From a virus: DNA of 39,758 nt. Below, in pieces: positions 1-39,758 of this stretch. A program made the translations under genes and the position numbers. The notes beneath the pieces were generated by a model. It saw only the letters and a list, made by a program, of their open reading frames with translations, had not been told where the DNA came from and ran no database searches. Position 1 is the stretch's first letter; each line of letters starts with the position of its first letter. The DNA is taken from positions 1 to 39,758 of IMG/VR virus record IMGVR_UViG_3300043411_000740. The stretch is one strand, 5' to 3'.

Positions 1-26
1 TTCATAATTGTTAAATAATAACTCAT
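1..26 (-). CDS. Start of a gene cut off by the window edge
   Basis: An ATG overlaps the stop codon of the Com-like gene in an ATGA arrangement, the usual coupling in this genome. The frame stays open to the window edge (MSYYLTIM...). Only eight codons are visible, so no function can be assigned. By position, after the head-tail connector genes and before the tail chaperones, a major tail tube protein is expected here. That is inference from gene order. Confidence 0.4.
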
Positions 27-235
27 GGTTTGGGGTCTTTTTCAACCTCATAATCCGTCTTAATCATAGCCTCATTAGCTTCGCTTTTCAAATACTTAAA
101 CATAAACTCATTCACAAATTCACATCTGGGGCAAATATAACAAAGCGCTCCGGCCGCCACATTCTGGTAAATAATCAGTTTTTGGCACTTGGCGCACCTT
201 AACTCTTTGTAGTTTTTGCCGTTTATGGTAATCAT
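23..235 (-). CDS. Com-like zinc-finger protein
   Basis: A 70-residue protein with two Cys pairs (Cys14/Cys17 and Cys35/Cys38) in the arrangement ELRCAKC...CPRCEFVN. This matches the small Com family, named after the phage Mu protein that binds mRNA and activates translation of the mom DNA-modification gene. The ATG at 235 overlaps the upstream stop codon (ATGA), which fixes the start; longer upstream starts lie inside the neighbour. It sits at the end of the connector genes and no mom-like gene is visible, so an RNA-binding role here is inference. A generic zinc ribbon is the alternative. Confidence 0.7.
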   Translation of the reverse strand: MITINGKNYKELRCAKCQKLIIYQNVAAGALCYICPRCEFVNEFMFKYLKSEANEAMIKTDYEVEKDPKP

Positions 236-609
236 CTGGTCTTGCAAATAAAGTTAATACTAAACTCATCCAATCCCCGCTCGTTGCGTCCGATGTGTCC
301 GCCCTCACTTTGAGCCAAGATGTAATAAAAATAGGTATCACCAATTTGCTCGTTTCCTAGTCTGTGTAATGCGTTTCTCACCGCGTCGAGTTTTGCTTTT
401 CCGAGCGCATAATTTGAGGCTCTAATAAAAACCTGAAATGTCGGTGAGTGTGTTGGTATGTCCGGGTCTGGCATTGGTCCGCCGGTGTCCAAAATACTCA
501 AAGCATTGTCGGCACTATCCGGCATAAATGACTTAAATATATTCGTACTCAATGTCCCAAGCCCCTCGGTTACTAAATACTGTGCAATGTCGTCAATTAG
601 GTATGTCAT
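232..609 (-). CDS. Tail terminator / minor capsid protein
   Basis: A 125-residue protein in the position of the tail terminator, the ring that ends tail growth and joins tail to head. The N-terminal helix (DDIAQYLVTEGLG), the central FQVFIRASNYALGKAKLDAVRNAL segment and the C-terminal beta stretch (DEFSINFICKT) fit the phage minor capsid / terminator group. The start lies three bases after the stop of the gp10-like gene, and the stop overlaps the next ATG. Assignment rests on size, order and general pattern rather than a diagnostic motif. Confidence 0.6.
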   Translation of the reverse strand: MTYLIDDIAQYLVTEGLGTLSTNIFKSFMPDSADNALSILDTGGPMPDPDIPTHSPTFQVFIRASNYALGKAKLDAVRNALHRLGNEQIGDTYFYYILAQSEGGHIGRNERGLDEFSINFICKTR

Positions 610-611
610 AT

Positions 612-968
612 TTATACAAATGAGCGCTTAATACCGTCGGCGATGTAGCGCTGAAAAACCGCCATATTGTTCTTAATTGGGTCCTCAAGATATTTACCTT
701 TGCGACCCTTTTGAAATCTGTACTCTGGGTGTTCGTGAAGTCTAGCCGCATATACCTTATTGTACCCAACAATCACACTTTTGTCGGTGTCTGGCTGTAC
801 ACTTCCGCTATTTTGTAGCATGCCGGTGTCATGGGGGACTTCAAAGCTACTAAGCCTCAAAATCTCATCTGCCACATCATTTATTGCACTTAAAATGGCT
901 TTATCCATGGCACTCAATGAGCGCTTTACGCCTGTTTTTAGGTTCTCAATGTCAACTGTTATATTCAT
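612..968 (-). CDS. HK97 gp10-like head-tail component
   Basis: A 118-residue protein of the HK97 gp10-like type. It has a helical N-terminal half, the typical VPHDTGMLQNSG segment (compare the P.DTG.L..S motif of the family), then YAARLHEHPEYRFQKGRKGKYLEDP and a C-terminal helix. These proteins act at the head-tail interface or as tail completion proteins. The ATG overlaps the stop of the upstream closure gene by four bases, indicating translational coupling within the connector cluster. Confidence 0.8.
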   Translation of the reverse strand: MNITVDIENLKTGVKRSLSAMDKAILSAINDVADEILRLSSFEVPHDTGMLQNSGSVQPDTDKSVIVGYNKVYAARLHEHPEYRFQKGRKGKYLEDPIKNNMAVFQRYIADGIKRSFV

Positions 969-1306
969 GTTGCTTTCCAGTTAGTAAGCTCAAGTTTTAT
1001 GTGATTTTTTCTGCCTGTACCATCAACGCCGTAATAAATACCATCAACTTTATAATCGTTTCCGTCGTATGTCACTTTGTCGTCAATAGCAACCACCGTG
1101 TCGCTTGGTACATAAACCTTGGCCACAATCTGCTTGAGACTTGCCAAATTGCCTCCGGGTTGAGCCGGGTTGTAATTTAATTTTGAGGTTGTTTGAAATC
1201 TTGATTTGACTGAAACCGCACCACTTACCACTTCACGGCCATACTCGTTATAGCCTGTCTTTGAGGTTATTGTAATGGTTTGGTTTAGTAATCCGTTTAT
1301 ACTCAT
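965..1306 (-). CDS. Head closure (stopper) protein
   Basis: A 113-residue, mostly beta protein with the feel of the SPP1 gp16 / DUF head-tail joining group: LNQTITITSKTGYNEYGRE near the start and a C-terminal DDKVTYDGNDYKVDGIYYGVDGTG segment followed by a beta strand. These proteins close the portal channel after packaging and provide the docking face for the tail. It follows the connector protein by nine bases and overlaps the next gene by four. Assignment is from order, size and segment pattern. Confidence 0.7.
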   Translation of the reverse strand: MSINGLLNQTITITSKTGYNEYGREVVSGAVSVKSRFQTTSKLNYNPAQPGGNLASLKQIVAKVYVPSDTVVAIDDKVTYDGNDYKVDGIYYGVDGTGRKNHIKLELTNWKAT

Positions 1307-1315
1307 ATTTCATAT

Positions 1316-2026
1316 TCAAGCATTGAGTACCCCGGTCCTGTTAAAAATACCCTTGAGTAGTATTTTCGACTTAGGGCATATCAATTTACTAATACTCGCA
1401 ATTCCGGTGCCTTTTGTATATGAGTAGTCACCAATGCTTTCGCTTTCCATTTCGGACTTGTCGCCTACAAAATAGCTGTCACCCATCTCAATAAAATACT
1501 CAATTTGAGCGGCAACGGCTCGTTTTACCGCCTCCGGGATAACCTTGAAAAAAGTTTGTACACCGCTTGTATTGGTATAAGTCTCAACATCGCACACTCT
1601 TGGGAATTTTCCCAATTGGGTGATTTTGTAGACACTTGTATTGTCTGGGGTTGAGGTCCAATTGCTGTCGACGGTTACAACTCCGGCTTTTGTCGAGGCT
1701 GTAATTTTTCTCCTTTGGCCAACTCCGGTGCCTCCAATAATCTCAATTTGGCAAAGTTTTAGGTAATCAATATCGTAAATATTTTGCTGTACAACATCCA
1801 AGGTGAGGGTGTTGGTTCCGGCACTTATAGCCAAACCAATTATTTTGTCGTCAATGTCCATAAAACTATCTTGAGCGCCAACATATGCGTCAATTAGCTC
1901 CTCGGCTTGGCTAATTCTGTCGTCGGCTTCGGTGGTATCGGTTATGGTGATATTTGCCAACTGCTCAAGTTCCCCTTGGCTCAAATACCCTCTGCGACTT
2001 GTTGGTTGTGTGCTTGTAACTCCCAT
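1316..2026 (-). CDS. Head-tail connector (adaptor) protein
   Basis: A 236-residue protein in the adaptor position. The N-terminal region (QGELEQLANI...TEADDRISQAEELIDAYVG) is the helical part typical of gp6/gp15-type connectors that dock on the portal. A beta-rich insertion of about 90 residues follows (about 60-150), then a helical C-terminal part (PEAVKRAVAAQIEYFIEMGD) with the SESIGDYSYT segment often found near the end of this family. The insertion makes it longer than the common 100-150 residue members. There is no clear Shine-Dalgarno site; a TATAAT box lies nine bases before the ATG. Confidence 0.7.
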   Translation of the reverse strand: MGVTSTQPTSRRGYLSQGELEQLANITITDTTEADDRISQAEELIDAYVGAQDSFMDIDDKIIGLAISAGTNTLTLDVVQQNIYDIDYLKLCQIEIIGGTGVGQRRKITASTKAGVVTVDSNWTSTPDNTSVYKITQLGKFPRVCDVETYTNTSGVQTFFKVIPEAVKRAVAAQIEYFIEMGDSYFVGDKSEMESESIGDYSYTKGTGIASISKLICPKSKILLKGIFNRTGVLNA

Positions 2027-2046
2027 ATGGTTTTAATTATACAATT

Positions 2047-3276
2047 TTAATTGCGGGTGTACCATGAGCCGGTGGTTTTGGTATTCCATGAGTTGCTATT
2101 TTCAATTTGCCAATATCCATCCATGCCTTTTTTCCATTCACTTATCGTTTGTACATCAATCAGACCATCATCGGTTTTACTTTTAATATAATTTACTAAA
2201 CTTTGAAAATCCGATATTGACCATTCGGTTGATATTGTTGGTAAAGTAGCAAGTTTGTGAAAAAGTAAAGCAACTGTTTCGCCATTATTTATTGCAGTAT
2301 CAATATATCCTTTTGCTGTCGCCAAGCTAGTCGTATTTGCCACATTGTAACGACTTAATGTTAAATAGTTTTTTACACCCTTTATTGTACTGATATTTGA
2401 AGAATTTACAGTAACTCCGGTAAGTATTCCCAAATCTTCGCATGCCTGTAAAACAGTATTATTATAAGACCCACCCGGATACGCGATGTGTTTGTATGAC
2501 CGAGTAAATCCTAAATTTTCAAGATAGTCTGAGCAAGTTGTTATTTTTGTAACAACTCCTTGGTAGTCTAGGGTGGCAAGTAAAACAATGTCTGAGCTAT
2601 GGTTGCATATGTCATTTCCAAGTGCGTACATTTCTGACATTTCCGAGGTGGTCATGTAGTTGCTTGAGTTAGCAGAAGAAATTATATAATAAGTAGCCTT
2701 TAGACCAAGGCTTTTTAAGTAGTTAAATCCATAGTCGTATGCACTTTTCCAGCCATCGTCGAACATTATTAAGCACTTTGGTTTGGCATACAACCCGTAA
2801 TACAAACTGTCAATGTTTACTGTCGATATTTTTGACGATGGAACCCAAACTCTAAATTTAAGCCTTATCATTGTGTTGTCCCAAGTTTCACCACCAACTG
2901 AGGTCCAACTAGCATTTGGAACTGTCAAAAAATTCCATCCTGACGAAAACACACCGCTACCAGTAGTAAATGATTTTTGAAAATATTTACTTGAAATAGA
3001 GGATGTTGATGATAAAAATATATCTAATTGCGAAATATTTGCAGTATCATCAATATAAAACCAAAATCCAAAAATGCCTGGGTTTGGATTTGAAAATGAA
3101 ATTGTTTTGACTATAGATGTAGTTGTTGCAACTCCGGTAATTATTTTTATTGAGTTGGAACCAGTTTTTATATTTTCAGTATCATTAGATTGTGTAGAAC
3201 CTGTCCCCGTAATCGTCCAATCATTTATGTTATCAAAATCTTCCATCATCACACCCGCGCTAATAGCGTAATTCAT
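2047..3276 (-). CDS. Polysaccharide deacetylase-like virion protein (CE4/NodB fold)
   Basis: A 409-residue protein with an N-terminal beta-sandwich-like region (about 12-165), probably carbohydrate binding, followed by a NodB-type deacetylase domain. Visible CE4 motifs are FDDGW at 172-176 (catalytic and metal Asp), NHSSD at 225-229, AYPGGS at 265-270 and LLFHK at 337-341. The usual second metal His of motif 2 (H-x3-H) is replaced: His226 is present but residue 230 is Ile. It could remove acetyl groups from host surface glycan or peptidoglycan, but activity is uncertain. The start overlaps the upstream stop by four bases. Placement among virion genes suggests a structural location. Confidence 0.75.
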   Translation of the reverse strand: MNYAISAGVMMEDFDNINDWTITGTGSTQSNDTENIKTGSNSIKIITGVATTTSIVKTISFSNPNPGIFGFWFYIDDTANISQLDIFLSSTSSISSKYFQKSFTTGSGVFSSGWNFLTVPNASWTSVGGETWDNTMIRLKFRVWVPSSKISTVNIDSLYYGLYAKPKCLIMFDDGWKSAYDYGFNYLKSLGLKATYYIISSANSSNYMTTSEMSEMYALGNDICNHSSDIVLLATLDYQGVVTKITTCSDYLENLGFTRSYKHIAYPGGSYNNTVLQACEDLGILTGVTVNSSNISTIKGVKNYLTLSRYNVANTTSLATAKGYIDTAINNGETVALLFHKLATLPTISTEWSISDFQSLVNYIKSKTDDGLIDVQTISEWKKGMDGYWQIENSNSWNTKTTGSWYTRN

Positions 3277-3527
3277 ATAGTGAGGTTAAATGTTTGACCA
3301 ATAAGTGGCGTAATTTGGTCCAAAACGGCGTTTACTTTCAAATCACGCCTTATGTCTGCAATTACCTGAGCCTTGAACTTATTGAGGTCAATTTGCTCTG
3401 TTTGCCTGAATGTATAAATTTTGTCCCACGAGTTGCTTTGGGGGTCGGTTAGGGTAAGTGTCAATTTGGTCACACCTTGCTCGTCTGTGGTGGCACTTGA
3501 GATTTTGCATTTTACTATGATTGCCAT
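3273..3527 (-). CDS. Small conserved-looking virion-region protein
   Basis: An 84-residue protein. The first half is beta strands (AIIVKCKISSATTDEQG...LTLTLTDPQSNSWDKIYTF) and the second a helix (LNKFKAQVIADIRRDLKV). I do not recognise the family. It lies between the beta-repeat protein and the deacetylase-like protein and its stop overlaps the latter's start, so it may be a chaperone, linker or accessory of these virion proteins. A perfect TATAAT box ends exactly six bases before its ATG, suggesting its own leaderless transcript. Confidence 0.65.
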   Translation of the reverse strand: MAIIVKCKISSATTDEQGVTKLTLTLTDPQSNSWDKIYTFRQTEQIDLNKFKAQVIADIRRDLKVNAVLDQITPLIGQTFNLTI

Positions 3528-3534
3528 AGTTTTA

Positions 3535-3554
3535 TTATATCAATATTGATATAA
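3535..3554. repeat. 20-base perfect palindrome at a promoter-like site
   Basis: The 20 bases read the same on both strands (half-site TTATATCAAT). The palindrome fills the gap between the beta-repeat gene and the 84-residue gene and overlaps the TATAAT box (3534-3539) just before the ATG at 3527. A protein-binding operator is the simplest reading. With no loop or T-run it is a poor terminator. No good -35 box is present. Confidence 0.5.
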
Positions 3555-3562
3555 GTTTATTT

Positions 3563-5392
3563 CTACACTCCCATGAGCATGTTATTTGACCCGCCCAATA
3601 TAGGGGCTACCGAAAATATCCAGTTAGTGTTACCACCATTATCAACCGAGTTGGCACCTGCATACCAAGTATTGGTTTCAGTTGCAACGCAATTAGTCAA
3701 AGATACATAATCTACTGCCCCTTGTTTTTCTAAACTTGAAACTGTAAATGCCGGACCGGTAATACTAGCAACTGTCATCAACTTTCCAGATGTTCCGTTT
3801 ACATTAAATCCGTTTTTTTCCCTTATTATGGTTGTCGTACCTGCTGTAAATTTTAACGACCGGGCATTAGAAGCGTCTGAGAAGTTTATTTGAGCAAAGG
3901 AGTTAGAGCCTGTTATATCTAGTTCTCCAGTAGAACCTGCTACGGTGTAGGTAATAGTTCCAAAAGTTAAACCTCCACCATTAAATGTTCTAGTAGAAGA
4001 AGATTTTGGAATATTAAATGTGGTTGTATCAGCAGACAGAGTTAGACCGGAAGTAGAAAAAGATATAAAGTTTCCAGAAGACGCATTGGGTGTTATGGTT
4101 GACCCATTAATTAAATTAGACCTAGTAAAACCACTATTAGATACAAAAGATGCCGATGTTACATTAAAACCGTTTGAATTTATAACACCATTGTTTGAAG
4201 TAAAAGCTCCATTGGATATTATCGAATCGTTTAGGAGATAAGTTCCACTTGGAGCCGTAAATGTTAAAGCTTGGGTATAAGTTTTCCCTGCTGAAGTTAA
4301 TGAATATGAACCCCTACCAACAAAAGTGATTACCCCAGTTCCTGCTACCGTCATTCCACTTATAAAAGTATTTGAACCAAAGATAGATACTGCTGTAGTT
4401 GAATTGGTAAACGTCGGACTCCCTGTAGCCCCTGTCCAATTAATACTCCTACCCAATCTAGGCATATCAGCAGTAACGGTTTGAGAGGCAGAGAAGTCTA
4501 CACCTAAAGATACATCATCTTGAGGTAAAGGCACACGAGTAGTCCAAGCATTAGTAGACCAGTTACCTCCACTAGCTCCATTCCATGTTTGAGATACAGA
4601 AGCAGGGAAGGTGATACCAGAGTTGCCTCCGCAGTCGCCGATGTCGTTTTGGGCTGAGAAATCTCTTGAACCAGCTCCTGCGCCTGTGATGTCTTGGAAG
4701 TCGGTGTTGGTTACTGACCAGGTGGAGGCGGTAAGTGTTCTGGTTGCTCCTACGACAGAAGACTTAATAATATATTGATTAATTCGGCTATTTCCATTAC
4801 ACGTTAATGTTCCAGTTAGTGTCATGTTTCCCGTCAGGTTAATACTTGAAATTTTATTTGCAGGTCCAGTTATTGTTATGTTTGCGACAGTTGTAGTTCC
4901 TGATGGGGATAGGGCTGCGTCAGGATTTGTATTTGGAAATACCAAACTTGTTCCGTTGTAATTAGTATTAAACCCTGGAGTAAATCCAGCACCACTTCCT
5001 GAAAATGTAATTATCGCAGTGTTGGAGGTAAAAGTAAGATTAGTTGCCGTACCAGTTGTCCACGCAACGGCGTTTGTTCCAGTTATTCCTATGTTTGCAT
5101 TTCCCAATGTCAGAGTCCTAGTTCCAGTTCCAGAAAAGCTAAATGTTGTATAAGATACTGTCCTTCCTGTTCCGTAATCCAAAGTTCCAGTAAATGCACC
5201 ACCAGTTACAGAAGTAACAGTGTGGTCTGCGGTTACTGTAACCGTTCCACCCCCACTTGAAGCATCAAAAGTAACAGTATCCGATGCCCCTGGTACTGAT
5301 TGCCCTCCAGCACCGTTTGAAGACGCTGCCCAATGAGTAGTATCTGCTGCATCCCAGTTTCCAGTTCCTCCTACCCAAAATCTTGCTGCCAT
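3563..5392 (-). CDS. Large Ser/Thr/Gly/Asn-rich beta-repeat virion protein
   Basis: A 609-residue protein almost entirely of short beta strands rich in Thr, Ser, Gly and Asn, as in beta-helix adhesins. It starts with RFWVGGTGNWDAADTTHW, a motif common at the start of phage and adhesin beta-repeat proteins. A related motif recurs near residues 270-300 (QTWNGASGGNWSTNAW). There is no signal peptide or transmembrane segment. It probably sits on the outside of the virion (fibre, decoration or receptor contact). The composition makes it the best candidate acceptor for the glycosyltransferases encoded just upstream, but no glycosylation site can be proven from sequence. Confidence 0.65.
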   Translation of the reverse strand: MAARFWVGGTGNWDAADTTHWAASSNGAGGQSVPGASDTVTFDASSGGGTVTVTADHTVTSVTGGAFTGTLDYGTGRTVSYTTFSFSGTGTRTLTLGNANIGITGTNAVAWTTGTATNLTFTSNTAIITFSGSGAGFTPGFNTNYNGTSLVFPNTNPDAALSPSGTTTVANITITGPANKISSINLTGNMTLTGTLTCNGNSRINQYIIKSSVVGATRTLTASTWSVTNTDFQDITGAGAGSRDFSAQNDIGDCGGNSGITFPASVSQTWNGASGGNWSTNAWTTRVPLPQDDVSLGVDFSASQTVTADMPRLGRSINWTGATGSPTFTNSTTAVSIFGSNTFISGMTVAGTGVITFVGRGSYSLTSAGKTYTQALTFTAPSGTYLLNDSIISNGAFTSNNGVINSNGFNVTSASFVSNSGFTRSNLINGSTITPNASSGNFISFSTSGLTLSADTTTFNIPKSSSTRTFNGGGLTFGTITYTVAGSTGELDITGSNSFAQINFSDASNARSLKFTAGTTTIIREKNGFNVNGTSGKLMTVASITGPAFTVSSLEKQGAVDYVSLTNCVATETNTWYAGANSVDNGGNTNWIFSVAPILGGSNNMLMGV

Positions 5393-5393
5393 A

Positions 5394-5726
5394 TTATTTA
5401 ACTACTACTTCTTCTAATACCTCGGATTCACTTAACATCACTTGTTCTAGTTTAGAACTCAACTGTACCTTCTGAGATTGTAATGATTCAATCTGTTGGT
5501 CAATACTCACTTGTTGGGCTTCTAAGTCTTCCTTAGTGGGTTCTACTGCCTCCTGTGGGGTATTTACAACCTTAATCCAGTTAGCAAACCTTTCCTCTTT
5601 TTGTAATTCAATTTCTTCCGGTGTAAGTTTTTCGTATTCTTCAACCGGCATGATTATTGCGTCGGAATAAGTCTGTCCATCCCTTTCGATTATAAATCTA
5701 TGTTGTACGAAAATATTGTCATTCAT
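5394..5726 (-). CDS. Small coiled-coil virion-region protein
   Basis: A 110-residue acidic protein. The N-terminal half (VQHRFIIERDGQTYSDAIIMPVEEYEKL) looks folded. The C-terminal half (about 65-100) is a predicted coiled coil with regular hydrophobic spacing (QQIESLQSQKVQLSSKLEQV). It is packed between two virion-surface candidates with one- and two-base gaps, so it is likely co-expressed as a chaperone, stalk or trimerisation partner. No family is recognised. Confidence 0.65.
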   Translation of the reverse strand: MNDNIFVQHRFIIERDGQTYSDAIIMPVEEYEKLTPEEIELQKEERFANWIKVVNTPQEAVEPTKEDLEAQQVSIDQQIESLQSQKVQLSSKLEQVMLSESEVLEEVVVK

Positions 5727-5727
5727 A

Positions 5728-6075
5728 TTATATTGAATTTTTTAGAGCAAAAGCCGTGATTTCGATTGAAGCAACCGAAGCTGAACATGTAGCCGTCCAA
5801 CTTTCACTGTGATTTGGTTGATTATGTCCACCTGCTGGCGGAAGCATAAAACCTCTAGTCTCTCCTGCTGGAACTGAGAAAACAAGTCTTACAGTACCAT
5901 TTACCTTAGACCTAATCGAAACACTACACACAGTACCAGATGTATTTGCCAAAATCAGTCCGTATAAATCTTGATAGTAGTTGGCCAAAGCGGTGACAAT
6001 AACTGTCTCACTTGTTGAAGATGTGATTGTTGTTTTTTGAACTACTTTTTGGGTTCGTCCGTATTCGTCATCCAT
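5728..6075 (-). CDS. Putative decoration or tail-associated beta-sandwich protein
   Basis: A 115-residue beta-rich protein with the pattern LILANTSGTVCSVSIRSK...FSVPAGETRGFMLPP...WTATCSASVASIEITAFA. I associate this pattern with small virion proteins of uncultured tailed phages. The role is not established; capsid decoration or a receptor-contact domain are both plausible. It is the first gene after the sugar-transfer island and has its own excellent promoter (TTGACA, 17 bases, GATAAT), with the ATG six bases after the -10 box. It therefore opens a new late transcription unit. Confidence 0.7.
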   Translation of the reverse strand: MDDEYGRTQKVVQKTTITSSTSETVIVTALANYYQDLYGLILANTSGTVCSVSIRSKVNGTVRLVFSVPAGETRGFMLPPAGGHNQPNHSESWTATCSASVASIEITAFALKNSI

Positions 6076-6081
6076 ATCTTT

Positions 6082-6110
6082 ATTATCATCAAATGTTATT
6101 AAAATGTCAA
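6082..6110 (-). promoter_or_regulatory. Sigma-70 promoter of the virion-surface operon
   Basis: On the minus strand, TTGACA (6110-6105), 17 bases, then GATAAT (6087-6082). The ATG at 6075 follows exactly six bases later, so the predicted transcript starts at or next to the start codon. It is placed just after the end of the glycosyltransferase island and just before the 115-residue gene. Confidence 0.75.
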
Positions 6111-6118
6111 ATTATCGT

Positions 6119-7234
6119 TTATATTAAGTTTTCCATAAACTTCTCCAATTCAACCTGTTCTTTGTCAAAGTCAACAACTCGGCAAAAATTGTCGTATGAG
6201 GCCTTGGCCATCTTTTGGTATACCCCCGGTTGTGAGTAGTGGTTGATTTTGTTGATAACTTCTTGATAACTCATGCCGTCAATTGCAATGCATGTCTCGC
6301 CGTCAATCAAAAGAGCCTCGGCCAACTTGCCTGCGTAGTATTGTTTTTTGACTATCAACGGGCGACCAACTGCCGGCGCGTTGTGGATAACATGACCATA
6401 CCCGTCACCACCTTGCTTGGTATGCCATATAAATCTCGCCTCACGCATTTTGTCTGCCAATACCTTAGCCGGTCCAATTGCCCCATCCCTGCATTGTCCG
6501 CCGTGTATCTTAAATGACCAATCCGGCATTGATTGCTCGACCTGCTTAAATAGCTCACAATCCTCTTTGAATAAGTCCGAGCCATCGAAGCAATTGACAA
6601 ATGAGTAAATGTTTTGCTTAGGTATCAAATCAAACTCGTAACTATTCCAACACAAATCAGTCCCAACCATTGGGTCGCTGTATACCGGTGGGTGAAAAAT
6701 TGAGGTATCAAATTCTTGGTGATAACTGATGGTATTTAATCCAAATGTCATACCGCCCATGATTGCCGAGGCCATGATGTTTTTGACCGGTGCGCTCCCG
6801 TCGTAATTCCATGAGTTGCCGATTTGGTAAATGAGTTTTGGATGGTCTGGGTGTAACTGACAAAGTTTGTGAAATGGCTCTATGTGGTCCGGCATTGAAG
6901 CAATCACAATGTCGATTTTGGTGTGCAAAAATCTGTCGAGCGTAATGGCTTTGTTGGTTTGGTCGCTGTCAATATCGTGGCACAAGTAAGTCCCATATCG
7001 GACATTTTCAATTACCTCATTTAGTTTCGCGCTACCATCTGGGGTGTTTCCACCTATACCCAAAAACTGCTCTTGCGTTGCGGGGTGGTCGTAAACTTTC
7101 CAATAGCCGGCAGTTGCCCAATCCATCCCTATAGGTCTGTAAACCTCACCGCCAAGTCGTTTCTCAAATAGCAAAATAAGACTTTGTAATAAGCCTGCGT
7201 GGTGAAAGTCCACGAATACATTAAGTTTTTTCAT
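6119..7234 (-). CDS. Glycosyltransferase (GT-B-like)
   Basis: About 371 residues from the ATG at 7234. The protein begins KKLNVFVDFHHAGLLQSL, typical of the first strand and helix of a GT-B fold. The C-terminal half carries RFIWHTKQGGDGYGHVIHNAPAVGRPLIVKK, which matches the nucleotide-sugar side of GT-B enzymes (invariant Gly and His residues near a small conserved loop). An upstream Met lies inside the HNH gene, whose end overlaps this gene by 14 bases, so 7234 is preferred. It probably transfers a sugar from a nucleotide donor; donor and acceptor are unknown. Last gene of the island. Confidence 0.7.
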   Translation of the reverse strand: MKKLNVFVDFHHAGLLQSLILLFEKRLGGEVYRPIGMDWATAGYWKVYDHPATQEQFLGIGGNTPDGSAKLNEVIENVRYGTYLCHDIDSDQTNKAITLDRFLHTKIDIVIASMPDHIEPFHKLCQLHPDHPKLIYQIGNSWNYDGSAPVKNIMASAIMGGMTFGLNTISYHQEFDTSIFHPPVYSDPMVGTDLCWNSYEFDLIPKQNIYSFVNCFDGSDLFKEDCELFKQVEQSMPDWSFKIHGGQCRDGAIGPAKVLADKMREARFIWHTKQGGDGYGHVIHNAPAVGRPLIVKKQYYAGKLAEALLIDGETCIAIDGMSYQEVINKINHYSQPGVYQKMAKASYDNFCRVVDFDKEQVELEKFMENLI

Positions 7235-7706
7235 ATTTAATAGTAGTTTTATATTTTTTGCTATTACATTTTCCACAAAGAGGTTGGATGTTATCTATAT
7301 TGTTTGTACCACCTTGACTTATTGGTATTATGTGGTCTTCCGTCAACTTTATTGTAGGCTCTTGTTGTTTGCAACAGGGACAAATAAAACTATATTCTTT
7401 TTTTAAACATTCCCATTCAAGAAATGTGTGTTTGCCAACAACACCTCTCATTTTTATTCTTCTTTGGTCATTCATAAAAACAACATAACTTTTATTATTT
7501 TTACGCCAAACTTTATTATTCTCTCTGTGCTTTTCGGGGTTTCTTTTGCGCCAATTTATGAGGTTGATTTTCTTTTTCTCTTTCCTACTCGTTTTTAAGT
7601 CTTGTTTCTTTCTATACTCCAAAACTTTGTCTTTGTTTTTTAATCTCCACAACCTCTGGTACTTTTTGTGATACTCTTTGGCGTATTCCTTATTTTTCCA
7701 AGCCAT
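7221..7706 (-). CDS. HNH homing endonuclease
   Basis: A 161-residue protein with a very basic, Lys/Arg-rich N-terminal half (DNA contact) and a C-terminal HNH nuclease: CPCC at 109-112, then EDHIIPISQGGTNNIDNIQPLCGKC, giving the Asp-His, the central Asn and the second Cys pair. Such free-standing enzymes cut phage genomes that lack them and spread by repair. It separates two glycosyltransferase genes and its 3' end overlaps the next start by 14 bases. A TAAAAT box lies five bases before the ATG, so a leaderless start is possible but weak. Confidence 0.9.
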   Translation of the reverse strand: MAWKNKEYAKEYHKKYQRLWRLKNKDKVLEYRKKQDLKTSRKEKKKINLINWRKRNPEKHRENNKVWRKNNKSYVVFMNDQRRIKMRGVVGKHTFLEWECLKKEYSFICPCCKQQEPTIKLTEDHIIPISQGGTNNIDNIQPLCGKCNSKKYKTTIKYEKT

Positions 7707-7804
7707 ACTCTATTTTAACACTTTTTAACGAGGAAATCATAAAACACCATGTAGTCCCCTACTCTACCGAGGTGTTGGTCAAAAAGTGGGTTTTTAGGCA
7801 CAAG

Positions 7805-7849
7805 AGGGGTGCCGGGGGAGTGGTCTAAATAGGGGTCGGGGGAGTGGTC
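7805..7849. repeat. Imperfect tandem duplication at the end of a glycosyltransferase gene
   Basis: Two copies of a G-rich unit (plus strand AGGGGT...GGGGGAGTGGTC) sit 24 bases apart (7814-7825 and 7838-7849). They straddle the stop codon of the 261-residue glycosyltransferase and give repeated TTPP-type residues at its end. This looks like replication slippage. Confidence 0.6.
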
Positions 7850-8610
7850 CACTTCGGGTTTTCTGAGGTTTGTTTGATAGCCTTTGATATATTCCGCACG
7901 ACCTCCGGTGGGCAATTTGCGTCTAATATTCTCATGGCCACACTGGTAAATCTTTGGTCAACCGGCACCTCTAATTCTAAGCACTTAATAAGCCAGTTTA
8001 TAAACTCCGCGACCTCATAATTTGGTTGCTCTCCGCGACTTGCTAGTGACCAATTGTGGCTTAGTCCGTTTAGGTGTTGGTAGGTGGTTTCGTCAATTTT
8101 TCCAACCTTAACACCGAGGTCTTGTATGTCCTGCTGAAACACACCAAAGTGGTCCAATTTGTTTGGTACTATACCAAAGTTTTTCGATGTTTTGTTTAGC
8201 ACTTCCCGGCGTACAAAAATACAACATGGGTGCATGCGTGGTCCTTGATATGCGGCAATCACATCACATCCCGAGTTTTCCAATTCCTCAACATTTTCCC
8301 AAAAGCCATTGATGGGGTAAAAATCTTGCTCGGTAAACATTACCCATGGCGCATTGTATGAGTGAAGCAATGAGGCGTTGACCGATATGTTGCGCCAATC
8401 CTCGGTGCCGGTTGGTACGGGTGGTTGCACAAAATGTATGTAATCCTTAAACATCGCCTCCTTAACAAATTCCCGGTAATCCTCACCTTGGTTAGTTTCG
8501 TGAAATGCAACAATAACCTCGTTAAATCTTGGGCGATTATATCGGACCATTTGGCGCCAAAGAGGGTAATCACAATTGCGGGGCCATGTGCAAATTAAAT
8601 CAGTAATCAT
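7825..8610 (-). CDS. Glycosyltransferase-like protein (GT-A type)
   Basis: A 261-residue protein. The N-terminal part reads as a GT-A donor-binding domain (DLICTWPRNCDYPLWRQM...FNEVIVAFHET), with WVMFTEQDFYP near residue 91-101 in the place of the DxD-type metal site (E-Q-D here). A conserved-looking HFGVFQQD segment follows near 155-162. The end is Pro/Thr-rich because of a tandem duplication, and an alternative frame stays open past the stop to 7715, so the natural C-terminus may be longer. It probably transfers a sugar; substrate unknown. The start overlaps a tiny upstream gene by 11 bases. Confidence 0.65.
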   Translation of the reverse strand: MITDLICTWPRNCDYPLWRQMVRYNRPRFNEVIVAFHETNQGEDYREFVKEAMFKDYIHFVQPPVPTGTEDWRNISVNASLLHSYNAPWVMFTEQDFYPINGFWENVEELENSGCDVIAAYQGPRMHPCCIFVRREVLNKTSKNFGIVPNKLDHFGVFQQDIQDLGVKVGKIDETTYQHLNGLSHNWSLASRGEQPNYEVAEFINWLIKCLELEVPVDQRFTSVAMRILDANCPPEVVRNISKAIKQTSENPKWTTPPTPI

Positions 8611-8710
8611 AAAAATACTCGTACCTTAAATAATCAATAAAATTGACCATAAATGTTGGTATATTCCTATCTCTCAAGTCCGTAAGCATGTTGTATATAC
8701 GGCGCTTCAT
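8600..8710 (-). CDS. Tiny coupled protein between two glycosyltransferases
   Basis: A 36-residue frame (MKRRIYNMLTDLRD...) whose ATG overlaps the stop of the upstream glycosyltransferase (ATGA) and whose end overlaps the start of the next by 11 bases. The fit into an otherwise gene-tight operon suggests it is translated, either as a small peptide or simply to couple translation across the gap. It is basic and aromatic, with no recognised family. Confidence 0.5.
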   Translation of the reverse strand: MKRRIYNMLTDLRDRNIPTFMVNFIDYLRYEYFYDY

Positions 8711-9768
8711 AAGCCAAGTGTTTTATAAATTGCCTGCCTTTGTATAATGCGTTTCTCTCTCAATTGAAATTGCTGTATTATCCGGTCAAGCCCTTTTTTG
8801 TACAAATCGGCATACTCTACCAATTCCGCCGGGTCTCGTCTTTCCCAAAAAGTAAGCCACCATTGCACTCGGCGCTCCCACTCCATTTTTGAAAAGTCAC
8901 TATTTATGTCACACCAAGCACTCGGTAGTACGGTGGGACCATGTGGCTCCTCTCGTTTGCGTTTGGCTATACTTCTGCCTTGGTCGTCCATTATCGCCCC
9001 GCTTACGCCACTTGATAAGCTCCCAATGTGGCACCAAGGGGCTTGTCCATCAAATAGGTATCTATGCTCCTCAAAATGCTTGTAGTCGTCCGGGTGGCCG
9101 TGGTATTGGTTCATGTAACAAATACGCGCCTCCGGTACCATGGCTCTTAGCTGTAAGCTAGTCGATACAAAAGTGTCGGACGCAATGACCGGGGCCACCA
9201 CTTCGTAGTCGCCGAGTGGGGCGATTTTATCGCCTTGCACCCACGCTCGAGAATTGTAGTCCCGGTCGGTGGCCAATAACAATTCTCGCCTACTAAAAAA
9301 ATAGTTAGGCCAAAAATTGGGGCCTTGGTCCCCCTCTCCCTCGTAAGCCAATCCATACTTATTTTGGGCGGCAATTAAAATCTCGCGGTCACAACTGCCG
9401 CGTTTTCCGGCCACAATGTCATATTGGCCGCTCTCAATGGCATAAAAACACCTATCAACTGTACCTTGCTTGATTATGTATGCGTCGTCCTCAACTAACA
9501 TCACAAACTCCTCTGTCGCCTTTTCTAGCCCTATTCTAATCGCGTCGCCATGCTGTATATGGTGGTCGATAAATGTGTAATCAATCTTGTCCGGGTCCTC
9601 GGTGCATAAAAACTCAAGATATTCGACAACCTTGGCCTCTGCCGGGGTATTGCATATGATGTAGAGCTTGGTTATCTCATCGGACCATTTGGCGTAAAAA
9701 TTCTCTAGCCAATAGTGAAGTAAAAACGGGTCGCCCGGAAATGGTAATATGGCGGCCCTGCTTCTCAT
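8707..9768 (-). CDS. Glycosyltransferase (GT-A type)
   Basis: About 353 residues from the ATG at 9768, which overlaps the upstream stop by four bases (an upstream Met lies inside the neighbour). The N-terminal segment (RAAILPFPGDPFLLHYWLENFY) and EEFVMLVEDDAYI, with an Asp-Asp metal site near residue 91-94, are the hallmarks of a GT-A nucleotide-sugar transferase. Later segments (PNFWPNYFFSRRELL, CYMNQYHGHPDD) are acceptor-side candidates. The C-terminal 70 residues are helical and charged. Donor and acceptor are unknown. It works in an operon with two methyltransferases and four other transferases. Confidence 0.7.
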   Translation of the reverse strand: MRSRAAILPFPGDPFLLHYWLENFYAKWSDEITKLYIICNTPAEAKVVEYLEFLCTEDPDKIDYTFIDHHIQHGDAIRIGLEKATEEFVMLVEDDAYIIKQGTVDRCFYAIESGQYDIVAGKRGSCDREILIAAQNKYGLAYEGEGDQGPNFWPNYFFSRRELLLATDRDYNSRAWVQGDKIAPLGDYEVVAPVIASDTFVSTSLQLRAMVPEARICYMNQYHGHPDDYKHFEEHRYLFDGQAPWCHIGSLSSGVSGAIMDDQGRSIAKRKREEPHGPTVLPSAWCDINSDFSKMEWERRVQWWLTFWERRDPAELVEYADLYKKGLDRIIQQFQLREKRIIQRQAIYKTLGL

Positions 9769-10301
9769 AGATATAAAATCCCTGTCCCGGTGCCTCCTTG
9801 ACCCACCGTGATTGTATTGCGGGCTAATGTAGCCGCTTGCTCCCAAAATCTGTGTACCTCAACGCCGGGATTATCGACAATGTATGCGTCGTGAAATGCA
9901 ACAATGCCACCTTGGGCAACGGTTGGGGCATACATCTCAAAATCACGCCTGACACCCTCGTACATATGGTCGCCGTCGATAAAAAGAAAATCAATCAATC
10001 TGCCTTTGAGTAGTTTTTGCAATCGCTTCTCAATCTTGTCCAAATGGCTATCTCCTTGGATGATTTTGCAACCCTCCACGGCTTTCATGTCAAGCTCCTT
10101 GGTATCTATATCAATCCCTATCACTTCCGCCTCTGGCCATGCTTTTTTCCACACTTCGAGTGAGTACCCCTTATGCACTCCAATCTCAACAATAACCTTG
10201 GGCATAATCTGCTCCACCTCATAGAGTAGTGCGGTCAATTCTGAGGCATTTTGTGACGCCCGGTTATTGCTCACTATCTCCTGTATTTCGTTTATTTCCA
10301 T
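9765..10301 (-). CDS. SAM-dependent methyltransferase (class I, Methyltransf_24 type)
   Basis: A 178-residue Rossmann methyltransferase. Motif I is VEIGVHKGYSLEVW (about 37-50), motif II VIGIDID (about 60-66), then DFLFIDGDHMYEGVRRDF with the typical D-G-D-H and Y, and GGIVAFHD at the end of the next strand. This subgroup (relatives of CmcI and sugar O-methyltransferases) often modifies sugars in glycan clusters. Context among glycosyltransferases supports O-methylation of a sugar, but the substrate is inferred. It overlaps both neighbours by 4 and 10 bases. Confidence 0.8.
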   Translation of the reverse strand: MEINEIQEIVSNNRASQNASELTALLYEVEQIMPKVIVEIGVHKGYSLEVWKKAWPEAEVIGIDIDTKELDMKAVEGCKIIQGDSHLDKIEKRLQKLLKGRLIDFLFIDGDHMYEGVRRDFEMYAPTVAQGGIVAFHDAYIVDNPGVEVHRFWEQAATLARNTITVGQGGTGTGILYL

Positions 10302-10960
10302 TTGTAGTCTTTTGGGCTGACTTTATAAAACCCGGTCAATCCTCGGGGTGTTTCAAAGTGAATTGGTCGCACTTCGTCATTTATGACTTTGAGCCTCATA
10401 AAATCAGTTATTGGACCATATGGCCAAGCAAATCCATGCTCCTCGTTTGGTATCTGGTGCATGTGACGGTGTAAATCGTGAATAAATAGGAAACCGCCCG
10501 GCTTCAAAAACTCGTAAAACTTCTTAAACTCGGCAAATCTTGTTTGTGGTTCGGTGTCCAACAAAATCATATCGTACTCTCCTCGTGGTTCAAATCCGGC
10601 AACATCTCCAAAATGGCAAATGACAAAATCATTGAGGCCAAGAGCGGCAATGCGGGTTTGAGCGCGATTGTGTATCTCCGGTAAAAATTCAACCGTATCG
10701 AGTATGCCTTGCTTGTTGTCTCTTAGAGCGCAACCCATGTATGAGGCTCCGATACCCCAATGGGTACCCGTTTCCAATACTCGGGTTGGTTTTAATACTC
10801 GACACATGGCGTATAAAAACTCGCCTGTCTCAACTTCAATCCCGGCGTCATTGAATGAGGAAAAACCGGCCATATCTTTGTCAAAATCAACATTCCAAAG
10901 CCCCTCGTTATGTTGTTTCAATGTCTCGTCTTGGTCTAGCAATCTTTGTGTGATATTCAT
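10292..10960 (-). CDS. SAM-dependent methyltransferase (class I)
   Basis: About 222 residues from the ATG at 10960, which overlaps the upstream stop. Motif I is VLETGTHWGIGASYMG (about residue 62-77). A strand with YDMILLDTEPQ and a final GGFLFIHDLHRH complete the Rossmann core. The short loops and HD ending again resemble Methyltransf_24 sugar methyltransferases. It probably acts with the following methyltransferase on the glycan made by the island. Substrate unknown; a protein or small-molecule target is possible. Confidence 0.75.
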   Translation of the reverse strand: MNITQRLLDQDETLKQHNEGLWNVDFDKDMAGFSSFNDAGIEVETGEFLYAMCRVLKPTRVLETGTHWGIGASYMGCALRDNKQGILDTVEFLPEIHNRAQTRIAALGLNDFVICHFGDVAGFEPRGEYDMILLDTEPQTRFAEFKKFYEFLKPGGFLFIHDLHRHMHQIPNEEHGFAWPYGPITDFMRLKVINDEVRPIHFETPRGLTGFYKVSPKDYKWK

Positions 10961-11961
10961 AGTTTTAGGTATTCGGCCCACTTTGATTTTATAACTTGTT
11001 TGCCAAACAACTCAATGGCTTTTTGCCTGCCCATTTCGCCTATGCGTCGTGCTAAATTGTGGTCGTCTAGCAATAATTGTACTCTCTCCCTTAGCACACC
11101 AATATCATCACTTATAAAACCATTGACGCCGTTTTGGATTATGTCTTGCACCTCGTACAAATCACCATTTATGCCGTTTGAGCGGTTTAGGCTTGTCGCG
11201 TGTTTTGGACCAATGGCAACAATGGGTATACCTGTCATCATAGCCTCCATGAGATTGAGTACATAGCTTGCGGGTTGGGTGCCGGTGTAAACATAAACAC
11301 GGCCATCCCTCATCTTTTGGCGCATATCCGGGTATGTCAAAAATCCGCCGTTTAGCTCGTATGAGTTCTCATTTTTGGGACCGTAAACATGAGCATTAAA
11401 ACCCTTTACGATTTGGCAAAAAGCGTCGTAATTGCAAAACTCGCCTCGGTGTTTCATGTCTTGAGCAAATGTAATTACTTCGTTGCCGGCGCCGTTCCAA
11501 TCGCCAAATTCTGCCTCGTCCTTGTAAAACCTGATAATTTTGCTACATCCGGCGGTTGGGTCCAAATTCGCCTCTCTCGGGCTATACCTGACAATCTCCA
11601 AACCCTCGGCCACATACTTCATCAATCGAGCCTCAATGCTTGGGGTATTCTGTCCGATTGTTCGCAAAATAACTCGTTTTTTCTTAAACTTGTCCCAATT
11701 TTGCTCAATCCACTCTGGTACATGCATGACCATAATGACATCAAATTGGTCGATAAATTCTTGGGGGATATTGTCGCGGGGTGGGGGACTGCCAATAAGC
11801 CAATTCTCTGGGTGAGCCGTCAATGCTGGTCTTATTCCATCGACCGGGGCGGTTGGTACAACATAACTACCAAGAGAAAAATAATCAATTCCAAGCTCCT
11901 CAAATAGTCTAAGTTCGTCATATTCTAGTATTGAATGGCATGATAAATAGAGTAGTTTCAT
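10957..11961 (-). CDS. Glycosyltransferase (GT4-like, GT-B fold)
   Basis: A 334-residue protein. The start (KLLYLSCHSILEYDELRLFEELG) fits the first beta-alpha unit of a GT-B enzyme. The C-terminal donor domain shows VYVYTGTQPASYVLNLMEAMMTGIPIVAIG, equivalent to the E-x7-E region of family 4, although the first Glu is absent (TGTQ in its place). VNGFISDD and a C-terminal helical tail (LARRIGEMGRQKAIELF) are typical of GT4. The missing first Glu leaves donor binding uncertain. Both ends overlap neighbours by four bases. Confidence 0.75.
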   Translation of the reverse strand: MKLLYLSCHSILEYDELRLFEELGIDYFSLGSYVVPTAPVDGIRPALTAHPENWLIGSPPPRDNIPQEFIDQFDVIMVMHVPEWIEQNWDKFKKKRVILRTIGQNTPSIEARLMKYVAEGLEIVRYSPREANLDPTAGCSKIIRFYKDEAEFGDWNGAGNEVITFAQDMKHRGEFCNYDAFCQIVKGFNAHVYGPKNENSYELNGGFLTYPDMRQKMRDGRVYVYTGTQPASYVLNLMEAMMTGIPIVAIGPKHATSLNRSNGINGDLYEVQDIIQNGVNGFISDDIGVLRERVQLLLDDHNLARRIGEMGRQKAIELFGKQVIKSKWAEYLKL

Positions 11962-13088
11962 AGTGTAATTAGGCTGTCGTTGATAATTTGTAAGCGGTCC
12001 CGCATGATTTTGCCAACAACGGGCAAATCAAACTTCTCAATTATAGTTTTTCGTGCTTTCTTACCCATTTTGGCCGCTTTGTCTTGGTTAATAAATGACC
12101 ACCTTAGCGCCTTGCGTAACGCTTCAATATCAATCCTTGCCCATTTTTGGTCTGGTGTGTACCATTGCCCGTTATATCCAAGGTTGTCAACGGGTACCAT
12201 ATCAAACCCTATCAACTGTGCGTCAACACCATCGGTCAAATACTCATGTATGCCACCCAAATTGGTCGATATAATTGGCTTCTCCATCAACATTGCTTCC
12301 ATCTGAGGTATACCCCAACCCTCGCCTCGGTGAGCGCTTACAAAGCAATCAAATGACCTGTGAAAACGGTATATTTGGCGTCTGTCCATCAATTGTCGGT
12401 ATAAAAACACATCGGCATAATGCTTGAGACCCAATCGAGCCTTGAGTTTGCGTATCTGTTGGTCAATAGCCTCCCGTTTATCGGCTCCAAAACTGACTTG
12501 ATATGTCTTGAGTGTCAAACTAACCCCCTCAACGCCCTCAAATTCTCTCCAATATGCCTCCAATAGAGCCAATGGGTTCTTACGCTCTGTCCACTCAAAA
12601 ATACTGTAAAACTTGTATGTATCTTTGTTCTCAATCACATATGGGTCAAATTCGTCGGGTGTAATCTTGGCGTCAATCGCCTCTGGGATTATGTAAATGT
12701 CTTTTGTCACTCCGGCGTTGCGCATGGCTTGCTTGTTAAATTCCGAGCCTGTCCAAATCTCCTCAACCTTTTGCAAGTTAATGGAAAAATCCAATGGGAC
12801 CTTATCAGTCTCCCAAAAAGCTCGGCCAATGTTGTATTTTCCCGGTTCGTAAAACATCCCGTAAACATTGGGGGTGGTGTGAATAATCTTAAAATTGTAC
12901 CCAAGCTCGCGTTTCTCAAAGCTAATGGCCAAATCACCCAACTCGCCAAAATCTGCCAACTCTGGGCAATATACGGGGATTTGGGTGGTCAACTCGACAC
13001 CTGACGCCACTAGAGCGCCAATGTCATGTCTTACTGCCTCACCATATCCTGAGTAATCCTTGGCGGGTCCGGTGTATTTTAGTTTCAT
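11958..13088 (-). CDS. Glycosyltransferase family 4
   Basis: A 376-residue GT-B glycosyltransferase. The acceptor domain starts KLKYTGPAKDYSGYGEAVR (glycine loop). The donor domain has FEWTERKNP (Lys170) and AHRGEGWGIPQMEAM, giving the family-4 E-x7-E pair Glu256/Glu264, followed by KPIISTNLGG. These residues bind the nucleotide sugar. It retains every feature expected of an active GT4 enzyme and resembles the 401-residue enzyme two genes upstream. The start overlaps the zinc-ribbon gene's stop by four bases. Confidence 0.88.
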   Translation of the reverse strand: MKLKYTGPAKDYSGYGEAVRHDIGALVASGVELTTQIPVYCPELADFGELGDLAISFEKRELGYNFKIIHTTPNVYGMFYEPGKYNIGRAFWETDKVPLDFSINLQKVEEIWTGSEFNKQAMRNAGVTKDIYIIPEAIDAKITPDEFDPYVIENKDTYKFYSIFEWTERKNPLALLEAYWREFEGVEGVSLTLKTYQVSFGADKREAIDQQIRKLKARLGLKHYADVFLYRQLMDRRQIYRFHRSFDCFVSAHRGEGWGIPQMEAMLMEKPIISTNLGGIHEYLTDGVDAQLIGFDMVPVDNLGYNGQWYTPDQKWARIDIEALRKALRWSFINQDKAAKMGKKARKTIIEKFDLPVVGKIMRDRLQIINDSLITL

Positions 13089-13315
13089 AGTTTAATCAAG
13101 TCGGCGGGTCTAACAAAAGTAATCAGTTTGCCACAATTTTGGCAATTAGCTTGTTTTGGTAGTGGCTGTCCGTCCACATGATAAAAAGCAACTCCGGTAC
13201 ATCCCTCGCAATAATAGCGGTGGGTTGGTTTGGTTTTTTCTGGTACTGAAAAACAACCAAGCTCATCGGCTCTCGTAACTTGGTCCAAATTGTTGTGTAT
13301 TTGTTTTTTGTCCAT
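13085..13315 (-). CDS. Small zinc-ribbon protein in the glycosylation island
   Basis: A 76-residue protein with two Cys pairs (YYCEGCTG and ANCQNCGKL), a probable single zinc ribbon. The ATG at 13315 is chosen because a full AGGAGGTG ribosome site lies eight bases upstream; a GTG three codons earlier is too close to that site. It lies between two GT4 genes with a four-base overlap downstream. A regulatory or scaffolding role for the island is possible; nothing more can be said. Confidence 0.75.
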   Translation of the reverse strand: MDKKQIHNNLDQVTRADELGCFSVPEKTKPTHRYYCEGCTGVAFYHVDGQPLPKQANCQNCGKLITFVRPADLIKL

Positions 13316-13327
13316 ATAGCTCACCTC

Positions 13328-14533
13328 CTATCGTACTTTTTCCAAAGTAAGTACATTTTGTAATTTTCTTGGTTTCACTTCCATGTCCATAATCTCCTTA
13401 ATCCTAGCAACTGCACCCTCAAATCCCTTTTGGTATGTCCAACCTTTGACATATTCGGCGGCCTTGGTACCCATTTCAATACATTCCTCTTGGTGATTGA
13501 CGCACCACCTCATTTTTTTGCGTAAGTCGGCAACATCACTCACAAACATTTCGCCAACATCCATGTCCTTATACCTAGCGTACAAAGCCGGGCATTTTTC
13601 TTTTACCTTGACCTCGTACATGTATCGGGCGTCAAAATATTCACTTATGCCGTGTGCATTGGGGATAATAGCCGGCAATCCTGTCGCCATGGCTTCCAAG
13701 GGGGTCATACCAAATCCCTCACCGCGACTTGGAAAAACAAAACAATCGGACCGCTTCATAATGTCGTAAAGTTCTGCCTCTGGCACCTTGCCATGTATTA
13801 CTTCAACATTGGGGTATTCACCAACTGTAATGGGGAGTGGGGATTGATTGAGTGTAGTTTTGAGGATAAGTTTGACCGGCTCGGTTTTCTCAAATTCTGC
13901 CGTAAATGCTTTCCAAACCTCGGTAAATCCCTTGCGTATATTAAATGCGTTGTAATGTAAAAATGTGAATGGTCGGCGCTCCTTGCGGGCAACCTTACGC
14001 TCTATAAACTTAAAACTTTCCTCGTCATAGCCAAGGGGGACAACCTTAGTCTCGACCCCGGCGGCCTTAAAAACTTCTTGGTTCCATTTGCTTGGCACCC
14101 AAACCTCATCGGCGGCGTTTAGGTAATCAAGCCAATTGTCGGGTATCTTGGTACTCTCAAACATGGTGTAAATAATCCGGTATGGTGCTTCAATGCGGGG
14201 TATGCCATATGGGTTGTGAAACAAAATCGCGACTTTTTGGCCATTGTAGTGACTTGATACAGGTATGCCGGCGGCCTCAAATTCTTTAATCAAATTTTTG
14301 CTTGCAATACCATAACCGTCCTTGCCCCCCTCTGATACTGTCGACAAATAAATGCCTGCTTGTAATGAGTTTTGTGAGCTGATTTTGGCTATTTTTGCCC
14401 TTGCCTGCTCTACATACATCCGCTCTTGTTCTTCTGTTGCTTGGGTAAATCCGGGTTGGGTCAACCACTCGTTAAATTGCTTCAAATCGTCCATTTGTGT
14501 CATTTTTCCGGTTGGTCCAATCAATAGTGGCAT
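13328..14533 (-). CDS. Glycosyltransferase family 4
   Basis: About 401 residues from the ATG at 14533 (a TTG three codons upstream is possible). The donor domain has FNIRKGF (Lys201) and SRGEGFGMTPLEAMATGLP, with the E-x7-E pair Glu272/Glu280, which identifies GT family 4. The N-terminal 50 residues are an extra helical extension before the GT-B fold begins at about IYLSTVSEGG. It is the first gene of the sugar-transfer island, directly after the major capsid gene and its terminator. Sugar and acceptor are unknown. Confidence 0.88.
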   Translation of the reverse strand: MPLLIGPTGKMTQMDDLKQFNEWLTQPGFTQATEEQERMYVEQARAKIAKISSQNSLQAGIYLSTVSEGGKDGYGIASKNLIKEFEAAGIPVSSHYNGQKVAILFHNPYGIPRIEAPYRIIYTMFESTKIPDNWLDYLNAADEVWVPSKWNQEVFKAAGVETKVVPLGYDEESFKFIERKVARKERRPFTFLHYNAFNIRKGFTEVWKAFTAEFEKTEPVKLILKTTLNQSPLPITVGEYPNVEVIHGKVPEAELYDIMKRSDCFVFPSRGEGFGMTPLEAMATGLPAIIPNAHGISEYFDARYMYEVKVKEKCPALYARYKDMDVGEMFVSDVADLRKKMRWCVNHQEECIEMGTKAAEYVKGWTYQKGFEGAVARIKEIMDMEVKPRKLQNVLTLEKVR

Positions 14534-14541
14534 ATATGACA

Positions 14542-14547
14542 ATCATA
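14542..14547 (-). promoter_or_regulatory. Possible -10 box for the glycosylation island
   Basis: A TATGAT box lies eight bases before the ATG of the first glycosyltransferase and just after the capsid-gene terminator, where a new promoter is expected. No convincing -35 box is seen at 16-18 bases, so this is tentative. Confidence 0.3.
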
Positions 14548-14573
14548 CTATATATTCGAGGCTTTTTACATAA

Positions 14574-14596
14574 CAAAACCCGCCCTTGCGAGCGGG
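14574..14596 (-). terminator. Rho-independent terminator after the major capsid gene
   Basis: On the minus strand a CCCGC/GCGGG stem with an eight-base loop is followed by TTTTGTT. It lies 33 bases after the capsid stop codon and just before the glycosyltransferase island, so it separates the capsid transcript from the island. Confidence 0.75.
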
Positions 14597-14629
14597 AATT
14601 GTCCTGCCTTGCCTTGCAATGAGTTGAGC

Positions 14630-15544
14630 TTAAAAACTCTCCAATTCGACAATTCTGCGGGGGTCGAGTACGGCCACTCCATAGAGTAAGTCAATGGTTA
14701 ATTGGTGAGCGCCGAGGTCGGCGTTGTACCAAAATAGAGTTCTCACGGACAATCCAATACTTGGGTCGTTTACTATAGCAAAGTTACCACCAAAGCCTTC
14801 CGGTTTTGGTAATGGTCGCGAAGCTAAGACCAAAGCGTTTTTGGTATAGGCTAAGTTGTGGTAGGCAACCGGCGAGCCGGAGGTTTCTACCATTTGACTT
14901 TCGCTTATTTCAAATCCGTAAGTTCTTACCATCTGTCCATCTGCTACCGTGTTGTTTCCACCTCTCCAAGATTGATTGGTATATTTCTCTTGTGCGAGTA
15001 GGTCATTCATAACGGTGCTGTCTGTGTACAAATAGCGCTGTTCGACTTTAGGAACTTTTTGGTCTGTGAAAAACTTACGAAGTTTCAAAAGTGAGGCGTC
15101 AATTGTAGCGGCACTTGTTCTATCCCAAGTAATAGTATTAGTAATACTTGGATGTAAACCTGCGAGTGAGGCTTCCACGGCTTCGGCTAGTGCAATCGCA
15201 CCATCCTCACCATACCTATCCTGAGTGGCCACATTCTCCATAACTTTTGTTACATCATCAATTGTGAATGTAACCTCTTTGTGTTTGTTGAGTGTGACTG
15301 AAACTGAGGTACCGGTTGGGTTCTGCTTAGTGAAAACATTACCGGCAACTTTGTCGTTTGCGGAAACCGCACCCGTCTTGTTGACCTGAATGGTAGCACC
15401 TTGCGTGGCCGTTACATAATCACTATCGCGTGCAACTGTTCTGGCCAAACTGAGATAGCTTGGGAAGCGTTGAAGCACTTTGTTAGCAATAATTGTAGGA
15501 ATAAACACCGCATTAGTAGTGTTGTTGAGTACATTTTCTGTCAT
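14630..15544 (-). CDS. Major capsid protein (HK97 fold)
   Basis: A 304-residue protein that directly follows the scaffold gene, as the coat protein does. The N-terminal segment (NAVFIPTIIANKVLQRFPSYLSLARTVARD) is the typical N-arm. Helical and beta stretches follow (HKEVTFTIDDVTKVMENV, the spine-like TIDASLLKLRKFF) and the end is LLYGVAVLDPRRIVELE, an A-domain strand pattern. It resembles the P22/N4-type branch of HK97-fold coat proteins rather than classical HK97 gp5; no protease domain is needed or seen. A strong AGGTGGTG site precedes the ATG. Confidence 0.85.
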   Translation of the reverse strand: MTENVLNNTTNAVFIPTIIANKVLQRFPSYLSLARTVARDSDYVTATQGATIQVNKTGAVSANDKVAGNVFTKQNPTGTSVSVTLNKHKEVTFTIDDVTKVMENVATQDRYGEDGAIALAEAVEASLAGLHPSITNTITWDRTSAATIDASLLKLRKFFTDQKVPKVEQRYLYTDSTVMNDLLAQEKYTNQSWRGGNNTVADGQMVRTYGFEISESQMVETSGSPVAYHNLAYTKNALVLASRPLPKPEGFGGNFAIVNDPSIGLSVRTLFWYNADLGAHQLTIDLLYGVAVLDPRRIVELESF

Positions 15545-15577
15545 TTAATTATTTCACCACCTTTCATATTTTTATAT

Positions 15578-15603
15578 AAAACCAACTAATAATTTATGGT
15601 TTT
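15578..15603 (-). terminator. AT-rich hairpin between scaffold and capsid genes
   Basis: A seven-base stem (AAAACCA/TGGTTTT) with a 12-base loop, ending in Ts on the minus strand. It lies 34 bases upstream of the capsid ATG. It is too AT-rich for a strong terminator; it could be an mRNA processing or stability element that favours capsid expression. Confidence 0.3.
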
Positions 15604-15647
15604 CAAATTGTATGAGCGGAAACGGTGAAATGTGGGGTAGTCCTGAA

Positions 15648-16325
15648 TTAGTGCGTGTCGTCCTCAATCAACCCTTTGTTGTAGGCAATCATGATGTCTT
15701 TTTCGTTGTCCTTATAAAATTGTGCGTTGCTCAATTGAGACAACTTAAATTTTTTCGGTCCGTTTTCAACATCTGCGCCCGGGTTGGTCGCTGACCCAAT
15801 CGTTACTGTCGCCGGTTTGCCTTTCAAAAATGGCTTACTTGCGAGTAGCGCTTGGACTGCTTCGGTGGCTCCGGTAATGTTTCCATTATCGTCGACAACT
15901 ATGCTTGACCTATCCACTAGCTTCAATACTGCCTCAATATCCACAACGCCAACTTTGCTGGCTTCGGTGATTATGCGATTGTCTTGTATAGATTGAGAAA
16001 ACTTGGATTTGATTGCGTCACGCTCCTGTGACACCTTGGTTGCAAGTTCCTCAAACTTTTTGGCGTCTGCCAATCGTTTCTCATCCGCCTGCGCTTGCTC
16101 TCTTTCGAGTGCGTCTGCTTTTTTGGCGCGGTCGTTTAGGCTCTTGAAACGCGGGTGTTGCCATAGTCTCGGGTCGTCAAAAACATTTTCATCAAATGCT
16201 TTTTCGCCGTCTTTGGGCGTAACTGCGTTCGCTTCCGTGGTACTACTCGTTTTTATGGGGTCGGTCCCCGTACCGGGTTGCTGGTTGTTAAGTGTGGGGT
16301 TGCCCCCGTCTGCTGGTTCTGTCAT
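15648..16325 (-). CDS. Capsid scaffolding protein
   Basis: About 225 residues from the ATG at 16325; a TTG start at 16367 would add 14 residues. The N-terminus is disordered (Thr/Pro/Asn-rich), then comes a long charged coiled coil (DRAKKADALEREQAQADEKRLADAKKFEE, about 80-130). The C-terminal part ends FKLSQLSNAQFYKDNEKDIMIAYNKGLIED, a coat-binding type helix. This is the standard design of phage scaffolds, which guide procapsid assembly and leave or are cut afterwards. It lies directly before the coat gene. The ATG version begins MTEP, like the small gene upstream. Confidence 0.8.
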   Translation of the reverse strand: MTEPADGGNPTLNNQQPGTGTDPIKTSSTTEANAVTPKDGEKAFDENVFDDPRLWQHPRFKSLNDRAKKADALEREQAQADEKRLADAKKFEELATKVSQERDAIKSKFSQSIQDNRIITEASKVGVVDIEAVLKLVDRSSIVVDDNGNITGATEAVQALLASKPFLKGKPATVTIGSATNPGADVENGPKKFKLSQLSNAQFYKDNEKDIMIAYNKGLIEDDTH

Positions 16326-16384
16326 GTCTTGATTGTTCGTTTTTTCAAGTGGTAAGTCCACCCTCAAAGACTGTTAATAATTCA

Positions 16385-16413
16385 ATAATACCGAGTACAA
16401 GCATGGTTGTCAA
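16385..16413 (-). promoter_or_regulatory. Sigma-70 promoter for scaffold and capsid
   Basis: Minus strand TTGACA (16413-16408), 17 bases, TATTAT (16390-16385). It sits between the 43-residue gene and the scaffold gene. Unlike the leaderless promoters elsewhere it leaves an untranslated leader of about 50 bases before the ATG at 16325, so the scaffold-capsid pair can be transcribed separately and strongly. Confidence 0.65.
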
Positions 16414-16423
16414 ATGGCCGTGC

Positions 16424-16555
16424 CTATTTCTTTTTTTCCGGCTTCTTTGGCTCCGGCACCAAAATATCCTCGTCTTTTACTTCTGGTACATTCACCTCGG
16501 AAACCTCACCCAATTCGGTATCTAATACCGGGGGTAGTTTTATTGGTTCTGTCAT
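16424..16555 (-). CDS. Small charged protein between MuF and scaffold
   Basis: A 43-residue protein with an acidic middle (ELGEVSEVNVPEVKDED) and a basic Pro/Lys end (PEPKKPEKKK). The ATG overlaps the MuF stop (ATGA) and has a GGAGGTGG site eight bases upstream, so translation is well supported. It shares the MTEP start with the scaffold. It may be a small scaffold or decoration accessory; no family is recognised. Confidence 0.65.
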   Translation of the reverse strand: MTEPIKLPPVLDTELGEVSEVNVPEVKDEDILVPEPKKPEKKK

Positions 16556-18102
16556 ATGCTTCCACCTCCCAACTTTTCAAAATAACTAAACATTGAGGGT
16601 GCGTACTTCTTAAATTGCTCCGGCTGTGTTCGGTATTGTGCGTATGCGTCTGCAAAAACTTCCTCTTTTTGCCAATAGTATCTGTAATTTTTGCGAGTTA
16701 GTGAGTAATCAACCGTTTTTCCCTCGGTACTGGTCAATTTGATTGTCTTACCCATGGCAACATCCATTACATTTGCCTCGGTCATACCCCATTTGGTAGT
16801 CCATGAGGTGCCACCGCTTAAATAACTATGTTTCAACCTGTTAAATACAATCTGTTGCCCGTCGGCTTTCATTGTCGGCAACAAACCCGCCTCTTTGCTT
16901 TCCCAATATGGACCGGGCATAACCCTTGCGTCTACAAAGTGGCCTAGCTCATGGTAAAAAGTTCGTTTTGCTTGTGCCTCGTATAGTGCATTGTCGGTAA
17001 ACATTTTGCGCATTGTGGTTGTGTTTACCTCCAAAGCCGGGCGCATTTTCCATCCATAGTTTTTGTAAACCCCAAAGTTTCTCGGCGCTCCTTTGCCCAA
17101 TATCTCTAAATTGTGTGCCTTAATCAAATCGCTCTCAAACTTTGTCAAATCAGTAATTGCCACCGAGTTCTTACCTGCCTCAAGTATTATTGGCTCAACC
17201 TTTGGCTTGGATGGTATTGTGGATTGTTTTACGGCCTCGGCTTCTGTAATGACCTTGGTGGGTACATCTGGGTTATATGCTTGGGTTAGTCTCGCCAATG
17301 AGGGGATAAGTACATTTATGGCGTGCTGGCAATTGGGGTGAAACAACCCGGCCGCTTCTGCGTCGCCTAGTGTTGGGTACCCGGCTGTCGCTCCGGTTAT
17401 ACTCAAAATTTTACCCTCCCATACTCGGCACTCTTGGTGTGTGGTGCCATGATTTGAAACCTGTACCAAATCCTTGCCATTTTCAACCATCCGGTTCATA
17501 AGACCACGATTGCGTGCCTCGACTGCCTTTGTTCTAAATAACATGTCGGCGTATCGGTCCAAGGTCCATTTGTGGCCACCTTTGTCAATAAGTGACGCCA
17601 AACCCTGCTCTTGCAATGTCCCTTTGATGATTTTGTTTATTTCTGCCCTTGCCTTACCACCAATCAATCCCTCGGCTAGTTTTTGGGTTATTGCCTGCCT
17701 GCTAATCTTACCAAGCAATAATTGTGCGCTCCTGTCAACCCCGGTAAGACTTTCGGCAAATGCTTTGCTCGTATCATCAACCAACATGCGTATTGCCTCA
17801 ACATGTACCCGGTTAAATCCCTCACTCACACTCACATCTGCACCAACATTGCCGAGTTGTTTTACGGCGTCATTAGCTCCCGATTTGTATTGGTTTGTAA
17901 GTTCTGTCTCAATGAATTTTTGGGTGTCGACGCCTAGAGCCGTCAATGTGGCCTCAATTTGCGCCAAAATTGCCTTGCGGTTAGCAACACCAAAATCTGT
18001 CGCCGTGGCAATCTCGTCAACAATAGACTTGTATGCTTCTTTGAATGTTGAGGTGAGCCGTGTAATGCTTTCCTCATTTACCTCGACCTGTAATGGGTAC
18101 AT
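16552..18102 (-). CDS. MuF minor head protein fused to an anthrax-lethal-factor-like metallopeptidase domain
   Basis: A 516-residue protein. Residues 1-270 form the phage Mu gpF-like domain: long helices, then GTTHQECRVWEGKIL and the family's HPNCQH motif at 255-260. MuF proteins bind the portal inside the head and can be ejected with the DNA. After a linker (about 275-310) the C-terminal domain carries YHELGHFVDARV (zinc-peptidase HELGH at 384-388) and KEEVFADAYAQY...FKKYAPSMFSYFEKL (about 479-511). This pairing matches the lethal-factor-like (ATLF) peptidase family, with Glu480 or Glu481 as probable third zinc ligand. It follows the portal gene. The cargo role is inference. Confidence 0.85.
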   Translation of the reverse strand: MYPLQVEVNEESITRLTSTFKEAYKSIVDEIATATDFGVANRKAILAQIEATLTALGVDTQKFIETELTNQYKSGANDAVKQLGNVGADVSVSEGFNRVHVEAIRMLVDDTSKAFAESLTGVDRSAQLLLGKISRQAITQKLAEGLIGGKARAEINKIIKGTLQEQGLASLIDKGGHKWTLDRYADMLFRTKAVEARNRGLMNRMVENGKDLVQVSNHGTTHQECRVWEGKILSITGATAGYPTLGDAEAAGLFHPNCQHAINVLIPSLARLTQAYNPDVPTKVITEAEAVKQSTIPSKPKVEPIILEAGKNSVAITDLTKFESDLIKAHNLEILGKGAPRNFGVYKNYGWKMRPALEVNTTTMRKMFTDNALYEAQAKRTFYHELGHFVDARVMPGPYWESKEAGLLPTMKADGQQIVFNRLKHSYLSGGTSWTTKWGMTEANVMDVAMGKTIKLTSTEGKTVDYSLTRKNYRYYWQKEEVFADAYAQYRTQPEQFKKYAPSMFSYFEKLGGGSI

Positions 18103-18116
18103 AAAACAATTTTACG

Positions 18117-19676
18117 CTATTTGCTCGCGATGTTCTCCTGAGCCATTGGTGCCTTGCCTGTCTTGGGGTCGACAACTTTTTCGTTCATACCGAGCTTCAT
18201 AAGCGGCATTTCAACCTTTGGTTTTTCGGTTTCAATATCATCCAAAATCTTTTGAGCGGCTTTTTCATCAACTTGGTCAAGTTCCATGACTGCCTGCAAT
18301 TTACTCTTGATACCGGCGTCAATGGCCGCAATTATGTCGGCTTGCAACTCGGTGTTGTCAATTGGTAAACCATCTTGCCAATCAATCTCGGGTTTGGTTG
18401 GTTCGCCTTGCAACGCCTTACCATCAATGGTCAAATTATTGGCTTTGGCAAATACCTGAGCCTTATAAACAATGTCCTTGATTGCTTGGTCATAGTACAA
18501 GCGTTTTCTCGAAGCCTTTGCCAATGTCCTCATTAGCTTAAACTTGAGGGCGCGCCCGCTATCACTTGTACCTTGTCCAAGCCCTAGCAAATCCGGCGAT
18601 ATTTCGGCGGTGAGGTATAGAAAATCAACCAACTTCTCAACTTCTGTAAATGCGCTTTGTAGTGAAGCGTCCCAAACAATGTACTCGGGCTTGTTATTTT
18701 CACCCTCTGACACTTCAATAACACCAAGGGCTTTTTTGTTTACTGAGCCTTTTTCGTCAAGCACTCCGGGTGGCACCATCAAAATTGGGTCGCCATGTTT
18801 GTCCAAAATATTGTCAATCTTGCTTACACGATTGTTGAGAGCAAAAAATAGGTAATCGAGGTCGTGGTAATCACTCAAGCCAAAATGCCTGTCACCGGTT
18901 TTCCAATTAGCCACATGTGTTACCAATAAATCATCAATGTTAGTTGCCTCCTCGGGTTTCATATCTGACATGCCAACCAAGGCGGGCGATACCTCGGCCA
19001 TAATTTGGTCGCCTTTCATTTCAAAAATCTTGTTGGTTATTTTGCCGGTTTCGTGTGTCTCAACTCTCAAATATGTATCGTCCCCATAAGTAAATGTCCA
19101 CTTTAGGTCAACTTTGTCTGGCTCTGCTCTCACATTGAAGCCATCAATTTTGGGGAAATAAATCTTGGGTGTGACATCTTCGCAAATAACTGTACTTTCG
19201 CCCTCCTCACCTTTGTGTCTCAATCCGGCTCTTAGCTTAAATAAGGCGTCGCCGTTGTACGAGTTCCCCAAAGCACTCTCATAGCATTGCACATCCATTT
19301 TGTTTTCTCGCCAAAAAGCGTCAACCCAATCCTGGTCTCCCTTTGGCACCTTGATGGTTGGGGGTTCACTAAATAGCATATCGGCCATAATTTTGCTCAA
19401 AAGTCCGGCAAAATTGACCACAACATATCTCAAGCGTGCATATGCTCGGTTGTACTTCTCGTCGTCAATCTTAATGCGAAATGCCTCGAAATGCTTACCC
19501 ATGAATAATTTGCGGTAATATTCATAGTCGTCAAGCCTAGCTCTCTCTTTGTCATTAGGAAAAACACCAATCGGCTTTGGCTCTGGTGTATTTTCTACCA
19601 TTTCGGTCCCATTGTTAGCATTGGCGGCCATCGCCAAAACTACGCTCGGAGACTGTGGGTAGTTATCGGTTGACAT
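18117..19676 (-). CDS. Portal protein (SPP1 gp6-like)
   Basis: A 519-residue protein located between the terminase and MuF genes, the normal portal position. The segment YARLRYVVVNFAGLLSKIMADMLFSEPPTIKVP is the characteristic N-terminal region of SPP1 gp6-like portals. FFALNNRVSKIDNILDKHGDPILMVP and FTEVEKLVDFLYLTAEISPDLLG...SGRALKFKLMRTLAKA cover the stem and crown regions. Twelve copies form the ring through which DNA enters and leaves. The last 20 residues are Lys/Pro-rich. The start has no clear ribosome site. Confidence 0.92.
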   Translation of the reverse strand: MSTDNYPQSPSVVLAMAANANNGTEMVENTPEPKPIGVFPNDKERARLDDYEYYRKLFMGKHFEAFRIKIDDEKYNRAYARLRYVVVNFAGLLSKIMADMLFSEPPTIKVPKGDQDWVDAFWRENKMDVQCYESALGNSYNGDALFKLRAGLRHKGEEGESTVICEDVTPKIYFPKIDGFNVRAEPDKVDLKWTFTYGDDTYLRVETHETGKITNKIFEMKGDQIMAEVSPALVGMSDMKPEEATNIDDLLVTHVANWKTGDRHFGLSDYHDLDYLFFALNNRVSKIDNILDKHGDPILMVPPGVLDEKGSVNKKALGVIEVSEGENNKPEYIVWDASLQSAFTEVEKLVDFLYLTAEISPDLLGLGQGTSDSGRALKFKLMRTLAKASRKRLYYDQAIKDIVYKAQVFAKANNLTIDGKALQGEPTKPEIDWQDGLPIDNTELQADIIAAIDAGIKSKLQAVMELDQVDEKAAQKILDDIETEKPKVEMPLMKLGMNEKVVDPKTGKAPMAQENIASK

Positions 19677-19743
19677 ATATATTTATCTTATCAAATTTGT
19701 ACTAATGCTGTCTGTCTCCATTTTACGCCATATACTTGAAAAA

Positions 19744-21333
19744 CTAAAATGGCTTAGTAGCAAATACCCGAGCCGTCGGCCTGTCAAACTTACGCATTTG
19801 AATTGCAATAAACCCTCCAAATAGGGCGTCGTCGTGCTTGCCGTCCGCATGTTCACGCTTACCATTGTCCTTTTTGACAAATGTTTTCATCTCGCTCAAT
19901 GTTCGTTTTGAGTTGATTATTAGGTTCCCATCGTCAAAAAATATGTTAAATTCGTCAATCATTACATCGCGGGTTTTACTGTTTGTATTCCAACCGATTT
20001 TTTTGGTGCGCTTGGTTGTTTTCTCGTCAATTCTGTTCTCAAAATAGTAATTGTCGTATATTTTACTCAAAAATAGGATGGTACTAAGCATGTTGTTTTC
20101 TACTCCAACAAATGCTTTGTTGTAATAGGTGGCAATCTCGGCCACGGCTTCGGCTGTTTCGTCTGGTCTGAGCTTCACATAGTATTGTGCCACTTGCTCC
20201 AATGTGTCCCGGTCCCAAACATCAATGTCCGAGTAGTCCGCACCCTCTCCATCACTTGGGTCAACCCCTGTGACATACTTCTTGCCCGGCGCTGGCACTT
20301 TCCACATATCCACACCTTTGTTGTGCAAACTCTCGGCGGTTTTAATCATTTCCTCAAGTTTTTCGTTTTCGTAAAGCTCTCCTAAATCTCTCCTAATCTC
20401 GTCTAAGGTCAACGGCTCCTTTGGCATACAGTTATTCAATCGCTCTGGGTCAAATACATGGCCGGCGCCGCTTTGAAATGCCTCAAGCATGGTGGCCGGG
20501 TATTCCTGCTTAAATAGTTGCTCTCCTGATAGTCCAAGGCCTGTTTGATTGCGCCGTAACTCGCTTATTTTCCATCTGCGCCAAAGTAGTTGCCCGTCAC
20601 TCAATCCGTACTTACTTTGTATTCCTACCTCGTTTTGTGTTTTTTCTCCCGGGTCTATGCTTCCCGGCAATGTGTACTCGGGATTTTCAAACCATGCGTA
20701 AAAATATGCTTTGTAGTCCAAATCATTCCATTTTGTCTTACTGGCCGCTTCCATGTAGTCGTCGTAAAACTCATTGAAGCCATTGGCGGTTGTCTCCTCT
20801 GAAATGGTCCCGGTAATTGGTACCGCCTGCATTGACCCCGCTTTTAGCTCTTGGCGGTCTTTGTTAAATGCACTCTCGGTAATATGTAGCTTTTGGACCG
20901 TACCCGAGCGCAATTTGAGCGCCACATAAATCATGCTATCCAAAATCGCCCCGTCAAATCTGTGGGTAAAACGCAACATCCTCACGGTATCGGTCTTGGT
21001 CTGGGGTTTGAGTTCGTCCGGTAAATTGGTATATGCACGCTTAACTATGTCAAAAATCATGTCCACGGCTTCCCGTTCGTGTCCTAGAATGGCGCAACTT
21101 GTCCCCGGTACCCAAAGTGCCTCGTCCAAGTAATCAATGGCGTATAGGGTAGTAAAACCAAATTGTCGTGCTTTGAGTATGCGGTTGCGTCTGTGTGCGC
21201 TTCGCTCGGCGAGATGTTTAAGCTGTGGGTAATTCGGCCGGAATGTCACCAACTGCCCCTGTTTGTTCTTTATCTTGTACAGGTGTGTTAGTCTCCACCA
21301 TTTGTTTTGAAGCCTCAAGTCCAAGGTTTCCAT
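19744..21333 (-). CDS. terL: Terminase large subunit
   Basis: A 529-residue packaging motor protein. The N-terminal ATPase has a Walker A-like KARQFGFTT (54-62), an adenine-binding region before it (FRPNYPQ) and a Walker B-like LHITESAF with Glu153. The C-terminal RNase H-like nuclease shows GVDPSDGEGADYS (Asp358), VGVENNML (Glu412) and HDDALFGG (Asp501/Asp502). All key residues of both domains are present. The chosen ATG gives the usual N-terminus (KWWRLTHLYKIKNKQG) and overlaps the small-subunit gene by 116 bases, which is unusually long. Confidence 0.95.
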   Translation of the reverse strand: METLDLRLQNKWWRLTHLYKIKNKQGQLVTFRPNYPQLKHLAERSAHRRNRILKARQFGFTTLYAIDYLDEALWVPGTSCAILGHEREAVDMIFDIVKRAYTNLPDELKPQTKTDTVRMLRFTHRFDGAILDSMIYVALKLRSGTVQKLHITESAFNKDRQELKAGSMQAVPITGTISEETTANGFNEFYDDYMEAASKTKWNDLDYKAYFYAWFENPEYTLPGSIDPGEKTQNEVGIQSKYGLSDGQLLWRRWKISELRRNQTGLGLSGEQLFKQEYPATMLEAFQSGAGHVFDPERLNNCMPKEPLTLDEIRRDLGELYENEKLEEMIKTAESLHNKGVDMWKVPAPGKKYVTGVDPSDGEGADYSDIDVWDRDTLEQVAQYYVKLRPDETAEAVAEIATYYNKAFVGVENNMLSTILFLSKIYDNYYFENRIDEKTTKRTKKIGWNTNSKTRDVMIDEFNIFFDDGNLIINSKRTLSEMKTFVKKDNGKREHADGKHDDALFGGFIAIQMRKFDRPTARVFATKPF

Positions 21334-21754
21334 AATCTGTTTCTATTGTATCTAATATCTTACCCACTTTGCTTGGGTCTGCTTCTGCTGTCTCGGTTCT
21401 AGTCACAAAATATGGTTGGGCGGTTCGGTGCTTCTCGGCCATAAACCTCACATTTTTCATGTCGTCCTCGGTTACTGGTCTACCTTGTTTTATCCTGTCA
21501 TTTACATCCATCAAAACCTTGGTAAGAATGTCATTGGCTAATATGCCGGGCGTTGCTCTGTAATTGTCTACTTTTTGCGCAAACCAATCATTTAGCCTGT
21601 ACTTTGTGTAAACTTCCGTTTTGTGTTGCACAATTCCGGCGTCGTCAATAGCACTATTCAAAGTGTGTCCAAGTTTCAAAAATGGCGCCATATCATCAAG
21701 ACACTTTTGATAGTCTCCCTCGCTCCAATTCCTTTTTATCGGTTCATCTGCCAT
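21218..21754 (-). CDS. terS: Terminase small subunit
   Basis: A 178-residue protein directly before and overlapping the large-subunit gene. The N-terminal part (about 10-65) looks like the helix-turn-helix DNA-recognition domain (LKLGHTLNSAIDDAGI...YRLNDWFAQKVDNYRA). The middle is helical (ANDILTKVLMDVNDRI...DDMKNVRFMAEKH), suited to ring assembly. The C-terminal 40 residues are polar and acidic. It would select the phage DNA end for packaging and stimulate the motor. Assignment is from position and domain type. The start follows the SSB stop by 17 bases. Confidence 0.8.
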   Translation of the reverse strand: MADEPIKRNWSEGDYQKCLDDMAPFLKLGHTLNSAIDDAGIVQHKTEVYTKYRLNDWFAQKVDNYRATPGILANDILTKVLMDVNDRIKQGRPVTEDDMKNVRFMAEKHRTAQPYFVTRTETAEADPSKVGKILDTIETDYGNLGLEASKQMVETNTPVQDKEQTGAVGDIPAELPTA

Positions 21755-21771
21755 ATGACTATTATATTACA

Positions 21772-22224
21772 TCAAAATGGTATCTCGTCGCCATTGTCGT
21801 CGTATTTTACCTTTGTCTCTCCTGTAAATACCTCAACACTTGCTTGGGCTTCTGGGCTAAGTGGCTCGTCCGGTTCTGGTGAGTATGTCGATTTGACGAT
21901 GTTAAACATAATCACATTGTCGGCTACCACTTCACTTATATTTTTTGTTATTCCGTCCTTATCCTGATATGTACGATTTTCAATGCGACCCTCCACAATG
22001 ACCTTGGTACCCTTTCCAATATTCTTTGCGGCGTATTCTGCCTGCTTTGCCCATACAACTATCCTGTGAAATGTCGGTACATCAACCCACTCCTCGTTTT
22101 TTTTGACCCCGCGATTTGTTGCCATGTTGAATGTGCATACCGCTTGGCCACTTGGCGTGTATTTGAGTTCCGGCGCTTTTGTGGCGTTTCCTAGTAATGT
22201 TACTTTGTTGATTGAATATGACAT
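21772..22224 (-). CDS. ssb: Single-stranded DNA-binding protein
   Basis: About 150 residues from the ATG at 22224, one base after the upstream stop; upstream Met codons lie inside the neighbour. It shows the full bacterial SSB pattern: SINKVTLLGNATKAPELKYT, an OB fold with FNMATNRG and TFHRIVVWAKQAEYAAKNIGKGTKVIVEGRI, then an acidic linker and the DDNGDEIPF tip that contacts partner proteins. It protects single strands during replication and RecT-type recombination. The intact tip suggests it recruits host repair proteins. Confidence 0.95.
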   Translation of the reverse strand: MSYSINKVTLLGNATKAPELKYTPSGQAVCTFNMATNRGVKKNEEWVDVPTFHRIVVWAKQAEYAAKNIGKGTKVIVEGRIENRTYQDKDGITKNISEVVADNVIMFNIVKSTYSPEPDEPLSPEAQASVEVFTGETKVKYDDNGDEIPF

Positions 22225-22225
22225 T

Positions 22226-22612
22226 TTATTTTTTGAATTGGTCTGATAATATTTTGGCCGTTTGTTCAACCTCTAATTTATCCGGTGTCCTGTGAAAAAG
22301 TATAAACAAACCATCCTGAAATGCGTAAGCGCCGGCATTTGTGTGTCTTTTCAAACATCCGGTTATCCAAAACGCGTCGCCATCCAAACCACTTTTTTTA
22401 AACTGTTTAAGTGTTAAACAACCACCCTGCTTTTTCAATAAAGTAATTAGTTTTTTTGCCTTTTTCTCATCTAAGTCCATAGAGTGTGGCAAACTTGACC
22501 TAAACACTTCACTTTTTACATTATATTCCAAGTGTCTTTGGTTCAAAAAACGCCTTTTGATAGTATTTGGCAAAAACTCTGATACCTTTTGGGTTAGTGT
22601 GTTGTAAAACAT
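22226..22612 (-). CDS. Hypothetical early protein
   Basis: A 128-residue basic protein with no recognised family. The N-terminal half is rich in Arg/Asn (NTIKRRFLNQRHLEYNV). Next comes a helix with Lys repeats (DEKKAKKLITLLKKQGG) that could be a small winged-helix-like unit (LTLKQFKKSGLDGDAFWITGCLKRH), then a short beta part. The ATG at 22612 shares one base with the upstream stop (TAATG), which fixes the start. It sits directly before ssb, so a DNA-related role is possible. Confidence 0.65.
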   Translation of the reverse strand: MFYNTLTQKVSEFLPNTIKRRFLNQRHLEYNVKSEVFRSSLPHSMDLDEKKAKKLITLLKKQGGCLTLKQFKKSGLDGDAFWITGCLKRHTNAGAYAFQDGLFILFHRTPDKLEVEQTAKILSDQFKK

Positions 22613-22806
22613 TATCTTTTTTCCCAACTTAATCCACAATCACGGCATACCATGAGTGGTTTTCGTTTTCTCATAAATAATAATGCGGGCCAAAAGAATA
22701 ATAGCGCAAATACTCCTCTGCCATAACCGTCAAACATCCCGGGTTTGACCGATTTTAGATTTGTACTGTCACACTTCGGGCATTTGGGTTTGAATATATT
22801 AAACAT
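22612..22806 (-). CDS. Zinc ribbon with a membrane segment
   Basis: A 64-residue protein with a CPKC pair near the start and CRDC near the end (PLMVCRDCGLSWEKR), which can form one zinc ribbon. The middle is a hydrophobic stretch (GVFALLFFWPALLFM, about 32-46) that fits a membrane segment. The start at 22806 overlaps the upstream stop by one base (TAATG). Function unknown; it may be a small inner-membrane effector of the early phase. Confidence 0.7.
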   Translation of the reverse strand: MFNIFKPKCPKCDSTNLKSVKPGMFDGYGRGVFALLFFWPALLFMRKRKPLMVCRDCGLSWEKR

Positions 22807-22934
22807 TATCTTGAAAAAATAATAAGCAACATAATAATGAAAAATGGAAACCAACTAAACCCAAAACATCCTGCCGCAAAAGATATACCAACCCAAAAAC
22901 TTGAGCCAAGTTGTATTTCGTATTGTTTTTTCAT
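22806..22934 (-). CDS. Tiny hydrophobic membrane protein
   Basis: A 42-residue protein, almost all hydrophobic after residue 10 (SSFWVGISFAAGCFG then FPFFIIMLLIIF), giving one long or two short membrane segments. The ATG overlaps the methionine aminopeptidase stop (ATGA) and its stop overlaps the next ATG (TAATG), so it fits the operon exactly. Function unknown. Confidence 0.65.
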   Translation of the reverse strand: MKKQYEIQLGSSFWVGISFAAGCFGFSWFPFFIIMLLIIFSR

Positions 22935-23689
22935 AATTCTCCTTTTTGGTAATTGATATGCGTTGTCAAAATTTTGGGACCGCTTGGGGTTATTTCAACC
23001 ATATGCTCGAAAAATGCACTATCCTTGCCGTCGGCCGTCACATAACACCATTGGTTAATGTCCGGGGTTACTCCAAAATTGTCATTGCCTATTGTCAACA
23101 TCGGCTCGACACAATAAACCTGTCCGGCTTCCAAAATGCCGTATTTGTGGCTCATTTCGGTGGTGTTGTATATCTTGGGTGACATGTGAAGCTCTGCGCC
23201 TATCCTGTGGCCTGCAAACCGGCGATTAACCAAGTACCCGCGACTTATGGCATGGCTTTCAATTATTCTTGCGATGTTTTCTGTACTTTGGCCAACTGTC
23301 ATGTATTTAATGGCCTCGTAAAGTGTTTGTTTGGCGTAATAGAGTAATCGGTGGCGTGCGTTGCTTACTTCACCAACCGGGACACTCAATGCGGCGTCGG
23401 CGCACTCACCATCGTATTTTATGGACAAATCAATGCTCACAATGTCGCCCTCTTGCAAAATATAGTCATTGGGGTACCCATGGGCGATTGTGTTGTTGAT
23501 GTTGATACAGGTGACATATGGCCAAGGTTCTTTTGCACTTTCGTGACTGTACCCCTTAATCATTGAGGTCGCGCCATATTTGGCAATCAATTTCTCGGCT
23601 TTGTCATTTATGGCCATTGTTTTTACTCCCGGCTTGACTTGCTTGGCTAGAGTTTTGAGTATGTCTGATATTATTTGATATGCTTTCAT
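22931..23689 (-). CDS. map: Methionine aminopeptidase, type I
   Basis: A 252-residue enzyme that removes the starting Met from new proteins. All catalytic residues are present: His70 (IAHGYP), metal ligands Asp87 and Asp98 (SIDLSIKYDGECADAA), His161 (GHRIG), Glu195 (CVEPM) and Glu228 (FEHMVEI), plus His168. The length and lack of an N-terminal extension match the short bacterial type I form. It sits inside the early operon with a four-base overlap on each side. A phage copy suggests N-terminal processing is limiting for phage proteins or differs in the host; that is inference. Confidence 0.95.
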   Translation of the reverse strand: MKAYQIISDILKTLAKQVKPGVKTMAINDKAEKLIAKYGATSMIKGYSHESAKEPWPYVTCININNTIAHGYPNDYILQEGDIVSIDLSIKYDGECADAALSVPVGEVSNARHRLLYYAKQTLYEAIKYMTVGQSTENIARIIESHAISRGYLVNRRFAGHRIGAELHMSPKIYNTTEMSHKYGILEAGQVYCVEPMLTIGNDNFGVTPDINQWCYVTADGKDSAFFEHMVEITPSGPKILTTHINYQKGEL

Positions 23690-23829
23690 ATAGTTTTTGT
23701 TTCCGGTAATTGGTGTATTTTGTCGCTCGCCGGCTTACCGCACTTGGCGCATTTGTTGACCCATCTAAATCCGGCGGTGATAAATCTTGGTAATTTGTTT
23801 TTGGCTTTGTATTGGTGTGGTTTAGTCAT
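23686..23829 (-). CDS. Small basic CxxC protein
   Basis: A 47-residue basic protein with a single CAKC pair (WVNKCAKCGKPAS), a half zinc ribbon. The N-terminus MTKP resembles the repeated MTTKP cassette of neighbours. The stop overlaps the methionine aminopeptidase start (ATGA), so it is probably translated with it. Function unknown. Confidence 0.6.
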   Translation of the reverse strand: MTKPHQYKAKNKLPRFITAGFRWVNKCAKCGKPASDKIHQLPETKTI

Positions 23830-23832
23830 AGG

Positions 23833-23997
23833 TTATTTATCTCCGTATTTTTCAAATTTATATTGAGTCCTAAGCCAAAAGATAAACTGTTCAAGAGTAG
23901 CTTTCCCGTAGTATCCACCTGAAGTCGGGTGTGTTCTTTGATATTCAGTATAAAGAGCTTCTAGTTCTAAAATGAGTGGTGTTGGTTTATTTTTCAT
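23833..23997 (-). CDS. Small hypothetical early protein
   Basis: A 54-residue protein with two likely helices (LILELEALYTEYQRT and TLEQFIFWLRTQYKF). A GAAGGAGGG ribosome site lies just before its ATG. That site is supplied by the repeated 30-base cassette found at the start of neighbouring genes. It ends three bases before the next gene. Function unknown. Confidence 0.65.
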   Translation of the reverse strand: MKNKPTPLILELEALYTEYQRTHPTSGGYYGKATLEQFIFWLRTQYKFEKYGDK

Positions 23998-24034
23998 TAT
24001 TCCCTCCTTCTATTTTCTGTGGTTTAGTGGTCAT
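23987..24034 (-). CDS. 15-codon leader made from the repeated start cassette
   Basis: A tiny open frame (MTTKPQKIEGGNNEK) built from the same start sequence as two full genes at 24830 and 25117. It contains the ribosome site of the 54-residue gene and overlaps its start, so it could act as a leader that couples translation. It may equally be a decayed copy of a gene start. Confidence 0.35.
   Translation of the reverse strand: MTTKPQKIEGGNNEK
24005..24034 (-). repeat. Start-of-gene cassette repeat, copy 1
   Basis: About 30 bases encoding MTTKPQKIEGG plus a GAAGGAGG ribosome site. The same sequence occurs at 24799-24830 and, lacking one codon, at 25087-25117. Here it is followed at once by a short stop and the 54-residue gene. 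Confidence 0.75.
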
Positions 24035-24040
24035 AATGGT

Positions 24041-24340
24041 TTATCTTGGATAATCATCAGAGTTATATTGGTCTGGATAATCATCGGGGTTTTGTTGATA
24101 ATGTTCTGCGTTAGCGTTTGGGCAATATCCTAGTGGGGCACTGTCTAGTTTCTCCTGGGTAAAACTTTTTAGTTCTTCTATTGTTGCGTATCTGTCGCCA
24201 ATGAAATACTCACCACAATAACCACATCTTTCTAACTTACCAGCTTCTTCTTGTTCACTCTCCCATTTTTCCTCATGGGGGCAACCATCTCGTCTACAAG
24301 AGCTTGTGCAGTGTTTTTCTAGGTACTCGTTTAGTGTCAT
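24041..24340 (-). CDS. Cys-containing acidic early protein
   Basis: A 99-residue acidic protein with several Cys and His residues (HCTSSCRRDGCPHEE, then RCGYCGEYF), enough for one or two zinc sites. The C-terminus has a small repeated acidic unit (DDYPDQYNSDDYP) that comes from a short DNA repeat. The start overlaps the upstream stop (ATGA). Function unknown; small acidic early proteins often bind host factors, but nothing here shows that. Confidence 0.65.
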   Translation of the reverse strand: MTLNEYLEKHCTSSCRRDGCPHEEKWESEQEEAGKLERCGYCGEYFIGDRYATIEELKSFTQEKLDSAPLGYCPNANAEHYQQNPDDYPDQYNSDDYPR

Positions 24341-24591
24341 GCTTCTTGTCTGATTAGTAATTCCTTAACAGCATCCGCTATCCGCTTACACTCACCACCC
24401 TTGTCCCACTCTTCGTCGCTATCACGGCACTCGGTTCTTACTTGGTTAGTAATGTCTACCACTTCTCCTAGTAGGTCGTTTTGTAACTTAGAAAATAAGT
24501 CAAACATTTTGTTAACCGTTTCAGTTTCTCCTATGTGTGGCAGGTGTCTAAGTACTTCGTAAATATCTGACATTGTTTTTATATCGCTCAT
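24337..24591 (-). CDS. Small acidic helical early protein
   Basis: An 84-residue acidic protein predicted to be mostly helical (VNKMFDLFSKLQNDLLGEVVDITNQVRTEC, then CKRIADAVKELLIRQ). No family is recognised. The ATG overlaps the upstream stop and its stop overlaps the next start, so it is part of a tightly coupled operon. Confidence 0.65.
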   Translation of the reverse strand: MSDIKTMSDIYEVLRHLPHIGETETVNKMFDLFSKLQNDLLGEVVDITNQVRTECRDSDEEWDKGGECKRIADAVKELLIRQEA

Positions 24592-24830
24592 TTTCTTTTA
24601 ATGTTAATTGGATAATGGGTTTCTATACAGTCGTAGCAACACTTCTTGCCTTGTTTATGGCACTTGCAGTCACACTTACTAGGCCAAGGAGACAATACTT
24701 TTTCGGGTGGCTGATGGATATTGTGGAACTTAATACAACCACAGTTATTCATCTCATCGGGGACTATTTTGTGACAATTACATTTACAGTCTATCTTCTC
24801 TCCTTCTATTTTCTGTGGTTTAGTGGTCAT
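24588..24830 (-). CDS. Cys-rich zinc-binding protein
   Basis: An 80-residue protein starting with the shared MTTKPQKIEGE cassette, followed by clustered Cys/His motifs: CKCNCH, CGC, then CDCKCH and CCYDC. The CxCxCH unit appears twice, suggesting internal duplication and two metal sites. Function unknown. It overlaps both neighbours by four bases. Confidence 0.65.
   Translation of the reverse strand: MTTKPQKIEGEKIDCKCNCHKIVPDEMNNCGCIKFHNIHQPPEKVLSPWPSKCDCKCHKQGKKCCYDCIETHYPINIKRK
24799..24830 (-). repeat. Start-of-gene cassette repeat, copy 2
   Basis: The same bases as copy 1, encoding MTTKPQKIEGE at the start of the Cys-rich gene. Confidence 0.75.
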
Positions 24831-25117
24831 AGGTGTTCAACGTCTTTTCTAATATCGGGAATTAACTCGTAATCCAAATAGAAACCGGTTCCTCCAATAA
24901 CGTGACCGTCATCATCGTCAACGCCTCCACGGCTTATCTTGACATAACCTTTAGCCACCAACCCCCTCATTTCCTTTTTAAGAGTCTTCACTTCTGGTAA
25001 GTCGTAAAATTCTGAATATGGGTAACGGTATTCTGTATCCCACTCAAGCATTTGCTTAAGCATTTCTACTTGAATTGGTGTTAGCTCTCCTCCTTCTATT
25101 TTCTGTGGTTTAGTCAT
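24827..25117 (-). CDS. Hypothetical early protein with the shared start cassette
   Basis: A 96-residue protein that starts MTKPQKIEGG, the same cassette as two neighbours. It then has a helix (LTPIQVEMLKQMLEW), a second helix (EVKTLKKEMRGLVAKG) and a beta hairpin (YVKISRGG...GTGFYLDYELI), a layout like a small winged helix. It could bind DNA, but no recognition residues are diagnostic. Four-base overlaps occur on both sides. Confidence 0.65.
   Translation of the reverse strand: MTKPQKIEGGELTPIQVEMLKQMLEWDTEYRYPYSEFYDLPEVKTLKKEMRGLVAKGYVKISRGGVDDDDGHVIGGTGFYLDYELIPDIRKDVEHL
25087..25117 (-). repeat. Start-of-gene cassette repeat, copy 3
   Basis: Same sequence as copies 1 and 2 but one Thr codon shorter (MTKPQKIEGG). 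It begins a gene that is otherwise unrelated to the other two. Confidence 0.75.
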
Positions 25118-25272
25118 TTTTTTATTTTAGTGAATGTCTTAATGCCGGCAATCAATTCTTTTGGTGTTCTGTAAGTAGCCAATACTTTGCCAACCTCTAA
25201 ATACCACCTGCCAATTGTTATCTTAAATCTAGGGTTAGATTTTGTACCCCATACTTTTGTTTTGTTTTTCAT
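25114..25272 (-). CDS. Small basic early protein
   Basis: A 52-residue Lys-rich protein (KNKTKVWGTKSNPRFKITIGRWYLEVGKVLATYRTPKELIA). A short beta hairpin followed by a helix can be guessed. The stop overlaps the next start (ATGA) and the ATG follows the previous stop by one base. No family is recognised; the basic charge suggests nucleic-acid contact. Confidence 0.6.
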   Translation of the reverse strand: MKNKTKVWGTKSNPRFKITIGRWYLEVGKVLATYRTPKELIAGIKTFTKIKK

Positions 25273-25273
25273 A

Positions 25274-25684
25274 TTAGTTAAATAGTCCGGCTTGTGATAT
25301 TGATTTTGTCCTTACCATTTCGGTGCGGTCCTGCTCTTTTTGTATTGCCTCTTTGTTTTTTCTGGCCATATATTTTATGCTCAAAAATATCTGTTTGCCT
25401 CGGCCATAGTCGGCAATTTTGCCGTGGTCAAACCAATCCCGGGGCTTACTCATCCAAGTCTCTCCGGTGTGGCGTTCTAGGACTTCAATTTTGGCTATTC
25501 CCTCGGCTTCAAAGCATGCAAATGCGTCGTATTGAAACCCATACCCGCCAACCATTCTCATAAAATGCTTCTCCTCGACTGTCTTAAAAAATGTGTCGCC
25601 TATTTTTGTACCCATTTTATTGAGCTTCTTAAAATGAGGGTCGAAACAATAGACTTTGGTGCCGTTTATTTGTAGCGACTTCAT
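25274..25684 (-). CDS. Hypothetical protein in the recombination operon
   Basis: A 136-residue protein directly after the exonuclease-like gene and coupled to it by a four-base overlap. The N-terminal two thirds look like a mixed alpha/beta domain (KSLQINGTKVYCFDPHF...FMRMVGGYGFQYDAFACFEAEGIAKIEVLERHTGETW). The C-terminal third is basic and helical (YMARKNKEAIQKEQDRTEMVRTKS). I do not recognise the family. Context suggests a role in DNA metabolism. Confidence 0.65.
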   Translation of the reverse strand: MKSLQINGTKVYCFDPHFKKLNKMGTKIGDTFFKTVEEKHFMRMVGGYGFQYDAFACFEAEGIAKIEVLERHTGETWMSKPRDWFDHGKIADYGRGKQIFLSIKYMARKNKEAIQKEQDRTEMVRTKSISQAGLFN

Positions 25685-26283
25685 AGCTCAATATTTACTT
25701 CTGATAATGTTGGTGTTGGTAGGTTTCGGCCAAATTTGTTAAATAAATCGTTTTGCTCGAAATAGTTGTACATCTCGCCGGCGGTGGTGATAATCCAATT
25801 CAAAGTCTCCTCAAGCAATTGGTCTGTCACCCACACAATACTCATATCCGATTTTTTGGTGTATTGGTCATAGTGGTAAATCTCGATTTTTTCCACATAC
25901 TTACCGCTCATGGTGCCGAGGACGGCGTATATGCCACCCTGCTTGCTTCCGGCATATTGCTCGCTCGACTTCTTGCCGGTTTTCCATTCCTTGATTATCG
26001 GGCTGTCATAGCAGTCTATGACGCCAACCAATTCCAACCATGGCTCAATCTGCACGACTGTCTTTTGTTCGGCAATGGGGTCAATTAGTGGTGCGCCACC
26101 AAACTCAATCGGCATGGTCTTGGTTTCCTTAATATGCTTCTCCCACTTCTCATGCCACTCTCGGCCATCTGCCATCTCCCGGGTCACAAACTTGTCGAGC
26201 TTAAAATACATCTTAATTGCCATCTCCCAATTGCCCGAGTTCCATTGGTCCAAGATTGTGTATGAGGCTCGAAATTTATTCAT
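25681..26283 (-). CDS. PD-(D/E)XK exonuclease (Cas4/RecB-like)
   Basis: A 200-residue nuclease. Visible RecB-family residues are His44 in GREWHEKWEKHI, Asp90 in GVIDCYD, the E-x-K pair Glu99/Lys101 in IKEWKTGK, and the QGGIYA motif (Gln115, Tyr119) that follows in this family. It would resect DNA ends to give single strands for the nearby RecT protein. The ATG at 26283 is preferred because a GGAGG site precedes it and it overlaps the upstream stop by eight bases. A longer upstream frame would run into the neighbour. Confidence 0.88.
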   Translation of the reverse strand: MNKFRASYTILDQWNSGNWEMAIKMYFKLDKFVTREMADGREWHEKWEKHIKETKTMPIEFGGAPLIDPIAEQKTVVQIEPWLELVGVIDCYDSPIIKEWKTGKKSSEQYAGSKQGGIYAVLGTMSGKYVEKIEIYHYDQYTKKSDMSIVWVTDQLLEETLNWIITTAGEMYNYFEQNDLFNKFGRNLPTPTLSEVNIEL

Positions 26284-26713
26284 TGTCCGTACCTCCTTTG
26301 GCTTTGAGACTAAATGACAATGTTTTTTTGCGGTCAACTTCGACAATTCCCGCCGGGACTTTGCCCGTTTGGTCAATGCTTTTTTCGAGTGATTTGGTAT
26401 CAATCTTGTATGTCACCTTGCTCTCGACTGTATAAAATTCCTTTGGCGCCAAGTTTATATTGCTCTCGTCCACATAGTATTTGGACCCGTACGCTCTGTA
26501 ATAAACCTTGACCTTATCGCCCTGAATACTTGAAAAGTTTGGATTTGCTTTGAGTGCGGCGGCTTCCAATTTGGCCTTTGCTTCTGCAATGGCGGTCTCA
26601 ACTTGTTCTTGGATGGTTAGTAAGTCAACCAATGATTGCTCACCCTTTGAGGTCAAAAATATCTCATCTGATTTGGTAACTAGCTCGGCGATTTTTTCAA
26701 TGTCGATTTGCAT
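26276..26713 (-). CDS. Hypothetical protein between RecT and the exonuclease
   Basis: A 145-residue protein. Residues 1-55 are helical with a likely coiled coil (LVDLLTIQEQVETAIAEAKAKLEAAAL); the rest is mostly beta (KVKVYYRAYGSKYYVD, TVESKVTYKID, KKTLSFSLKAK). By position it could be an accessory of the recombination pair, perhaps with a Gam-like protective role, but no diagnostic motif supports this. It follows the 29-residue leader gene by one base. Confidence 0.6.
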   Translation of the reverse strand: MQIDIEKIAELVTKSDEIFLTSKGEQSLVDLLTIQEQVETAIAEAKAKLEAAALKANPNFSSIQGDKVKVYYRAYGSKYYVDESNINLAPKEFYTVESKVTYKIDTKSLEKSIDQTGKVPAGIVEVDRKKTLSFSLKAKGGTDNE

Positions 26714-26714
26714 T

Positions 26715-26804
26715 TTAGTTAAAAAGTAAACTGATAATAAGCCACAACCAAGAAAATTCGAGTTTGTTTGTGACTGCTAATAGAATGTAGAATAATGTTG
26801 CCAT
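26715..26804 (-). CDS. 29-residue hydrophobic peptide with a leaderless start
   Basis: A very short frame (MATLFYILLAVTNKLEF then SWLWLIISLLF) that forms one membrane segment. The evidence for translation is positional: its ATG lies exactly six bases after the -10 box of a perfect TTGACA promoter, the same layout as the larger genes at 27998, 29377 and 39012. It ends one base before the next gene. It may be a membrane peptide or a leader for the exonuclease operon. Confidence 0.55.
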   Translation of the reverse strand: MATLFYILLAVTNKLEFSWLWLIISLLFN

Positions 26805-26810
26805 AATCTT

Positions 26811-26839
26811 ATGTTAGATGATTGTATTATGATTGTCAA
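26811..26839 (-). promoter_or_regulatory. Sigma-70 promoter of the exonuclease operon
   Basis: TTGACA (26839-26834), 17 bases, TAACAT (26816-26811) on the minus strand, followed after six bases by the ATG of the 29-residue peptide. The -35 and spacer share much of their sequence with the promoters at 28005 and 29384 (TTGACAATCATAAT-type). Confidence 0.75.
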
Positions 26840-26847
26840 GTGGCATT

Positions 26848-27801
26848 TTATTTGCCATTTTCAATCTTATCCATTACCTCGGGTTTTAATGCTCGGCGCA
26901 TGGCTCCCAAATCGGGCTTGCTTGTAGTCCCCAAAATTACCTTTGGTCCTTGCTCGCTATCCATTACCGGTGGCATTTCGATTGCAACACTCGTGCCTTG
27001 GTGTTGAGGGGTTGTGTTTCCACCTTGACCATTCGCACCTCCGTGGTCTCCGCTTGGTATTGGAAAATCACCACCATATGATTTGGGTTGTGTATCACTT
27101 ACAGTTGAGCCATTATCCGGGGCGCCACTAATTACCTCAATCTCTTTTTTAACAAATCTAGTTGGTACACTCAAGTCACCCATTGGGGTCGGCTCTTGGG
27201 CTATCTCCTCGGCCGCGTATACACCACTCAATTCGTTTGGAAATGCTTTGCGTAGTGCTAGAGCCTCGGCGCATTTACCAAGCATAAGATATGGCATTTT
27301 TGCCCAAAATTGTGTCGGCATGCCGTTCTTATCTGTCCCGGCATATTCTGCCCACCTTGCGCTTGCTGTAAATGATACCCTTTGGCCACCCATTTGCTTA
27401 TAAACTGTCACACTTGCTTTGCGTGGTTGCTTCAAATTTTCGTCAATCGGGTCAAATATCACATCATCTTGCCCGGCATATCCCTTGGTCCTTTGAGCTA
27501 CCAAGCGCATACCATCAATTGAGGCTTGGATGGTCATGGTCTCCTTGCCTTGGCGTGAGTTCCATCTATAAACCGAGTAAATCTGTTTTGTGAGTGGGTC
27601 AAGTCCGGTGCGTTTCGCTACATACAAGAAAAGCAATAAATCCTCGTCCGGTCTTTGTTGGTTCTTACTATCAACGCCCATGATTTGGGACTTTACGAGG
27701 TCCAAATATAGCTTTGGGCTTTGGCCTTTGGGTATAAGCGTCAAGAGGCTTTGGGTCTTTCCCTCTAAAATCTTATCGACTGTTTTTGTTGCTTCTGTCA
27801 T
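26848..27801 (-). CDS. recT: RecT/Bet-type single-strand annealing protein
   Basis: About 317 residues from the ATG at 27801, which overlaps the upstream stop and has a GAGGAGG site. The family core is clear: DEDLLLFLYVAKRTGLDPLTKQIYSVYRWNS, MTIQASIDGMRLVAQRTKGY and PYLMLGKCAEALALRKAFPNELSGVY. RecT proteins coat single strands and anneal homologous DNA. The last 100 residues are a Gly/Pro-rich tail that probably contacts partners. It works with the exonuclease encoded downstream and with SSB. Confidence 0.93.
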   Translation of the reverse strand: MTEATKTVDKILEGKTQSLLTLIPKGQSPKLYLDLVKSQIMGVDSKNQQRPDEDLLLFLYVAKRTGLDPLTKQIYSVYRWNSRQGKETMTIQASIDGMRLVAQRTKGYAGQDDVIFDPIDENLKQPRKASVTVYKQMGGQRVSFTASARWAEYAGTDKNGMPTQFWAKMPYLMLGKCAEALALRKAFPNELSGVYAAEEIAQEPTPMGDLSVPTRFVKKEIEVISGAPDNGSTVSDTQPKSYGGDFPIPSGDHGGANGQGGNTTPQHQGTSVAIEMPPVMDSEQGPKVILGTTSKPDLGAMRRALKPEVMDKIENGK

Positions 27802-27998
27802 ATTGCCTCCTCGTTTTTCATTTTTGATAATATCCAATAAATATGCGCTCTGGTGTAGGTTTTACCGGTCTTTGGGTTTATATACCCATCGGCAATCATT
27901 TGAGCTGACCGCCCACCGTTGTAATCTTTGACAATCTGGCGCCACAAAGCGTGAGCGCGGTTTGTCCTTTTTTCATGTCTTTGGTACTTAACTTTCAT
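27798..27998 (-). CDS. Small helix-turn-helix protein
   Basis: A 66-residue basic protein with a likely helix-turn-helix (LWRQIVKDYNGGRSAQMIADGY...TYTRAHIYWILSKM), like short recombinase- or sigma-type DNA-binding units. Its ATG is six bases after the -10 box of a strong promoter, and its stop overlaps the RecT start. As first gene of the RecT unit it may regulate that promoter. Confidence 0.7.
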   Translation of the reverse strand: MKVKYQRHEKRTNRAHALWRQIVKDYNGGRSAQMIADGYINPKTGKTYTRAHIYWILSKMKNEEAI

Positions 27999-28004
27999 AG
28001 TTTT

Positions 28005-28033
28005 ATGATAGATGATTGTAATATGTTTGTCAA
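28005..28033 (-). promoter_or_regulatory. Sigma-70 promoter of the RecT operon
   Basis: TTGACA (28033-28028), 17 bases, TATCAT (28010-28005), then six bases to the ATG at 27998. The predicted transcription start falls on the start codon, so the first gene is probably leaderless. Confidence 0.8.
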
Positions 28034-28036
28034 GTG

Positions 28037-28330
28037 TTATTTCTTAATAGGACTAGAGTGTGCAACGCAACTGCCGTACCAATCAAACTCGTCGACAAAC
28101 TTTTTGCCTAGCCACTTATAACGCTCCGGTGCCAATTCTTTTTCGTGGTCTCGCTTGGCGTATTCCATACATAGCTCGGCGGTTCTCTCCTCTTGGGTCT
28201 GGTGAGGTATTTTGGTCACGCCGTAAATAATCAGTCCAAATATAAGAGCGCACGCAACAAAGCTGACCACTATAAAAATTGTATTTACTTCAATTGCGTT
28301 TTGTTCGTCGTACAAATCTTGGTATGTCAT
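28037..28330 (-). CDS. Small single-pass membrane protein
   Basis: A 97-residue protein with one membrane segment at about 15-38 (VNTIFIVVSFVACALIFGLIIYGV) and a charged soluble tail of about 55 residues (EERTAELCMEYAKRDHEKE). It is coupled to the RlpA-like gene by a four-base overlap, so the two may form a membrane pair. No family is recognised. Confidence 0.7.
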   Translation of the reverse strand: MTYQDLYDEQNAIEVNTIFIVVSFVACALIFGLIIYGVTKIPHQTQEERTAELCMEYAKRDHEKELAPERYKWLGKKFVDEFDWYGSCVAHSSPIKK

Positions 28331-28854
28331 TTGATAATAGTGATAGTAATAATATCGGCGTCGGTTTTTAATCCGATTGCCGTTGCAAGTCCAATACTCA
28401 AATCGGCAACTCTGCCGTATTTTTCAAAACCTCCTCGGTCGGTAACTTTGGCAATTGCCTTTTGTCCGTTCCGGGTGTTCTCAACCAAAACATTGGTATT
28501 GAGTGCGATGTGATTATTGGCCAAAGTAAATGCCAAGTCCTCAAACTTCTCGCCATTGGCCATTTTCAAATCATCCCGGCAACCAAGGCAACCATCGACA
28601 CTATAATACGAGGCCTTGCCCTTTTGGTGCCATTCTGGGGCAATAGGCGCGGTGGTAGGTTCAATTTTTGGTGTAATTTCCGGCATTGGACTGACTATTT
28701 GCACCGGTTTGCATATTTCGTCCCTTATTTTGCCCGGGATTTTATAAATCTGAAAATATGACCCAATGAGTATGCCAACCAAAAAACCAATTGACCATAT
28801 AACTCTCCTGTGGTTTCGGCGCCACCATAGTCGTTGTGTTCTGTTGTATTTCAT
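28327..28854 (-). CDS. Membrane-anchored RlpA-like (double-psi barrel) protein
   Basis: A 175-residue protein: basic N-terminus, membrane anchor at about 18-36, Pro/Thr linker, then an RlpA-like domain from about 78. The domain shows GKASYYSVDG, KMANGEKF, NTNVLVENTRNGQKAIAKVTDRGGF and VADLSIGLATAIGL; Asp139 and the ADLS motif (Asp151) match the catalytic region of RlpA/3D-type peptidoglycan lytic transglycosylases. It would act outside the cytoplasmic membrane on the cell wall. Its place among early DNA genes, away from the lysis module, is unusual. Confidence 0.85.
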   Translation of the reverse strand: MKYNRTQRLWWRRNHRRVIWSIGFLVGILIGSYFQIYKIPGKIRDEICKPVQIVSPMPEITPKIEPTTAPIAPEWHQKGKASYYSVDGCLGCRDDLKMANGEKFEDLAFTLANNHIALNTNVLVENTRNGQKAIAKVTDRGGFEKYGRVADLSIGLATAIGLKTDADIITITIIK

Positions 28855-29177
28855 AGTTTTGCTTTTTGTAAATCAATAATATCGTAAGCCACAATTGCGA
28901 TACCTCCCCGGACCCTGACTTGCTCCAAAAATAAGTTTTGTATTTCGGTCGGCTTATTCCTACCAACCTTGCACTCGACTGCTAAAAATTGACCACTCTT
29001 GGTGAGACCGATTATGTCACTACTTCCGCGAAGCCCGGCGCGTAATACCCTATTTTGCACCTGTCCGGCTTTGTTGGTGTAACTCAATCGGGTTGCACCG
29101 GTATTGTTGCGCCAAACATAGTGACCCATGGTTAGTAAGTAATCAATGCATAGTCGTACTAATTGTGTCTCGGTCAT
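28851..29177 (-). CDS. VRR-NUC family nuclease
   Basis: A 108-residue stand-alone VRR-NUC domain. Key residues are visible: Glu3 in TETQLVRLCIDYL, Asp54 in RGSSDIIGLTKSG, the E-x-K pair Glu68/Lys70 in LAVECKVG, and Gln80 near the end of the core. Such proteins cut branched or single-strand-containing DNA and are common in phages that resolve recombination intermediates. Both neighbours overlap by four bases. Confidence 0.9.
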   Translation of the reverse strand: MTETQLVRLCIDYLLTMGHYVWRNNTGATRLSYTNKAGQVQNRVLRAGLRGSSDIIGLTKSGQFLAVECKVGRNKPTEIQNLFLEQVRVRGGIAIVAYDIIDLQKAKL

Positions 29178-29377
29178 TCTAGTATGCGATTTTTAATGGT
29201 TTCAATAAAATCATCAACCAAGTCCTCAATCTCATGCTTGGTAAATTTTTCGTCAATCATCTCTTGAATTTCAAAATCAAGTTTTTCGTCAAAATCAATT
29301 TCCGGGTTCGTTTTTCTTAAAGATAGTTTGATTGTCTCTAATACCAAATCGTGGGCGTAATCTTTTATTGTGGTCAT
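29174..29377 (-). CDS. Small acidic helical early protein
   Basis: A 67-residue acidic protein, all helical in appearance (VLETIKLSLRK, LDFEIQEMIDEKF, EIEDLVDDFIETIKNRI). The ATG at 29377 is chosen because it lies six bases after the -10 box of a TTGACA promoter; an earlier Met at 29413 falls inside that promoter. It is the first gene of the VRR-NUC/RlpA operon. Function unknown. Confidence 0.65.
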   Translation of the reverse strand: MTTIKDYAHDLVLETIKLSLRKTNPEIDFDEKLDFEIQEMIDEKFTKHEIEDLVDDFIETIKNRILE

Positions 29378-29383
29378 AGAATA

Positions 29384-29413
29384 ATAATACTCCCGATATA
29401 TTATGATTGTCAA
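29384..29413 (-). promoter_or_regulatory. Sigma-70 promoter of the VRR-NUC operon
   Basis: TTGACA (29413-29408), 18 bases, TATTAT (29389-29384), then six bases to the ATG at 29377. The -35 and start of the spacer match the promoter at 26811. Confidence 0.75.
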
Positions 29414-29840
29414 GTGGATATTTGAAGCTAAGTTTGCGGTCGCCGTTTATGAATGTCTGATGGAGTTAGTGTTTTACCTGTTAAACTAAGGAAAATCCTT
29501 GGGGTCTCGAACCTCCAAACTTTTAACTCCAAAGTAAATTTTACCTTGGATAGAGCTTGGGTGTTTAGCTTGTTGTCCAAGGGGGAGTGTGAGGGGGATT
29601 TGAGAAACGGCCCGGCCGTAATCAATCCACTCAAAATCGCCGCCTTTGGTTTTTAAGCCAAACGGTTCCTAAGCTCTCCTATTGCATTTCTTTTACATCG
29701 CTTTGTACAATACGATGGTTTTCTACCTCGGCATATCGCCCGGTATGTTTTTTTGCTTGCCACTTCTTGTTTAACGCCTCAAAGTGACAATTATGTTGTC
29801 CTTGGCGGGGTTAATAACCCAAGTGTAAGCGCGTCGCCTG
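29414..29840. other. Structured non-coding region
   Basis: About 430 bases with no convincing gene; the short frames present have no ribosome site, promoter fit or plausible protein. The region is dense in inverted repeats. From right to left these are a GGGTTA/TAACCC palindrome (29808-29820), an ACGGCC/GGCCGT stem (29607-29619) nested in a TTTGAG/CTCAAA stem, a 7-base CCTTGGA/TCCAAGG pair (29544-29550 with 29576-29582), an 11-base hairpin (29528-29550) and a tRNA-like fold (29462-29530). A replication origin, a regulatory RNA or both are possible. Confidence 0.6.
29462..29530 (-). ncRNA. tRNA-like fold in permuted order
   Basis: Read on the minus strand: a 7-base outer stem (GGAGTTA/TAACTCC), a T-arm-like element with a canonical loop (G-TTCGAGA-C), an AAGGA-TTT-TCCTT hairpin where the acceptor would be, and a D-arm-like element (GTTT-AACAGGTA-AAAC) with A14, the two Gs and A21 in place and TA before it. 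The order is that of a tRNA opened at the anticodon and closed at the acceptor. The T stem has mismatches and the acceptor is only five bases, so it is unlikely to be a working tRNA. Confidence 0.3.
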
Positions 29841-30053
29841 TCAATTCACGCTTACATTCGGACCATCAACATTACCGGGGGCAAAAATGCTCTCGGCGTA
29901 ATCACTCAAATTTGTTTGTTCGGGGTCTTTGTTTGGTTGTTTATCTAGCAATAAGCGAAGTTTCCAATACTCTCTCAATCTCTTGGCAAGCTCGGCACCT
30001 GTGGTACATCGAAATGCCTCTTTGGCTTTTTGTTTTGGTGTTAGTGTATTGTC
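29841..30053 (-). CDS. Small first-early protein
   Basis: A 70-residue protein with a helical, charged first half (TPKQKAKEAFRCTTGAELAKRLREYWKLRLLLDK) and an acidic, Asn/Pro-rich tail. No family is recognised. It lies alone between a leader with inverted repeats (two tandem promoters upstream) and the structured non-coding region. It therefore looks like a separately controlled, perhaps first-expressed, early gene. The ATG at 30053 is preferred over an earlier start in the leader; no clear ribosome site is present. Confidence 0.6.
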   Translation of the reverse strand, partial: DNTLTPKQKAKEAFRCTTGAELAKRLREYWKLRLLLDKQPNKDPEQTNLSDYAESIFAPGNVDGPNVSVN

Positions 30054-30084
30054 CATTAAAAAAACGACTTTCTCGTATACCAAG

Positions 30085-30147
30085 TAGGATTAGTACTTTG
30101 CCAAGTATTGCCTTGGCACACGAAAAAATCGTCTTTAACTAATCCTA
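30085..30147. promoter_or_regulatory. Operator-like inverted repeats in the leader of the small early gene
   Basis: A ten-base inverted repeat (TAGGATTAGT at 30085-30094 and its complement at 30138-30147) flanks an inner hairpin (TGCCAAG-6-CTTGGCA, 30099-30118). The upstream arm touches the -10 box of the promoter at 30147-30176, so a protein bound to both arms could loop out or block transcription. As RNA, the inner hairpin could also regulate translation. Confidence 0.55.
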
Positions 30148-30176
30148 ATATAACACCACTCTTGGCTAGTGGTCAA
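30147..30176 (-). promoter_or_regulatory. Sigma-70 promoter, small early gene
   Basis: TTGACC (30176-30171), 18 bases, TATATT (30152-30147) on the minus strand; with a 17-base spacer the -10 reads TTATAT. It leaves a leader of about 85 bases before the ATG at 30053, unlike the leaderless promoters downstream. Confidence 0.6.
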
Positions 30177-30197
30177 GCCTTTCGGCTCTGTCCTTTT

Positions 30198-30227
30198 ACT
30201 TTAACAAACGGCATGTATTACTGTCAA
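30198..30227 (-). promoter_or_regulatory. Second, weaker promoter upstream
   Basis: A perfect TTGACA (30227-30222) six bases after the HNH stop codon, with a weak -10 (TAAAGT at 18 bases). It may act in tandem with the promoter just downstream. Confidence 0.4.
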
Positions 30228-30232
30228 TACCA

Positions 30233-30577
30233 TCAAAGTGTGTCATTTACATGCCTTAGCCTGTGACATTTTGAACAAAGAGTAACTAAATTATTTGGGC
30301 TATTATTTGCACCGTACCAATACGAGTTGTCGCTACTATTATCTATGTGGTGTACATTTAATCTCCTCAAGTTGGTGCCACAATCAATGCACTTATTTCC
30401 GTCGCGATATAAAATCTCGTTTCTAATCTTAAAATAATTATTCCTAATGTGTTTGCTATTATTTGAGTGATGTTTCCGGTAGCACTCAATTGAATGATAA
30501 GTAGTTTCTGTCCAAACTTGGTTGCTGTTCCTATCAAAATCAATTCCACAACCGGCGCAAATATATTTTTTAATCAC
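30233..30577 (-). CDS. HNH endonuclease
   Basis: A 114-residue protein. The N-terminus is a zinc ribbon (YICAGCGIDFDR...TTYHSIECYRKHH). The C-terminal HNH unit is CIDCGTNLRRLNVHHIDN, then NNLVTLCSKCHRLRH, with both Cys pairs, the His-His and the final His. The start is GTG at 30577, placed six bases after a perfect TATAAT box, so the gene carries its own promoter. It sits between the lysis and early modules, a typical site for a mobile homing-type endonuclease. Confidence 0.88.
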   Translation of the reverse strand: MIKKYICAGCGIDFDRNSNQVWTETTYHSIECYRKHHSNNSKHIRNNYFKIRNEILYRDGNKCIDCGTNLRRLNVHHIDNSSDNSYWYGANNSPNNLVTLCSKCHRLRHVNDTL

Positions 30578-30583
30578 ATATTG

Positions 30584-30612
30584 ATTATATTTGATATGGT
30601 TTTATTTGACAA
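30584..30612 (-). promoter_or_regulatory. Promoter of the HNH gene with flanking inverted repeat
   Basis: TTGTCA (30612-30607), 17 bases, TATAAT (30589-30584), then six bases to the GTG start. An eight-base inverted repeat (TTTGATAT at 30590-30597 and its complement at 30615-30622) brackets the -35 box, a good operator layout. Confidence 0.7.
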
Positions 30613-30656
30613 CTATATCAAACTATGATTAAATATGTTTGTATTGTCCAAATACG

Positions 30657-30698
30657 CCCGGTATCAACTAAGTAACTACGACTTGAGATTGACCCGGG
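30657..30698. repeat. GC-rich inverted repeat after the holin-like gene
   Basis: CCCGG-TA-TCAA (30657-30667) pairs with TTGA-CCCGGG (30689-30698), with a 21-base loop. On the plus strand it is followed by TTTTT, so as a terminator it would best stop plus-strand transcripts, for which no gene is seen. On the minus strand it could still slow polymerase after the lysis genes. Confidence 0.35.
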
Positions 30699-30705
30699 TT
30701 TTTCA

Positions 30706-30987
30706 TTACTTCACTCCGGTTGTGTCTACTCCAAATGCTGTTTGCCTCAATGCTGACTTCTCGTAATAGGTCTTGTAAACTGTTTGAGCCGCCGCAAATA
30801 TGATTGAGCCACTTGTGAGAATATCGCCCGCGTTTAGCTTTCCAATGTTCAAAATTGCACCGAGTACCAAACACACTCCCATGCTTACAAAGTATCTGAG
30901 TTGGGTATTGGCAATTTTTCGATTGAGTATGTCAATCAAGAATGGCATAAATGCTCCGGCAACTAATTCGATTATTTTTGGGTCCAT
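30706..30987 (-). CDS. Holin-like membrane protein
   Basis: A 93-residue protein with about three hydrophobic segments (roughly 5-21, 30-48 and 54-70) and a polar C-terminus, ending the lysis module. The size, the acidic start, the amphipathic spacing (DILNRKIANTQLRYFVSMGVCLVLGAIL) and a strong AAGGAGGTGAC ribosome site fit a phage holin that opens the membrane for the endolysin. No specific holin family can be named. Confidence 0.65.
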   Translation of the reverse strand: MDPKIIELVAGAFMPFLIDILNRKIANTQLRYFVSMGVCLVLGAILNIGKLNAGDILTSGSIIFAAAQTVYKTYYEKSALRQTAFGVDTTGVK

Positions 30988-31509
30988 TTAATTTGTCACC
31001 TCCTTTTTAACATCAATTTGTAATTGCTTAATGTCACTATTCTGTTTTTTCTCTTGTTTTGTGTCTGACTTCAATACTATCTGAAAATCTGGGGTTTCAT
31101 AGTGGGCGTAAATATCTCTTATGCCAAAGATTGTGTGCTTCAAATCATTATTTATGTGGTAAGTTCCGGGGTCAACATAAAGTGGTATCGGTGTTTTTAT
31201 CTCTTTTATGTGGCAACCAATCGTTTTGTCGCCTGATTGCTCCTGAGCCAAATTGTAAACATAGTGGTTAATCAATTGCCTTGTGGCATAAGCCGGCACA
31301 TCGTAATATTTGCAAAACTTAACCTCAAACTTAGCTATTCCACCCTGCTCAACCACCGGGGTTGTCATTCTCACATCACTCACCTCGACCACCTTGAATG
31401 GGTAAATCATTATTGTCCAAAAAGCGATGTTGATTATATTAAGAATAACGACAAAAAAAAGTATTATTTTCATATGACTTTTGTGCTTCTTGGATTTGGC
31501 ATTTTTCAT
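30988..31509 (-). CDS. Membrane-anchored protein of the lysis module
   Basis: A 173-residue protein: basic N-terminus, one membrane segment at about 14-37 (KIILFFVVILNIINIAFWTIMIY), then an outside beta-rich domain (about 45-150) with two Cys residues (KFCKYYD and IGCHIKE) and a charged tail. It lies between two small membrane proteins of the lysis module with overlaps. A spanin- or antiholin-like role is possible but no motif proves it. Confidence 0.6.
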   Translation of the reverse strand: MKNAKSKKHKSHMKIILFFVVILNIINIAFWTIMIYPFKVVEVSDVRMTTPVVEQGGIAKFEVKFCKYYDVPAYATRQLINHYVYNLAQEQSGDKTIGCHIKEIKTPIPLYVDPGTYHINNDLKHTIFGIRDIYAHYETPDFQIVLKSDTKQEKKQNSDIKQLQIDVKKEVTN

Positions 31510-31715
31510 TTTTGCACTACTTTTGAAATAAGCGCTCCAAATACGGCAACTATAATCATACCAACTAAACCAAAGACAATACCCCTGACAAGTGCAAAAT
31601 CATCCTTGGTCACAAAGTCAATCAATCTTTTTTCGATTGATGTTATACGCGTTTCTTTATATTCCAAGTTTTGGTTTATAAGCGCGATTTCGGTGTTTGT
31701 GTCACTTTTGGCCAT
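31506..31715 (-). CDS. XhlA-like small membrane protein
   Basis: A 69-residue protein: a helical, coiled-coil N-terminus (about 1-42, NTEIALINQNLEYKETRITSIEKRL) followed by one C-terminal membrane segment (about 45-65, RGIVFGLVGMIIVAVFGALI). This order, and the place directly after the lytic enzyme, match the hemolysin XhlA / holin-accessory group. It probably helps position or activate the holin. Its start overlaps the peptidase gene by 14 bases. Confidence 0.7.
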   Translation of the reverse strand: MAKSDTNTEIALINQNLEYKETRITSIEKRLIDFVTKDDFALVRGIVFGLVGMIIVAVFGALISKVVQK

Positions 31716-32787
31716 ATTGGGTTAGTTTGTCCTTAACCCATTGTACCAATTTTTGCAGTATACCAACAACTTCCACATCTGATTTTAGTTGTGCAATCTC
31801 CAAATCCCTTAATCCAACCTGTTTTTGAGCTTCCCTCAACATACCCTCGACCTCGTCAATCCTAGCCAAATATGACCCCTTTAGTTTTTCAATGTCTGGG
31901 AGGCTTGATTTTAGGGCTATGTATTCGTCCTTTGCCTGTTTTAGCTCTCTTTGGCACTCTCCGAGTGTGTTTGCTAATTTGTCCTTTTGGTTCTGTATCT
32001 CCTGAGTGGCCGTTGCTTTGTCGGCAACCGCCTGTTTTAGTTGGTTTTCGAGGTCGGTTTGCCTGCTTTTTATCCCTGCAATGACCGTCTGTACATCTTC
32101 AAATAGGGTACCATTGGGGTCTGCTCCTGGCTTCAAATAATTAACCGTTTTGTGCCATTGGTCGTGGTTTTTCAAATACAGGTCATAATGCTCCTTGAGT
32201 ATTGGTATCATTTCTCCGCCGTATTTGGGTTTTGGACCGGTACAAATTACATAGCTCTCAATCGTGGTGCGAGCGCCGGGCTTAAACCATCCCAAATAAT
32301 CCTTGAGTGAGCGCAATTTGCCACCCAATGGGTCGGCAATGGTCAAATTGTTCTCATCTGATGGGTCATAATCGACGACTACGACAAAATGGCTGTCATA
32401 GTCAACATCCTTGGGGTTTACATCAATCCCGATAATCACCGGGTAATTATTGTCTAGGCCGCTTTTAATCTCTGCAAATTGCACATCTGTGAGCTTTGAT
32501 GGGGTACTTGTCCTTGGCTCCTTAATGTCACCATAGACCAAATTGACACCTCCGGGTACATAGTTGCCACCACCTTGGAAACCCTTGGCTCCTAGTATTT
32601 TTAGTGCTTCGTTGAGCCGTTTTGGGTCGGTATCTTTGCCAAAGTATCGGCACACCATGGCAAATGAGGTCACTAAACATCCATAGTTGTACATATTGAA
32701 TGGTAGTGCGGTGTTAAAACCTAGCATATCCCCTGACCACCTACTATCCATCTGCGAGTAGAGTATTGGTAAGTTTACTTTTGCCAT
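31702..32787 (-). CDS. C39-like peptidase with coiled-coil tail (probable endolysin)
   Basis: A 361-residue protein. The N-terminal 180 residues are a peptidase C39-like (papain fold) domain: Gln12 in YSQMDSRW, catalytic Cys37 in YNYGCLVTSFAMV, His133 in DSHFVVVVDYD and Asp152 in IADPLGG. Residues 230-330 form a long coiled coil (heptad-spaced Leu/Ile/Val) and the end is amphipathic. No signal peptide. Position after the tail-tip gene and before the holin-like genes suggests it cuts peptidoglycan cross-links as endolysin. A virion-bound role is also possible. No wall-binding domain is recognised; the coiled coil may replace it. Confidence 0.82.
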   Translation of the reverse strand: MAKVNLPILYSQMDSRWSGDMLGFNTALPFNMYNYGCLVTSFAMVCRYFGKDTDPKRLNEALKILGAKGFQGGGNYVPGGVNLVYGDIKEPRTSTPSKLTDVQFAEIKSGLDNNYPVIIGIDVNPKDVDYDSHFVVVVDYDPSDENNLTIADPLGGKLRSLKDYLGWFKPGARTTIESYVICTGPKPKYGGEMIPILKEHYDLYLKNHDQWHKTVNYLKPGADPNGTLFEDVQTVIAGIKSRQTDLENQLKQAVADKATATQEIQNQKDKLANTLGECQRELKQAKDEYIALKSSLPDIEKLKGSYLARIDEVEGMLREAQKQVGLRDLEIAQLKSDVEVVGILQKLVQWVKDKLTQYGQK

Positions 32788-32810
32788 ATTTTTATAAATT
32801 TATAATTGTT

Positions 32811-33998
32811 TTAGTCAAAGAAAAACATTGCGGGTGCCATATTTGCAATAAGTTTTGGGTCTTGGGCAACACTTGCTGATGGGTTGGTTGTGCCTGTCAA
32901 AAGTGAGCCATAATTTAATCTAATTCGGCCAACACCTCCCGGTGTAGCATTTGGGTAATAGGTTCCGGGGGTTGCTGTCACTAAATTAGTACCAAAAGCA
33001 CCGCGCTCGCAATTTATAAGTATTGAGCCACCGGCACCTGAGCCACCACTTACTCCATTGTTGCCATAACCAATTCCACCATTAGCTGTAATGCTTCCAC
33101 TTGCTCCAAAAGCCACCTCTCTTGCCCAAATAACCCAAGCACCTCCACCACTTCCACCCGTCCAAATTCCACCTCCTGAGCTTGACCCTTTTGGTCCACC
33201 ACCACCACCACCAAGATGTAATGAGGTCAATTCTGCATTTCCTGCGTCGCTTGCACCACCACCACCACCATCCGGCGCCCAATCTGAGCCTAAACCGTTA
33301 CCACCTCCGGCACCACATAAGCTATTTGTCCAACCGGCACCTCCACCATTCCATATTGCATTTCGTTGTTCTGCTCCCGTATAACCCAAGTAAGAGCTAC
33401 CACCAACTGCGGCCGCACTTCCATCTGTTGAATTAGCACCACCGATATGTCCGCCTGACGGGGCATTATCATACCACCACTTAAAATGGTTCCATTCGTC
33501 AATTCCACCACGGTCACTACTTGAAATATACCCTTGGTACCCATTTTGGCTTAGATTGTAGTTAATGGTCAATTTATTGCGTACGGCAATAATGTTGATA
33601 CCACCAAAAGCGTTTTTGCTTGAGGTCGCGACTGAGGCACCATATGATTTGCCACTTATTGCCGAGCCAATAGTGAGGTCAAGATATTCCGGCACTTTTA
33701 CCACCTGCGCACCTGTACCATAAGTCCTAGACAATGAGGCCTCGGCAACAATTGAAGTTGTGCCACCACCTGACGACACAATAAATGGCTCCCAATTGGG
33801 GTCATAAATACCGGCCGCTCCATATGTCTGGTGAATTGCCGCCAAATCCCCATTACTTAAAATTGCACTTCCCAATGTAATATTTGCACCTGAGCTTGTG
33901 GCGTATGTGCGAGTATTCGGGTCTGATGTAATAGTTGACTGAGCCGTACCCCGTCCAAATGGTCGGCCCGGCATTATGTCGTATAGTTGTATTCCCAT
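32811..33998 (-). CDS. Glycine-rich tail fibre or tip protein
   Basis: A 395-residue protein. The N-terminal 100 residues look like an attachment domain (GIQLYDIMPGRPFGRGTAQSTI). The middle contains dense Gly runs (for example GGGGGASDAG and HLGGGGGGPKGSSSGGG), the composition of polyglycine-II adhesin tips. The end (TPGTYYPNATPGGVGRIRLNYG) is a common closing element of such phage proteins. It probably contacts the host receptor. It lies between the small fibre genes and the peptidase. Confidence 0.7.
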   Translation of the reverse strand: MGIQLYDIMPGRPFGRGTAQSTITSDPNTRTYATSSGANITLGSAILSNGDLAAIHQTYGAAGIYDPNWEPFIVSSGGGTTSIVAEASLSRTYGTGAQVVKVPEYLDLTIGSAISGKSYGASVATSSKNAFGGINIIAVRNKLTINYNLSQNGYQGYISSSDRGGIDEWNHFKWWYDNAPSGGHIGGANSTDGSAAAVGGSSYLGYTGAEQRNAIWNGGGAGWTNSLCGAGGGNGLGSDWAPDGGGGGASDAGNAELTSLHLGGGGGGPKGSSSGGGIWTGGSGGGAWVIWAREVAFGASGSITANGGIGYGNNGVSGGSGAGGSILINCERGAFGTNLVTATPGTYYPNATPGGVGRIRLNYGSLLTGTTNPSASVAQDPKLIANMAPAMFFFD

Positions 33999-34001
33999 AT
34001 T

Positions 34002-34406
34002 TTATGAACTTTGACCAATTACAAAACCAAGATAAGTATTCGAGGCAATGCAAATGAATCCAAAAGTATCATATTTACTTGCGGTTACAGTCAAGGTCGG
34101 TACAACGTTGTATGGCCAAGAAATACCAGCAAACCAAGTTGGTATTCTAGTCCCTACGGCGTCCTGCTTCAAAACTAAAACAAATCTTTGACCAATAGCG
34201 ACGTTGCTCACGGCCAAGGTTCTATTACCGGCTAGGGTTACCGTTCTGACGTTGCCTTTTGTTTGGTCTGAAAAATCAAATGTTACAGTTGCCCCATCGG
34301 TTTCGGTGCCATAAATACCGGCGCCGGTAAGCCAATCTTTTCGCAAGTTGTTGAACTGCAAAGCTGTTGCGTTTGTTCCTGCTGTTACATCGGTGCTACT
34401 TGTCAT
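34002..34406 (-). CDS. Small fibre-associated beta protein
   Basis: A 134-residue beta-rich protein (NVRTVTLAGNRTLAVSNVAIGQRFVLVLKQDAVGTRIPTWF), of the type seen in phage fibre tips where the repeated TVTL..NRTL..SN pattern forms a beta prism or sandwich. It ends three bases before the Gly-rich gene. TATAAT lies exactly six bases before the ATG, with TTGGGA 18 bases further up, so a leaderless transcript is plausible. Confidence 0.65.
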   Translation of the reverse strand: MTSSTDVTAGTNATALQFNNLRKDWLTGAGIYGTETDGATVTFDFSDQTKGNVRTVTLAGNRTLAVSNVAIGQRFVLVLKQDAVGTRIPTWFAGISWPYNVVPTLTVTASKYDTFGFICIASNTYLGFVIGQSS

Positions 34407-34420
34407 GTTTTAATTATAAA

Positions 34421-34915
34421 CTAGCCTATTGTAATATCCCAACTAAGGGTCAATGTGTCACTGGCCGACTTAACTCTGTTTATGGCTAATTTTGAAAAAA
34501 GAGTGCCACTGTTGGCGGTTGCTGAGGCTGAGTCACCAAATAAACCACATTCTCTCAAGGTTCCGTTGGCTTCTGCTGTGGTAAAAAATGTTTGGAAAGT
34601 AGCAACTTTACCGCTCGAGCTTCGGACACTAATTAGCTTCCTAAAAATCTCGGTGGTTAGGGTTGTATCTGCCAAAGTAGCGGCAACAACGCTTGTGCCT
34701 ACTGCGCAATAAGTAATAATCCCTTGGTTGTTCGTTTCAACGCCACTTAGTGCTGAGGCGATTGAATTTTTACCGACGGTAACAAAAGTGTTGTCTATCC
34801 TATCTTTTGATTTTATTCGACCTCTAAAATACGCCTTTTTACCACTCTTGGTATACCCCTCGCGAAGTACGATAGTACAGGCTCCTTTTGGTTTCATAAT
34901 ATCGTTTACTTTCAT
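34421..34915 (-). CDS. Tail or baseplate-associated protein
   Basis: A 164-residue protein whose C-terminal half follows a pattern I associate with small tail-tip proteins of siphophages (LTTEIFRKLIS, then FQTFFTTAEANGTLRECGLFGDS and a final TLTLSWDITIG strand). The N-terminal half is basic. It probably forms part of the tail tip. TATAATTAAAAC stands just before the ATG, identical to the region before the 134-residue gene. Confidence 0.65.
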   Translation of the reverse strand: MKVNDIMKPKGACTIVLREGYTKSGKKAYFRGRIKSKDRIDNTFVTVGKNSIASALSGVETNNQGIITYCAVGTSVVAATLADTTLTTEIFRKLISVRSSSGKVATFQTFFTTAEANGTLRECGLFGDSASATANSGTLFSKLAINRVKSASDTLTLSWDITIG

Positions 34916-34922
34916 GTTTTAA

Positions 34923-35414
34923 TTATACATTTTTGACACTCTTTCCGTAAGTTTCTGTACCCTTATGGCATTTATGGCACAAAGTACGACCGTTTTTAAC
35001 CTCCCACAATGGCTTGTATTTCATACATTTACTATAATCATTATCGCATTTTTTGATATAAATGGCTTTTTGTACAATATGGTCTGCTTGCAACTTGTTC
35101 CCCCTATATCCACATAGGACACAAGTATAGTTATCTCTTTCAAAAACGGTAGCTCTCCAATTTCTATATTTTCGAGTTCTTTTTATCCTCTCTAGCAATG
35201 GACTAACTCTGCCAATCTTGTCATAGTGATTTTTTCTGGATTGTTGAATTTTTGCCGTTCTCTCTGGGGTATGGTATAAACTACCGTTTTTTCTTTTGCT
35301 TTCAATTATTTTCTGCACATGTACATCAGTAAAACGTTTCCCTTTGTTACTGGGTGGTTTAATGCCTTTTCTTTTTAGAGTTTCTGATATTTTTTTCCTT
35401 GTTAAAATGTCCAC
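34923..35414 (-). CDS. HNH homing endonuclease with NUMOD-like region
   Basis: About 163 residues from the GTG at 35414; an upstream TTG at 35432 would add six. The N-terminal basic part (TRKKISETLKRKGIKPPSNKGKRF, then KIIESKRKNGS) resembles NUMOD3-type DNA-binding repeats. The C-terminal HNH unit is CVLCGYRGNKLQADHIVQKA, then NGRTLCHKCHKGTETYG. It separates the hub and tail-tip genes. A TACAAT box lies six bases before the GTG, but no good -35 is seen. Confidence 0.88.
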   Translation of the reverse strand: MDILTRKKISETLKRKGIKPPSNKGKRFTDVHVQKIIESKRKNGSLYHTPERTAKIQQSRKNHYDKIGRVSPLLERIKRTRKYRNWRATVFERDNYTCVLCGYRGNKLQADHIVQKAIYIKKCDNDYSKCMKYKPLWEVKNGRTLCHKCHKGTETYGKSVKNV

Positions 35415-35432
35415 AACCCCATTGTAACACAA

Positions 35433-36866
35433 TTAGCCCCACTGGTATAAATTCCACCTTGCTCTAGTAACAGGGGTTGAGGTCAAGCTATCCGGGCACC
35501 AAGTAAAATATGGCCCGGTGCTGTCTATAGTAAGCGAGTCGGTCAAACTGTCGCTTAGCAAGCTGTCTTGAATACTAAGTAACTCATCTACCACCTCATC
35601 ATCGTCAAGCTCAATAAGGTTTTTATTAGCCTCAAGTAACTTGATTAAGAATTTAATAATTCCCATTGTCTTACTACTAGCTAAAAATACGTTGTAATAG
35701 AATACGCCACCACCGATTGATTTTGAGACAACTTTTTGAACCAAGTAGTCATCATTTACTCCGTATTCACTTAAATTGATGTTTATATACTGCCCTGACC
35801 TAAATCCCAAGGTGTGGGTGGTAAAACTGCCCTCAATGACTTCGTTGGCGTAGTCTGTGAGTTCTGCGCTGGCTCTGTCTCTGGCCGCTTGAGTTGTGTC
35901 AATACTTTTGTCAAAAATAGCAAATTCTTTTACTCCGTTGGCTAAAATACTGGCTGTGTCCTCGACTGCCACCAAAATTGGTATATCGTAGGTGTAGGTT
36001 AAAACGAGGGTGTCGGTAGTAGCTAGAATGGTAAGCCCATCGTCTTGGTCAATATATTTTTCCTGAAAATTTAGGTAGTAGTCAAAACCCGAGGTGTCGA
36101 CATTTTTAATACCCAAGGTTTTTGCCACGCCATTGACGGTTATTGTGCAATCGTGTGGCTTGTCTGGTAGTGGAAACTGTCGAGCAACACCGTCACCCTT
36201 AACTGAGTAGGTCGTGGGGTCACTTAGTTTTGTGCCACCTCTGACGTAAACACGATTTTTGAGCTGTGTGGTGTCTTTGCTTATTTGTAGGTTGGTATAG
36301 TCATTTGCTGAACTGTCTATGTCAAAAGGCGTTCCGGTCGTAGTCGTGGGGAAATAGTGAATATCTTTTGAGTAGTCAATATACCAATTCCTACCACTAA
36401 GCTCGCAAAGCCTCCTCATGGCTTGGCTTATTTGCTGATAATTAAATTTAATGGAGTTTATTGTTACGCCTGTGACAACGTTGGTTGTGGTTATGCCTAG
36501 ACCTACGCAATAGGTGTTTATAATGTCCGAGATAATAGTAGAGTCGGCGTCGTCTGAATAGCTTTTGTGGACTAAATAGCGGTCTAGGACGTAGGTATAA
36601 TCTGTACAATTTACCGAGTATTCCACTACCCCCAAACCCTGTTTTTTCATTGTCACCCCCACAATATAGCCACCAAATAAAATAGTGTCGTCGGCTAGGG
36701 TTATGATTATCTCGTCGTCCGTGTTTGGAGCACCTACGGCGTTCCGGTCAATCAATTTAAACTGGCAAGTATTTGCCTTATCGTTTATTGCGTCCTCAAC
36801 AACAATACTTTGGTTTATTACGTCTGCGGTTCTGTCTACTCCCGCAATTGTGATTGAATATGCCAT
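35433..36866 (-). CDS. Tail hub / baseplate-like protein
   Basis: A 477-residue protein directly after the tape measure, the position of the distal hub. The first 350 residues are the gpD/gp44-like hub type: an early TITIAGVDRTADV strand, then SEYSVNCTDYTYVLDR-like strands, an AMRRLCELSGRNWYIDYSKDIHYF segment and TTHTLGFRSGQYININLSEYGV. It would form the tail-tip ring through which DNA leaves. The C-terminal 100 residues carry an acidic Leu/Ser/Asp-rich stretch (DDDEVVDELLSIQDSLLSDSLTD). A separate distal tail (Dit) gene is not seen. Confidence 0.75.
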   Translation of the reverse strand: MAYSITIAGVDRTADVINQSIVVEDAINDKANTCQFKLIDRNAVGAPNTDDEIIITLADDTILFGGYIVGVTMKKQGLGVVEYSVNCTDYTYVLDRYLVHKSYSDDADSTIISDIINTYCVGLGITTTNVVTGVTINSIKFNYQQISQAMRRLCELSGRNWYIDYSKDIHYFPTTTTGTPFDIDSSANDYTNLQISKDTTQLKNRVYVRGGTKLSDPTTYSVKGDGVARQFPLPDKPHDCTITVNGVAKTLGIKNVDTSGFDYYLNFQEKYIDQDDGLTILATTDTLVLTYTYDIPILVAVEDTASILANGVKEFAIFDKSIDTTQAARDRASAELTDYANEVIEGSFTTHTLGFRSGQYININLSEYGVNDDYLVQKVVSKSIGGGVFYYNVFLASSKTMGIIKFLIKLLEANKNLIELDDDEVVDELLSIQDSLLSDSLTDSLTIDSTGPYFTWCPDSLTSTPVTRARWNLYQWG

Positions 36867-36868
36867 TT

Positions 36869-38362
36869 TTAAATTCTAAGGTTTCCTTGTAGCCTCTTAA
36901 TAAGTGAGTCACCCATCATTTCGGCCATTTGGTTTGCTCCGTATGTGTCGGCTATAAAAGCCCCTGCCATGTCTACCCTTATGACTAAATTGCTTGTTCT
37001 ATCTCCGCCGTTGGATACTGAGGCGCCGGCCATTGTGCCACTCACTGAGCCGGTCCAGTTGAGTCCACCCAAGGCTTCGTTTACCTTGTCTACACCATTG
37101 GTTACAATATCTACGACCGACGGTGAATGTCTTTTTGTAAAATCCAGTCTATCTTTAATCCAGTCGACTGCTTCCTGTATTCTCTTTTTAGCTTCATTAA
37201 ATGGCCACATAATCGCGTCTAAAACGCTACTGCCTATACTTCTGACTGTTGCAACTAGGCTATTCCACCCACTTACTACATGTGCCCATAAAGCAGTCGC
37301 AAAAGCCTTTACATCATCCCAATGTTTAATCAACCAAATTCCGGCGGCGATTAAACCAAATATTGCTACTACTACCCAAGCAATCGGGTTAAATGCCAAA
37401 AAAGCCAAAGCGGTTCCCAAGGTTCCAACTACAGTGATAACGGTCGACAATCCAGTAACTAAAAATCCTAAAATAACAAGTAGTGGACCAATTACTGTAA
37501 TTACCCCAAGTATTATTAATATTGTGGTCTTTTGTGCTTCGCTTAATGATGTAAACCATTGGACAACTTGAGTCAACATATCGACAACTTGAGCCAATAT
37601 AGGGTTAATTAGTTGTCCAAATGAAACTTTAAGAGTTGTCATGCTTTGCTCAAGTTCAGCCTGTTTATCAATTAAACTACCATGAAATCTCTCGGCACTC
37701 CCCATTGTGAGGTTGGTTAAGTCAATCATGCCTCGATACTTGGCCATCTCATCGGTAATGGTATTTGCGGCTACACCACTGGCAATCAACGCTGTTCTTC
37801 CTTTATCTATAATATTTATAAAATTTTCGTTTATACCAGATAAGTTACCAATCGCCGAGTTATTGGTTGTGTAAGCAAAAGATAAGTTTTCCACTGCCTG
37901 TGCAAGTGTGATTGACGACGATTTTCCCGTTATAGCCTCATTAGTAAACCTTTTCATTAGGTCGGTTGCTTGGTCTAGGTTCAAACCAGACTTCAATAGA
38001 TTTTGCAGTCCTGCCGCCGCCGGACCAACACCAATTCGCAACTCTTTACCAAGTGCCTGAGCTGACTCTTTGGCTTTTTCGCCACTTACTCCAAATCTTT
38101 CGGAAATAATATCAAGAGTCGTCAATGAGCGCTCGAGATTATTGGCTTGTTCTGACGAGTCTTTTAAAAACATGGTAAGACCAGCTCCAACAACGGTGGA
38201 AACAAGGGTCATATTTTTACCAAAATCTGTGAGTTTTGAGCCAACAGTTTGAAGTTTGGCTTGGAAATTTTCGGCTGATTTTTCAACCTGCTTCATTCCG
38301 TCTCGAAAGCCAGAAATATCCGCTGTGACTGTGGCTACAACACTACCGATTGAAAAAGACAT
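36869..38362 (-). CDS. Tail tape measure protein
   Basis: A 497-residue protein with the standard tape-measure plan: a long helical N-terminus (VEKSAENFQAKLQTVGSKLTDFGKNM), a helical repeat core (QALGKELRIGVGPAAAGLQNLL), a hydrophobic central stretch with several membrane-like segments (about 275-345) and a Gly/Ser/Thr-rich end. At about 1.5 angstroms per residue it predicts a tail near 75 nm. It sets tail length and may contact the host membrane during DNA entry. It follows the chaperones, an HNH gene and a small membrane protein. Confidence 0.92.
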   Translation of the reverse strand: MSFSIGSVVATVTADISGFRDGMKQVEKSAENFQAKLQTVGSKLTDFGKNMTLVSTVVGAGLTMFLKDSSEQANNLERSLTTLDIISERFGVSGEKAKESAQALGKELRIGVGPAAAGLQNLLKSGLNLDQATDLMKRFTNEAITGKSSSITLAQAVENLSFAYTTNNSAIGNLSGINENFINIIDKGRTALIASGVAANTITDEMAKYRGMIDLTNLTMGSAERFHGSLIDKQAELEQSMTTLKVSFGQLINPILAQVVDMLTQVVQWFTSLSEAQKTTILIILGVITVIGPLLVILGFLVTGLSTVITVVGTLGTALAFLAFNPIAWVVVAIFGLIAAGIWLIKHWDDVKAFATALWAHVVSGWNSLVATVRSIGSSVLDAIMWPFNEAKKRIQEAVDWIKDRLDFTKRHSPSVVDIVTNGVDKVNEALGGLNWTGSVSGTMAGASVSNGGDRTSNLVIRVDMAGAFIADTYGANQMAEMMGDSLIKRLQGNLRI

Positions 38363-38365
38363 AAT

Positions 38366-38554
38366 TTATTTTAGCATTTTTACCGATACCTTATTGAATA
38401 TTTTAACTGCGACTGTGAGTATTGAGACTAAAAATATAAATCCACCCAATATAGCCATAACCAATCCCAATAATGGTATCCAAAAAAAACTTATCATACC
38501 AAGTCCCAATAAAGCTAAAAATACCAAATCTTTGTTTGTAGGTTCCTTTTTCAT
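38366..38554 (-). CDS. Small two-segment membrane protein
   Basis: A 62-residue protein with two hydrophobic segments (DLVFLALLGLGMISFFWIPLL and GLVMAILGGFIFLVSILTVAV). A full AAAGGAGGTG ribosome site precedes the ATG, which overlaps the HNH stop. It lies between the HNH gene and the tape measure. Function unknown; it may have arrived with the HNH gene or take part in DNA entry or superinfection exclusion. Confidence 0.65.
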   Translation of the reverse strand: MKKEPTNKDLVFLALLGLGMISFFWIPLLGLVMAILGGFIFLVSILTVAVKIFNKVSVKMLK

Positions 38555-39012
38555 TAAATAACACCTCCTTTCTCTTTTCTAGTAGCCCAACCCCTTTGAG
38601 CTATTTTGTCATATTTATTGTGACAAGATGGACATAAAGACATAAAATCAGACACATCTCTTTTATATTGACCAGAAATATTTGCCCAATGGTATCTTGT
38701 TGAGGTGTGTTTTTTGTCGTATGAGCAATAAATAGCCTTGCCGACCTGTCTAGCTAACCAATAATGGAGAGCACTATAACTAGCAAAATCACCTTTCCAT
38801 TTATAGTGTTTTTCTCCTAAATTGTGGCCTAGAGATAGGCCGTCCATGTTCAACTTACTCTTTTGCTCTTTTGTATATTTAACTCCTTTATTCCAAGGTA
38901 CATGACCCATCATTGATGTTTTTTTACAGTCATAAGAGCAAAACTTAAAAGTCTTTGCTCTATAAGGTCGGACGTCTTTACTTTTACCGCAATTAGTACA
39001 TTTCAATATCAT
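38554..39012 (-). CDS. HNH homing endonuclease with zinc ribbon
   Basis: A 152-residue protein: a zinc ribbon (LKCTNCGKSKDVRP...FKFCSYDCKK), a NUMOD-like basic middle (GHVPWNKGVKYTKEQKSKL) and an HNH-type end (TRYHWANISGQYKRDVSDFMSLCPSCHNKYDK) with the His, Asn and Cys-pair/His residues. It interrupts the space between the tail chaperones and the tape measure. It carries its own strong promoter with the ATG six bases after the -10 box, so it can be expressed apart from the late operon. Confidence 0.88.
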   Translation of the reverse strand: MILKCTNCGKSKDVRPYRAKTFKFCSYDCKKTSMMGHVPWNKGVKYTKEQKSKLNMDGLSLGHNLGEKHYKWKGDFASYSALHYWLARQVGKAIYCSYDKKHTSTRYHWANISGQYKRDVSDFMSLCPSCHNKYDKIAQRGWATRKEKGGVI

Positions 39013-39018
39013 AACTAC

Positions 39019-39047
39019 ATGGTACTATCATAGTTCCGTATTGTCAA
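39019..39047 (-). promoter_or_regulatory. Sigma-70 promoter of the HNH gene
   Basis: TTGACA (39047-39042), 17 bases, TACCAT (39024-39019), then six bases to the ATG at 39012. It overlaps the end of the tail chaperone frame. Confidence 0.75.
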
Positions 39048-39343
39048 CTCTTTACCGCAATAGAGCTACTATTGTTCTGCAATGCTTGTTTCAATTTTTC
39101 AAACCCGACCGCGTCAAATTCCGAATCAATATATGACTTTCCCTCGTTTTGGCGCTCTTGTTGTTCTAATGTATTCCATAGTCTTTTTGCGTCCTTTGTA
39201 TGAGGGTTTGTGGCAATAGCTAACTGCATTTTGTAATCATTGATTTTTCGGCGAGTAATTAGGCGCGAAAAAATAGGCAACTCGTCAAGGTAAACCGTTT
39301 CAAGTATGTCGTTTTTCGCCCACCCATAACTACTCGCTAACAA
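39044..39343 (-). CDS. Tail assembly chaperone, frameshifted second part
   Basis: A 99-codon frame (TTG at 39343 if read alone) in the -1 frame of the upstream chaperone. Extended upstream without stops to the slippery site at 39412, it gives a 122-residue addition containing WIFWAIDLLASSYGW, a typical start of the T domain of G/GT chaperones. The likely product is therefore a fusion of 230 residues (108 + 122) made by -1 frameshifting, covering 39044-39735, rather than a separate protein. The GT form recruits tail tube subunits to the tape measure. Confidence 0.8.
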   Translation of the reverse strand: MLASSYGWAKNDILETVYLDELPIFSRLITRRKINDYKMQLAIATNPHTKDAKRLWNTLEQQERQNEGKSYIDSEFDAVGFEKLKQALQNNSSSIAVKS

Positions 39344-39375
39344 ATCAATGGCCCAAAAAATCCATTCTTCGTCGT

Positions 39376-39735
39376 TTACTGAATGGGTGTCGCTTCCGGG
39401 CGGGCCGTTGCTTTTTTTATGTTCTCATAGACTTCTTTGAAGTTATTTACTTCAATTATTGCCATGACAACTCGAGTAATCTCGTCTAAACCAAGTGCTT
39501 CAACCTGCTCTTTTTTGAGCGGTGTGGCGATGGTTAGAATATCGATAAAATCGGGTAATCCCTCACCAATAATGGTGGGTAGTAATCCCAATAATTCATC
39601 GTTTTTCTTTCCCTCAAGTCCTTTGACGTGTTTTGGGAGTTCTTTTATAGCTTTGAGTAAGTCCGAATACTTACCAATAGGTAATTTCGAGACTTCAATG
39701 CTAAGGTCGTCTAATTGTACTGTTTGTGTTTTCAT
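39376..39735 (-). CDS. Tail assembly chaperone (G-like protein)
   Basis: A 119-residue protein just upstream of the tape measure module, in the position of lambda gpG. It is acidic and helical (SDLLKAIKELPKHVKGLEGKKNDELL, then VMAIIEVNNFKEVYENIKK) with no membrane segment. It would coat the tape measure during tail assembly. Eleven codons before its stop lies an A-AAA-AAA slippery heptamer in the correct frame for -1 slippage into the second chaperone frame. No clear ribosome site is visible in the short upstream stretch inside the window. Confidence 0.8.
   Translation of the reverse strand: MKTQTVQLDDLSIEVSKLPIGKYSDLLKAIKELPKHVKGLEGKKNDELLGLLPTIIGEGLPDFIDILTIATPLKKEQVEALGLDEITRVVMAIIEVNNFKEVYENIKKATARPEATPIQ
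39412..39418 (-). promoter_or_regulatory. -1 ribosomal frameshift slippery site
   Basis: Seven As on the minus strand in the frame A-AAA-AAA, followed by G. A -1 slip after the second Lys codon enters the frame of the second chaperone, which is open from here to 39044. This is the known programmed frameshift position of lambda-type G/GT chaperones. Confidence 0.75.
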
Positions 39736-39758
39736 AAACTTTTAATGGCGGGTGACTA

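Follow-up and report, generated by a model that had tools for sequence, protein, structure and literature searches.

YrlA (Y RNA-like A) carries pseudouridine and dihydrouridine in its loops, and has a basal stem that joins its 5' and 3' ends and serves in the binding of Rsr. Y RNAs encoded close to Ro60, both in bacteria and in phages, were reportedly described by Chen et al. in 2014. YrlA, one of the bacterial Y RNAs, combines the basal stem with a domain similar to three arms of tRNA (D, T and acceptor); it is modified by DusA and TruB, and has been connected with Rsr, a Ro60-like ring, and with PNPase (PMC8394870). The crystal structure of YrlA can be superposed on that of tRNA once the order is circularly permuted (PMC11472068), and it has been proposed that its tRNA-like domain could inhibit an anticodon nuclease competitively (PMC7790460). 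Phages are also reported to carry YrlA, in a passage that cites Sim and Wolin 2018 (PMC7765460).

Here we analysed a window of 39,758 bases, the whole of one virus record, from a tailed phage whose main genes lie on the minus strand (terminase, portal, minor and major capsid proteins, tape measure, RecT and glycosyltransferases). A module on this coding strand (29461-29531, minus) has the permuted anatomy of YrlA and matches the models of both YrlA and phage Y RNAs. It is probably an orphan tRNA mimic of the YrlA type, a reading to which we assign a probability of about 0.68.

Anatomy of the module

In the order of the minus strand, the module consists of TGGAGTTA, AAAGTT, T, a T-arm, an acceptor-stem stub, A, the D-arm GTTT-AACAGGTA-AAAC, AC and TAACTCCA, which is the layout of a tRNA opened at the anticodon and sealed at the acceptor end. 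A T-loop, hairpin, D-arm and closing stem in permuted order had been proposed in a sequence-only reading of this strand, and all of them are indeed present. The closing helix, at the position of the anticodon stem, pairs the 5' strand TGGAGTTA (29524-29531) with the 3' strand TAACTCCA (29461-29468); the pairing is perfect, as had been stated, but extends over 8 bp and not 7. Similarly, the T-arm GG(A)GG-TTCGAGA-CCCC (29501-29516) has the loop TTCGAGA closed by G-C that had been called canonical, but its stem is not, since it has 4 bp and a bulged A where a canonical T-stem has 5 bp and no bulge. The stub is a hairpin, AAGGA-TTT-TCCTT (29488-29500), and the D-arm (29471-29486) is preceded by a TA at the equivalent of tRNA positions 8-9, its T being shared with the stub. 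Outside the closing helix a single further pairing was seen, of 7 bp (AAGCTAA/TTAGCTT), at a distance untypical for a basal stem. The fold of the whole module is not unusually stable (z -0.5 against shuffles), so that stability alone would have missed it.

No tRNA or tmRNA gene was found in the window by ARAGORN or Rfam, nor did the Rfam scan of the window give any match above gathering scores. The T-arm is overlapped by a 60-codon open stretch (29489-29668, minus) with coding-like codon use (0.169 per codon, against 0.135 at the 99th percentile of false frames), which has no start codon and ends at the TAG of the D-arm. We found no homologue of it among phages, viral contigs or relatives, and no family; it is perhaps the end of a broken gene.

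Relation to YrlA and to the Y RNAs of other phages

A permissive Rfam scan of 29380-30700 placed RF02553 (YrlA) at 29461-29531 on the minus strand, with 18.1 bits and an E value of 1.1 over 4227 families, which we scaled to ~3e-4 for one family and the scanned stretch, or ~0.008 for one family and the whole window. The helices of the alignment coincide one by one with those of the module, in the same order. This score falls far under the RF02553 gathering score of 69 and is equalled by partial matches over tRNA genes in a 2.7-Mb genome; the match appears only on scanning a short stretch, having been missed in a whole-record search with RF02553, and YrlA was not listed in a whole-window scan of all families at E up to 10. 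Neither the window nor any of its 20 related records encodes Ro60/TROVE (PF05731). We do not class the module as a YrlA gene because, on testing, it fell short of the Rfam threshold and showed no linkage to Ro60. As far as its sequence tells, it resembles such a gene in construction: T-arm, acceptor-like hairpin and D-arm follow each other in the same order, the closing helix stands at the anticodon position, and the loop consensus is shared; it differs from YrlA in lacking a nearby Ro60/Rsr gene and a demonstrable long basal stem, and in its shorter stub, bulged T-stem and score below the Rfam threshold. Of the three earlier suggestions, it is the tRNA mimic using the D-loop/T-loop elbow that fits, since the order of parts is that of YrlA, which superposes on tRNA by circular permutation.

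Viral contigs were also scanned with a pattern of T-loop, 8-24 nt, TAG and D-loop, which gave at least 120 matches. Three quarters of the matches listed in this first scan were tandem tRNA junctions and were set aside, while about 30 of those listed had no tRNA gene at their position and were phage RNAs built to this plan, most of them with a stub hairpin, often capped by a tetraloop such as UUCG or GAAA; a scan with a shorter linker added a few further elements. Across 32 elements, 96.7% of the cells in the three helices are paired and 140 cells are changed on both sides (shuffle mean 41, with 0 of 500 shuffles as high), and the helix equivalent to the stub shows compensatory changes at 7/7 pairs. 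A rescan with RF02553 recovered the element in 10 of 10 loci, with best scores of 31.7-50.3 bits, all under the threshold of 69, those of elements adjacent to Ro60 included; the module scores lowest. Among the matches listed, 14 of 35 records with such RNAs encode TROVE/Ro60, which by its coordinates lies no more than 1.5 kb from the RNA in about 11 of the 14, and in Mycobacterium phage Sparky the element (49.2 bits) is shortly upstream of a gene annotated as a Ro-like RNA binding protein. From the Rfam matches, the Ro60 linkage and Sparky, we therefore conclude that the plan is that of phage Y RNAs.

A covariance model, R1, was then built from the 32 viral elements with the window excluded. 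R1 matches the window at 29470-29522 with 32.5 bits (E 3e-6), 23 bits above the next-best site (9.4 bits), a result that is partly circular because the window was already known when the search pattern was drawn up from the YrlA consensus. The T-arm and D-arm of the module align with those of both R1 and RF02553. Across ~280 kb of mostly relatives' DNA, the background of R1 did not exceed 10.5 bits except at the tRNA loci of control phages; R1 also matches junctions of tandem tRNAs, and the window has no tRNA.

Phage Y RNAs beside Ro60 (such as those of Sparky and loci L070, L088 and L168) have the same permuted core and are matched by the same models. Unlike the module, they possess an outer stem and often a full anticodon arm, their stub is usually longer and capped by a tetraloop, and Ro60 is encoded nearby. 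The module shares with circularly permuted tRNA genes a 3' half placed before the 5' half, but has neither an anticodon loop nor acceptor ends from which a CCA end could be released, and belongs to a bacterial virus. As in permuted (two-piece) tmRNA, the 5' acceptor strand and D region follow the T-arm, but the module has a true D-stem and no tag-coding part, and ARAGORN and Rfam find no tmRNA. The stable RNAs C and D of T4 are likewise small non-tRNA phage RNAs, but R1 matches only a partial T-arm in T4 rnaC (15.4 bits) and not a permuted module.

Some of the phage elements have features of their own. A complete anticodon arm (at least 4/5 pairs, U33 and a purine at 37) stands just before the T-arm in 15 of 33 (L070, L078, L087, L088, L099, L104, L110, L112, L120, L125, L136, L148, L157, L179 and L191), whereas 2000 shuffles gave 1.5 on average and never more than 7. 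Their anticodons vary (GTG, TTT, TGT, GTT, TGG, GTC and others); the acceptor stub is closed, in many an outer stem encloses the entire structure, and many lie beside Ro60. They look like whole tRNAs, circularly permuted and with the acceptor end sealed, and possibly serve as decoys for anticodon nucleases. An anticodon arm is not mentioned for the YrlA of PMC8394870, and our literature search found no paper on an anticodon-arm form of phage Y RNA. The module itself can be folded with an anticodon-like arm, TTTAC-TTTGGAG-TTAAA (anticodon TGG, 4/5 pairs), that would satisfy this loose test; we rejected this fold, which excludes the much stronger closing helix. Tandem YrlA-like pairs occur near a Ro60 gene in two phages, as located with RF02553: L123 (42.2 and 50.3 bits; 73-182 and 187-321, minus, with 439-510, minus), which also has a weak YrlB match of 23.2 bits, and L198 (33.4 and 46.6 bits; 2615-2676 and 3007-3119, minus). 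At L130 (781-950, plus), a permuted module apparently interrupts another tRNA-like sequence within its anticodon region, with a D-arm-like sequence upstream and a GGGGTTCGATTCCCC T-arm downstream.

Alternative readings of the locus

The main alternative, that the module is a relic of a YrlA-type Y RNA whose transcription or folding has been lost, we consider unlikely. It would be in keeping with the lowest score of the class (18.1 against 31.7-50.3 bits), the bulged T-stem, the lack of Ro60 and a location near an HNH gene in a stretch that differs between relatives; yet the perfect 8-bp closing helix and the consensus bases in both loops are what neutral decay would erode. The reading as an orphan mimic itself leaves room for a decaying copy, the T-stem being bulged, the stub short and no basal stem convincing; we take the module for a Ro-less, possibly decaying, YrlA-like tRNA mimic.

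No close kin came to light with blastn against phage records or with a scan of viral contigs for exact 20-mers, and scans with RecT and the 73-aa ORF beside the module likewise gave no kin. A terminase scan found relatives that are 52-74% identical, one of them in an Omnitrophota MAG, and a scan with a neighbouring protein returned only one relative, G002, again. The module is absent from the terminase-found relatives, many of whose records are fragments (R1 at most 10.5 bits). G002 shares with the window the upstream gene (64-66% identical), the downstream gene and a 19-mer promoter, but its intergenic stretch differs, a 75-aa ORF ending 49 bp before the promoter, and holds no module. The module therefore lies in a variable stretch, since flanks and promoter are conserved and the sequence between them is not. 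Conservation in related phages, which had been named as a check, was thus not borne out at this locus, the sole relative with matching neighbours being without the element; the structure is conserved across unrelated phages instead.

It is more doubtful still that chance alone, in AT-rich phage DNA, brought the T-loop, short hairpin and D-arm close together. About 9 T-loop motifs alone are expected per shuffled window, the fold is no more stable than that of shuffles, kin show no conservation, and some oddities are to be expected when many windows are read. However, a descriptor of T-arm, hairpin and D-arm has only 0.009 sites per dinucleotide-shuffled window, and when closed by a 7-bp stem it was found in 0 of 9387 shuffles. 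This descriptor is post hoc, having been fitted after the fact, and outside evidence was therefore sought in Rfam, other phages and R1. That evidence also speaks against chance: the R1 match stands 23 bits above the next at E 3e-6, the Rfam YrlA match has the same boundaries as the module, and 8-bp Watson-Crick closure at these positions, in a helix that lies outside R1, has p ~0.001.

A cis-acting tRNA-like signal in a polycistronic transcript, at which RNase P or a tRNA enzyme would set an mRNA end between 29841 and 29413, seems very improbable. The module, on the coding strand, lies in a gap of ~430 bp that is flanked by the 73-aa ORF (29841-30062) on one side and by the next gene, with its promoter and start (29413), on the other, and a place between a small gene and a conserved promoter would suit such a signal; against this, the stub has just 5 bp and a 3-nt loop, and the position is not conserved in the relative. 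The promoter-like TTGACA-18-TATTAT of the next gene (29384-29413, minus) is directly downstream of the module and overlaps a repeated 19-mer, whose copy at 29413 supplies the -35; it nearly abuts the ATG, so that the mRNA may be leaderless. For the module itself we found no clear promoter or terminator. A weak promoter-like site, TAAACA-18-TAAAAT (29538-29567, minus), has 9/12 matches, and such sites are expected by chance; an RNA from it would begin near 29531.

The 19-mer CCACTTGACAATCATAATA (minus strand) occurs upstream of genes at 26825-26843, 28019-28037 (84% identical) and 29399-29417 of the window, and at 5401-5419 and 39650-39668 of G002. Upstream of the 73-aa ORF is a long imperfect inverted repeat, GGATTAG...CTAATCC, with T-rich stretches (30063-30155, minus), for which no Rfam family was found. 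We also considered the T-arm as a tRNA-derived attP and dropped this candidate because the window lacks an integrase of PF00589.

Finally, a true permuted tRNA gene, matured through circularisation and cutting, is scarcely credible, and the permuted tRNA relic suggested earlier is not favoured: the order of parts would agree, and relaxed ARAGORN calls the rearranged sequence a tRNA, yet it does the same for the reverse strand, no tRNA model matches, the closed form has no anticodon loop but a perfect 8-bp helix at the anticodon position, the 5-bp acceptor stub with its 3-nt loop leaves no room for a 3' end, and the permuted tRNAs known so far require archaeal or eukaryotic splicing enzymes.

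Possible function and significance

As an orphan mimic of the YrlA type, the module would be transcribed, its T- and D-loops would dock to form a tRNA elbow, and this elbow would be recognised by host tRNA-handling proteins. Without a phage Ro60, the RNA could work with host partners (Rsr if present, PNPase and tRNA-modifying enzymes), or else as a decoy for tRNA-binding or tRNA-cleaving proteins. Given the absence of phage Ro60, the likeliest working mode is that of a tRNA-elbow mimic with host partners. We tentatively suggest, as a possibility of lesser weight, a mimic of the Y RNA type used by the phage without Ro60, a free elbow decoy that might engage host tRNA enzymes or blunt tRNA-cleaving defences.

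So far, YrlA-type tRNA mimics have mostly been seen next to Ro60, in bacteria and in some phages, and a Ro60-free module would uncouple tRNA mimicry from the Ro60 ring. Phage Y RNAs turn out to be common in viral contigs, where they are missed at Rfam's threshold, and often have a complete anticodon arm. Those with such an arm make the idea of decoys against tRNA-cutting defences directly testable.
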